Shown one piece after another: positions 1-40,290 of a stretch of 40,290 nt of DNA. Origin of the DNA: Candidatus Nitrosopumilus sp. (GTDB lineage: Archaea > Thermoproteota > Nitrososphaeria > Nitrososphaerales > Nitrosopumilaceae). Each line of letters opens with the position of its first letter. Within the stretch, counting starts at the first letter, position 1. The DNA is taken from the NCBI GenBank assembly GCA_021268355.1, contig JAJETY010000011.1, positions 1-40,290 of the forward strand. The letters are read 5' to 3'. The translations under genes and the position numbers were made by a program. The notes below the pieces were generated by a model. It worked only from the letters and a program-made list of their open reading frames with translations. It was not told where the DNA came from and searched no databases.

Positions 1-1
1 A

Positions 2-733
2 ACAAAAGATCCTCAAAGTTATGTTGACAGGTACAATAATGAGGTAGGATACAGAAACTGGTTTGATGATAATTATCCTGAATATTCTTCAATTTATGAG
101 GCTGTAGGGTTGGAAGAGCCAAAGCAATTAGCACCATTTGTTGATCCAAACCTTGAACCACAGTACTATGTAGATAGGTACAATAATGAAATCACATACA
201 AAGACTGGTTTGACAAAACATATCCCGAAATGACAATTTATGAAGCTGTAGGATTAGAAGAGCCAGAATTCATTGAACCAGAATTCGGAGAGTGTGGAGA
301 AGGAACCAAGTTAGTCAATGGGATATGCACAGTTATTCCATCAGAGAATAAACGTGGTGGTGGGTGTTTAATTGCAACTGCAGCATATGGATCTGAAATG
401 GCACCGCAAGTTCAATTTCTAAGAGAAATTCGTGACAATCAATTGATGAATACTGAGTCAGGAGTGTCATTTATGACGGGATTCAATCAAGTTTACTATT
501 CATTCTCACCATACATTGCAGATATACAAAGAGAAAATCCTATGTTTAAAGAAGTAATAAAGTTCGGAATCACACCACTACTATCGTCACTATATCTCAT
601 GGAATATGCTGAATCAGAATCACAGGTTCTTGTATACGGAACGGGTGTAATATTGATGAATATTGGAATATACTTTGCATCTCCAGCAATGTTATTTTTT
701 GGAATAAGAAAATTAACACGAGTTAGGTTTTAA
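2..733 (+). CDS. Repeat-containing CFI-box membrane protein, 5' truncated
   Basis: The reading frame is open from the left edge of the window, so the N-terminus is missing; 243 residues are visible. Two copies of a 49-residue repeat lie in tandem, each with the core YVDRYNNE, a W-F-D triplet about ten residues on, and IYEAVGLEEP. A short Cys pair (GECGEGTKLVNGIC) follows, then GGGCLIATAAYGSEMAPQVQ with a trailing LREIRDNQL, which matches the C-terminal domain known as the CFI box. Two hydrophobic segments end the protein, followed by a basic RKLTRVRF tail. From family knowledge this is a surface or membrane-associated protein of unknown role; the repeats suggest a variable outer region. The TTG at 110 that opens the residual ORF is inside the repeat and is not the real start. 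Confidence 0.8.
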   Translation, partial: TKDPQSYVDRYNNEVGYRNWFDDNYPEYSSIYEAVGLEEPKQLAPFVDPNLEPQYYVDRYNNEITYKDWFDKTYPEMTIYEAVGLEEPEFIEPEFGECGEGTKLVNGICTVIPSENKRGGGCLIATAAYGSEMAPQVQFLREIRDNQLMNTESGVSFMTGFNQVYYSFSPYIADIQRENPMFKEVIKFGITPLLSSLYLMEYAESESQVLVYGTGVILMNIGIYFASPAMLFFGIRKLTRVRF

Positions 734-757
734 TCATAATACTTTTTGATAATCACT

Positions 758-904
758 ATGGGAAAGCTAAGTAGGAATCTCAGAATTTGTGGAGATTGTG
801 GAATTGCATATACTTCGGTTAGTTTTACAAAATATATCGATCAGTGTCCCATCTGTAAATCTAGAAGATATGAAGCAATTCCAGTAAAATCAGCTGATGA
901 ATAA
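758..904 (+). CDS. Small zinc-ribbon protein (48 aa)
   Basis: A short frame from ATG 758 to TAA 904 encodes 48 residues with two paired cysteine motifs, CGDC near residue 11 and CPIC near residue 30, the spacing expected of a single zinc ribbon. The C-terminus is basic (KSRRYEAIPVKS). It lies 25 bases after the CFI-box gene and 45 bases before the thioredoxin gene, on the same strand, so it may be co-transcribed. Miniature zinc ribbons of this size are common in archaea and usually uncharacterised; nucleic-acid binding is a guess from the basic tail. The cysteine pattern and lack of overlap with any other gene support it as real. Confidence 0.7.
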   Translation: MGKLSRNLRICGDCGIAYTSVSFTKYIDQCPICKSRRYEAIPVKSADE

Positions 905-949
905 TCTTTCAACATAGATTTTTTAGTAGAAAAAAAATTCAATATCATA

Positions 950-1351
950 TTGTCTGAAGATCCAGAAATTGAAAAAATTAAACAGAGAAAATTAGAAGAG
1001 ATGTTAAAACAGCAAAACCAGCCGAAAGTAGAGCCTGGAATAATTGATTTAGATGACTCTAATTTTGATAAGACGGTTTCTGCTGAAAATCCAACGTTAG
1101 TTGATTTTTGGGCAGAATGGTGTGGACCATGTAAGATGATGCATCCAGTTTTTGAAAGTTTATCAAAAAAATATCCAAAAGTAAAGTTTGCAAGAGTTAA
1201 TGTCGATAGTAATCAAAATATCGCAATGAGGTTTGCTGTTCAGTCAATTCCAACATTTATCATGTTCAAATCAGGACAAATTGTGGACAAGATGATGGGT
1301 GCAGTAGGAGCTCCCGGAATCAATATGATTTGTCAAAAATACTCAATGTAA
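950..1351 (+). CDS. Thioredoxin with charged N-terminal extension
   Basis: This is a 133-residue thioredoxin-fold protein that reduces disulfides through the WCGPC active site at residues 57-61; the cis-proline is at about residue 101 (SIPTF). The start is TTG at 950, because the frame has no ATG before the extension. The first 28 residues (EIEKIKQRKLEEMLKQQ) form a charged amphipathic helix absent from ordinary 105-residue thioredoxins such as the one at 15701-16027. The helix resembles the N-terminus of archaeal PDCD5-like proteins. The gene converges on infB with a 2-base gap. A cytosolic thiol-disulfide role is likely; the partner of the extension is unknown. Confidence 0.88.
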   Translation: MSEDPEIEKIKQRKLEEMLKQQNQPKVEPGIIDLDDSNFDKTVSAENPTLVDFWAEWCGPCKMMHPVFESLSKKYPKVKFARVNVDSNQNIAMRFAVQSIPTFIMFKSGQIVDKMMGAVGAPGINMICQKYSM

Positions 1352-1353
1352 AA

Positions 1354-3135
1354 CTAGTAAGCATAAGCAGCTTCTTTTTTTCTTTGAATTTCAACAATTT
1401 CATTTAATACTTCTTGTTCTTCAGCACTTAGTTTATGCATGAATTTGTTTAAAAGTTGTTTTGCTTCATGTGATGGGGGAAATGTGTAAAAAACTTCTTC
1501 CTCAAAAATTTGTCTTCCTATAGTGACATCTTGAACAGAACATGCAACTTCATCACCTGTTTTTGCCGATGAGACTGTTTTTTTATCATGTTGAAGTTGG
1601 TGTATATTTCCAATCTTTCTACCATCACAATTCATAAATGGAATTTTATGTTTTAAAGTTCCAACATCTACTCGTATTCCAAAAACTGCAGGATTATTAT
1701 TTCTAAAAACCATTCCTTTGATAAATGTAAATTTGGAAACAGGAGTTAATTCAGAAAATATTGCATCTTCTTCATGCGCAGTATCTTCTTCAACCCAACC
1801 ATTGTAATTATCAATTAAACTATAGATTACTTTATCCTCAAAGATTTTGATATGACTGATTTCTGATTCTTCTTTTGCATCTGGTAAGACTTTGACATTA
1901 AATGCTAATACAATACCCAAGTGTCTATCTTTTTCTTTAATTGCCTTTGCTTCAATCACATCACGTCTATTAACTGGACCAATGTCAGCTTTAGCTACAG
2001 GAACTTGGGATCTTTTGAGCATTTCAACAATTGCTTCAAGAGAACCAATAGTATCACATTTTAGAATAATTCCATTAGTTTCAGTATCTACAAACATAGA
2101 TTTCATTTCAGATTCTATTAGATTGGTGTATTTTGTAATCTCAGCATCATTCCGTGCAACATAAAGTGTACTTCCAGGAAGAACACCCTCTAAGTCAGGA
2201 GATGCTATCTTTAATCCAGCAGCTGCGTCAACCTGTGGAGTTGGTTTGAATTTATCACGAGGATCTCGCATCTCATCCAGAGCTTTTGGCAACAATAATG
2301 CCTTAGGTTTTGTAACAATAACACCATCACGTTTTGCAACAACTATACTATCATCTTTTTTTATCGAGCCATCAATCAAGATGATATTTGCAGTTTGCCC
2401 CAATCCAACTTCATCTTTTACTTCCAATACAATTCCACGCGGATCTTTTTCTTCCTGATTCAGTCTTTTTTGCAGATATTGTTGAGTTAATCCCACTAAA
2501 ACACTAAGTAATTCCGGAATACCTACACCAGAACGAGCAGAGATTGGAACTATAGCAATCTCAGATCTAAAATCCTTTACCCTATAGAATGCTTCTGACT
2601 GATAGCCCAATATAGAAAGTGTTCCTACAACATCATAGATTTTTTGATCAAGATCAGCTTGAATGGAGGCATCTTGTTCTTTGATTGCTTGAGAGATGAA
2701 AGATGTTTCAGACTTTCTCCATCCAGAAATTTGATCACATTTGTTTAAAGCTACAACAAAAGGAACTTTCCTACTCTGTAAAATTTTCAAACTCTCATTT
2801 GTTTGTGGTTGAAATCCACGATTGACATCTACAACTAAAATTGCAATATCAGCAGCGGAGCCTCCACGAGAACGAAGGTTTGTAAAAACTTCATGTCCAG
2901 GGGTATCAATTACTAAAATTCCAGGAACTTTATTCTCAGACTGCTCCAGTTTTTTGTATAATTGACCACATGTTTCCTTAATTGTTTCAGTTGGAAGAAA
3001 ACTTGCACCAATGTGTTGCGTGATTCCACCAGCTTCCCTACCTTGAACACCAGTACCACGAATTCTATCTAAAAGTGAGGTTTTGCCAGAGTCTACGTGA
3101 CCAAGAACTGCCACTATGGGCTGACGAATTTGCAA
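1354..3135 (-). CDS. infB: Translation initiation factor IF-2 (aIF5B)
   Basis: This is the universal GTPase that joins ribosomal subunits during initiation; 593 residues is normal for the archaeal form, which lacks the long bacterial N-terminus. The G motifs are visible: GHVDSGKT at 12-19, GGIT at 36-39, DTPGH at 77-81 and NKCD at 131-134. A second beta-barrel domain and the C-terminal eIF5B-type helix region follow. The start is TTG at 3135, six bases after the ndk stop, giving MQIRQPIVAVLGHVD. It is the last gene of the L7Ae-S28e-L24e-NDK-IF2 operon, an arrangement widely conserved in archaea. Confidence 0.97.
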   Translation of the reverse strand: MQIRQPIVAVLGHVDSGKTSLLDRIRGTGVQGREAGGITQHIGASFLPTETIKETCGQLYKKLEQSENKVPGILVIDTPGHEVFTNLRSRGGSAADIAILVVDVNRGFQPQTNESLKILQSRKVPFVVALNKCDQISGWRKSETSFISQAIKEQDASIQADLDQKIYDVVGTLSILGYQSEAFYRVKDFRSEIAIVPISARSGVGIPELLSVLVGLTQQYLQKRLNQEEKDPRGIVLEVKDEVGLGQTANIILIDGSIKKDDSIVVAKRDGVIVTKPKALLLPKALDEMRDPRDKFKPTPQVDAAAGLKIASPDLEGVLPGSTLYVARNDAEITKYTNLIESEMKSMFVDTETNGIILKCDTIGSLEAIVEMLKRSQVPVAKADIGPVNRRDVIEAKAIKEKDRHLGIVLAFNVKVLPDAKEESEISHIKIFEDKVIYSLIDNYNGWVEEDTAHEEDAIFSELTPVSKFTFIKGMVFRNNNPAVFGIRVDVGTLKHKIPFMNCDGRKIGNIHQLQHDKKTVSSAKTGDEVACSVQDVTIGRQIFEEEVFYTFPPSHEAKQLLNKFMHKLSAEEQEVLNEIVEIQRKKEAAYAY

Positions 3136-3141
3136 ATCAGA

Positions 3142-3543
3142 TCACTCAAATGCTACCCTCGATTCGTGATCAAAACTTTCTTGTGAATCTGATGCATGAA
3201 TGATGTTCTCACTAAACCCTAAACCAAAGTCACCTCGAATAGAACCTGGTGCTGCTTCAAAGGATTTTGTTGCGCCAATCATAATTCTAGTAGTTGCGAT
3301 TGCATTATTACCTTCAATAATTGCTGCAACGACAGGCCCTGATGTGATAAAGGATGTTAATTCTCCAAAGAATGGTTTGTCTTTATGAACACCATAGAAA
3401 TTTTCTGCTTGTTCTTGTGAAAATGTAAACATCTTTAATTTCAAAATTTTAAATCCTTTTTTTTCAAACCTAGAAATGACTTCACCAACTAGATTTCTTG
3501 ATACCGCATCTGGTTTTACAATGAATAATGATTTTTCAGTCAA
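3142..3543 (-). CDS. ndk: Nucleoside-diphosphate kinase
   Basis: The enzyme transfers the gamma phosphate between nucleoside triphosphates and diphosphates by way of a phosphohistidine. At 133 residues it has the usual length. The catalytic histidine is H116 in the NIIHASDS motif, with the nucleotide-binding lysine at K10 in the opening FIVKPDAV strand and the conserved GSIRGDFG segment at about 100-107. It starts two bases after the rpl24e stop and ends six bases before infB, so it sits inside the ribosomal-protein operon; this is the normal archaeal context. Confidence 0.97.
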   Translation of the reverse strand: MTEKSLFIVKPDAVSRNLVGEVISRFEKKGFKILKLKMFTFSQEQAENFYGVHKDKPFFGELTSFITSGPVVAAIIEGNNAIATTRIMIGATKSFEAAPGSIRGDFGLGFSENIIHASDSQESFDHESRVAFE

Positions 3544-3545
3544 TT

Positions 3546-3746
3546 TTACTTCTTTCTAATTCCGCCTTTGACGTATTTCTTTGTCCATTTGAATTTTCTA
3601 GGATCACGTTTGAGGTCAAGTGCATTTTTTTTGCATTTTGCAGAACAAAACCACAACACAGTTCCATCATTTTTTGCAAGCATGGTACCTGAACCCTTTG
3701 CAACAGGGCGGTTACAGAAATTACATGGTTTAACTAAAAGACTCAT
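3546..3746 (-). CDS. rpl24e: Ribosomal protein L24e
   Basis: This small zinc-binding protein of the large ribosomal subunit is 66 residues long. The Cys4 zinc site is complete: C8 and C11 (CNFC), then C34 and C38 (CSAKC). The basic tail KFKWTKKYVKGGIRKK is typical for rRNA contact. It sits between rps28e (9-base gap) and ndk (2-base gap) in the operon. L24e is found in archaea and eukaryotes but not bacteria, which helps to place the organism. Confidence 0.96.
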   Translation of the reverse strand: MSLLVKPCNFCNRPVAKGSGTMLAKNDGTVLWFCSAKCKKNALDLKRDPRKFKWTKKYVKGGIRKK

Positions 3747-3755
3747 TCAATTCAC

Positions 3756-3968
3756 CTATTTGATCTTCTTTGCTTCTCTCTCTGTTTCTCTTAGCATTAG
3801 AATTTCACCTAATCTAACAGAACCTTTTACGTTTCTAGTAAGAATTCTACCTTTATCTTTACCACTAAGAACTTTAACTCTAACTTGAATTACTTCGCCT
3901 GCAATACCAGTTCGTCCAACTATTTGAATAATTTCAGAGTGAACTACTTCGTCAGTTGTAGCGCTCAT
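3756..3968 (-). CDS. rps28e: Ribosomal protein S28e
   Basis: This 70-residue small-subunit protein has an OB-type fold. The diagnostic features are [18 protein letters not shown] in the middle and the near-invariant C-terminal [10 protein letters not shown] segment. The ATG at 3966-3968 overlaps the TGA of rpl7ae by four bases, which indicates translational coupling. It is an archaeal/eukaryotic-type protein with no bacterial counterpart. Confidence 0.96.
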
Positions 3969-4351
3969 TGATCAGTCTTTCCACCTTTAATTTTAGCAAT
4001 TGATGAGACAACTTGGTCTACAATGTGTTGTGCATCACCAGCATCCAAAATCGCTGCAGCGGCAGAAGTAATGTCAATACCTAGTGATTTACCTAATTCT
4101 TGTTTGCTAGGAACAAATGCAAATGCTGCACCTTGTTCTTCACAAAGAATTGGAAGATGTGCAACTACCTCAGGAGGTTCTACATCTTCAGCAATAACAA
4201 TTAGTTTGCTAGTACCACGTTCAATTGCCTTGGTAGCTTCATTGGTTCCTTTCTTAACTTTACCACTTGTAGAAGCAACTCTTACTGCCTCCAAGATTGG
4301 ATTTACAAGGTCTTCTGGCGTCTCAAATTTAACATAATATGCTTTACCCAT
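3965..4351 (-). CDS. rpl7ae: Ribosomal protein L7Ae (kink-turn binder)
   Basis: L7Ae binds kink-turn RNA in the large subunit and is also a core subunit of C/D and H/ACA modification complexes and of RNase P in archaea. The 128-residue product shows the family core: [12 protein letters not shown] for RNA contact near residues 36-47, [16 protein letters not shown], and [12 protein letters not shown]. It is the first gene of the operon. A GGTGA-type ribosome binding site lies seven bases upstream of the ATG, and a TATA-like element sits about 50 bases upstream. Confidence 0.97.
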
Positions 4352-4357
4352 ATTTCG

Positions 4358-4363
4358 TCACCC
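4358..4363 (-). promoter_or_regulatory. Shine-Dalgarno site of rpl7ae
   Basis: GGGTGA on the minus strand lies six bases upstream of the rpl7ae ATG (4349-4351) and fits the archaeal GGTGA-type ribosome binding site. It stands out because several other genes here appear to be leaderless and lack such a site. Confidence 0.5.
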
Positions 4364-4400
4364 TAAGGTTCATTCTCCATTCCCTACATCCTTTGGTTTG

Positions 4401-4411
4401 GTTTTAAAAGT
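4401..4411 (-). promoter_or_regulatory. TATA-like element of the L7Ae-IF2 operon
   Basis: CTTTTAAAACC on the minus strand lies about 55 bases before the rpl7ae ATG, in the 61-base gap after glmM. A start about 25 bases downstream would give a leader near 30 bases that contains the GGGTGA site. Assigned by position and composition only. Confidence 0.45.
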
Positions 4412-4412
4412 G

Positions 4413-5762
4413 TTATCTGGATATGATTGATTGAACTTTTTTGAGGTAATAAGACATTAAATCGTCTAATTTCTCTTGACTTTGAGCTTCGGCATACACT
4501 CTAACAATAGGTTCAGTTCCACTTGGGCGTATCATAACCCAATTTCTAGAATCAATTATGATTTTAATTCCATCAGAAGTGTCAGAGTTTGGAAATTCAT
4601 CTTTAAGTGAAGAGATTAGTTTTGGAACATTTTCCTGAGAACATTGCACTTTATCTTTTGTAGTAAAAGATGGTGGCAGATAAGAGATTTCTTCAAATAA
4701 TGAGTTTGAGGATGAAGCTAGTAAATCAAGCATCAATCCTAAAGTCATGCAACCATCACGTACTTGATTATGTTTTCCAAACATGAAACCACCATTTTCT
4801 TCAAAACCAATAAGAGCATCAGTTGAAACCATTTTTCTTGAAACTTCAACACTACCAACTTTGGTCCGAATAACTTTGGAATTAAATTCTTTAGATAAAA
4901 CTTCAATGTTAGAACCAGAATTCAAACAAGTGACAACTAAAGATTTTGGATTTTTAGTTAAGATGTGTTTGGTTAACAATAGTGCAGATTTATCACCAGT
5001 CAAAATATTACCTTTGTTATCACAAAAAATACTTCTATCACCATCACCATCAAATGCTATTCCAACGTCAGCATTATTTTCAATTACAGTTTTTGATAAC
5101 TCTGAAAGATTTTGAGGAGTAGGTTCAGAACCACGTCCTGGAAATCGACCATCAATATTTTCATTAATTAGAAAAGTTTCGCAATTGATCATTTTACAAA
5201 AATTAGGTGCAGAAACTGCCTGTGCACCATTGCCAAGATCTAAAACAACTTTGAAATGTTTTGATTCTATAAGTTTAGAATTAATTTGTGAAATAATTCC
5301 ATTTAGATAAACATCAATTGCCCGCTCTTCTACTTTGGTTATTCCCCAATTTTTAGAATTCTTATTCCAAGTTTTTTTAAGATAAATATCTTCAATAATT
5401 AATTCATCTTCACGTGAAATTTCTACTCCATCATGTGCAGCAGGTTTTATTCCATTGTATTGAGGAGGATTATGAGAAGCTGTAATCATAATACCTCCAG
5501 AATATCCTAATTTCATTACAGCAAATTCAAGACAAGGTGTTGGAACAATCCCTGCAATATTGCAGTCAATTCCTATAGAATTTAGAGCAGAAGTTACAAC
5601 TTTACAGATCACAGGACTAGAATCTCTACCATCATATCCTACCAAAATTGGTCCTTTTTCAAAATAAGTTCCAATAGCTAAAGTCATATCATGAATAAAC
5701 TCTAATGTAAAATCTTCATCAAAGACACCACGAATTCCATTGGTACCAAAAAATTTTGCCAT
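4413..5762 (-). CDS. glmM: Phosphoglucosamine/phosphohexose mutase
   Basis: This alpha-D-phosphohexomutase interconverts sugar 6-phosphates and 1-phosphates, most likely glucosamine or mannose derivatives for nucleotide-sugar synthesis. The product opens MAKFFGTNGIRG, the usual family N-terminus. The phosphoserine loop TASHNPPQYNGIK places the catalytic serine at S96. The metal-binding DGDGDR motif is in domain 3 and RPSGTEPIVRVYAE forms the phosphate-binding loop near the C-terminus. A frame extension upstream adds MNYI, but the ATG at 5762 fits the family start better, giving 449 residues. Motifs do not settle the choice between glucosamine and mannose as substrate. Confidence 0.9.
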   Translation of the reverse strand: MAKFFGTNGIRGVFDEDFTLEFIHDMTLAIGTYFEKGPILVGYDGRDSSPVICKVVTSALNSIGIDCNIAGIVPTPCLEFAVMKLGYSGGIMITASHNPPQYNGIKPAAHDGVEISREDELIIEDIYLKKTWNKNSKNWGITKVEERAIDVYLNGIISQINSKLIESKHFKVVLDLGNGAQAVSAPNFCKMINCETFLINENIDGRFPGRGSEPTPQNLSELSKTVIENNADVGIAFDGDGDRSIFCDNKGNILTGDKSALLLTKHILTKNPKSLVVTCLNSGSNIEVLSKEFNSKVIRTKVGSVEVSRKMVSTDALIGFEENGGFMFGKHNQVRDGCMTLGLMLDLLASSSNSLFEEISYLPPSFTTKDKVQCSQENVPKLISSLKDEFPNSDTSDGIKIIIDSRNWVMIRPSGTEPIVRVYAEAQSQEKLDDLMSYYLKKVQSIISR

Positions 5763-5809
5763 GATGTAATTCAATAATAGATAAATTTGTGTTTAATGGC
5801 AAGTCCGTT

Positions 5810-5894
5810 GCGGGAGTCGCCCAGCCTGGTCAAAGGCGTAGGGCTTAGGACCCTATCTCTTAGGAGTTCGTGGGTTCAAATCCCACCTCCCGCA
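5810..5894 (+). tRNA. tRNA-Leu (anticodon TAG)
   Basis: The gene folds as a type II tRNA. The acceptor stem is GCGGGAG/CTCCCGC, the D stem GCC/GGC and the anticodon stem TAGGG/CCCTA with loop CTTAGGA (anticodon TAG, reading CUA). A long variable arm has a CTC/GAG stem, and the T stem is GTGGG/CCCAC with loop TTCAAAT. The discriminator is A. CCA is not encoded. It lies between the divergent glmM and purU genes, and no intron is seen. Confidence 0.97.
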
Positions 5895-5922
5895 CCTAAA
5901 TAATTTCTCTTAATGATTAATA

Positions 5923-6792
5923 ATGAGAAAATCTTCAACAAACAAAGTCATGAAAAAAACTGTGGTTGGAATTACAGTTGTTGGTAAAGATAGAGAGGGA
6001 ATTGTAGCTTCATTTACAAATTTTGCATTTTCAAAAGGAGGAAACATTGAGAAAGTAAATCAAAATGTAATAAAAGGTCTTTTTGGTATGTATCTAGAAG
6101 TTTCTTTTACTAAAGTAGTAGATATTAAAAAATTTGATTCAGAAATTCAAACATTATCTAAAAAAGAAAAGATGGATGTTAGTATTCATCATGAAACAAA
6201 TTCTCAAAAAAATATAGCAGTATTTGTAACTAAAGAACATCTATGTTTAGAAACTATTCTGGCAAAATCCAAATCACTTAAAGGAAAAATTTCAGTTATA
6301 ATTGGTACAGAAAAAACACTTGAGCCATTAGCAAAGAAAGCAAATATTCCATTTGTTGCAGTTGAAGAAAAAAATCAAGAAAAAGCAGAAGAAAAAATTA
6401 TTCAAATTTGTAAAAAATACAATATTGACTTGATATCTCTTGCAAGATACATGAGAATTCTTAGTCCCAATTTTGTTTGGAGGTACCCAAATAGGATTAT
6501 CAACATACATCCATCTTTGTTACCTGCTTTTCCAGGAGCATTAGCATATGCACAAGCTTATGAAAGAGGTACAAAGATAGTAGGTGTTACATCTCATTAT
6601 GTTACTGAAAACTTGGATCAAGGACCAATAATTTTCCAAGATTCTTTTAAGGTTGATCCTAATGATACATTAGAGAAAATAAAATCAAAAGGCCAGAAAT
6701 TAGAAGCTGAGACTTTGTTCAAAGCAATGAAAATGCATCTAGAAAATAAATTAGATGTACGTTGGAGAAAGGTTCACATCAAATCAAAGTGA
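5923..6792 (+). CDS. purU: Formyltetrahydrofolate deformylase
   Basis: PurU hydrolyses 10-formyl-tetrahydrofolate to tetrahydrofolate and formate. An N-terminal ACT-like domain (VVGKDREGIVASFTNF, about residues 18-33) is followed by a formyltransferase catalytic domain. Visible catalytic landmarks are RIINIHPSLLPAF with the Asn and His of the active site, and LDQGPII with the Asp. The frame starts at ATG 5923, but ATG 5950 (MKKTVVGITVVGKDREG) gives 280 residues, which matches the family length better; both are possible. The stop overlaps the candidate GTG start region of the next gene. In an autotroph it could supply formate or balance one-carbon folates. Confidence 0.9.
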   Translation: MRKSSTNKVMKKTVVGITVVGKDREGIVASFTNFAFSKGGNIEKVNQNVIKGLFGMYLEVSFTKVVDIKKFDSEIQTLSKKEKMDVSIHHETNSQKNIAVFVTKEHLCLETILAKSKSLKGKISVIIGTEKTLEPLAKKANIPFVAVEEKNQEKAEEKIIQICKKYNIDLISLARYMRILSPNFVWRYPNRIINIHPSLLPAFPGALAYAQAYERGTKIVGVTSHYVTENLDQGPIIFQDSFKVDPNDTLEKIKSKGQKLEAETLFKAMKMHLENKLDVRWRKVHIKSK

Positions 6793-6797
6793 ATCAA

Positions 6798-7532
6798 ATG
6801 ATAGAAATAAAAACACAATTTGATCCCAATCTAAGAAAAATCATAACAAGAAAAAAACAAGTTGCCGTAATTCCAATAGGCTCAATTGAGCAGCACGGTC
6901 CACATCTTCCAGTTTCAACTGATACAGATATTGTAACAGAAGTGTCTAAACAAATTTGTGGTAAAAACGGATATGTTTTACTTCCAACTGTATCTTATGG
7001 AGTTTCATTCGAACATGCACCATTTTTTAATTTGAGTCTTAGAAAAAATACATTAGAAAATATCTTAATTGATTTGTGTATCTCATTATTAGAAAATAAA
7101 ATTAAAACTGTTTTCATTATCAATGGGCATCATGGAAATCAAAATTCAATAAGAAATATTGATAAGAAGTTAAGAAAGATTACAAAAAACAAACTCAAGG
7201 TTTTTCCATTTTCTTATTGGCACTACATGGGGCAAGATTTTGATCATGCAGGATTTGTGGAAACTTCGTTAATGTTAGCAATTTCAAATAATGTAAAAAT
7301 GAATTTAGCAAAAAAGGGGCTCGTAACTGATAAAATGACAAAACAAGAAATTAAAAAAATTGGAAAATTAGCAAATAAATCGTTTCCAAAAGCAACAAAA
7401 AACGGTATTTGGGGAGATCCAACAAAAGCTACAAAAAAAGATGGGCAGATGATTTTAGCTGAAATTGTGGAAAATCTTGGGGAAAAGTGTCAAACTTGCC
7501 TCACTGGGCATAGTTCAAAGTTTCACCAATGA
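6798..7532 (+). CDS. Creatininase-family amidohydrolase (ArfB-like)
   Basis: This 244-residue protein is of the creatininase fold, with metal and active-site motifs IGSIEQHGPHLP (E31, H33), STDTDI (D42, D44), INGHHGN and DHAGFVETSLML. In archaea this family includes ArfB, the formylaminopyrimidine deformylase of riboflavin and F420 synthesis, and that is the most likely role here because F420 enzymes occur elsewhere in the window. Other members are creatininase and a mycofactocin peptidase. An upstream in-frame ATG at 6762 lies inside purU; ATG 6798, six bases after the purU stop, is preferred. Confidence 0.8.
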   Translation: MIEIKTQFDPNLRKIITRKKQVAVIPIGSIEQHGPHLPVSTDTDIVTEVSKQICGKNGYVLLPTVSYGVSFEHAPFFNLSLRKNTLENILIDLCISLLENKIKTVFIINGHHGNQNSIRNIDKKLRKITKNKLKVFPFSYWHYMGQDFDHAGFVETSLMLAISNNVKMNLAKKGLVTDKMTKQEIKKIGKLANKSFPKATKNGIWGDPTKATKKDGQMILAEIVENLGEKCQTCLTGHSSKFHQ

Positions 7533-7577
7533 AATTTTAATATAATCCCCCAATACCAAAGCCAATAAGTGAAATAG

Positions 7578-7814
7578 ATGTCCGTTGATATGGCAGTAAA
7601 AGTATTGGATGAGAGTATCAATCAAGTTGTATTGATAAAACTCAAAGGAAACAAAACCATTAGAGGTAATTTACTTGGTTTTGACCAACACATGAACCTG
7701 CTACTTGATTCTTCAGAGGAGATTCCTCCTGAGGGCGAGTCAAAAGGCCTTGGAACCATTGTAGTTAGAGGAGACAATGTAGTTATGATTTCTCCTCCAC
7801 CAGCACAGAATTAG
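7578..7814 (+). CDS. Lsm/Sm-like archaeal RNA-binding protein
   Basis: At 78 residues the protein is a single Sm fold. The Sm1 motif is seen in [20 protein letters not shown] and [11 protein letters not shown]; the Sm2 motif is [13 protein letters not shown]. Archaeal Lsm proteins form heptameric rings that bind U-rich RNA and tRNA precursors. It is followed ten bases later by rpl37e, a gene pair conserved through archaea. The ATG at 7578 is preceded by an A-rich leader without an obvious ribosome binding site. Confidence 0.94.
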
Positions 7815-7824
7815 GTGATATGAT

Positions 7825-7992
7825 ATGGTAAAAGGTACTACTTCCATGGGTGGTTTTACAAAGAAAAAAGTTCACATCAGATGTAGAAGATGTGGAAAGA
7901 ACTCACTCCACAAACGTCATCACCAATGTGCAAGTTGTGGATTCCCAGAGGCCAAAAGAAGAAAATACTCCTGGATTAAATGGTATACATAG
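7825..7992 (+). CDS. rpl37e: Ribosomal protein L37e
   Basis: The gene encodes 55 residues, [20 protein letters not shown] at the start, with the zinc-ribbon cysteines CRRC and CASC flanking a histidine-rich loop ([10 protein letters not shown]), then the basic tail [12 protein letters not shown]. The protein is a large-subunit component specific to archaea and eukaryotes. The stop codon TAG is followed directly by the ATG of the next gene, so translation is probably coupled. Confidence 0.95.
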
Positions 7993-8952
7993 ATGCAAGA
8001 GATTGCCATTATTCTTAGTTCATTAGCCGGTGTTGCTACAGCTGCCGCTGTAAGAAAAATGCCAAGAGACAAAAATCAACTATTAAGTCTTGGAGCTAGT
8101 TCGCACATCAAGAGTCAAATTAACTCATTAAAAATTGAAAAAGATATCTTAACCAAAACAATATCAAGACTATATCAAGCAGATTCTGAATTTTCAAAAA
8201 TTCAAAAAGACAAATTGTTATTAAAATACCAACATCAATTAGGCATTGTTTTAGCAAAATTGGAAAAACTTGAACAAGCAAGCAAACATCCAGACTTGGG
8301 TCCTGTTGGAGATGGTTTGATAACATTAATGGATCAAAAATTATCAAAACTTGATGATAGATTATATGAATTGTCATCAAGAATGGCAACTAGAAAAGTT
8401 GAAACACCAGAAATACAAGAACCAGAAATAAAAAAAGAAATAAAACAATCCAAGTCATTTAAGAGCACATTTAATTTTGAAAAACCAAAAGAAACAGAAC
8501 CTATAACAATTCCTGCAACAAAATCACGACAATCATTTGAATTAACTACTCTAACAAACATTCCAAGAAAAGAACCAAAATTCCCATTATTTGAGAAAGA
8601 AGAAAAAATAATCCCAAAGCCAATGCCACAGCCAAAAATAATTCAAACCGAATTAATTAAACCAAAAGAAGAAATTGTTGAAGAGATAATTCAAGCAAAA
8701 CCAAAAGTTGAGGATAGAATTGAAATAATTCAAGAAGATGCATTAATTCCTGAGCCTAAACCTGAGCCAAGACCAGACATTAAAAAAGAAGTTGCAAGAA
8801 TTACAGAACATAAAGCACTTCCAGAACCACAAATACAAAAAATAGAACCAACATCAGACGAAGATGTTGATGATGACATGGATGATTTAGATAAAATCAA
8901 AGGAGACATCATGAAAGTTCTATCAAAGCTTGACCAAGCAGAGGTAGAGTGA
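7993..8952 (+). CDS. Coiled-coil protein of unknown function
   Basis: I do not recognise this 319-residue protein. Residues 3-19 are hydrophobic (IAIILSSLAGVATAAAV), either a signal anchor or a buried helix. Residues about 40-130 look helical and coiled-coil (KIEKDILTKTISRLYQ onward). Residues about 133-285 are low-complexity and rich in Lys, Glu and Pro, with repeated EPKPEP-like patches. The end is a short acidic helix, DDDMDDLDKIKG onward. It starts at the base after the L37e stop and ends at the base before rpiA, so it is embedded in a translation and sugar-phosphate operon. A membrane-tethered scaffold is possible but unproven. Confidence 0.75.
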   Translation: MQEIAIILSSLAGVATAAAVRKMPRDKNQLLSLGASSHIKSQINSLKIEKDILTKTISRLYQADSEFSKIQKDKLLLKYQHQLGIVLAKLEKLEQASKHPDLGPVGDGLITLMDQKLSKLDDRLYELSSRMATRKVETPEIQEPEIKKEIKQSKSFKSTFNFEKPKETEPITIPATKSRQSFELTTLTNIPRKEPKFPLFEKEEKIIPKPMPQPKIIQTELIKPKEEIVEEIIQAKPKVEDRIEIIQEDALIPEPKPEPRPDIKKEVARITEHKALPEPQIQKIEPTSDEDVDDDMDDLDKIKGDIMKVLSKLDQAEVE

Positions 8953-9627
8953 TTGTCTTTCGATGATGCCATATCGGCATTATCAAATGATGCATTAAAG
9001 TTTGTAAAAGATGAACAAGTAATTGGTTTAGGTAGTGGTAGGGCAGCTACAGAACTTGTAAAATCACTTGGTAAATTAATCAAACAAAAAAATTACAACA
9101 TTAAAGGAGTTCCAACATCTTTACAAATTAAATTAATTGCAGAAAAAGTTGGAATTCCATTAGTCGAAGCTGATCAAGTAGAGAATATCGACATCGTATT
9201 TGATGGTGCAGATCAAATTGATTCTCAAAAATTTGTTATCAAAGGTGGAGGCGGAGCTCTACTCAGAGAAAATATTCTATTTAATCTTGCAAAGAAAGTT
9301 GTGGTAATGGCAGACAAAACAAAATTTGTTAAAAATTTTACAAGAACTGTTCCAGTTGAAGTACACCCACTTGCTAGAAATTATGTTCCAATGAGTATAA
9401 AAAAAATAGGAGGAATAGCAAGATTACGTTCGCTAGATAAAGGATATCCATTTTTTACAGAGAATGGAAACATAATACTAGATTGCGATTTTGGAACAAT
9501 AAAAAATCCAAAAACATTGACCCAAAAAATTAAGGGGACAACAGGTGTTTTAGAATCTGGAATTTTTCTTAGAAAACCAGATGTAATCTATAGAGCAAAA
9601 AATGGTGGAAAATTCGATATTTTATAG
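8953..9627 (+). CDS. rpiA: Ribose-5-phosphate isomerase A
   Basis: The enzyme interconverts ribose 5-phosphate and ribulose 5-phosphate. The 224-residue product shows the phosphate loop GLGSGRAATELV, the active-site stretch VFDGADQIDSQKFVIKGGGG with the catalytic acid residues, and KGGGGALLRE. The start is TTG at 8953, directly after the TGA of the coiled-coil gene. In organisms lacking an oxidative pentose phosphate route, RpiA supplies ribose phosphate for nucleotides. Confidence 0.95.
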   Translation: MSFDDAISALSNDALKFVKDEQVIGLGSGRAATELVKSLGKLIKQKNYNIKGVPTSLQIKLIAEKVGIPLVEADQVENIDIVFDGADQIDSQKFVIKGGGGALLRENILFNLAKKVVVMADKTKFVKNFTRTVPVEVHPLARNYVPMSIKKIGGIARLRSLDKGYPFFTENGNIILDCDFGTIKNPKTLTQKIKGTTGVLESGIFLRKPDVIYRAKNGGKFDIL

Positions 9628-9637
9628 CTAAAAAGAA

Positions 9638-10708
9638 CTAAGAAACAAACTGAAATCTATCTTCTTTATATCCGTCTTGTAATTTTCCTTCAATTGGAAT
9701 ATTATTGCCGCAAAACTTGCAACAATTATTTTTGTCTAAATTCCATTCCCTAATACTGAATCCATAGCGATTTACGACAATTTTATTGCATTCGGAACAA
9801 TACGTATGCTCCCATTTGTGTCCAGGAACATTTCCTAAATAGACATACTTGAGTCCTACTTCTTTTGCAATCTGATAATGTTTTTCCAATGTTTCTAAAG
9901 GAGTACTTGGATATTCCATCATTTTATAATCAGGATGAAATCTTAGAAAATGAATTGGCATTTCTGGTCCAAATTCATTTAGAATGAATTTGGAAAGCTT
10001 TTTTGCATGTTCTAAATCATCTCCAACATCAGGTACTATTAGATCTGTTATTTCGACATGAATGTTGGTTTTATCTCGAATTTCCAATAGAGTATCAAAT
10101 ATAGGTTGAGGATCTGGAACTCCAATGAATTTTCTTGTAAATTCTTTTTCAGCACTTCCTTTGAAATCAACTGTTATACCATCAAGAAATTGATCCATCA
10201 TAGAAACTGATTGAGGTGTATCGTATCCATTTGAAACAAAAACATTAAACAATCCCTTTTTTCTTGCAGCAATTCCGCAATCTTTTGCAAATTCTATAAA
10301 GATTGATGGTTCGTTGTATGTGTATGCAATTCCATGTGCTCCGTATTTGATTGCGGTGTTGACAACTTCATCAGGAGTCATATCAATACCTTGAACGTCT
10401 CGTCTTTGACTAATGTCTGAATTTTGACAATATCTACAAAGCCAATTACATCCTGTTGTGGCAATGGAGAAAACTTTGCTACCAGGTTTATAGTGGATTA
10501 ATGGTTTTTTTTCAATTGGATCAACGTGTCCAGAAATTACTTTTCCATAGGCATAAAGTTGTAATTTTCCATTTTCATTTCCACGGATTCCACATAAACC
10601 AATTTGCCCCTTTCCAACTTCACAATATCTGGCACATGCCGTACACTTGACTTTATCATTTGAAAGTTTTTCATACAATTCAGCTTCTTTGCCGATAATA
10701 GTAGTCAT
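9638..10708 (-). CDS. amrS: AmmeMemoRadiSam system radical SAM enzyme
   Basis: The 356-residue radical SAM protein carries CNWLCRYC (C87, C91, C94) for the [4Fe-4S] cluster. An N-terminal Cys motif is at C22, C25, C29 and C39 (CTACARYCEVGKGQIGLC) and a C-terminal zinc-like module has CSEC and CKFC. This architecture is that of the radical SAM member of the AmmeMemoRadiSam system. The gene is divergent from the AMMECR1 gene with a 33-base spacer, and Memo follows that gene, so all three members are together. The reaction of the system is not established as far as I know. Confidence 0.92.
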   Translation of the reverse strand: MTTIIGKEAELYEKLSNDKVKCTACARYCEVGKGQIGLCGIRGNENGKLQLYAYGKVISGHVDPIEKKPLIHYKPGSKVFSIATTGCNWLCRYCQNSDISQRRDVQGIDMTPDEVVNTAIKYGAHGIAYTYNEPSIFIEFAKDCGIAARKKGLFNVFVSNGYDTPQSVSMMDQFLDGITVDFKGSAEKEFTRKFIGVPDPQPIFDTLLEIRDKTNIHVEITDLIVPDVGDDLEHAKKLSKFILNEFGPEMPIHFLRFHPDYKMMEYPSTPLETLEKHYQIAKEVGLKYVYLGNVPGHKWEHTYCSECNKIVVNRYGFSIREWNLDKNNCCKFCGNNIPIEGKLQDGYKEDRFQFVS

Positions 10709-10741
10709 GTTTTTTATGCCAATTTTACGTATTTAACGAGT

Positions 10742-11359
10742 ATGGGAAATTTTCAATTTTCAGATTCAGATGGAATACAATTAGTTAAGATGGCAAGAAA
10801 AGCTGTAACCAAATTTTTAAAAAATAATTTAAAAATTTTGGATTCTGAATTTGATTCTAAATTTAATTTTAGTGCAGGAGTTTTTGTTACAATTAACAAA
10901 GAAGAGGATCTAAGAGGATGTATAGGATATCCAACTCCAGTAAAGAAGTTATCTGAAGGACTCGTTGACGCAGCTATTTCAGCTGCTACAAGGGATCCAA
11001 GATTTCCTCCGGTAACATCTGACGAATTAGATAAAATAACATTTGAAGTGACTTTACTTACACCTCCTGTAGAGATCAAAGTGAGAGAATATTCTGAATA
11101 TCTATCAGAAATCAAAGTTGGAAGGGATGGACTTATTGTAGAAAATGGTTTTTCCTCAGGATTGTTATTGCCTCAAGTTCCCATAGAATATGGATGGAAC
11201 GAAAAAGAATTCTTAGAATACACATGTCAAAAAGCTGGATTAAACAGAGATGCATGGAAAGAAAAATCAACAGTAGTTTCAAAATTTAAAGGTGTTATTT
11301 TCAAAGAAAAAACTCCAAATGGAGAAATTATTAGAGAATCAACTAATGTTCTTTTATAA
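10742..11359 (+). CDS. amrA: AmmeMemoRadiSam system protein A (AMMECR1)
   Basis: This AMMECR1-domain protein of 205 residues has the hallmark RGCIG at 58-62 (LRGCIGYPTPVKKL) and the AAISAATRDPRFPPV segment that follows. The invariant Cys and surrounding cleft are thought to form an active or binding site, but no reaction is established. It starts at ATG 10742, divergent from the radical SAM gene, and lies 20 bases before the Memo gene. Its human homologue is AMMECR1. Confidence 0.93.
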   Translation: MGNFQFSDSDGIQLVKMARKAVTKFLKNNLKILDSEFDSKFNFSAGVFVTINKEEDLRGCIGYPTPVKKLSEGLVDAAISAATRDPRFPPVTSDELDKITFEVTLLTPPVEIKVREYSEYLSEIKVGRDGLIVENGFSSGLLLPQVPIEYGWNEKEFLEYTCQKAGLNRDAWKEKSTVVSKFKGVIFKEKTPNGEIIRESTNVLL

Positions 11360-11379
11360 AATAAAATTTTAGATGCAAT

Positions 11380-12207
11380 ATGATTAGAAAACCAGTTGTT
11401 GCAGGGCAATTTTATCCAGAAACAAAAGAAGAACTTGAAGATATCATACAGACCTGCATTCAACACAAGTACGGACCAGGAAATCAAACACAAGAAGATG
11501 AGAGAATATTTGGAATTATTTCACCTCATGCTGGTTATGTTTACTCTGGTCCTACTGCATGCCATTCTTACAAAGCAATTTCATCAAAGAATCCGGAATT
11601 AGTAATTATTCTTGGACCCAATCACTTTGGAGTTGGAAAAGATGTTGCAACAATGGTTGACACTCAATGGGAAACACCTCTGGGATTAGTAGATGTAGAT
11701 TCAGAGGCAGCTAGAGAAATATCGAGAATTTCAGAGTACATAGAGATTGATGAATTTTCTCATTCAAGGGATCATAGCCTGGAAGTTCAAATTCCTATGC
11801 TTCAATCAATCTTATCTCAAAAATTCAAGATTCTTCCAATAATTTTACTTGATCAAAGCTTGGAAATGGCCAAAGATGTTGGAAATGCGGTAGCTCAAAT
11901 TGCAAAATCAAGAAACACAATCATCATTGCATCTTCTGACTTTACACATTATGAAGAAAATTCTTTTGCACATTCTCAAGATAGAGCATTGATGGAACCA
12001 ATATTAGAAATGAATATAGAGAAATTTTACAATGTTTTAATGGAGAAAAGAATTACTGCATGCGGTTATGGAGCTATGGCATCAGTTATGATAGCATGTA
12101 AAAAGCTTGGTGCGGTTAAAGGAGAATTACTTAGTTACACAACAAGTGGAGATGTAATGGGTGATACATCATCTGTTGTAGGATATGGCGCCATAAAATT
12201 TATTTAA
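11380..12207 (+). CDS. amrB: AmmeMemoRadiSam system protein B (Memo)
   Basis: This 275-residue member of the Memo family has a fold related to extradiol dioxygenases. The conserved histidines are visible at H50 (ISPHAGYVYSGP) and H82 (LGPNHFG), and the Cys in TACGYGAMAS near residue 227 corresponds to the third conserved residue. DFTHYEE is also typical. It follows the AMMECR1 gene by 20 bases and is likely co-transcribed with it. Whether it is a metal-dependent enzyme or a binding protein is unsettled. Confidence 0.93.
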   Translation: MIRKPVVAGQFYPETKEELEDIIQTCIQHKYGPGNQTQEDERIFGIISPHAGYVYSGPTACHSYKAISSKNPELVIILGPNHFGVGKDVATMVDTQWETPLGLVDVDSEAAREISRISEYIEIDEFSHSRDHSLEVQIPMLQSILSQKFKILPIILLDQSLEMAKDVGNAVAQIAKSRNTIIIASSDFTHYEENSFAHSQDRALMEPILEMNIEKFYNVLMEKRITACGYGAMASVMIACKKLGAVKGELLSYTTSGDVMGDTSSVVGYGAIKFI

Positions 12208-12212
12208 AAAAA

Positions 12213-13607
12213 TTATACAGATATTATTCTTGGAACGAGTTTTCCATGACCAAGTTTTCCAGTAACTTCAAAATCTTCAGCAATTAATTTTCCTCTTACA
12301 ATTGTTTTAACAGGCCAGCCTTTCAAATTTCTTCCTTCATAGACAATATAATCTGAAAACCCACCAAATAATTCGGAAGTTACTTTCTTTTCTTTTTTCA
12401 AGTCTATCATAGTTACATCAGCATCAGAATTCTTTTCAAGAGTTCCCTTTTGAGGGTACATACCAAAGATTTTGGCAGCATTTTGACTCGTAAATCGGAC
12501 AAATTGCTCTAATGTGATTTTGTTCTGATTAACACCATCGTTGAGTACAATAGGAAGGACTGTTCCGATTCCCGGAAATCCAGCTAATGCAGACCATACA
12601 TCATCTCCACCCAATTTGAGTTTGAGTTGATTTGCAACATGATCAGTTCCAATGGTATCAATTTGATTTGAAGATAGTGCATCCCATACTGCTTTTTTAT
12701 CATTCTCAGTTCGTATTGGAGGCATTACTTTTGCAAGATATCCATCTTGTTTTTCATAAGATAAAGTCAAGTAATGAGGGCATGTTTCAACATAGATTTT
12801 TGTTCCAAGTTTTTTTTCTTCTTGAATTTGCTTCAAAGCTTTATCAGAACCAATATGGACGAAGTAGATCACACAGTTGTAATCACGTCCAAATTTTGAA
12901 ACAGTTTTGATTGCTTTTGCTTCAAATTCAGGTGAACGACTTTCAGACCATGCAGACAATCCATCTTGTTTTTTTTCTCTCGCAGTTTGAATTCCACATC
13001 CGCAGGATTCATAATCTTCAGCATGAACTAAAACAGGACATCCAAGTGATGCTGCAGTTTTTACTGTTTGTTCTACTATCTCATTAGTTACATCTACATT
13101 TGCCGCTATAAGCTTAGAAGAGTTTGGAGGCATATCCATGTAAACGTGGCCAATTTCACCTCCAAGATTCATGTATATTTTGAAAGATGTGATTCCTTTT
13201 TCAACACAAAAATTCATTTCGTTAATTTGTTGATGAGTGAAAACAGATGCATGTATTGCATAATCAACATAATGATTTTTGGAGGCAGCATCTAGTTGAG
13301 CTTGTAATGAATAAGAAAATGGATCACCTAGTCTAAGCATCCTCATCATGGTTGTTATCCCACCAATAGCTGCAGCGTGTGATTCTGTCTTTGCTGCTTC
13401 ATCTATAGGTGAATACACACCATAATGAACATGAGTGTCAATAGGGCCTGGAACAGAAATCAATCCATTTCCATTTATTTTATTATCACAGGCAGGAACA
13501 TCATTTGTTAAACCAACAACTTTGCCCTCATCTATTATGATGTTTTTATCTACCATTCCTTGGGGCAGAATAACGTGTGAATCAACAATTACTGTATCAT
13601 ACGTCAT
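12213..13607 (-). CDS. Cyclic amidohydrolase (dihydroorotase/hydantoinase family)
   Basis: The protein is a 464-residue binuclear metal amidohydrolase. The ligands can be placed: H59 and H61 in DTHVHYG, the carbamylated lysine K143 in SFKIYMN, H195 in LVHAED, H251 in FVHIGS and D322 in IGTDHV. The substrate could be dihydroorotate, dihydropyrimidine, hydantoin or allantoin. Classical dihydroorotases read HVHLREPG and use that Arg to bind the substrate carboxylate; here the segment is HVHYGVYSP with no Arg. Length and motifs therefore favour a dihydropyrimidinase, hydantoinase or allantoinase-type enzyme, although automatic annotation would probably say dihydroorotase. It converges on the Memo gene with a 5-base gap. 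Confidence 0.82.
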   Translation of the reverse strand: MTYDTVIVDSHVILPQGMVDKNIIIDEGKVVGLTNDVPACDNKINGNGLISVPGPIDTHVHYGVYSPIDEAAKTESHAAAIGGITTMMRMLRLGDPFSYSLQAQLDAASKNHYVDYAIHASVFTHQQINEMNFCVEKGITSFKIYMNLGGEIGHVYMDMPPNSSKLIAANVDVTNEIVEQTVKTAASLGCPVLVHAEDYESCGCGIQTAREKKQDGLSAWSESRSPEFEAKAIKTVSKFGRDYNCVIYFVHIGSDKALKQIQEEKKLGTKIYVETCPHYLTLSYEKQDGYLAKVMPPIRTENDKKAVWDALSSNQIDTIGTDHVANQLKLKLGGDDVWSALAGFPGIGTVLPIVLNDGVNQNKITLEQFVRFTSQNAAKIFGMYPQKGTLEKNSDADVTMIDLKKEKKVTSELFGGFSDYIVYEGRNLKGWPVKTIVRGKLIAEDFEVTGKLGHGKLVPRIISV

Positions 13608-13660
13608 CTGAAAATTTTATTGGTTGGAGTCTATTATGCGTTGAGATAGTCAATCTTTTC

Positions 13661-13670
13661 AAATATATTG
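13661..13670 (+). promoter_or_regulatory. TATA-like element upstream of Cys-rich gene
   Basis: AAATATATTG lies 31-40 bases before ATG 13701, the right distance for a short-leader archaeal transcript. It also argues against the in-frame TTG at 13668, which would lie inside the box. Confidence 0.5.
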
Positions 13671-13700
13671 ATTCAAAAACTAGCAAACCACAATAAGGAC

Positions 13701-13964
13701 ATGACAGAAGATGTATGTGATTTTTGTAAAGGAGTTGGTTCTAGTGGTTCCAATGTATGTGTTTATTGTAATGGAACTGGAGAGTGGAACCAAGCTGCAC
13801 AAGCATATGTAAAAAATCACATCTGTCAATGTATTGTGATGGATAGGAAATTTTGCCCTGTTTGCAACAAACCCTGCCATCATGACACCTCACTAAATCC
13901 AAAACAAAAGATTGATCCAGGTTATGGTGGAATGTCAGAAAAAGAAGTTACCATAATGACATAG
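13701..13964 (+). CDS. Cys-rich DnaJ-type zinc-finger protein
   Basis: The 87-residue product has two CxxCxGxG elements, CDFCKGVG (C6, C9) and CVYCNGTG (C20, C23), the pattern of the DnaJ/HSP40 cysteine-rich domain. A second Cys cluster follows (CQC at 42-44, CPVC at 52-55, CH at 59-60), probably a second zinc site. There is no J domain. ATG 13701 is preferred over the upstream TTG because of the TATA box. It may act in protein folding or in assembly of another protein, but its function is not known. Confidence 0.75.
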   Translation: MTEDVCDFCKGVGSSGSNVCVYCNGTGEWNQAAQAYVKNHICQCIVMDRKFCPVCNKPCHHDTSLNPKQKIDPGYGGMSEKEVTIMT

Positions 13965-13967
13965 TTT

Positions 13968-14246
13968 TCAAGGGTTTATTTTTTCAACAAAGTATTTCCC
14001 GTCAGTAGTTCTACATTGTCTAGGATAAGATTCCATTACATCATTTCCTGCATATACACATTTTTCAAAACTATCAATAACAGAATTTTGTTTTTGAATC
14101 ATTTCAAAAATTGTGATTTTTGGCATTTCACAAGGAGTTGTAATACAGTTGAATGTATCAAATTCATCAATTAATGGAATAAATAATACTAGTAAAATCA
14201 AAATTGAAACAAAAAGTGGTATAGTTGTGACTACTTTTTTAAACAT
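13968..14246 (-). CDS. Small membrane-anchored protein with AGN-SYPRQC motif
   Basis: The 92-residue product has an N-terminal membrane helix (TIPLFVSILILLVLFIPL, about residues 8-25) and a short extracytoplasmic part with four cysteines. The C-terminal motif CVYAGNDVMESYPRQC followed by TTDGKYFVE recurs in many small archaeal and bacterial secreted proteins; I cannot name a function. The cysteines may form disulfides outside the cell. It converges on the DnaJ-type zinc-finger gene with a 3-base gap. Confidence 0.7.
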   Translation of the reverse strand: MFKKVVTTIPLFVSILILLVLFIPLIDEFDTFNCITTPCEMPKITIFEMIQKQNSVIDSFEKCVYAGNDVMESYPRQCRTTDGKYFVEKINP

Positions 14247-14384
14247 TCATTGTATTGAGTAGCACTACAAATATTGATTTTGATGTCTTATTTCAGACAA
14301 ATACAATATTAAGAAATTAGCAAAAAAGATTTAGCAAAAAGTGATTCTTTTTGACTGTGATTTTTAACAAAGACTTCGTAGTAG

Positions 14385-14492
14385 GATTTTCATTGAGTCA
14401 GAGACATCTCGCGGTGTTAGCTGGGGGCCCAAAGCTCACATAAACTAGTTAATGCATTACAGAGTCTCCTAAGTAAAGGAGACTGCTTTTTT
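14385..14492 (+). ncRNA. Candidate small RNA
   Basis: About 100 bases of unusually GC-rich sequence sit in an AT-rich gap. A TATA-like TTTTTAAC lies at 14361-14368, roughly 25 bases before the proposed start. A stem of GTG-(TT)-AGCT against AGCTCAC closes a G/C-rich loop at about 14414-14440. An 8-base-pair hairpin with a T tract ends the unit. It does not match tRNA, 5S, SRP or RNase P landmarks that I know. It could be an independent RNA or a leader of the zinc-ribbon gene 60 bases downstream. The start position is an estimate. Confidence 0.4.
14463..14492 (+). terminator. Intrinsic-type terminator hairpin
   Basis: AGTCTCCT pairs perfectly with AGGAGACT around a six-base loop (AAGTAA), giving eight base pairs at 14463-14484, followed by GC and a run of six T. 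This is the clearest terminator-like structure in the window. Confidence 0.6.
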
Positions 14493-14553
14493 CTCTGAAG
14501 AAACTAATTTTAGTCAACTTTTGATCCTAAAGTAATTAATATTACAAAATTAG

Positions 14554-15090
14554 ATGCAGAATATGTCATTCGGTGAAGTAGATACTCTAAACATGTTATT
14601 TGACAAACTACAAAGTTTGTTTGATGAGTCACAAAGTTACTATGAATCGTTCCTTGACACCAATAACATGTACAAAAGAGGTCAAATTAATGACAAAGAG
14701 TTCTTTGAAAAATTAGGAGATTATACGGTAGCATATTCAGCATTAGAATTTTTAGCAATCAAAGTAATTTTTGAATTAAAAAAATCAATAGGTTCAGGTT
14801 CTGGAAATACACAATCTCCAGGTTTGATGCCAGGAATGGGACAACCAGGAATGATGGCAGGAGGTATGCCACCAAGAGCAGGAACTGCACAAAATCCAGT
14901 AGGCGGAGGTCCACCTGGAATTGTATCTGCAAAACAGGCATTCAATGATGTTGGTACATTACCATCTCCAGATCCTGCACTAATGCCAAGAAGAACAATG
15001 CCACAAAGTAGTGGTAACGGATGTTCATCATGTGGTTCAGAATTAAGACCAAACGCGAAATTCTGTACAAAGTGCGGAAATAAAGTCTAA
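14554..15090 (+). CDS. Zinc-ribbon protein with helical head and Gly/Met/Pro linker
   Basis: In the 178-residue product, residues 1-80 are predicted helical (FDKLQSLFDESQSYYESFLD onward). Residues about 85-150 are a flexible linker rich in Gly, Met and Pro (LMPGMGQPGMMAGGMPP). The last 24 residues form a zinc ribbon, CSSCG and CTKCG around ELRPNAKF. A second possible start is ATG 14563. A similar C-terminal ribbon occurs in the next gene and in the protein at 16142. I do not recognise a function; the layout suggests an adaptor. Confidence 0.75.
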   Translation: MQNMSFGEVDTLNMLFDKLQSLFDESQSYYESFLDTNNMYKRGQINDKEFFEKLGDYTVAYSALEFLAIKVIFELKKSIGSGSGNTQSPGLMPGMGQPGMMAGGMPPRAGTAQNPVGGGPPGIVSAKQAFNDVGTLPSPDPALMPRRTMPQSSGNGCSSCGSELRPNAKFCTKCGNKV

Positions 15091-15104
15091 AATTAAAAAT
15101 TAGA

Positions 15105-15464
15105 TTATTCTTGAGTAGTTCCACATTCGGGACAAAACTTTGCTGTAGATGAAAGGCTATTGCCACATTCTGAACAAAACTTCCCATCAGTTTTTTGTTC
15201 AGTGTAAGCATTTCCCATCAATCCGGAACTTTTGACTGCGCCAGATGGGACATATTTTTCATCATCAATCAAAACAGGTTCAAAATCTTGTTCCGTGAGA
15301 AAAGTCATCATTCTTGGAATACCTTTTCCTTCATTATTTGGATCTGGGACAGAATCACCAAGCCAAAATGCAAATCTCATTAAAGTAAGTTCAGGAGTTG
15401 AAAAGGCCAAAGTATGTTTTGACATGTATTCTTGTGCTGCTTTCTTGCCATCAAATACTTCCAT
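15105..15464 (-). CDS. Zinc-ribbon protein (119 aa)
   Basis: The product carries a C-terminal zinc ribbon, CSECG then CPECG with SSTAKF between, on a 90-residue N-terminal domain that I do not recognise (KKAAQEYMSKHTLAFSTPEL onward). There is no signal peptide or membrane segment. The gene converges on the preceding zinc-ribbon gene with a 14-base gap, so two ribbon proteins of similar design face each other. tRNA-Ala lies 43 bases upstream of its start. Confidence 0.72.
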   Translation of the reverse strand: MEVFDGKKAAQEYMSKHTLAFSTPELTLMRFAFWLGDSVPDPNNEGKGIPRMMTFLTEQDFEPVLIDDEKYVPSGAVKSSGLMGNAYTEQKTDGKFCSECGNSLSSTAKFCPECGTTQE

Positions 15465-15507
15465 GAGAATAGTATTCTTTGTTTATGTATATTAGTTTCT
15501 GGAAAAG

Positions 15508-15579
15508 TGGACCGGGAGGGAATCGAACCCTCGACATCCTCGTTGCGAACGAGGCATTATACCCCTAAACCACCGGCCC
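15508..15579 (-). tRNA. tRNA-Ala (anticodon CGC)
   Basis: The acceptor stem GGGCCGG/CCGGTCC contains the G3-U70 wobble pair that identifies alanine tRNAs. The anticodon stem CCTCG/CGAGG carries the loop TTCGCAA, anticodon CGC. The T stem is GAGGG/CCCTC with loop TTCGATT and the discriminator is A. CCA is not encoded and no intron is visible. Confidence 0.96.
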
Positions 15580-15700
15580 TGAAACTATTCTAGATGTTGT
15601 TCTTTTATTCATTTATCAAATTTTTCTTTTTAAAAAAATACTGGAAATTTTTAGATAATGTTGAATAGGATGAAAAAATAAGAAAAACAATATTTGAGAA

Positions 15701-16027
15701 TTATGCTAGGGCTCTGTCAATCATATTTTTGTATGATTCTTTAGAAGCTGCGCCTACTTGTTGGCTAACTATCTCACCTTTGTTGAGTAGAATTAATGTC
15801 GGAATACTAAATACATTGTATTTTGATGCCAATTCATTAGCCTCATCAACATTAACCTTGACAAATTTTACTTTGCCATCATAGTCATTTGCAAGTTCTT
15901 CAACTACTGGACCAACCATTCTACATGGACCACACCACTCTGCCCAAAAGTCTACAAATACGGGGATGTCAGAATTTATTACATCTACTTCCCAGGATTT
16001 TGCATCTGAAATTTGTGTTATTCCCAT
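15701..16027 (-). CDS. trxA: Thioredoxin
   Basis: This 108-residue protein is a classical single-domain thioredoxin. The active site WCGPC lies at residues 31-35 in FVDFWAEWCGPCRM and the cis-proline is in FSIPTL. It reduces cytosolic disulfides, presumably with a thioredoxin reductase encoded elsewhere. The start is ATG at 16027. It is the second thioredoxin in the window; unlike the one at 950 it has no N-terminal extension. Confidence 0.95.
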   Translation of the reverse strand: MGITQISDAKSWEVDVINSDIPVFVDFWAEWCGPCRMVGPVVEELANDYDGKVKFVKVNVDEANELASKYNVFSIPTLILLNKGEIVSQQVGAASKESYKNMIDRALA

Positions 16028-16105
16028 TGTAATGTTAATTTGTTATTCATACCTAAAAATGTTCACCAGAATTAACACCGTATTTTTTGGGGCAAATTAA
16101 TTCTG

Positions 16106-16117
16106 ATATATACTTAA
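16106..16117 (+). promoter_or_regulatory. TATA box of PRC-barrel zinc protein gene
   Basis: ATATATACTTAA is centred about 30 bases before ATG 16142, which fits a leaderless or very short-leader transcript. It also argues against the in-frame ATG at 16118, which lies next to the box. Confidence 0.6.
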
Positions 16118-16141
16118 ATGACGTTTTTACAAATATCAGTT

Positions 16142-16906
16142 ATGAGTTCAGAACTTAGAATAAAAAAATTGAGAGGTTCTGGTGGCTACGTAATGGCCCG
16201 TGTAACAGATGAGCAACAAATGAAAGGAAATCTAGGAGGTCCAGATCTGTTCCTAGCTCCAATTGGAAGATTAGATTCTGATAAAATTTCTAAACATTTT
16301 TGCAACACATGTGAAAAAGAATTTGAAGGTTCTCCAAAAATTGAATTTGAGAATCCTAATGAAGAAGTTGCAGAAAATTTAATTCTTGCAGAAAGAGGAC
16401 AATACATTTGCAATTCCTGTCAATCATCAATTGCAGAATACAGAGAATTCAAGAAACAAGATGAGGAAGGTGATGTTGGAAACGCAAAACCATTAGAACC
16501 ACAAACACAAGTCACACAACAAGTTGAATCACCACAACAAGTGACTGATAGTGCCCCACAACAAATTCAACAGCATAAGACACAACCTGAAAAAGAAACA
16601 ACTCAACCTACCCCAGCAACATCAATTAGTTCTATTGAAGGAAGAGCAGTATATGATGAAAATGCAAATAAAATTGGAGTTGCAAAGCAAGTAGGAATTG
16701 ATTCAACACAGTCAATGGTTTTGGTAATTACACAAAATGACGGGTTAGAAGGAAGTATCCCATGGAAAAGTATCAAAAAAGTAGGTGAAGTTATTTTACT
16801 AGGAAATCCAGAAGTAAGTCTACCATCTGGAAAATGCTCTAACTGTGGATTTTCAAACAAAGAAGGATCTAAATTCTGTGAAGAATGTGGAACTCCGCTT
16901 CAATAA
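16142..16906 (+). CDS. PRC-barrel protein with flanking zinc motifs
   Basis: In this 254-residue protein, a Cys4 site comprises C54, C57, C90 and C93 (CNTC and CNSC), followed by a Gln/Pro/Thr-rich linker (about 115-160). A PRC-barrel-like domain occupies about 162-222 (SIEGRAVYDENANKIGVAKQ onward), and a C-terminal ribbon has CSNCG and CEECG at 232-249. PRC barrels are found in ribosome maturation factor RimM and in the archaeal cell division protein CdvA, so an RNA-processing or division role is possible, but neither is shown here. The start ATG 16142 fits the upstream TATA box. Confidence 0.8.
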   Translation: MSSELRIKKLRGSGGYVMARVTDEQQMKGNLGGPDLFLAPIGRLDSDKISKHFCNTCEKEFEGSPKIEFENPNEEVAENLILAERGQYICNSCQSSIAEYREFKKQDEEGDVGNAKPLEPQTQVTQQVESPQQVTDSAPQQIQQHKTQPEKETTQPTPATSISSIEGRAVYDENANKIGVAKQVGIDSTQSMVLVITQNDGLEGSIPWKSIKKVGEVILLGNPEVSLPSGKCSNCGFSNKEGSKFCEECGTPLQ

Positions 16907-16946
16907 ATAGTAAATTTAATCAGGTATACTGTAGGCGATAATACAA

Positions 16947-17651
16947 TTGGGAAAAAAGTCGGTTTCAAAAGGAGTTATCAAAGATATTGTCATTGTTGCA
17001 GTCGGAGTATTGGTAATTTGGGTTGGTCTTCAAATAGCATTCGGAACACAAAATCCATTTTACGTCGTAGCAAGTGGAAGCATGATTCCAGTCTTAGAAG
17101 TTTATGATGTCTTAATTGTTTCAGGACATGAGCCATTCGAAGAACTCGAAGTAGGAGATATCATTGTATTTGATCGTCCGTCAGATCATAACAGAGTTAT
17201 TGTACACAGAGTTGCGTCAATCTTAGAAGAAGATCCTAGAACAATAAGAACAAAAGGTGATGCTAATCCAGCTTCAATTCCAGGTACAGATTTTCCAATT
17301 ACTGAAGAAGAATATATCGGAAAAGTTGTATACACACTTCCACAGGTTGGATATGTTACTCAATTACTAAAACCACCAATTAACTATGTAATAATTGCAG
17401 TTGTAATTGGAATAATGATTGTCAAACAATTCACAAAAAGAAAAAATGAAAAAGAATCAACAATTTCAGATTCTGTGGATTCACAAAATGCAGATGTAGT
17501 GAAAGAATTATCAGATATAGATAAGATGGATGAAGATAAGGAGTATTCCGAACCTACTGAATCAAACATTATGGAAAGAAATGATCAAGAATTAGAAAGA
17601 AAATCAGATGAACCTAATCAAAATAAAGAAAAATCTGAAGATAAAAAATAG
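16947..17651 (+). CDS. Signal peptidase I (archaeal Sec11 type)
   Basis: This membrane protease removes signal peptides outside the cytoplasmic membrane. The N-terminal membrane helix is at about 12-31. The catalytic serine is S45 (ASGSMIP), followed by H87 (VIVHRV) and D105 (KGDANP). A Ser-His type, rather than the bacterial Ser-Lys dyad, is typical of archaea and eukaryotic Sec11. A second membrane segment at about 146-164 is followed by an acidic, charged tail of 70 residues, which is longer than usual. The start is TTG at 16947, 40 bases after the preceding gene. Confidence 0.92.
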   Translation: MGKKSVSKGVIKDIVIVAVGVLVIWVGLQIAFGTQNPFYVVASGSMIPVLEVYDVLIVSGHEPFEELEVGDIIVFDRPSDHNRVIVHRVASILEEDPRTIRTKGDANPASIPGTDFPITEEEYIGKVVYTLPQVGYVTQLLKPPINYVIIAVVIGIMIVKQFTKRKNEKESTISDSVDSQNADVVKELSDIDKMDEDKEYSEPTESNIMERNDQELERKSDEPNQNKEKSEDKK

Positions 17652-17662
17652 ATTTTTAGAAA

Positions 17663-17722
17663 ATCAGGCAAACAGGTTCACATTATGCCTAAAGCAGCAT
17701 TAGATCGTCCTGTTTGCTTGGT
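17663..17722 (+). ncRNA. Candidate stem-loop RNA
   Basis: In the 158-base convergent gap after the signal peptidase gene, bases 17663-17676 pair with 17709-17722 over 14 positions, including two G-U wobbles (AGGCAAACAGG against CCTGTTTGCTT at the core). The 32-base loop contains its own ATGC/GCAT mini-stem. No T tract follows, so it is not a simple terminator. A 20-codon frame (ATG 17685 to TAA 17747) runs through the loop. It may be a 3'-end structure of the signal peptidase mRNA or a separate RNA. Confidence 0.35.
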
Positions 17723-17809
17723 AGATAAAATACGTGAAAATTACTAAAAAAGGATCCTAAGAAATCATAAGTTTCAGCATGTGTAGAATAGTTTAACTAA
17801 CTTTGTTTT

Positions 17810-19336
17810 TTAGAGAACAGAATCTTTTGTTTTAAAAACTCGCTTAAAGTATTCAGAAGATTCTACAGGTTCTTCAATATCATTTGTTATACCTGCTAGA
17901 TTTTTGGCAAGATTCTTTTTGTAACCAACTTGCATTTGTCTTTGAATTTGAATTCTTTGTGCTTGTGGAGAGCCTGCACCATGCATAGATTCAGTAAGAT
18001 ATCCTACGGCATTTCTACCAAGAGTCATATTTTCAATTAATCTAAGAATTCTCATTCTATTTTCCACATCAACTCCTTTTCTACCTGCAAGGTATTTTTT
18101 GAGTAATGGTCCTGCTTCAGGATGTCTAAAGTCTTTCTCAGATGGAAGAGTAACTACTAATCCACCAGCAATATCTTGTGCAAGTCTACTAATTTCATAT
18201 GGGAATCTAGTAACATTATGTTTGCACACCTGTGCAAGCATGTCATCATTAAGATAGACACCAGATTTCATTTGTTGTCCCTGATGGGAAGAAGCAATAC
18301 CTGCTGCAAATATTGTTTCGTTAAGATGAGTCATCTCAATAATCTTATCTTTAATGTGTGAAACTTTAGGAACTCCGTTATAATCTGCAATGGTTGCAGC
18401 AGCTCCAATTAAAACATCACCTAATCCTGTTTTACAAACATAGCTTCTTCTATGATAACATGTAAAACGTTCTACCAACATTGATGCAAATTCATATTCA
18501 CCATGCATGAAGATTTTATCCCATGGAATGAACACTTTGTCTAAGATAATCAGTGCTTCTTGTCCACCAAATTTTGCATTACCATCATCAATGTCGCCTT
18601 CTTCCATACTTCTAGTATCACATGATTGTCTACCGTAGATGTAAGTGACACCTTTTGCATCCGCAGGAATTGCACCCACAACAGCCCAGTCTTTATCAGC
18701 TTCTGTCAATCTGATAGTAGGCATCAAAATTATCCAGTGAGAATTGATACATCCAGTTTGATGTGCTTTTGCACCAGATACATAAACTCCTTTTTCATCA
18801 GTTTCAACAATTCTTGTAAAAAGGTCAGGATCATCTTGTTCTGAAGGTCCTTTACTTCTATCACCTTTAGGATCAGTCATGGCACCTCCAATTACAAGGT
18901 TTTCCTGTTGTACCATTTTTACAAATTCTAAGAATCTTTTGTGATAATCAGTACCATGTTTCTCATCAATTTCATAAGTTGTAGAATGTAGTGCATTCAT
19001 TGCATCCATTCCAACACATCTTTGGAAACATGTTCCAGTGTTCTGACCTAATTTTCTCTGCATCTTGTTTTGTAAAACTAGATCTTCTGCACTTTCTGCA
19101 ATGTGTAAAAATCGATTAACCTTTAGTCCAGTAATTGATGAATCAGCAGAAGCTAAAGCTTCTTCACGTAATGCAAGATCATAAGTTTCAGCAACAGCAT
19201 TAATTGATGGTCTAATGATGGGATGATCGACAGGTTCTTTTATTAATTCACCAAAAAGGTAAATTTTCAGATCGCGTCCTCTAAGACTCTCAATATAGTC
19301 ATCACCGCTTTTGATTGGCTTATGGACATTTGCCAT
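17810..19336 (-). CDS. 4-Hydroxybutyryl-CoA dehydratase
   Basis: The enzyme converts 4-hydroxybutyryl-CoA to crotonyl-CoA by a radical mechanism using FAD and a [4Fe-4S] cluster; it is the signature enzyme of the 3-hydroxypropionate/4-hydroxybutyrate CO2-fixation cycle. The product has 508 residues. C103 and C107 (CFQRC) and H295 and C301 (CYHRRSYVC) are the apparent cluster ligands. The clostridial enzyme uses C99, C103, H292 and C299 (numbers from memory), so the His-Cys spacing here is one residue shorter. Its own TATA box lies 29 bases upstream. The ADP-forming synthetase gene that makes its substrate lies directly upstream. Confidence 0.96.
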   Translation of the reverse strand: MANVHKPIKSGDDYIESLRGRDLKIYLFGELIKEPVDHPIIRPSINAVAETYDLALREEALASADSSITGLKVNRFLHIAESAEDLVLQNKMQRKLGQNTGTCFQRCVGMDAMNALHSTTYEIDEKHGTDYHKRFLEFVKMVQQENLVIGGAMTDPKGDRSKGPSEQDDPDLFTRIVETDEKGVYVSGAKAHQTGCINSHWIILMPTIRLTEADKDWAVVGAIPADAKGVTYIYGRQSCDTRSMEEGDIDDGNAKFGGQEALIILDKVFIPWDKIFMHGEYEFASMLVERFTCYHRRSYVCKTGLGDVLIGAAATIADYNGVPKVSHIKDKIIEMTHLNETIFAAGIASSHQGQQMKSGVYLNDDMLAQVCKHNVTRFPYEISRLAQDIAGGLVVTLPSEKDFRHPEAGPLLKKYLAGRKGVDVENRMRILRLIENMTLGRNAVGYLTESMHGAGSPQAQRIQIQRQMQVGYKKNLAKNLAGITNDIEEPVESSEYFKRVFKTKDSVL

Positions 19337-19357
19337 GTAACATTAATCATTTTTAGG

Positions 19358-19368
19358 TTGTATAAATA
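19358..19368 (-). promoter_or_regulatory. TATA box of 4-hydroxybutyryl-CoA dehydratase gene
   Basis: CTATTTATACA on the minus strand is centred about 27 bases before ATG 19336. It indicates a near-leaderless transcript of the dehydratase gene that starts independently of the upstream synthetase gene. Confidence 0.6.
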
Positions 19369-19410
19369 GTCTAAATTTGTTTGACTTAAAATTTACGAAT
19401 AAACTACCGA

Positions 19411-21507
19411 TCAAAGACCGATTCTGACATCTAAAATTTTACAACCCTTGCCTTTTTCCATAACAAGTACAGGATTCATATCTAATTCTTTGATCTCTTT
19501 AAAGTCAGAAACTAGTTGTGATAATCTCTGAATACATTCAGAAAGTTTTGCAATATCAGATGGTTTTTCTCCTCGAACACCTTGTAGAAGTTTTTGTGTT
19601 TTTATGGATGCAATCATATCATCAGCCTCCTTATCAGTAACTGGAGCAAGTTTGAATGTCACATCCTTAAGAACTTCTACATAGATTCCACCCATTCCAA
19701 GCATGATTACGGGTCCAAATCCAGGCTCTAGTTTTGAACCAATGATTAATTCTTTGCCACCTTTAACCATCTCAACAATCAAAACACCTTTGATTTCAGC
19801 ATTTTTATCGTATTGTTTAGCATTCTTAACAATAGTTTTGAAAGCCTCCTTTATTTCAGAATCATTTGTTAAATTGACTTTGACTCCACCAGCATCAGAT
19901 TTATGAATGATTTGAGGAGATACGATTTTCATTACTACTGGATAACCAATCTTTTTTGCAATTTTTACTGCTTCTGCTTCATTTGTTGCAAGTTCGCTTT
20001 TAGGAAGAGGTAAACCATATGCTTTGAGAACTTCCTGACCTTCTTCTTCCAGAAGATTTGGTCTTTTCTCTTTTTTGACGTCATCAAATATTTTTTTGGC
20101 TTTAGCTTTGTTTACCTTGAATTTAGTAATTTTACCAGAGGGAGATGAAACCCAATCCGAAAATCTATTCATAGCAGCAAGAGTTCTGATTGCTCCTTCA
20201 GCATATGTATAATATGGAACATTTCCAGCAGCTAAAATTTCTCTATTAGTAATACCTTCATCCAATCCCATCAAACTTGCAAGCATAGTCTTCTTGTATT
20301 TTTTTGACATGGTGACAATCACTTCTGCAAGTTTATCATAATCTAGAGTACCAGAAGGAGTACACATTGAGATAACAGAACCAACTTTTGGATGTTTTAA
20401 GACACGATCCAAAACATTATGAAATCTATTAAAATCTGCATCGCCAACAATGTCAACAGGATTTCTAGAACTTCCCCAAGGTGGAATTACTTCGTCAATT
20501 TTCTTTCTAATACTAGTAATATCGGCCATCTTAATTTTTGCTTTTGAACATGCATCTGTAGAAATAATTGCAGGTCCACCAGCATTTGAAACAATAACTA
20601 AATCACCTTTAGATGGCAAAGGTTGTTTTGAGAATGCTGTTGCGTAATCAAATAGTTCTTCCATAGTATCAACTCGAATTGCGCCAGATTGCTTTAGTAA
20701 TGCATCATAGATTTCATCAGAGCCCATTAATGCACCAGTATGAGACATTGCAGCTTTTGCTCCTTCAGGACTGCGTCCAGATTTTAGGACTAGAACAGGT
20801 TTTTTGAGTTTTTTAGTAATATTTTTACAAACTTCAAGGAATTCCTGACCATTGCCCATATCTTCAAGATACATTACAATAACTTCGGTTTGTTTATGAT
20901 TTGCAAGAATTTTGAGGACATCAACTTCACTCATTGCAGCTTTGTTTCCAAGACTTATTACGGCTGAAAAACCAATTCCTTGAGCGCTAGCATCTTCTAC
21001 TAGGGCAGCACAAATTGCTCCACTTTGAGAGACAAGTGCAATTTTTCCTGATTTTGGTGTAACTTTTAGAAAAGTAGAATTCATCATTGTCTTTGGGTCT
21101 AGATTCATGACACCTAGACAATTAGGTCCTACAACTTGGATGTTGTATTTTTTAGCAATGTCTTTAATTTCTTGTTCACGTTTTGCGCCTTCTTCATCAA
21201 CTTCTTTGAATCCAGCTGTGATGATTATAACACCTTTCACTTTCTTTTTACCACATTCTTCTAACACTGGAGCAACCAAAGTATTTTTGATAACAATTAC
21301 TGCAAGATCAATTGGTTTTGGAACATCTAAAACACTCTTGTATGCCTTTTTGTAAAATACTGTTTCTCTAGAAGGACTAATAGGATAAACTGTCCCTTTG
21401 AACCCATTCATAATATTTGAAGTGATAGTGGCACCAACACTTCCTCTTTTATCAGAAGCTCCAATTACTGCAATAGATTTTGGTGATAAAACGACAGATT
21501 CTGTCAT
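19411..21507 (-). CDS. Acyl-CoA synthetase (ADP-forming), likely 4-hydroxybutyrate
   Basis: This 698-residue fused ADP-forming acyl-CoA synthetase has an N-terminal CoA-binding domain (SIAVIGASDKRGSVG), a succinyl-CoA ligase-like domain with the phosphohistidine H256 in AAMSHTGAL, and a C-terminal ATP-grasp domain (GYPVVMKIVSPQIIHKSDAG, from about residue 520). Making ADP rather than AMP saves one phosphate bond per activation. Its neighbour is 4-hydroxybutyryl-CoA dehydratase, so 4-hydroxybutyrate is the probable substrate; the Nitrosopumilus maritimus enzyme at the same locus has been shown to do this, from memory. 3-Hydroxypropionate remains a possible substrate. Confidence 0.93.
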   Translation of the reverse strand: MTESVVLSPKSIAVIGASDKRGSVGATITSNIMNGFKGTVYPISPSRETVFYKKAYKSVLDVPKPIDLAVIVIKNTLVAPVLEECGKKKVKGVIIITAGFKEVDEEGAKREQEIKDIAKKYNIQVVGPNCLGVMNLDPKTMMNSTFLKVTPKSGKIALVSQSGAICAALVEDASAQGIGFSAVISLGNKAAMSEVDVLKILANHKQTEVIVMYLEDMGNGQEFLEVCKNITKKLKKPVLVLKSGRSPEGAKAAMSHTGALMGSDEIYDALLKQSGAIRVDTMEELFDYATAFSKQPLPSKGDLVIVSNAGGPAIISTDACSKAKIKMADITSIRKKIDEVIPPWGSSRNPVDIVGDADFNRFHNVLDRVLKHPKVGSVISMCTPSGTLDYDKLAEVIVTMSKKYKKTMLASLMGLDEGITNREILAAGNVPYYTYAEGAIRTLAAMNRFSDWVSSPSGKITKFKVNKAKAKKIFDDVKKEKRPNLLEEEGQEVLKAYGLPLPKSELATNEAEAVKIAKKIGYPVVMKIVSPQIIHKSDAGGVKVNLTNDSEIKEAFKTIVKNAKQYDKNAEIKGVLIVEMVKGGKELIIGSKLEPGFGPVIMLGMGGIYVEVLKDVTFKLAPVTDKEADDMIASIKTQKLLQGVRGEKPSDIAKLSECIQRLSQLVSDFKEIKELDMNPVLVMEKGKGCKILDVRIGL

Positions 21508-21527
21508 GTAAAGGTGATCAAGAGATT

Positions 21528-21540
21528 TTGTATAATAAAG
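21528..21540 (-). promoter_or_regulatory. TATA box of ADP-forming synthetase gene
   Basis: CTTTATTATACAA on the minus strand is centred about 27 bases before ATG 21507. Spacing and strength are like those of the dehydratase gene downstream, so the two cycle genes probably have parallel promoters. Confidence 0.55.
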
Positions 21541-21570
21541 TTATTCATAGTTACTTCTGATCTCTAGATT

Positions 21571-21927
21571 TCAGCTTCCCATCATTTTTCCTGCCAGATT
21601 ATCTTTTCTAGGTACCCAAATAATTGATAAATTAGAAAATTTTCCTATTAGACTCCAAGCATGTCTTGCCAAATCACGTAATTGTTCATTATTTATTGCA
21701 AATTCATGATTAAGTTGATTTACAGTATTTTTTGAATCACTGTAAATTACAATTTCCTCGTCAGAATCAACAAATTTGTTTAATGCAGAAATTATTGCCA
21801 TATATTCAGCCTGATTATTTGTAATTTCAGATTTTTTCTCATAAAATGATTCTCCTGTTTCTTTTACAAAAAAACCATATCCGCCTTTTGAACCTCCTGA
21901 ACCATCAACATAAACACTAATTCCCAT
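21571..21927 (-). CDS. rnhA: Ribonuclease HI
   Basis: The 118-residue product is a compact RNase H type 1. The four catalytic acids are present: D8 (VYVDGSG), E41 (NNQAEYMAI), D64 (IYSDSKNTV) and D109 (PRKDNLAG). It would cut RNA in RNA-DNA hybrids. It is shorter than the E. coli enzyme and lacks the basic handle, as do other archaeal type 1 enzymes. The ATG at 21927 overlaps the end of the upstream membrane protein gene by 11 bases. Confidence 0.9.
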   Translation of the reverse strand: MGISVYVDGSGGSKGGYGFFVKETGESFYEKKSEITNNQAEYMAIISALNKFVDSDEEIVIYSDSKNTVNQLNHEFAINNEQLRDLARHAWSLIGKFSNLSIIWVPRKDNLAGKMMGS

Positions 21928-22360
21928 CTTTATACAACCTCGTAATCTTTACACTTAGATTTACTACTATCATGTAAATGATTGTAGATATTCCCTGTGA
22001 TACAATTGATGCTAAATATGGATCATAATTTAATAAAAGTAAGTAATATTGAAGAATCCATCTTACTATAGTGTATACAATTTCTCCAATACCAAGTGAA
22101 GTAACTAATTTCTTAAGATCATTTTTTAGTTTTTTTGTATCAGTTCTTCCAGATTTTAAAAGATATTTTTTTCGATTGTCGTAGTAGAATAATCCACTAA
22201 AGACAGAAAAGTAAATGACATAATCGGCGATTGTTGTATATGTTGTGTTTAGATAATCAGCCTGATCAGATAAAATTTGTGCAATAATTGCTGAAATGAT
22301 TATTGATGCAGCAAATGCAATTAGGATATTTTTGTTGAGTTTCAGATATTCCTGTAACAC
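21917..22360 (-). CDS. Four-helix membrane protein of unknown function
   Basis: The 147-residue product has four hydrophobic stretches: about 12-30 (ILIAFAASIIISAIIAQIL), 45-60, 93-112 and 118-138. A basic cytoplasmic loop (NRKKYLLKSGRTDTKKLKND) lies between the second and third. The start is GTG at 22360. The 11-base overlap with rnhA suggests co-translation. I do not recognise the family. Confidence 0.7.
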   Translation of the reverse strand: MLQEYLKLNKNILIAFAASIIISAIIAQILSDQADYLNTTYTTIADYVIYFSVFSGLFYYDNRKKYLLKSGRTDTKKLKNDLKKLVTSLGIGEIVYTIVRWILQYYLLLLNYDPYLASIVSQGISTIIYMIVVNLSVKITRLYKDGN

Positions 22361-22396
22361 ATTTTTGTAAGGGATTCTACTACAATTAAACTAAGA

Positions 22397-22681
22397 TTAA
22401 TCCAAAGTAATTTTCAAGAATATTATCAACCCAACTAATTCAGCAACACCAACACCGAGCATATACGGAAATATTTCGTTTGCAAAAAGATGCTCCATGG
22501 AGAAATAAGCCATTGCACCTACAACATTATGCAAAAATAACATAGCTGCAACAACAATCATCCCAAGAGGAAGTTGCGCTCTGGTTTTCCCATACATATT
22601 TCCAAAAATTGCAATTAAAATTCCCAATATGCCCATATTGATTATTGAGACAATTGACAAAATTAGAGAGGTAGTCTCCAT
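22397..22681 (-). CDS. Small three-helix membrane protein
   Basis: The 94-residue product has three hydrophobic helices, about 3-26, 38-58 and 70-91, joined by short loops. No cofactor ligands stand out beyond one His in the second helix (FLHNVVGA) and one after it (SMEHLF). It is read in the same direction as the four-helix gene, with a 36-base gap. No family is recognised. Confidence 0.65.
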   Translation of the reverse strand: METTSLILSIVSIINMGILGILIAIFGNMYGKTRAQLPLGMIVVAAMLFLHNVVGAMAYFSMEHLFANEIFPYMLGVGVAELVGLIIFLKITLD

Positions 22682-22896
22682 TTAGAAAAAAACCCTATTG
22701 AGCTTTTATTTACTTTTATCCAATTTCCCATCAATTTGTTCAAACGTTTTCAAATTTACTTCAAAATAAGACGAATGGAAAAATAGAATATCATCTAAAG
22801 ATGAATCAAAACAATATGTTTGCACTATAATTTTTTTCACAATTGTTGAAAAAATTCTTGCCTAGAACTAGAAGGTATTTTGAGATACATAATGAA

Positions 22897-22907
22897 GGTA
22901 TAAAAAA
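22897..22907 (+). promoter_or_regulatory. TATA box of radical SAM gene
   Basis: GGTATAAAAAA lies about 36 bases before ATG 22938, giving a leader of roughly ten bases. It is the strongest TATA match in the 256-base divergent gap at 22682-22937. Confidence 0.5.
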
Positions 22908-22937
22908 CATGAAAAGACAAAAAAATCTGAAAGTAAA

Positions 22938-23819
22938 ATGATGTTAAACTATGACGCTCCTTTGTACAGACCACCTTCAGAAGCAAGATCATTAATTTTT
23001 CAAGTCACCTTAGGTTGTTCTTTTAACGAATGTTCTTTTTGTGATATGTATAGATCAAAAGAGTATTCTGAAAGACCATGGGAAGAAGTAAAATCAGAAA
23101 TTGACATGATGGCAAAATATTTGCCAGATACGAGAAGAGTTTTTCTCGCAGATGGAGATGCACTAAATCTCGATTCAGAGTATATGATAAAAATTGTCAA
23201 ATACATTAGAGAAAAATTTTCAAAAATTGAAAGAATATCTTGTTATGCAATGCCCATGAACATTCTAAAGAAAAGTCCTGAGGAATTAAAGAAGATGAAT
23301 GAGGCAGGATTGGATATGTTTTATCTTGGAATAGAAAGTGGTTCCGATATTGTTTTGAAAAAAGTGACAAAAGGGGCAATTGGGAAAACCATCATTAAAG
23401 CAGTTAACAAAGCAAAGGATGCAGGCTATATCATGTCATGTATGGTAATTCTAGGTTTAGGAGGTAGGAAATATTCTAAAGAACATATCAAAGGAACAGC
23501 TGAAGTGATTAGTGCATGTTCACCACATTATGTAGGTGCATTAACTCTTTATCTAGAAAATGGAATCAAACAAGAATTTCTTGATAAATATCAAGGAGAA
23601 TTTGTTAGAATTGATGATGATGAGTCATTGGAAGAATTAAAAAGTTTGATTGAGCAAATTGATACCAAAGATGAGATTGTATTTAGAGCAAATCACGGAT
23701 CAAATGCATATACAATCAAAGGTACGTTTCCTCAAGATCAACAAGAAATGCTTGATAAGATAGAATGGATGAAACAGCATCCTGAAATTATGCGCCCTCA
23801 AGGATTAAGAGGATTCTAG
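22938..23819 (+). CDS. Radical SAM enzyme with CX4CX2C cluster motif
   Basis: The 293-residue product has a radical SAM core with the cluster cysteines C27, C32 and C35 in GCSFNECSFCDMYRS. Spacing is CX4CX2C, not the usual CX3CX2C. Later motifs are typical of the superfamily: FLADGDAL, GLDMFYLGIESGSD and LGLGG. There is no extra cluster domain and no B12 domain, so it is a minimal enzyme of about 30 kDa. I cannot assign a substrate. The start could also be ATG 22941. It overlaps the convergent secreted-protein gene by four bases. Confidence 0.85.
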   Translation: MMLNYDAPLYRPPSEARSLIFQVTLGCSFNECSFCDMYRSKEYSERPWEEVKSEIDMMAKYLPDTRRVFLADGDALNLDSEYMIKIVKYIREKFSKIERISCYAMPMNILKKSPEELKKMNEAGLDMFYLGIESGSDIVLKKVTKGAIGKTIIKAVNKAKDAGYIMSCMVILGLGGRKYSKEHIKGTAEVISACSPHYVGALTLYLENGIKQEFLDKYQGEFVRIDDDESLEELKSLIEQIDTKDEIVFRANHGSNAYTIKGTFPQDQQEMLDKIEWMKQHPEIMRPQGLRGF

Positions 23820-24268
23820 ACAAAATTTTCTTGGTTTAGATACACTACTTTGAAAATAGTCACATAGTAATTTCCATCAAAGATTTTTGCCGTATTTCCA
23901 TTTTCGGTAGTCAAAACTCGAAATTTGTATTCATAACTTCCATCTTCATTTACATCAGTTTGGGCAAAATGAATAGGATGATTATTTTGAAAAATCTGGA
24001 TAATTACAGGGTACCCTTCAACATGATTTGCAATTTTTCCTTCAACAAAACCCCAAGGCAAAGTGTTATTTTCAGAGGCATGAAATAGAACGGTTGATTT
24101 TTCCAGTCCGATCATCCCATTTAAGGGAATAATTTTTGTTTGAGATTCATGAGTATGACCATTAATCATTATCTGTCCTGAATGAGGGTGTGCAAAAGCA
24201 GGGACTACAGACAAAGACAGAATCACGGTAACAACAAAAATAGTGGAAAATAAAACTAATCGATTCAT
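23816..24268 (-). CDS. Secreted protein with His-rich mature N-terminus
   Basis: The 150-residue product begins with a clear signal peptide (residues 1-26, ending VVPAFA). If cleaved there, the mature protein starts HPHSGQIMINGHTHES, with four histidines in 14 residues and His as residue 1. The remainder is beta-rich and resembles an Ig-like domain (DGSYEYKFRVLTTENG). Metal binding, perhaps copper, is an inference from the histidines. There is no membrane anchor after the signal. Confidence 0.72.
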   Translation of the reverse strand: MNRLVLFSTIFVVTVILSLSVVPAFAHPHSGQIMINGHTHESQTKIIPLNGMIGLEKSTVLFHASENNTLPWGFVEGKIANHVEGYPVIIQIFQNNHPIHFAQTDVNEDGSYEYKFRVLTTENGNTAKIFDGNYYVTIFKVVYLNQENFV

Positions 24269-24306
24269 ATCAGGAGCTACCAGATGGATAATTTAAGATT
24301 TTTACT

Positions 24307-24558
24307 TTACAAATTATCAATTACAGGTTTAAGGTTGTCTGGCAGTTGAGGTAATTCTGTATGACTTTCATTATTTTGAAGAATTTCAGGTCCGATTCTC
24401 CTTACTCTTTGAGTTGCAATTAGAGTGTCTATATTGCGCTGAATGTCTTTTTCAGAAAGAATACTTGTTAATTTTTCAACTAGAGTGGCTTCATCCTCAT
24501 ATTTTTTAATTCCATATTGAATTAGGATAATTTTTTCTTCTGAAGAATATTCAGTCAT
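24307..24558 (-). CDS. Small helical protein of unknown function
   Basis: This 83-residue, highly charged, soluble protein has a pattern that could be a winged-helix-like domain: residues 5-62 consist of alternating helices (EEKIILIQYGIKKYEDEATL onward), and IATQRVRRIGPEI may be a turn and strand. The C-terminal tail is Pro-rich. It lies 38 bases upstream of the secreted His-rich gene, in the same direction. No family is recognised. Confidence 0.6.
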   Translation of the reverse strand: MTEYSSEEKIILIQYGIKKYEDEATLVEKLTSILSEKDIQRNIDTLIATQRVRRIGPEILQNNESHTELPQLPDNLKPVIDNL

Positions 24559-24615
24559 AATAATGCCTAATAGTTTAAGGCTAAAAATCTTTGATTATTG
24601 AAAAATAGTTAAAAT

Positions 24616-25131
24616 ATGATGAGCCGCAAGATAGCTTGTTTGGTAAGCAAATTAGAACTAATAAGAAATGTTTTAGGCATGAAAAGATATGCATCTATTG
24701 CAATAGTTAGTGGAACAGGGTTAGGATTCATCTACTATTTTTTGACAATGTCAATGCTTCCATCCCATTATGATGTTGCAATAGACATAGCCGGTTCATA
24801 CATTGTAATATCAATTGGATTAACAGTAGTAATATCTGCATTGGCAGGAATAAATTTTGCAATGATGGCATTTAAGATGAAAAGAATGAAGATGATGAAT
24901 TCGGTAAAAACAAATTCCTCAGCAGTGTTAGGAGGGGCATTTGCTGCTTTTACTCCAGGGTGTCCTGCATGTACAGCACCACTAGCAGTTATTTTGGGTG
25001 CTATAGGCGGATTGTCATTATTCCCAATGCAAGGATTGGAATTGAAATTTGTTTCAGTAGGAGTTTTGATTTTTTCCATCTATTGGATAGCAAGAGGGTT
25101 ACAAAGTAAAAGTTGCTGTAAAATAGGTTAA
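24616..25131 (+). CDS. Membrane protein with CPAC motif
   Basis: The 171-residue product has about four membrane helices (27-46, 60-86, 105-133, 143-160). The conserved core is FTPGCPACTAPLAVILGAIG with C116 and C119 next to the third helix, and a Cys pair (SKSCCK) lies at the C-terminus. The CPAC motif suggests disulfide exchange or heavy-metal binding in the membrane. I cannot name a function. The start may be ATG 24616 or 24619. Confidence 0.7.
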   Translation: MMSRKIACLVSKLELIRNVLGMKRYASIAIVSGTGLGFIYYFLTMSMLPSHYDVAIDIAGSYIVISIGLTVVISALAGINFAMMAFKMKRMKMMNSVKTNSSAVLGGAFAAFTPGCPACTAPLAVILGAIGGLSLFPMQGLELKFVSVGVLIFSIYWIARGLQSKSCCKIG

Positions 25132-25132
25132 A

Positions 25133-25531
25133 TTATTTTTCATCTTGATTTTCATAATATAGTCGAATAACTTCATCAACTACAGTATTCGTATCGTCAT
25201 CTTTTTCTGTGCTAACAAGAAGTAAATGGTCATCGCCTAGATAAAATGAGAATCTTTTAACTTTATCATATTCACCAAGAGTGTAGATAGTTTTTCCAAG
25301 CCACTTTGACATATCTTTACGAGATTTCCAATCCAATATGGACAGATTGACTAGTTCTTTTTCTGCATGATCTGAAAGCAAGTTTTTTACTCCTTTTCTA
25401 ATTCCTCCACCTACACGAACTGCCCATTCATCGTAAACAGTAGCAAATCTAATTTTTGGATCAGCGTCTAAAATTTCTAAACAAAATTTTTCATAATCCA
25501 ATAGGAAACAAATGTCAGTATCGGTTGTCAT
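25133..25531 (-). CDS. Conserved archaeal protein, possibly DUF6659
   Basis: The 132-residue soluble protein starts MTTDTDICFLLDYEKF. Upstream codons in the frame run into tRNA-Val and are not coding, so ATG 25531 is the right start. The conserved-looking core is FATVYDEWAVRVGGGIRKGV, then LYTLGEYDKVKRFSF-like segments and LLLVSTEKDDD. I recall similar proteins in ammonia-oxidising archaea classed as DUF6659; no function is known. It resembles a small sensor or roadblock-type fold, which is only a suggestion. It ends one base after the CPAC gene. Confidence 0.72.
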   Translation of the reverse strand: MTTDTDICFLLDYEKFCLEILDADPKIRFATVYDEWAVRVGGGIRKGVKNLLSDHAEKELVNLSILDWKSRKDMSKWLGKTIYTLGEYDKVKRFSFYLGDDHLLLVSTEKDDDTNTVVDEVIRLYYENQDEK

Positions 25532-25549
25532 TATTAAAATTTTGAGATA

Positions 25550-25624
25550 TGGGCCCACGGGGATTTGAACCCCGGATCTTCGCCGTGTAAGGGCGACGTC
25601 ATAACCGACCTGGACTATGGGCCC
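25550..25624 (-). tRNA. tRNA-Val (anticodon TAC)
   Basis: The acceptor stem is GGGCCCA/TGGGCCC, the D stem GTC/GAC and the anticodon stem TCGCC/GGCGA with loop CTTACAC (anticodon TAC). The T stem is CGGGG/CCCCG with loop TTCAAAT. The discriminator is A. CCA is not encoded and no intron is seen. It sits between two protein genes; a 12-base palindrome lies just upstream. Confidence 0.97.
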
Positions 25625-25704
25625 AGAAAACAACGTTGTTAAAATCCATTTAAACTTTGAGAAAAGTCAGAATATAGAAATTTGATAACAAATGATTCAA
25701 TTTT

Positions 25705-26721
25705 ATGAGAAAAATTGATTTTTTTTCTAGTCCAATTGGTTTAGGCCACGTTACAAGAGATATTGCAATTCAAAGAAATTTTGAAGATATCAATACAAAC
25801 TTTGTTACAGGAAGCGGTGCTGCAAAAATCCTACAGAATTTGAATTTTCAAGTTCAGGATCTATACTCTCCACCTTTGTTTATTGTAGAAAATGGTTCTT
25901 TAAAGAATCCTGCAAAATGGCTTTGGAATTATTATCAATACTATAAAGATTGTAAAAATATTTCAAAAAAAATTCTAGAGGAAGAAAAACCCAATCTAGT
26001 TATCAGCGATGAGGACTTTGCGTCGCTATCAGTTGCACAAGAGATGAAAATCCCAACTGTTTTGATTACAGATATTTTAGAAACACATTTCACGAAAGGC
26101 CTAGCTTCACTTATTGAAAAAAAGATGAACAGTTCAATGAAAGAAATGATAGAAAAATCAGATATTGTTATTATTCCAGAATTCGGAGATGACAGAGACA
26201 ATATCAAAAAAGTGGGACCAATTGTCAGACAAACAGATTTTTCAAGAGAAGAATTAAAAGAAAATTTTGGATTTTCAAAAAAGACAATTCTAATTTCAGT
26301 TGGCGGTACAGACGCAGGAATTTTTCTTATTGAAAAAACTATTGAAGCAATTTCAAAAATTAATCAAGATATTGAAGTTGTTTTAGTTTCAGGACCATCC
26401 ATAAGCAAAAAATTTCAAGGGGTAAGAAATTTTGGATTTGTAGATAATTTACATGAATTAATTTTTGCAGCCGATGTAATAGTTTCTCTTGCAGGCAAAT
26501 CCACAATTGATGAATCAAGAGCTTATGGTACGCCTGGGATTTTTATTCCAATAAAGGGTCATTTCGAACAAGAAGACAATGCAAAAGAGCAGGGTTACGT
26601 ATTTGAGGATATCAATAGGTTAGATGGATTAATTTTAGAAAAACTAGAAGAAAAAAGGAATCAGATTAAAACGGATGGAGCCCAAATTGCTGCGGGAATT
26701 ATTCAAAAACTTTTGAATTAA
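25705..26721 (+). CDS. Glycosyltransferase 28-like (GT-B) protein
   Basis: The 338-residue product has two Rossmann-like halves typical of GT-B glycosyltransferases. The N-terminal half opens with IDFFSSPIGLGHVTRD, like the MurG/MGT glycine-rich start. The C-terminal half shows ILISVGGTDAG and the nucleotide-sugar segment IVSLAGKSTIDESRAYGTPG with IPIKGHFEQEDNA, typical of family 28. The donor and acceptor are unknown; surface glycan or lipid head-group synthesis is likely. It starts at ATG 25705. Confidence 0.83.
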   Translation: MRKIDFFSSPIGLGHVTRDIAIQRNFEDINTNFVTGSGAAKILQNLNFQVQDLYSPPLFIVENGSLKNPAKWLWNYYQYYKDCKNISKKILEEEKPNLVISDEDFASLSVAQEMKIPTVLITDILETHFTKGLASLIEKKMNSSMKEMIEKSDIVIIPEFGDDRDNIKKVGPIVRQTDFSREELKENFGFSKKTILISVGGTDAGIFLIEKTIEAISKINQDIEVVLVSGPSISKKFQGVRNFGFVDNLHELIFAADVIVSLAGKSTIDESRAYGTPGIFIPIKGHFEQEDNAKEQGYVFEDINRLDGLILEKLEEKRNQIKTDGAQIAAGIIQKLLN

Positions 26722-26765
26722 TATTCAAAGCTTAATAGATGGCCATTAATTTTTGAAAAATTACC

Positions 26766-28181
26766 ATGACCAAGTTAATAGTAGCAAAGTTTGGAGGTAG
26801 TGCTATCGGTCCTTTTGGGGAATCAATTCCAGGTATTGTTCAAAGAATTAATGATTTGAGAAAAGATTCTAAAGTGATTTCTGTTTTTTCTGCACCATTA
26901 ACTATAGTTGATGATAAGAAGCGTTCACTCACTGATGTAATTTTAGAACAAGGAAGAAATGCAGAGGGTGGAACAAAACCAAATTTAGATAGTGTGAAAG
27001 CTACATATGAAAAAATCCTTGATTTTGTAAATACTGAAAATAAAGAAAACTGTAAAAAAACTATTGATTTGCATTTGGAAGAAGCACAAAAAGCACTAGA
27101 TGAAGCTTTTGAGGGTAAAGAATTCGCAGATGAGATAAGATCAAGGGCACTGGCATTTTCTGGAGAGATATTGATGTCTCATGTGATGAATCACATTCTG
27201 AGAAGCAACGGAATCCAAGCAGACGCAGTAAATTTTGATGATTGGCCAATTATAACTGATAACAACATAGAATCTACCAATTTTCTGGCTTCGGAATCTA
27301 GAGATAAACTAGGTAAAACCGCTGAATTGGTACAGAAAAATGAAGTAGTAACAATTGGAGGATTTATTGGTAAAACAATAGAAGGCATTACAACTACATA
27401 CGAACGAGGGGGTTCGGATAGAACTGCAGCTGATCTTGGAATATTATTTCATAAGGAATATGAGACGAATGTGGACTTTGAGAAAGATAGCGCAGTAGTT
27501 TCAGCTGATCCAAAAATTGTGGAATCAGGATTAAGAGAGGTTCATCAATTATCATATAATGAAGCTCGACTTGCAGGAATGTTTGGAATGAAGATTTTGG
27601 ATCCAATTGCAATTAAAGAAATCGTAGAAAACGGAGTAGACATGCCAATTACTGTCACAAACATGAAGGAGCCACAAAAAATCACAGTTATCAAAAGAGT
27701 ACTTGAAGAACAAAAGGGGCATCCAATCAAAATTGTTACGGGAAAAGAAAACTGTGCAATTTTCAGAATAGAAACAGCATCAATACAAAAATTATTGACA
27801 TCATTAGATAAAGACAAGCGTTACAGTGAATTTGTGATATTATCACCCTTTACAAAAGATGGAATTGAATTTTCAAGGATTTTGTTCTTAGATGGAGATT
27901 ACGTAAAAAGAAATGAAAAATATCTGTTAGGATTTGATTCTCTTGCAACAATTACTTACAACCGAGGAGTTATCACATTGATTGGAGATGAGATGTGGAG
28001 AGTCCAACAAGTAGTTTCCAGAACAAGTGCAAAGATAGGAGATGAAGGATTGAACATCTTAAACATGGATGCACAAGAAGAGACATCCAGAATAATTATT
28101 GTCGTAGAAGATTCAAAAGACAACATCAAAAAAGCAATCAAAGCAATACACCAAGAAATTTCAGAGATTAATTTTATTTAG
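26766..28181 (+). CDS. lysC: Aspartate kinase
   Basis: Aspartate kinase phosphorylates aspartate, the first step toward threonine, methionine and lysine. The product has 471 residues. The N-terminal catalytic domain begins VAKFGGSAIG, with the nucleotide-binding lysine and glycine motif, and TTYERGGSDRTAADLG is the substrate and ATP region. Two ACT domains at the C-terminus (from about residue 320; LGFDSLATITYNRGVITLIG) would give allosteric control. It lies 44 bases after the glycosyltransferase gene. A candidate structured RNA follows at its 3' end. Confidence 0.93.
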   Translation: MTKLIVAKFGGSAIGPFGESIPGIVQRINDLRKDSKVISVFSAPLTIVDDKKRSLTDVILEQGRNAEGGTKPNLDSVKATYEKILDFVNTENKENCKKTIDLHLEEAQKALDEAFEGKEFADEIRSRALAFSGEILMSHVMNHILRSNGIQADAVNFDDWPIITDNNIESTNFLASESRDKLGKTAELVQKNEVVTIGGFIGKTIEGITTTYERGGSDRTAADLGILFHKEYETNVDFEKDSAVVSADPKIVESGLREVHQLSYNEARLAGMFGMKILDPIAIKEIVENGVDMPITVTNMKEPQKITVIKRVLEEQKGHPIKIVTGKENCAIFRIETASIQKLLTSLDKDKRYSEFVILSPFTKDGIEFSRILFLDGDYVKRNEKYLLGFDSLATITYNRGVITLIGDEMWRVQQVVSRTSAKIGDEGLNILNMDAQEETSRIIIVVEDSKDNIKKAIKAIHQEISEINFI

Positions 28182-28285
28182 TGAAAGAGTGGCGATACAG
28201 GCTTTCACCAGTAGCGCCAACAAGGGTTTGTTCTTGGACCATTATCTAGATTGAGTCCGGCGTTACCCTAAACACGCGATAATAA
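28181..28285 (+). ncRNA. Candidate structured RNA after lysC
   Basis: This 105-base stretch is more GC-rich than its surroundings and full of inverted repeats: GTGAAAG (28181-28187) with CTTTCAC (28202-28208), GGCGATAC (28191-28198) with GTAGCGCC (28211-28218), a CCAACAA/TTGTT-CTTGG hairpin, GGAC/GTCC and GCGT/ACGC. The first two helices interleave, so they are either alternatives or a pseudoknot. The strand is uncertain because both neighbouring genes end toward it. No tRNA, 5S or SRP pattern fits. Confidence 0.4.
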
Positions 28286-28329
28286 TATTTACCAATTCTA
28301 CTATTTAGAGATGATCTATATAGATCTCT

Positions 28330-28536
28330 TCACATACGCTCAGCTGCGAACCACAAAATAATCCCAATTCCAAGAATAGCATACCATTTGAAATTTCTTT
28401 TATTTGTAAAAATATTGACTGAGCCAATTTCTTTATCGCTGTAAGTAGTTTGACGAATATTTCTCATCTCAAATGCTTGACCAATCAAACCTAGAGTAAG
28501 AAGAATAATGGCAACAATACCAAAAGTCCACTCCAT
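28330..28536 (-). CDS. Small two-helix membrane protein
   Basis: The 68-residue product has an N-terminal hydrophobic helix (about 4-22) and a second helix near the C-terminus (about 50-66), joined by a polar loop containing TTYSDKEIGSVNIFTNKRNF. It is read on the minus strand and is divergent from the aminotransferase gene. No recognised family; the even hydrophobicity pattern and clean intergenic borders support it as real. Confidence 0.6.
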   Translation of the reverse strand: MEWTFGIVAIILLTLGLIGQAFEMRNIRQTTYSDKEIGSVNIFTNKRNFKWYAILGIGIILWFAAERM

Positions 28537-28594
28537 GTGATTTATGCTCGTTTATGCAATATTTAGTTTCCATTAATAGTAAAACAGAGTTAAT

Positions 28595-28605
28595 TCTTTA
28601 AATTA
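28595..28605 (+). promoter_or_regulatory. TATA box of branched-chain aminotransferase gene
   Basis: TCTTTAAATTA is centred about 27 bases before ATG 28627, consistent with a leaderless transcript. Confidence 0.5.
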
Positions 28606-28626
28606 GCATAGTTTTTTTCCTCTCCT

Positions 28627-29541
28627 ATGAAAGAAGTAGGAAAAATATGGATGAATGGAAAATTAGTACCATTCAAAGATGCCAAAGTCCATGTTCTAAC
28701 TCACGCATTACATTATTCAACATCAATTTTTGAAGGGATCAGGTGTTACAATACACCAAATGGTTCTGCCATTTTCAGACTCCCAGAACATGTAGATCGA
28801 TTCTTCAAATCAGCAAAATTATATTCTATGAAAATGCAGTTTTCAAAAAAACAGATTTCAGATGGAATCATAAAAACTGTAAAGGCAAGTGGACTCAAAG
28901 AGTGTTACATTCGACCATTGGCATACTATGGATATGGAACAATGGGCTTAACACCAACTCCAAACAAAGTAGATGCGTCAATTTCATGTTGGGAGTGGAA
29001 AATGGGCGAATCAAAAGCTGGAAAGTTTTCAGGAGCAAAATGCAAAGTATCAAGTTGGATAAAGATTGATTCTAGATCTCAACCAACTCAAGCAAAGGCT
29101 GCATCAAACTATGCTAATGCAGCATTAGCAAGAATGGAAGCTCTAGAGAGTGGATTTGATGAGGCAATTATGCTAAACTGGCATGGAAAAATTGCAGAAG
29201 GTAGTGCAGAAAATATCTTTGTTGTAAAAGATGACATTATCCAGACACCTCCATTATCAGCAGGAGGGTTAGAAGGAATTACAAGAGATAGCGTTATTCA
29301 AATCATTGAAGAAAATGGAGGGTTTGTAATTGAACGAGATCTTGAGAGAGATGATCTTTATGCTGCTGATGAAATATTCATGACTGGCACTGCTGCAGAA
29401 GTAAAATCTGTAACACAAATTGACAGCGTCAAAATTGGTAATGGAAATATGGGTCAGATAACAAAAGCCCTTCAAAAATCATTTAATGATGTAGTAATGG
29501 GTAAAGATGAAAGATTCTTGCCTTGGTTAACTTACATCTAA
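28627..29541 (+). CDS. ilvE: Branched-chain amino acid aminotransferase
   Basis: This fold-type IV PLP enzyme of 304 residues transfers amino groups between glutamate and the branched-chain 2-oxo acids. Motifs: HALHYSTSIFEGIRCY near the start, the PLP-binding lysine in AKAASNYANAAL, and IAEGSAENIFVVKDD with LEGITRDSVIQI for the phosphate site. It could act on leucine, isoleucine and valine; D-amino acid transaminase has the same fold but lower similarity to these motifs. Confidence 0.94.
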   Translation: MKEVGKIWMNGKLVPFKDAKVHVLTHALHYSTSIFEGIRCYNTPNGSAIFRLPEHVDRFFKSAKLYSMKMQFSKKQISDGIIKTVKASGLKECYIRPLAYYGYGTMGLTPTPNKVDASISCWEWKMGESKAGKFSGAKCKVSSWIKIDSRSQPTQAKAASNYANAALARMEALESGFDEAIMLNWHGKIAEGSAENIFVVKDDIIQTPPLSAGGLEGITRDSVIQIIEENGGFVIERDLERDDLYAADEIFMTGTAAEVKSVTQIDSVKIGNGNMGQITKALQKSFNDVVMGKDERFLPWLTYI

Positions 29542-29581
29542 ACTACACGAGGTTTTTTACCCACAAAATTACACTCATTTC

Positions 29582-29743
29582 ATGGATTCGTGTGCAACGG
29601 GAGATACACAAGAAATATGTTGGTTTTGCAGAAAAGGTCGTCATGAAGATTGCATGAAAGAGATTCCAACACAGGGAAAATCAGAAGGACCTCACGATTG
29701 CACATTTGATACAAAACTAATTCCATGCAAATGCAATCACTAA
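29582..29743 (+). CDS. Cys/His-rich miniprotein (53 aa)
   Basis: ATG 29582 to TAA 29743 encodes 53 residues with seven cysteines and three histidines. CWFC and HEDC in the first half may bind one metal, and HDC with CKCNH at the C-terminus may bind another. It lies 40 bases after ilvE, in the same direction, and 37 bases before the methyltransferase gene. There is no signal or membrane segment. Pattern and context support a real gene; its function is unknown. Confidence 0.65.
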   Translation: MDSCATGDTQEICWFCRKGRHEDCMKEIPTQGKSEGPHDCTFDTKLIPCKCNH

Positions 29744-29780
29744 CAATTAGTATCAAATACAGCTGTTTTAGAAAACATTC

Positions 29781-30335
29781 ATGAACTACAATGAAGAATT
29801 TTGGAAAAAATATGCAGATGAAAATGAGGCAAGGTATAACGATGAATTTGCCAAGTTTACAAAAGATCTAGCAATATCATTACGATGTACAAGTGTTTTA
29901 GAAATTGGTTGTGGAACTGGAATCGATCTTAGATTATTTCCAGACACATTTGAGATTCATGGAATTGATCTCAATGAATATGCATTAAATATTGCAAAAA
30001 AAAAATTACCAGTTGCTAATTTCAAGAAAGGTAGTATTTCGGATTTACCATTTGAGGATTCTTCGATTGATTTTGTCTTTACTCACGGATTATTGAATTA
30101 TCTTGATGATGAAACATTAGAAAGAGGAATTTCAGAAATGTATAGAGTATCTAAAAAATATGTAATGAATTGCGAAGTATTTAATGATATAGAAAAAGAA
30201 ATTGACGATAATCAAAAGTCACGTAACATGTTAAGGCGTTGGATGAATTACAAAGTTCGAATAGTTAGTAATGTGGATATGCATGAGGATATTGAACCGG
30301 ATAAAAAGAGATTCACATTATTAAGAAAACTATGA
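29781..30335 (+). CDS. SAM-dependent methyltransferase
   Basis: The 184-residue class I methyltransferase has the SAM-binding motif VLEIGCGTGIDLRLF (about 36-50), the acidic residue of motif II in HGIDLNEYAL, and FKKGSISDLPFEDSSIDFVF (motif III and post-I). The fold core is complete but there is no extra domain, so the substrate cannot be told. Its 3' end overlaps that of the histidine kinase gene by six bases, in convergent orientation. Confidence 0.85.
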   Translation: MNYNEEFWKKYADENEARYNDEFAKFTKDLAISLRCTSVLEIGCGTGIDLRLFPDTFEIHGIDLNEYALNIAKKKLPVANFKKGSISDLPFEDSSIDFVFTHGLLNYLDDETLERGISEMYRVSKKYVMNCEVFNDIEKEIDDNQKSRNMLRRWMNYKVRIVSNVDMHEDIEPDKKRFTLLRKL

Positions 30336-32126
30336 TGGATTTTTTCCAATTATCTTATCAAGATTAGCTGGAATTGAAACACTAAAGGTGGTAGGATTAT
30401 TTGTTATAGAAATTGCGCCTAAATGTTGCTCCGCAATATTTTTACAACTAGAAAGACCTAATCCAGTACCTTTCTGTTTAGTAGTATAAAGAGGCTCAAA
30501 GATTTTTTGAATATATTCATCAGGAATTCCTTTACCGCTATCAACAAAATCAATGATAACAAAGTTCTCTTTACTTTGGATTTTCACCTCTATACTTCCA
30601 CCATTAGATAATTCCTGAATAGAATTTAAGAGTAGATTAACAAAAACAGCATCTATTTTGATTGGATCACAGTAAATTTTTTTGTCATTACCTGAAATTT
30701 GGATTTTTACATTTTCTGGAAATTTGACTTTCTTTGAAGAGTTTTCTACAAGTTCTTTAATTGAGATTTGGGTTAACTTCAAAGGGGAGTTTCTAACAAA
30801 GTCCAAAACATCATTTACTTGATGAGCAATTCTGTCAACATTTTGTTGAATCATATGTATTCTTTTATTCACATCTGGATCCGAGATTTTTTTATCTGAA
30901 GAATTTTGTTCAATCAAATCCAGGGACATTTTAATTACTGAAAGTGGGTTTCTCAGGTCATGGGCAAGACGTCCAGATAATTCTCCAATGGCAGATAATC
31001 GCTCAGATTTTCTTACCTCTTGTGTTTTTTCTTGAACTATTTCTTCTAAATTTTCATTTTGTCTTATCAATTCATCAGTTCTTAATTGAACTAGTTTTGA
31101 GATGTTTCTATTTAGGATAATGACAATGATAATAAAAACAGCAAGAATTCCTGCAATTTCAATTCCAATAACTCCATTTGTTGTTTCAGAATCTGATTGA
31201 CCGAATGTATTTTGAGTGAAAATAATGAAAATAATCAGAGAGAATATTGCTAGCGTTAGAGGGATTCCTAATTTTGTAATTGTTTCAAACTGAATCGTTT
31301 CAGAGAAAAACATTGCCTTGTTTTTTGAAGAAGACAGTTCTGCAAACTTTAGCCTCACAAATAGTGAAAAAATTAACAATATGAAAGCATAGACATATAC
31401 CAAATCAACTGGATGTCCGTCAAAGTATGTTCCTTCAATTTCTGAAAACAAGAAAAATGTATCTGCAACTGAATACACGATTAATCCAAACAACACCAAC
31501 ATCCAAGAAAAGTTTGCACCTTGTCTAGTCAAATATAGGATTCCAACGATTGCTGGAACGAGTTTGATGGATGCTAGAATTGGATACAACACACCAATAA
31601 TTATTGCAAGAGATGGCTCACCTTGAAGATCATCATAGGCAAATGTAATTGATGGAAAAAGAAGAGCGGAAGATAATCCAATTGCAAACATCCAAGCTTT
31701 TCTGCTAATTGATTTTAGAATTGGATTGATTGATAAAAATAAAAACAAAGTAAATAACGGATAGGATAAAATATAAAAAATATCAGCTTCGGATGGAAAA
31801 GGTTCTCCCGTCCAAACTTGATCATACATTAGCCAAATTTGTTCAGCAATTAACCAACTAAGTGAACCTAATGCAAAAAACAAAAATGCTTTTGCTTGAT
31901 AGTCTTTTTGTTTGAATAATTTTTTTGCTAGAATGGCTGAATAAATTGTCAAAAATCCAGGAAGTATAGAATAAGTAGGTATTGAAATCCATAAGAATTG
32001 GAGATCGTTTACAAATGGTCTTACTTGATAGATTGCTGTAAATCCGACTAGAGTTACAATTAAGAAAATCAAATAGCGTTTATTATTTACAAATTCAATT
32101 TTTGGAGAAATTGGTGAATCGCTCAT
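30330..32126 (-). CDS. Membrane histidine kinase
   Basis: In the 598-residue product, residues about 18-338 hold roughly ten membrane helices forming an integral sensor with no large extracellular domain, followed by a coiled linker (344-375). The phosphoacceptor is H389 in RLAHDLRNP. The catalytic domain shows the N box NLLLNSIQEL, DSGKGIP, a GTGLGLSSC glycine motif and IFEPLYTTKQKG. The frame extends to TTG 32159, but ATG 32126 is the better start. The response regulator lies head to head 99 bases away, so they form a two-component pair. The signal is unknown. Confidence 0.9.
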   Translation of the reverse strand: MSDSPISPKIEFVNNKRYLIFLIVTLVGFTAIYQVRPFVNDLQFLWISIPTYSILPGFLTIYSAILAKKLFKQKDYQAKAFLFFALGSLSWLIAEQIWLMYDQVWTGEPFPSEADIFYILSYPLFTLFLFLSINPILKSISRKAWMFAIGLSSALLFPSITFAYDDLQGEPSLAIIIGVLYPILASIKLVPAIVGILYLTRQGANFSWMLVLFGLIVYSVADTFFLFSEIEGTYFDGHPVDLVYVYAFILLIFSLFVRLKFAELSSSKNKAMFFSETIQFETITKLGIPLTLAIFSLIIFIIFTQNTFGQSDSETTNGVIGIEIAGILAVFIIIVIILNRNISKLVQLRTDELIRQNENLEEIVQEKTQEVRKSERLSAIGELSGRLAHDLRNPLSVIKMSLDLIEQNSSDKKISDPDVNKRIHMIQQNVDRIAHQVNDVLDFVRNSPLKLTQISIKELVENSSKKVKFPENVKIQISGNDKKIYCDPIKIDAVFVNLLLNSIQELSNGGSIEVKIQSKENFVIIDFVDSGKGIPDEYIQKIFEPLYTTKQKGTGLGLSSCKNIAEQHLGAISITNNPTTFSVSIPANLDKIIGKNPS

Positions 32127-32225
32127 TTTTGTATCAATTAATTCTCTACAATATAACAAGTTTTAAGAAAAATTATTTTTCGTGTATTTAGTAATTAGTT
32201 AAATACAGTGTTGAGAGTGATTAGT

Positions 32226-32603
32226 ATGAGTAAATCGATCCTAGTTGTTGAAGATGACCAGGATCTTCTGAATATTTACCAAGAAATTCTTGAGATGGAG
32301 GGATTTCAAGTTGCTGTGGCAAAAGATGGAGTAGAGGGAATTCAAAAATTCACAGAATTTCACCCGTCTCTTGTAATTATGGATGGGGATATGCCAGTCT
32401 TAGATGGATATGGAGCCTTTTATGCGATTAAAAAGATTGACAAAAATGCTAACGTTGTAATTATCACGGGGTTTTCCGAATTTACCGATATCGCGCAAGC
32501 AGCTATCAAAAATGGATTAATCAAAGTTATTTCAAAGCCACTAGGTGTTAAACAACTAGTTGAATTGGCAAACAAATATTCAGAGATTGAAGTAGAAAAG
32601 TAA
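32226..32603 (+). CDS. CheY-like response regulator
   Basis: The 125-residue receiver domain stands alone. The acidic pocket is D10-D11, the phosphoacceptor D53 (VIMDGDMP), and the conserved lysine K104 (ISKPLG). There is no output domain, so it must act by protein contact or phosphotransfer. ATG 32226 is preferred to the in-frame TTG at 32208. It is divergent from the histidine kinase gene and is probably its partner. Confidence 0.93.
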   Translation: MSKSILVVEDDQDLLNIYQEILEMEGFQVAVAKDGVEGIQKFTEFHPSLVIMDGDMPVLDGYGAFYAIKKIDKNANVVIITGFSEFTDIAQAAIKNGLIKVISKPLGVKQLVELANKYSEIEVEK

Positions 32604-32625
32604 TTTTATAATTTTAAAAATATAG

Positions 32626-32699
32626 CGGGTCTAGAGGGATTCGAACCCACGACAGCAGGATTAAGAGTCCTGCGCGCTACCTGGCTGCGCCATAGACCC
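32626..32699 (-). tRNA. tRNA-Lys (anticodon CTT)
   Basis: The acceptor stem is GGGTCTA/TAGACCC, the D stem GCGC/GCGC and the anticodon stem GCAGG/CCTGC with loop containing CTCTTAA (anticodon CTT). The T stem GTGGG/CCCTC with loop TTCGAAT has a T-T mismatch at its second pair. The discriminator is G. CCA is not encoded. The rest of the fold is regular, so it is called functional. Confidence 0.95.
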
Positions 32700-32764
32700 A
32701 CCAAAAATACAAAGCCTAGAGTTGTTATTAATCTTAAGATTTTAAAATAAAGGAAAATTTTGTT

Positions 32765-33361
32765 CTATGCTTTTGCTTCAATTTCATTGTATTTTTCAAT
32801 GATTGCAGTTAGTGCAGTTGAAACTGGAACATCGTTCATCTTTTTCTTTTCGGCAAGAAGTTTTTGGTATGCCTCTAGAGTGATATATACTGGAATTGAA
32901 CCATTTCCTTCTAACAGACCTCTTACGTTGTAAAGGGCAGTTTCCATTCCTCTCTCAGCAGACTTTGCAAACTTTGCTTTATCCATGATTGCTCCTAGTG
33001 GACCAAATGGCATTTCATAGTCTACTGACATTGTAACTCTTGTGAGGTTATTTCCTAATGCTTTGAATTCATTAGTAATTTGCCATTTCTTAAATGGACC
33101 TTCGATTTGTTTTGCTGTGATTTTCTCATTTCTAACAAATTCTGTTGTCTCACAATCCCACTCTAAGCGTTTACCGCTAAAGTCACCGATAATTCTAAAG
33201 GTTGTACCTACACCCATGCCTTCCTTGATATCCATAGGAACGACAGTCATGCCTACTGCATCAGATTTGATTTGATCAGAAACATGTTCTGGTCTTGCAA
33301 AGTAGGTAAAGACATTCTCAACAGGTGTCTTAATATCGATTGATTTTGTTACGAGGGTCAA
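32765..33361 (-). CDS. SRPBCC-fold (START-like) protein
   Basis: The 198-residue product has an SRPBCC hydrophobic-pocket fold in its first 150 residues: SIDIKTPVENVFTYFARPEH is the typical opening strand and helix, and FKALGNNLTRVTMSVDYEMP a later strand pair. The last 45 residues form a helical extension (EAYQKLLAEKKKMND). Such proteins bind lipids, polyketides, quinones or metabolites; the ligand is unknown. It is the first gene on this strand before the oxidase locus but is not clearly part of it. Confidence 0.8.
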   Translation of the reverse strand: MTLVTKSIDIKTPVENVFTYFARPEHVSDQIKSDAVGMTVVPMDIKEGMGVGTTFRIIGDFSGKRLEWDCETTEFVRNEKITAKQIEGPFKKWQITNEFKALGNNLTRVTMSVDYEMPFGPLGAIMDKAKFAKSAERGMETALYNVRGLLEGNGSIPVYITLEAYQKLLAEKKKMNDVPVSTALTAIIEKYNEIEAKA

Positions 33362-33423
33362 CGATTCAATGTCTTGCCAATAAGGATTTAAAGGTTTTGA
33401 AGATTTTCCAGAGGGATCAAGTT

Positions 33424-33434
33424 ACAATATATTC
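33424..33434 (+). promoter_or_regulatory. TATA box of secreted membrane-anchored protein gene
   Basis: ACAATATATTC is centred about 29 bases before ATG 33458, the usual spacing for a short-leader transcript. Confidence 0.5.
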
Positions 33435-33457
33435 GTCTAATGAAAACATCATTCTAA

Positions 33458-33979
33458 ATGAAAAAAAAGCGATCTATTCTGATCTCATTTTTACTGCTAT
33501 TTTTGATAGTTGGGGCAGATCAGGTTTATGCCCACTCGATGTTTAATTCTGCTGAAAAGTTTGATTCAGGCTACAGGGTTCAAGTTGCAACTGCTCCAGA
33601 ATTTCCTCAGATCGACGAACCATCAGAATTCATGATCAGAGTAACTGAGGGATTTGATTATGAAGAGATTGACAGATTTACTATGGGAATCAAGATTTTT
33701 TACAATAATCAGCAAATTGATACGATTCCGCCAACAGCAATAGAGGGCTCCCATTGGGACTTTGATTATGTTTGGAGGAATTCAGGAAATCATATTGTAG
33801 AGATTTACTTGTATGATATGCCAAACAACCCAGAGACTATAACATACAAATTCAATATGGGAACTCAGAGTCCATTTGGACAGATTTTCATTGTAGCTAT
33901 AACTATTGGAGCATTATCAATGACTGGAGTGTTTTTGTACATCTATATCCCAAAAATTTTCAAAAAATCTAGACTTTAG
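33458..33979 (+). CDS. Secreted, C-terminally anchored protein at oxidase locus
   Basis: The 173-residue product has a basic N-terminus and signal peptide (1-25, ending DQVYA), a beta-rich extracytoplasmic domain (26-140) and a C-terminal membrane helix (about 147-167) with a basic tail. After cleavage the mature chain would begin HSMFNSAEKF, with histidine first. That is the position used for copper in CopC-like proteins, so a copper-delivery or oxidase-assembly role is possible. It overlaps the heme A synthase gene tail to tail by 11 bases. Confidence 0.75.
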   Translation: MKKKRSILISFLLLFLIVGADQVYAHSMFNSAEKFDSGYRVQVATAPEFPQIDEPSEFMIRVTEGFDYEEIDRFTMGIKIFYNNQQIDTIPPTAIEGSHWDFDYVWRNSGNHIVEIYLYDMPNNPETITYKFNMGTQSPFGQIFIVAITIGALSMTGVFLYIYIPKIFKKSRL

Positions 33980-34412
33980 TTTCTATAGATTTACTTGAAA
34001 TTCTAAATGCAAACAATGTTGTCAACAACACCACGGAGAATAACAAGATTCCAATTCCCAAATGAATTGCAACTAGAACTGCATGAAGTTTTGTATCAAT
34101 TACAAGTGCGCCAAGTGTAATCTGAGTAATTACAAATATTGTTGCCAGTGTACTTGTGATCTTAATTTTTTGGTCAGCTCTTTTGTTAAGAAAACTTGCA
34201 ACCATTGTGGCAATTACCAAAGTACCAGTAGTGGCAGCTGCCAATCTATGAATCCACTCTATAAGATATTCCTCAGAGGGCATTATGCCATTTGGACATA
34301 GTGGCCATTCAGGACATGTTAGTCCTAGTCCAGCTGCTGAGATATATCCACCTAAGAACATTAGTGAATACAGTACTATCATTGTTGATAATGCTAGATA
34401 TTGAATTGCCAA
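33969..34412 (-). CDS. ctaA: Half-size heme A synthase (CtaA/COX15 family)
   Basis: The enzyme oxidises the heme O methyl group to make heme A for the oxidase. At 147 residues with four membrane helices it is half the usual eight-helix protein, as in some other archaea. Visible ligands and motifs are H55 (EWIHRLAA), the cysteine pair C33/C39 in LTCPEWPLCPNG, and H110 and H117 near the third helix (KLHAVLVAIHLG). Two copies may assemble as a dimer. It is the last gene of the oxidase locus, two bases after the cupredoxin gene. Confidence 0.87.
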   Translation of the reverse strand: MAIQYLALSTMIVLYSLMFLGGYISAAGLGLTCPEWPLCPNGIMPSEEYLIEWIHRLAAATTGTLVIATMVASFLNKRADQKIKITSTLATIFVITQITLGALVIDTKLHAVLVAIHLGIGILLFSVVLLTTLFAFRISSKSIETKV

Positions 34413-34414
34413 GA

Positions 34415-35377
34415 TTATTCTACTATGAAATTACCAACCATGCCTTGTAATGCATGTCCAGGAACTGTACAGATGTAGTAGTAAGTACCAGGTGCACCAG
34501 CAGTAAATGTAGTGCTGCCACTTTCACCAGGTTTTAGAGGATTTGATGCTGCTGCAATTTCAGAGCCCCAAATTACATTGTTAAAGTCTTCAGGATTTGA
34601 TACAACTCCAAATGCATGGAATGATTTACCGTTATTTGCTGAAGTAATTGTAACTTCATCGCCAGAATTTACACGGATTTCAGGGTTGTTGCCATCCTCA
34701 CCAGGTAATGCGTTAAATGCTAATGTTCTAAAATCACTAGATTCTACAAAGTCCAAAGTAAAGTCATGAGATACTCCTGTTGGAGCTGCTGCAACACCAG
34801 AACTACCACCGCCTTGTGCTGGACCGACAATAATTTCACCAACCATGCCTTGTTCTCTGTGACCAGGAACTGTACAGATGTAATAGTATGTTCCCTCCTC
34901 ACCTGCAATAAATTCAGAAGTTCCACTTTCACCTGCTTTGAGAGGATTTGATGCAGATGCAACTTCAGTACCAGGAATAATTCCTCCAAAGCCTTCACTG
35001 TCTTTAGTTACACCAAATGCATGGAATGATTTTCCATCGTTTACCACGTTAAAGATTACTTTATCACCAACATTCATTTCGATTGTTGGGTTTACTCCAG
35101 GTTCATCTATCATTGCATTAAATGTCAAAGATCTAAAGTCAGGTGATTCAAGAAATGATAAATCTTGTGTCATGGTCTTTCCAGTTTGTGCTGCTGGTGC
35201 TGCGACATCAGAACTTCCTGCCATCATGGCAACAACTGGAGCTGGTTCTGAAATCCAATAGTCCCAAAGTGAAAAGAAGATTGCTCCACCTACAACACAG
35301 ATTCCCAACATGATTGCCATCATTTTACCAGTTCTTGCTGGTGTTGTTCTGTAGATTGTTTGTGTATCGTGACTCAT
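34415..35377 (-). CDS. Membrane-anchored double cupredoxin
   Basis: The 320-residue product has an N-terminal membrane helix (about 19-39) and two plastocyanin-like domains, each with full type 1 copper ligands: H119, C168, H173 and M178, then H254, C303, H308 and M313. The domains are tandem duplicates (YYYICTVPGH in both) joined by a Gly/Ser/Ala linker. It could carry electrons to the neighbouring terminal oxidase in place of cytochrome c, as proposed for ammonia-oxidising archaea. It lies between oxidase subunit I and heme A synthase genes. Confidence 0.93.
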   Translation of the reverse strand: MSHDTQTIYRTTPARTGKMMAIMLGICVVGGAIFFSLWDYWISEPAPVVAMMAGSSDVAAPAAQTGKTMTQDLSFLESPDFRSLTFNAMIDEPGVNPTIEMNVGDKVIFNVVNDGKSFHAFGVTKDSEGFGGIIPGTEVASASNPLKAGESGTSEFIAGEEGTYYYICTVPGHREQGMVGEIIVGPAQGGGSSGVAAAPTGVSHDFTLDFVESSDFRTLAFNALPGEDGNNPEIRVNSGDEVTITSANNGKSFHAFGVVSNPEDFNNVIWGSEIAAASNPLKPGESGSTTFTAGAPGTYYYICTVPGHALQGMVGNFIVE

Positions 35378-35389
35378 TTCATTAATCTC

Positions 35390-36916
35390 CTAGTGTGATG
35401 GATTCTTTGCCTCAAATGGATAATAGTATTTGCCTCCAACACCAAATGGATCCTCTGGGTTTGCAGGTTTTCCTTTTCCTGAGCTGTAAACCATGTTGAC
35501 CAAAAAGATCACCATACTGACACCGATAATCATTGCACCAATTGATGCAATTTGGTTCATTGCAATCCATTCTGGAATTGGTGGATAGTCAAAGATTCTT
35601 CTTGGCATTCCATATAGACCAAGTACGTGTTGAGTAAAGAATACGAGTACAGTTCCGATGAAAGACATTACAAAGTGAACTTTACCCATTGCTTCATTGT
35701 ACATTCTTCCTGTAACGTATGGATACATGTAGTAAAGATAACCAATTGAACCAAATGCAATTGTGCCCATGACAAAGAGGTGGAAGTGTCCAACTACCCA
35801 GTATGTGTCGTGGGTTGTAAAGTCTAATGGCATTGCGGCATTTGCGACACCACCGGCACCTGCTGAGAAGAATAATGCGATTCCACCAACTGCCCACATC
35901 ATTGGAGTTGAGAATCTGATTCTACCATTCCACATTGTTGCTACAAAGTTAAACACGTGAAGTGCTGATGCTGGAACTGCTGCAAGAGTTCCTACCATGA
36001 ATACGGTCTTTTCAGTAAATGACATTCCGGTTGCATACATGTGGTGTGCCCATGATGAGAAACCAACAATAGATAATAGAACAAATGCAAAGATACCTGA
36101 ACCATAACTGTGAATTGGTTTTCTAGAGAATCTTGGAATAATTTCATACATCATACCAATTGCTGGAATGACGAGAACGTATACTTCTGGATGGAATGTA
36201 AACCAGAACAAGTGGGCATATGCAATTGGATCTCCACCCATTGCAGGATTAAAGAATCCAGTTACACCTAGTCTATCAGTTAACAGCATCAACAATGCAG
36301 CTGCAAATGTTGGAATTGCGACAAGGATGATTAATGAAGATGATAAGAATGACCAAGCCAATAGCGGTACTTGGCCAATGGACATGTCGGGGTGTTTACA
36401 TTTGAGAATTGTTACTACAAAGTTTATTGAACCAAGAACTGATGAAATACCTAAAATCTTTAGTCCAAATATCCACATGTCGGCTGCTGGACCTGGAGCA
36501 CTGATAATTGAATATGGCGGAGTTGCATACCATGTAAAGTCTGCAAAGCCTAACCAAATGAGAGCTCCTGATGGAGGAATCATCCAAAATGCAATTGCAT
36601 TTAGTTTTGGATAAGCCATGTCTTTGTATCTGACCATAATTGGAACAAAGTAGTTACCAACTGCAGATGCAAATGGAATGATAAACAAGAAGATTAGAGT
36701 AGTTCCGTGAACTGTAAAGATTCTGTTAAAGGTCATTGCATCGCCAATGATTTGTGCTCCTGGTAAGAATAACTCAGCTCTGATTGCAAGTGCTAGTGCA
36801 CCACCCAAGAACAAGAATCCCAGAGACATGATAAGATAAAGTAAACCAACATCAGTGTGATGGGTTGAGAACATTATTTGCCAAATTGGACGTGGTTTTT
36901 GTAATTCTAGGACCAT
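35390..36916 (-). CDS. coxA: Heme-copper oxidase subunit I
   Basis: This 508-residue catalytic subunit of the terminal oxidase reduces O2 at the heme-copper centre and pumps protons. Ligands are visible: H70 and H379 for the low-spin heme, H377 for the high-spin heme, and H242, H291 and H292 for CuB, with the cross-linked tyrosine Y246 (HPEVY). The D-channel residues D99, N106 and E243 are conserved. The position of the K-channel lysine holds histidine (SALHVF), by eye alignment. It is preceded by the subunit II genes and followed by the cupredoxin gene. Confidence 0.95.
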   Translation of the reverse strand: MVLELQKPRPIWQIMFSTHHTDVGLLYLIMSLGFLFLGGALALAIRAELFLPGAQIIGDAMTFNRIFTVHGTTLIFLFIIPFASAVGNYFVPIMVRYKDMAYPKLNAIAFWMIPPSGALIWLGFADFTWYATPPYSIISAPGPAADMWIFGLKILGISSVLGSINFVVTILKCKHPDMSIGQVPLLAWSFLSSSLIILVAIPTFAAALLMLLTDRLGVTGFFNPAMGGDPIAYAHLFWFTFHPEVYVLVIPAIGMMYEIIPRFSRKPIHSYGSGIFAFVLLSIVGFSSWAHHMYATGMSFTEKTVFMVGTLAAVPASALHVFNFVATMWNGRIRFSTPMMWAVGGIALFFSAGAGGVANAAMPLDFTTHDTYWVVGHFHLFVMGTIAFGSIGYLYYMYPYVTGRMYNEAMGKVHFVMSFIGTVLVFFTQHVLGLYGMPRRIFDYPPIPEWIAMNQIASIGAMIIGVSMVIFLVNMVYSSGKGKPANPEDPFGVGGKYYYPFEAKNPSH

Positions 36917-36953
36917 TAGTTAATTCCCTCCAATGATTTGGATAAAAGCGTTA

Positions 36954-37382
36954 TCAAGAGTGTGGTTCCTCCACAATCAATGTTCCACGCATGTTATAGT
37001 GAATTAGTCCACAATATTCTCTGCATTGAATATCATGTTCCCCTACTGCATCAGGTGCAAACCACACAGTATTGACTCTACCTGGAATTGCATCCATCAA
37101 AACTACATAATCGTGAATGTTAAAGGAATGGTTTACATCTTTTGAATGAATTTCAAATTTGTAGGCTTTACCTTTTTCAACATGTAACTCACCAATTTCT
37201 TTTGTACCATCTTCATGCTCAAAAGTCCAGAACCATTGTTGTCCGGTTACTTTGATAATCTCAGCACCTTCTGGAACATGTTCTACTAGTCTTTCTGCTT
37301 CCCATGCTTCAGCACCGACCCAACACATAAGGGCAATTACTACTCCTACGTAAATCCATTCAGGCCAGTTAGAGTGTGCCAT
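36954..37382 (-). CDS. coxB: Oxidase subunit II, CuA domain half
   Basis: The 142-residue product has one membrane helix (about 9-25) and the CuA domain, with ligands H85, C120, E122, C124, H128 and M131 (CREYCGLIHYNM). VTGQQWFWTFEHEDG is the usual subunit II motif that accepts electrons. Normal subunit II has two membrane helices; the first is in the adjacent gene at 37383-37643. Its ATG follows that gene's TAG directly and in the same frame. Together they make a complete subunit II of about 228 residues. Confidence 0.9.
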   Translation of the reverse strand: MAHSNWPEWIYVGVVIALMCWVGAEAWEAERLVEHVPEGAEIIKVTGQQWFWTFEHEDGTKEIGELHVEKGKAYKFEIHSKDVNHSFNIHDYVVLMDAIPGRVNTVWFAPDAVGEHDIQCREYCGLIHYNMRGTLIVEEPHS

Positions 37383-37643
37383 CTACCAATCAGTCCCCTC
37401 ATATGGTGTTGGTTTTGCTTTTGGATGAGATTCTCTAAATCTCCATACTTGCCAAATAATAGTACCAGATACTACAGCACCTACAACAAATGCTATAGTC
37501 ATCATTCTAAAGAATAAGTTCCAAATAACGACCCTACGATCAAGATATTCACCAGGTTCAGCTCCTGCAGCAAAAGCGTATTCAACAGCAGGAACTATAA
37601 CTAAAACCGCCAATACTAGGAATAACCCAACTAAAGTCTTCAT
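37383..37643 (-). CDS. Oxidase subunit II, N-terminal membrane half
   Basis: The 86-residue product has a signal-like hydrophobic start (about 4-25, ending EYAFAAG) and one membrane helix (about 45-67) followed by WRFRESHPKAKPTPYEGTDW, which resembles the segment after the first membrane helix of subunit II. It ends with TAG and the CuA half starts with the next codon, in frame. The stop is either a true gene split or read through. A TATA box lies about 35 bases before its ATG; it is the first gene of the oxidase operon. Confidence 0.82.
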   Translation of the reverse strand: MKTLVGLFLVLAVLVIVPAVEYAFAAGAEPGEYLDRRVVIWNLFFRMMTIAFVVGAVVSGTIIWQVWRFRESHPKAKPTPYEGTDW

Positions 37644-37671
37644 AGTGAATGACTGTCGTGACCTTTGATTT

Positions 37672-37684
37672 CTATTTAAAAGTT
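37672..37684 (-). promoter_or_regulatory. TATA box of the oxidase operon
   Basis: AACTTTTAAATAG on the minus strand is centred about 35 bases before ATG 37643. It lies just downstream of the phosphatase gene, so the oxidase locus probably starts its own transcript here. Confidence 0.5.
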
Positions 37685-37698
37685 TTTAAGATTTTTAG

Positions 37699-38322
37699 TT
37701 ACCAACCCTGATCGAATCGAGTCGGATGCATCACGTTTAGTCCAGATATTGAGAACTTGCGGTTATTTTCTCTAAAGAGATTCAAAGATGCATTTGCAAT
37801 GATTAACTCAAAGAGGTTCGTAGGGGACAGATCTACTACTGTAGAAAGCATTGCCTTGATTGGATCCATATGAGTTACAAGTACAACATTTTGATCAGGG
37901 TGTTTTTCAAGGACATGCTCTACAATTCCTAAAACTCTTTTTTTGACTTGATCAAATGTCTCAACACCATTATGGGCAATTTCCAGATTGCCTTGATAGA
38001 ATTTCATAAAGACATTTCCATGATCGTTGAAAATCTCATCATAAGCCATCCCAGTAAATTTTCCCATATCAAGTTCAATTAACCGATCATCAATTGTTAC
38101 ATCTAGGGAGTTGTGTTTTCCAACAATTTCTGCAGTGTGCTTTGCTCTTTGAATAGGACTAGAGTAAATTGCAGATATGTTCATGTGTTCTAATAGTTCG
38201 GCAGTATGTTGTGCTTGTTGTTCACCAACGTCAGTTAGCGGTACACCTTCGGTTCTACCTGCCAATATTCGATCAGTATTATTTTTTGCCTGACCGTGTC
38301 TAAGGAAAATTATCTGTCCCAA
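37699..38322 (-). CDS. Histidine phosphatase / phosphoglycerate mutase family
   Basis: The histidine phosphatase superfamily protein carries LRHGQAKNN with the catalytic His, SSPIQRAKHTAEI, and VTHMDPIKAM with the second His. Substrates of the family range from 2,3-bisphosphoglycerate to many phosphates; a phosphoglycerate mutase is one candidate. The frame extends to 38358, but the TTG start at 38322 (LGQIIFLRHG) is preferred because it fits the family and leaves a 52-base divergent gap to npdG in which promoters can fit. Length is then 207 residues. Confidence 0.82.
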   Translation of the reverse strand: MGQIIFLRHGQAKNNTDRILAGRTEGVPLTDVGEQQAQHTAELLEHMNISAIYSSPIQRAKHTAEIVGKHNSLDVTIDDRLIELDMGKFTGMAYDEIFNDHGNVFMKFYQGNLEIAHNGVETFDQVKKRVLGIVEHVLEKHPDQNVVLVTHMDPIKAMLSTVVDLSPTNLFELIIANASLNLFRENNRKFSISGLNVMHPTRFDQGW

Positions 38323-38374
38323 TCTAATCCAGAATTCAAATAGAGATAATAATAACATTATCTGAAGTTAATTC

Positions 38375-39046
38375 ATGAAAGTAGGAATTATTGGTGGAAC
38401 AGGCGGAATGGGAAAAGGCTTTGCTCTGAGATGGTCTCAAAATCATGAAGTAATAATTGGTTCCAGAGATGCTGCAAGAGCATCAGAATCAGCTGTAGAA
38501 TATACAAATTTAGCAAAAGAAGCATTTGGTGAAATTAAAGGAAGCATTTCTGGAAACGACAATGTTTCAGTTGCAAAAGAAAGTGATGTTTTGATTTTAT
38601 CAATTCCATATGAGAACATTGATTCAGTCTGCTCTGGAATATTATCTGAAGTTAGTGACAGTTGTGTTGTTGTATCACCAATTGTCCCAATGACAAAAAC
38701 TGATGTTGGATTTGAGTGTGTTTCAATCAAAGATAACAAACCATTCTCATACAAACTAGTATCAAATCACATGAAAAATAAATCGAAATTGGTTTCTGCA
38801 TTTCATGTAATCTCTGAAAAGAAACTTGTCAATCCAAATTTGGAATTAGATTACGACATCTTTGTTTGTGGAGATGACAAAGAGGCAGTAGGCGTGGTCA
38901 ATACACTGATTGATGAGATAAAGGGTTTAAGATCAATTTACTTGGGACCAATTGAATTGTCATATCTTGCAGAAATGTCAACACCATTGCTACTTAATGC
39001 AATGATTCAAAACAAGATAAAAAATCCGGGAATCAAAATCATCTAA
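38375..39046 (+). CDS. npdG: F420-dependent NADP reductase
   Basis: The enzyme transfers hydride between reduced coenzyme F420 and NADP+. The 223-residue product has an N-terminal Rossmann fold starting MKVGIIGGTGGMGKGFALRW with the NADP loop at residues 7-15, and GSRDAARA for the 2'-phosphate. Other conserved parts are VSPIVPMTK and the C-terminal GPIELSYLAEMSTPLLL. F420 is present in ammonia-oxidising archaea; the creatininase-type gene at 6798 may serve its synthesis. Confidence 0.92.
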   Translation: MKVGIIGGTGGMGKGFALRWSQNHEVIIGSRDAARASESAVEYTNLAKEAFGEIKGSISGNDNVSVAKESDVLILSIPYENIDSVCSGILSEVSDSCVVVSPIVPMTKTDVGFECVSIKDNKPFSYKLVSNHMKNKSKLVSAFHVISEKKLVNPNLELDYDIFVCGDDKEAVGVVNTLIDEIKGLRSIYLGPIELSYLAEMSTPLLLNAMIQNKIKNPGIKII

Positions 39047-39061
39047 GTCTGTTCTTTTATC

Positions 39062-39295
39062 ATGAGCCACGAGTACTATAGGCGAGGTAGAAATTGGTAT
39101 ACTGCAATAGGCGCTTTATTTTCTATCATGGCAGGAATTGTCTTGATTAGACAATTATTGATTTGGGGACCAGAATTTGTTGAAGAGTTTTTGTTTAATG
39201 GAGAAATAACTAATGAAAAAGTCTCAACGGCTATGTTGGCATTTGGTATTTTTATGATAGCATTAGGATTTAGAAAACATGAGCAAAAAAGATGA
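39062..39295 (+). CDS. Small two-helix membrane protein
   Basis: The 77-residue product has two hydrophobic helices (about 15-31 and 56-71), a basic N-terminus (YYRRGRNWY) and basic C-terminus (RKHEQKR). It lies 15 bases after npdG and its last codons overlap the next gene by 17 bases, so the three genes are probably co-transcribed. No family is recognised. Confidence 0.65.
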   Translation: MSHEYYRRGRNWYTAIGALFSIMAGIVLIRQLLIWGPEFVEEFLFNGEITNEKVSTAMLAFGIFMIALGFRKHEQKR

Positions 39296-39680
39296 ATTTC
39301 TAAAAGAACAAAAGATTTTGCGTTTAGCAACTATATCAAAAAACAAGATTCCACATATTGTTCCTGTGTGGTACATGTATAGTGCAAAAAAATTCTATAT
39401 TGGTACAAACACAAGAACTCAAAAAGCAAAGAATCTAAAGAAAAACAACAGGGTTTCTTTTTGTATAGATAAAGGAGTTAACGCTCCAAATATCTATGGT
39501 GTTATGGGACAAGGAAAATCAAATTTAATCCTAGAAGAAGAAAAGGTAAAAACTATAGCAAAAAAAATTCTTTTACGATATTTCAGTACAATAGAAAATA
39601 AATCTGCAAAAGAATTGCTTGAAGATACAGATTGTATTATTGAAATTATTCCTGAAAAGATTAGAGTTTGGAGTTATTGA
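39279..39680 (+). CDS. Split-barrel flavin/F420-binding protein (PNPOx-like)
   Basis: The 133-residue product has the pyridoxamine 5'-phosphate oxidase-like split beta-barrel: ILRLATISKNKIPHIVPVWY is the typical first strand pair, then FYIGTNTRTQKAKNLKKNNR for the phosphate-binding region and VRVWSY-like end. The cofactor could be FMN or F420; F420 is favoured by the neighbouring npdG, but this is inference. The gene overlaps the small membrane protein by 17 bases and converges on the aminotransferase gene with a 7-base overlap. Confidence 0.8.
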   Translation: MSKKDEFLKEQKILRLATISKNKIPHIVPVWYMYSAKKFYIGTNTRTQKAKNLKKNNRVSFCIDKGVNAPNIYGVMGQGKSNLILEEEKVKTIAKKILLRYFSTIENKSAKELLEDTDCIIEIIPEKIRVWSY

Positions 39681-40290
39681 GAAACAAACTCTTCAATCTT
39701 GTTCATTGCAGAATCTAAAATCTCAAGACTAGGAAGATAAACCAATCTGAAATGTCCACTACCATATTGTTCTCCAAAACCAGAACCATGTACAGTTAAC
39801 ACTCCTTTTGATTCCAAAAGTTTTGTAACAAATTCCTTGTCTGTTCCAAATCTATTGTCTTCAATTTTTGGAAATGCATAAAATGATCCTTTTGGATTTG
39901 GGCAAGAAAGTCCAGGCATATCATTTAATCGCTTTACTACCAAGTCTCTATGTTTTTTTATTTCAGAAACAAAATCAGAGATGTACTCTTGAGGACCACG
40001 AAGTGATTCTAAAGCTGCATGTTGTACTGGTAAACTAGTTGCGATTCGAACTCTCGCAAGTTTTGGGAGATTTTCTCTTAATGCATCAAGTTTTGAAGAG
40101 TTGTTAAATGCAATATATCCAATTCGCCAACCAGACATGAGATGGACTTTGGAAAAACCATTTAGAATAATCACAGGAGAGTCGCCTGCTACTTTGCCAA
40201 TTCCGACAAATTTTTCATCAAAAACCATTTGATCATAAATTTCATCACAGATAATGTAGAGATTATGTTGATTTGCAATATTTACTAATT
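39674..40290 (-). CDS. Class I aminotransferase, 5' truncated
   Basis: The frame is open to the right edge of the window, so the N-terminal half is missing; about 205 residues are visible. The segment begins LVNIANQHNLYIICDEIYDQ with the family Asp-Glu-Ile-Tyr motif; the PLP-binding lysine is in NGFSKVHLMSGWRIGY, and SGFGEQYGSGHFRLVY carries the Arg that binds the substrate carboxylate. This fits the aspartate or alanine aminotransferase family (AspC/AlaT type). ATG 40228 is an internal Met. Its 3' end overlaps the flavin/F420 protein gene by seven bases. Confidence 0.9.
   Translation of the reverse strand, partial: LVNIANQHNLYIICDEIYDQMVFDEKFVGIGKVAGDSPVIILNGFSKVHLMSGWRIGYIAFNNSSKLDALRENLPKLARVRIATSLPVQHAALESLRGPQEYISDFVSEIKKHRDLVVKRLNDMPGLSCPNPKGSFYAFPKIEDNRFGTDKEFVTKLLESKGVLTVHGSGFGEQYGSGHFRLVYLPSLEILDSAMNKIEEFVSQ

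Follow-up and report, generated by a model that had tools for sequence, protein, structure and literature searches.

Two neighbouring genes almost certainly encode subunit II of the A-type (aa3-like) terminal oxidase in this Candidatus Nitrosopumilus as separate polypeptides, the outcome of an old and fixed split in which the contact between the genes in a shared reading frame is an accident of spacing. The window, by which we mean the whole 40,290-nt stretch of DNA analyzed, comes from a draft assembly of 73 contigs and a 98%-complete genome. A reading made from the sequence alone (the sequence-only reading) had reported that an N-terminal membrane half ends in TAG at position 37383 and is followed directly by the in-frame ATG of a CuA half. 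We confirmed this arrangement, with no base between the two open reading frames, and found both on the minus strand, which the sequence-only reading had not stated. In the order of transcription, the features of the locus are:

37673..37682, minus strand: TATA-like box (CTTTTAAATA), some 30 nt ahead of the start of the N-half gene
37383..37643, minus strand: N-half gene, 86 aa, stop TAG at 37385-37383
37380..37385, minus strand: junction TAG-ATG, 0 nt between the genes, same frame
36954..37382, minus strand: CuA-half gene, 142 aa, start ATG at 37382-37380
35390..36916, minus strand: subunit I (CoxA/CtaD, A-type, HPEVY motif; PF00115, E 5.8e-136; TIGR02891, E 2.8e-154)
34415..35377, minus strand: tandem double cupredoxin (plastocyanin-like), 320 aa (PF00127, E 2.7e-15)
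33969..34412, minus strand: CtaA/COX15-like heme a synthase (short form), last in the cluster (PF02628, E 1.1e-17)

Read 5' to 3' on the minus strand, the junction is ...GGACTGATTGG TAG ATG GCA CAC.... The N half consists of a signal-peptide-like hydrophobic segment (EYAFA-A) and membrane helix I of an oxidase subunit II, and it ends within the cytoplasmic loop (RFRESHPKAKPTPYEGTDW). The CuA half contains membrane helix II and the CuA cupredoxin domain with its ligands complete (DVNH ... CREYCG..H..M). Each half contributes one of the two membrane helices that precede the CuA domain, and the break falls in the cytoplasmic loop that connects helix I to helix II.

Profile comparisons placed both halves within subunit II. 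The CuA half matched PF00116 (E 2.6e-14) and positions 57-193 of the TIGR02866 CoxB model (E 8.5e-28, 97.3 bits), and the N half of the window matched positions 9-50 of the same model, which correspond to helix I (18.6 bits). The two halves therefore match consecutive parts of the canonical fused CoxB, which is one gene there and two genes here, and it is because the gene is divided that neither half alone reaches the curated whole-protein score of 147.7 bits. Among ammonia-oxidizing archaea (AOA), 16 of 16 N halves in alignment A1 matched the N-terminus of the CoxB model (best E 7.6e-5), and a profile comparison of the N half with helix I of fused non-AOA subunits II (hhalign) gave Prob 95 and E 3e-8, in a short, 32-column match of no more than moderate strength at the sequence level. 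A hypothetical 229-residue read-through chain was colinear with subunit II of the Thermus caa3 oxidase (2yev_B, E 3.6e-16). Foldseek searches with an AlphaFold model of this chain returned 2yev_B and other A-type subunits II as top matches, and the low confidence of the model (pLDDT 60.5) makes this weak support only; the rmsd was about 8 A, such that the placing of the helices relative to the CuA domain is not predicted. Taken together, the two halves correspond to an ordinary subunit II of an A-type cytochrome oxidase. The earlier claim that they jointly provide one normal subunit with two helices and all CuA ligands was thus borne out, because both match CoxB and the read-through chain aligns colinearly with 2yev_B. 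Both genes are under purifying selection relative to sister genomes, with dN/dS of 0.05-0.21 for the N half and 0.01-0.09 for the CuA half. The CuA motif was present in 86 of 88 split homologues, the two exceptions being one regex mismatch and one truncated locus. Based on these comparisons, we assign the N half as helix I of subunit II.

We surveyed the junction across AOA genomes. Relatives of the CuA half are encoded in 239 of 300 genomes of the class, and among the matches listed for the window's own family there was no frame of fused length, with open frames of at most 182 aa. Junctions were read at 89 split loci, of which 85 are from AOA and four from non-AOA genomes; the group names attached to the coded families (f3, f7, f8 and others) are inferred. 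All 85 scorable AOA loci were split, with the N-half gene directly upstream of the CuA gene in each. Over the 89 loci, the distance from the N-half stop to the CuA start ranged from -8 to +26 nt, the stop was TAA (43), TAG (42) or TGA (4), and the start was ATG (74), TTG (13) or GTG (2), with a few start codons picked by rule and possibly off by some codons. The comparison with other genomes that the sequence-only reading had proposed therefore reveals a split that is fixed, with a stop identity and a frame relation that vary. In-frame junctions occurred at 24 of the 85 AOA loci, which does not exceed the 1 in 3 expected and thus indicates that in-frame adjacency arises by chance. The two genes switched between frame relations no fewer than 14 times on a tree built from 83 loci. 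The closest relatives, with CuA halves 95-98% identical to that of the window, carry TAGAAATG, in which the junction is TGG-TAG-AA-ATG and the CuA gene lies in another frame. Relative to the nearest of them, the window has lost one codon as well as two bases between the genes. The in-frame TAG-ATG that had been singled out as the remarkable feature is accordingly the result of a short deletion between the genes that sister genomes lack, and we interpret it, from the sequence comparison, as an accidental spacing of two genes. Separately, the CuA half of one locus (L056, in the single-contig genome G103) has an in-frame TAA as codon 49, just past residue 48 and at the conserved QQW motif. The gene is otherwise intact, and the TAA is probably a sequencing error, or else a real disruption.

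For the stop codon, the sequence-only reading had offered a genuine split, readthrough or recoding, and an artefact, and only the split withstood the comparison with out-of-frame relatives, varied stops and a second metagenome-assembled genome (MAG). If the TAG were read through or recoded, at least part of the protein would be a single-chain subunit II, and this idea draws on the in-frame TAG-ATG with no base lost, on the normal subunit II that would be produced and on a moderate over-representation of TAG at in-frame junctions. Among the 85 AOA loci, TAG ended the N half at 17 of the 24 in-frame junctions versus 25 of the 61 out-of-frame junctions (Fisher p 0.017, all loci). Without forced overlaps the p value rose to 0.20, and the excess was not significant with independent pairs, which allow for relatedness. 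Because significance was lost once overlaps or relatedness were handled, we rejected TAG enrichment as a sign of recoding. Independent pairs hardly ever went the other way, in a test with low power. Against readthrough, the two genes overlap or are out of frame with each other at about 70% of AOA junctions. These include the junctions of the nearest relatives, whose genes occupy different frames and therefore could not be joined by readthrough; the in-frame extension is thus not conserved. The variation in stop codon and the recurrent changes of frame relation also argue against it. Furthermore, the best match to pyrrolysyl-tRNA synthetase (PylS) in the 98%-complete genome scored 28 bits, below the cut-off of 178, and TAG serves as an ordinary stop in the window, where it ends 8 of the 24 open reading frames of at least 200 aa. 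We consider readthrough or recoding extremely improbable. The draft state of the assembly might have permitted a naturally fused gene into which mutation or faulty assembly introduced the stop, but this idea has next to no likelihood. The uninterrupted subunit II that such an error would have left in close relatives was found in none of them, and a fused homologue was absent from every AOA genome examined. The exact TAG-ATG junction recurs in a second, independent Nitrosopumilus MAG (G203 / VMDM01 isolate 32_1), so it is no assembly slip, and the start context together with the independent frames of relatives points to two genes. In all nearest relatives the two genes are out of frame with each other, which already refutes an error.

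We also weighed whether the CuA half could be a complete single-helix subunit II that merely lies beside an unrelated accessory membrane protein. One-helix subunits II function in ba3 oxidases, and Pfam does not recognize the N half as COX2_TM: in a search of the 16 aligned AOA N halves, this model matched one member (E 0.056), and we rejected both the COX2_TM and the DUF2391 labels for the N half as too weak. In contrast, the full set of aligned AOA N halves matched CoxB, the N half of the window did so at helix I and ahead of the match of the C half, and the profile comparison with fused subunits II, which paired the N half with their helix I, agrees with this placement. The N half is, moreover, always upstream of and adjacent to the CuA gene in AOA, and its pairing with a CuA gene extends to other Thermoproteota, all of which makes an accessory protein very unlikely. 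We therefore retain the interpretation of one subunit II divided between two genes.

We rejected the possibility that the split is an invention of the AOA, as HMT-like, f8, f35, f31, f66 and Sulfolobaceae-like genomes are also split. Within the class, several non-AOA members (L090-L102 without L101) encode a fused subunit II, 190-245 aa long. The split occurs in HMT-like small genomes (f7/g34; L101, L113 and L114) and in f8/g36 (L111), in the latter alongside a separate fused A-type oxidase of the same genome (L092). Outside the class, the three genes for the N half, the CuA half and subunit I occur in f35, f31 and f66, with their order mostly unchanged. A SoxM-like fusion of subunits I and III, with a cytochrome b next to it, suggests that f40 (L253-L260) is Sulfolobaceae; in this family, a SoxH-like CuA gene is followed by a SoxI-like protein, and the N-terminal part of the latter aligns with N halves; the SoxH and SoxI names are assigned here by gene order. 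Comparison of the AOA N halves (A1) with the A6 set, which includes the SoxI-like rows, gave Prob 94 and E 8.6e-8 (hhalign), and the A6 set matched helix I of fused subunits II at Prob 93. In subunit I trees, the A-type oxidases with a split subunit II (19) did not intermix with those that have a fused one (20), with the fused group forming one side of a fully supported branch. When bacterial and haloarchaeal rows were added, the split rows grouped together weakly (67/21). A single origin of the split is favoured on this weak support, and the AOA and the SoxM-like group may have split separately. The two added rows with a readable neighbouring subunit II, Gloeothece and Paenibacillus, are both fused, which makes fission the likelier direction of change, a direction that comes from these rows and not from the tree itself. 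We lean slightly toward one ancient fission that marks an entire lineage of archaeal A-type oxidases, comprising those of all AOA, the HMT-like group, Sulfolobales SoxM, and Thermoproteales-like and other Thermoproteota; the SoxI-like protein, on which little has been described, and the AOA N half would then each be the missing helix I.

Divided subunits II are found in other systems. In mitochondrial cox2 (cox2a/cox2b), which is divided in several lineages, fission of subunit II leaves two proteins that rebuild one subunit, as we propose here. In algae and apicomplexans, the break in cox2 lies after helix II on the intermembrane-space side, and COX2A keeps both helices, whereas the break here lies between helices I and II. 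The Sulfolobales SoxM oxidase also resembles the present case: a one-helix CuA protein of about 148 aa (SoxH-like) adjoins a small membrane protein (SoxI-like), an A-type subunit I is in the same cluster, and that subunit I belongs to the same broad part of the tree. The SoxI-like protein (L253-L260) shares the two hydrophobic segments of the N half but has an extra C-terminal helix pair ending in YKxYxxD, and its gene follows the SoxH-like gene, unlike the N half of 86 aa, which is encoded upstream. Subunits I and III are also fused in SoxM, which is not the case here. B-type ba3 oxidases (Thermus, Aquifex) combine a one-helix subunit II with a small separate peptide, IIa, at the position of helix I, an arrangement proposed to stem from a gene that divided between the helices (PMC3128077). 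In those enzymes, IIa has 34-78 aa and a helix polarity opposite to that of helix I (PMC3128077). The N-half sequence is colinear with helix I, with the positive stretch RFRESHPK at its C-terminal end, and this colinearity with subunit II suggests homology to helix I in the same sense; subunit I here is A-type and stands apart from the B-type rows on the tree.

BN-PAGE proteomics detected the N. viennensis CoxB, which is listed as having a single transmembrane helix (PMC10030591), and coxA1 and coxB are listed as AOA complex IV genes (PMC7785015); the passages concerned in these two papers make no mention of a partner helix for AOA CoxB. SoxH and its Pyrobaculum counterparts have been treated as subunit II, with SoxI unmentioned (PMC3512248). 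Our search of the open literature returned no description of a split subunit II in AOA. With a two-part subunit II, models of AOA complex IV that contain a single coxB miss a conserved small membrane protein, and so do proteomics searches for complex IV subunits, given that Pfam does not recognize the N half. The split versus fused state also provides a structural character that sorts archaeal A-type oxidases into lineages.

The genes around the pair are consistent with an oxidase operon. Subunit I scored 514 bits against CtaD and begins 37 nt beyond the end of the CuA half with GGAGGG ahead of it, and 12 nt separate its end from the tandem cupredoxin, which is a probable electron carrier of the same operon. 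The position of the TATA-like box suggests that the N-half gene opens the operon. Searches with bacterial consensus sequences found neither a sigma-70-type promoter on the relevant strand nor a terminator between the halves, and an Rfam search at the junction returned nothing. In the arrangement that we propose, both halves would be read from one operon, and a ribosome that stops the N half would start the CuA half at the touching codons, probably by translational coupling, with subunit I translated next from its own GGAGGG. The N half would enter the membrane by its signal-like segment, with helix I keeping its RFRESHPK end inside, and the CuA half would insert with its N-terminus inside and its CuA domain outside. 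Because the break falls in the cytoplasmic loop, neither half would need a new topology or a new targeting signal. From homology, adjacency and conservation, we infer that the separately translated halves co-assemble, which would have them pack side by side on subunit I and rebuild a normal subunit II. Electrons would then pass from cupredoxin carriers to CuA and on to heme a in subunit I. In family f3 (L073, L074, L081 and L086; inferred Nitrososphaeraceae), an additional blue-copper (plastocyanin-like) domain extends the C-terminus of the CuA half, by which a cupredoxin electron carrier is apparently fused to the oxidase; in the window, the cupredoxin is encoded farther downstream by a gene of its own (34415-35377).
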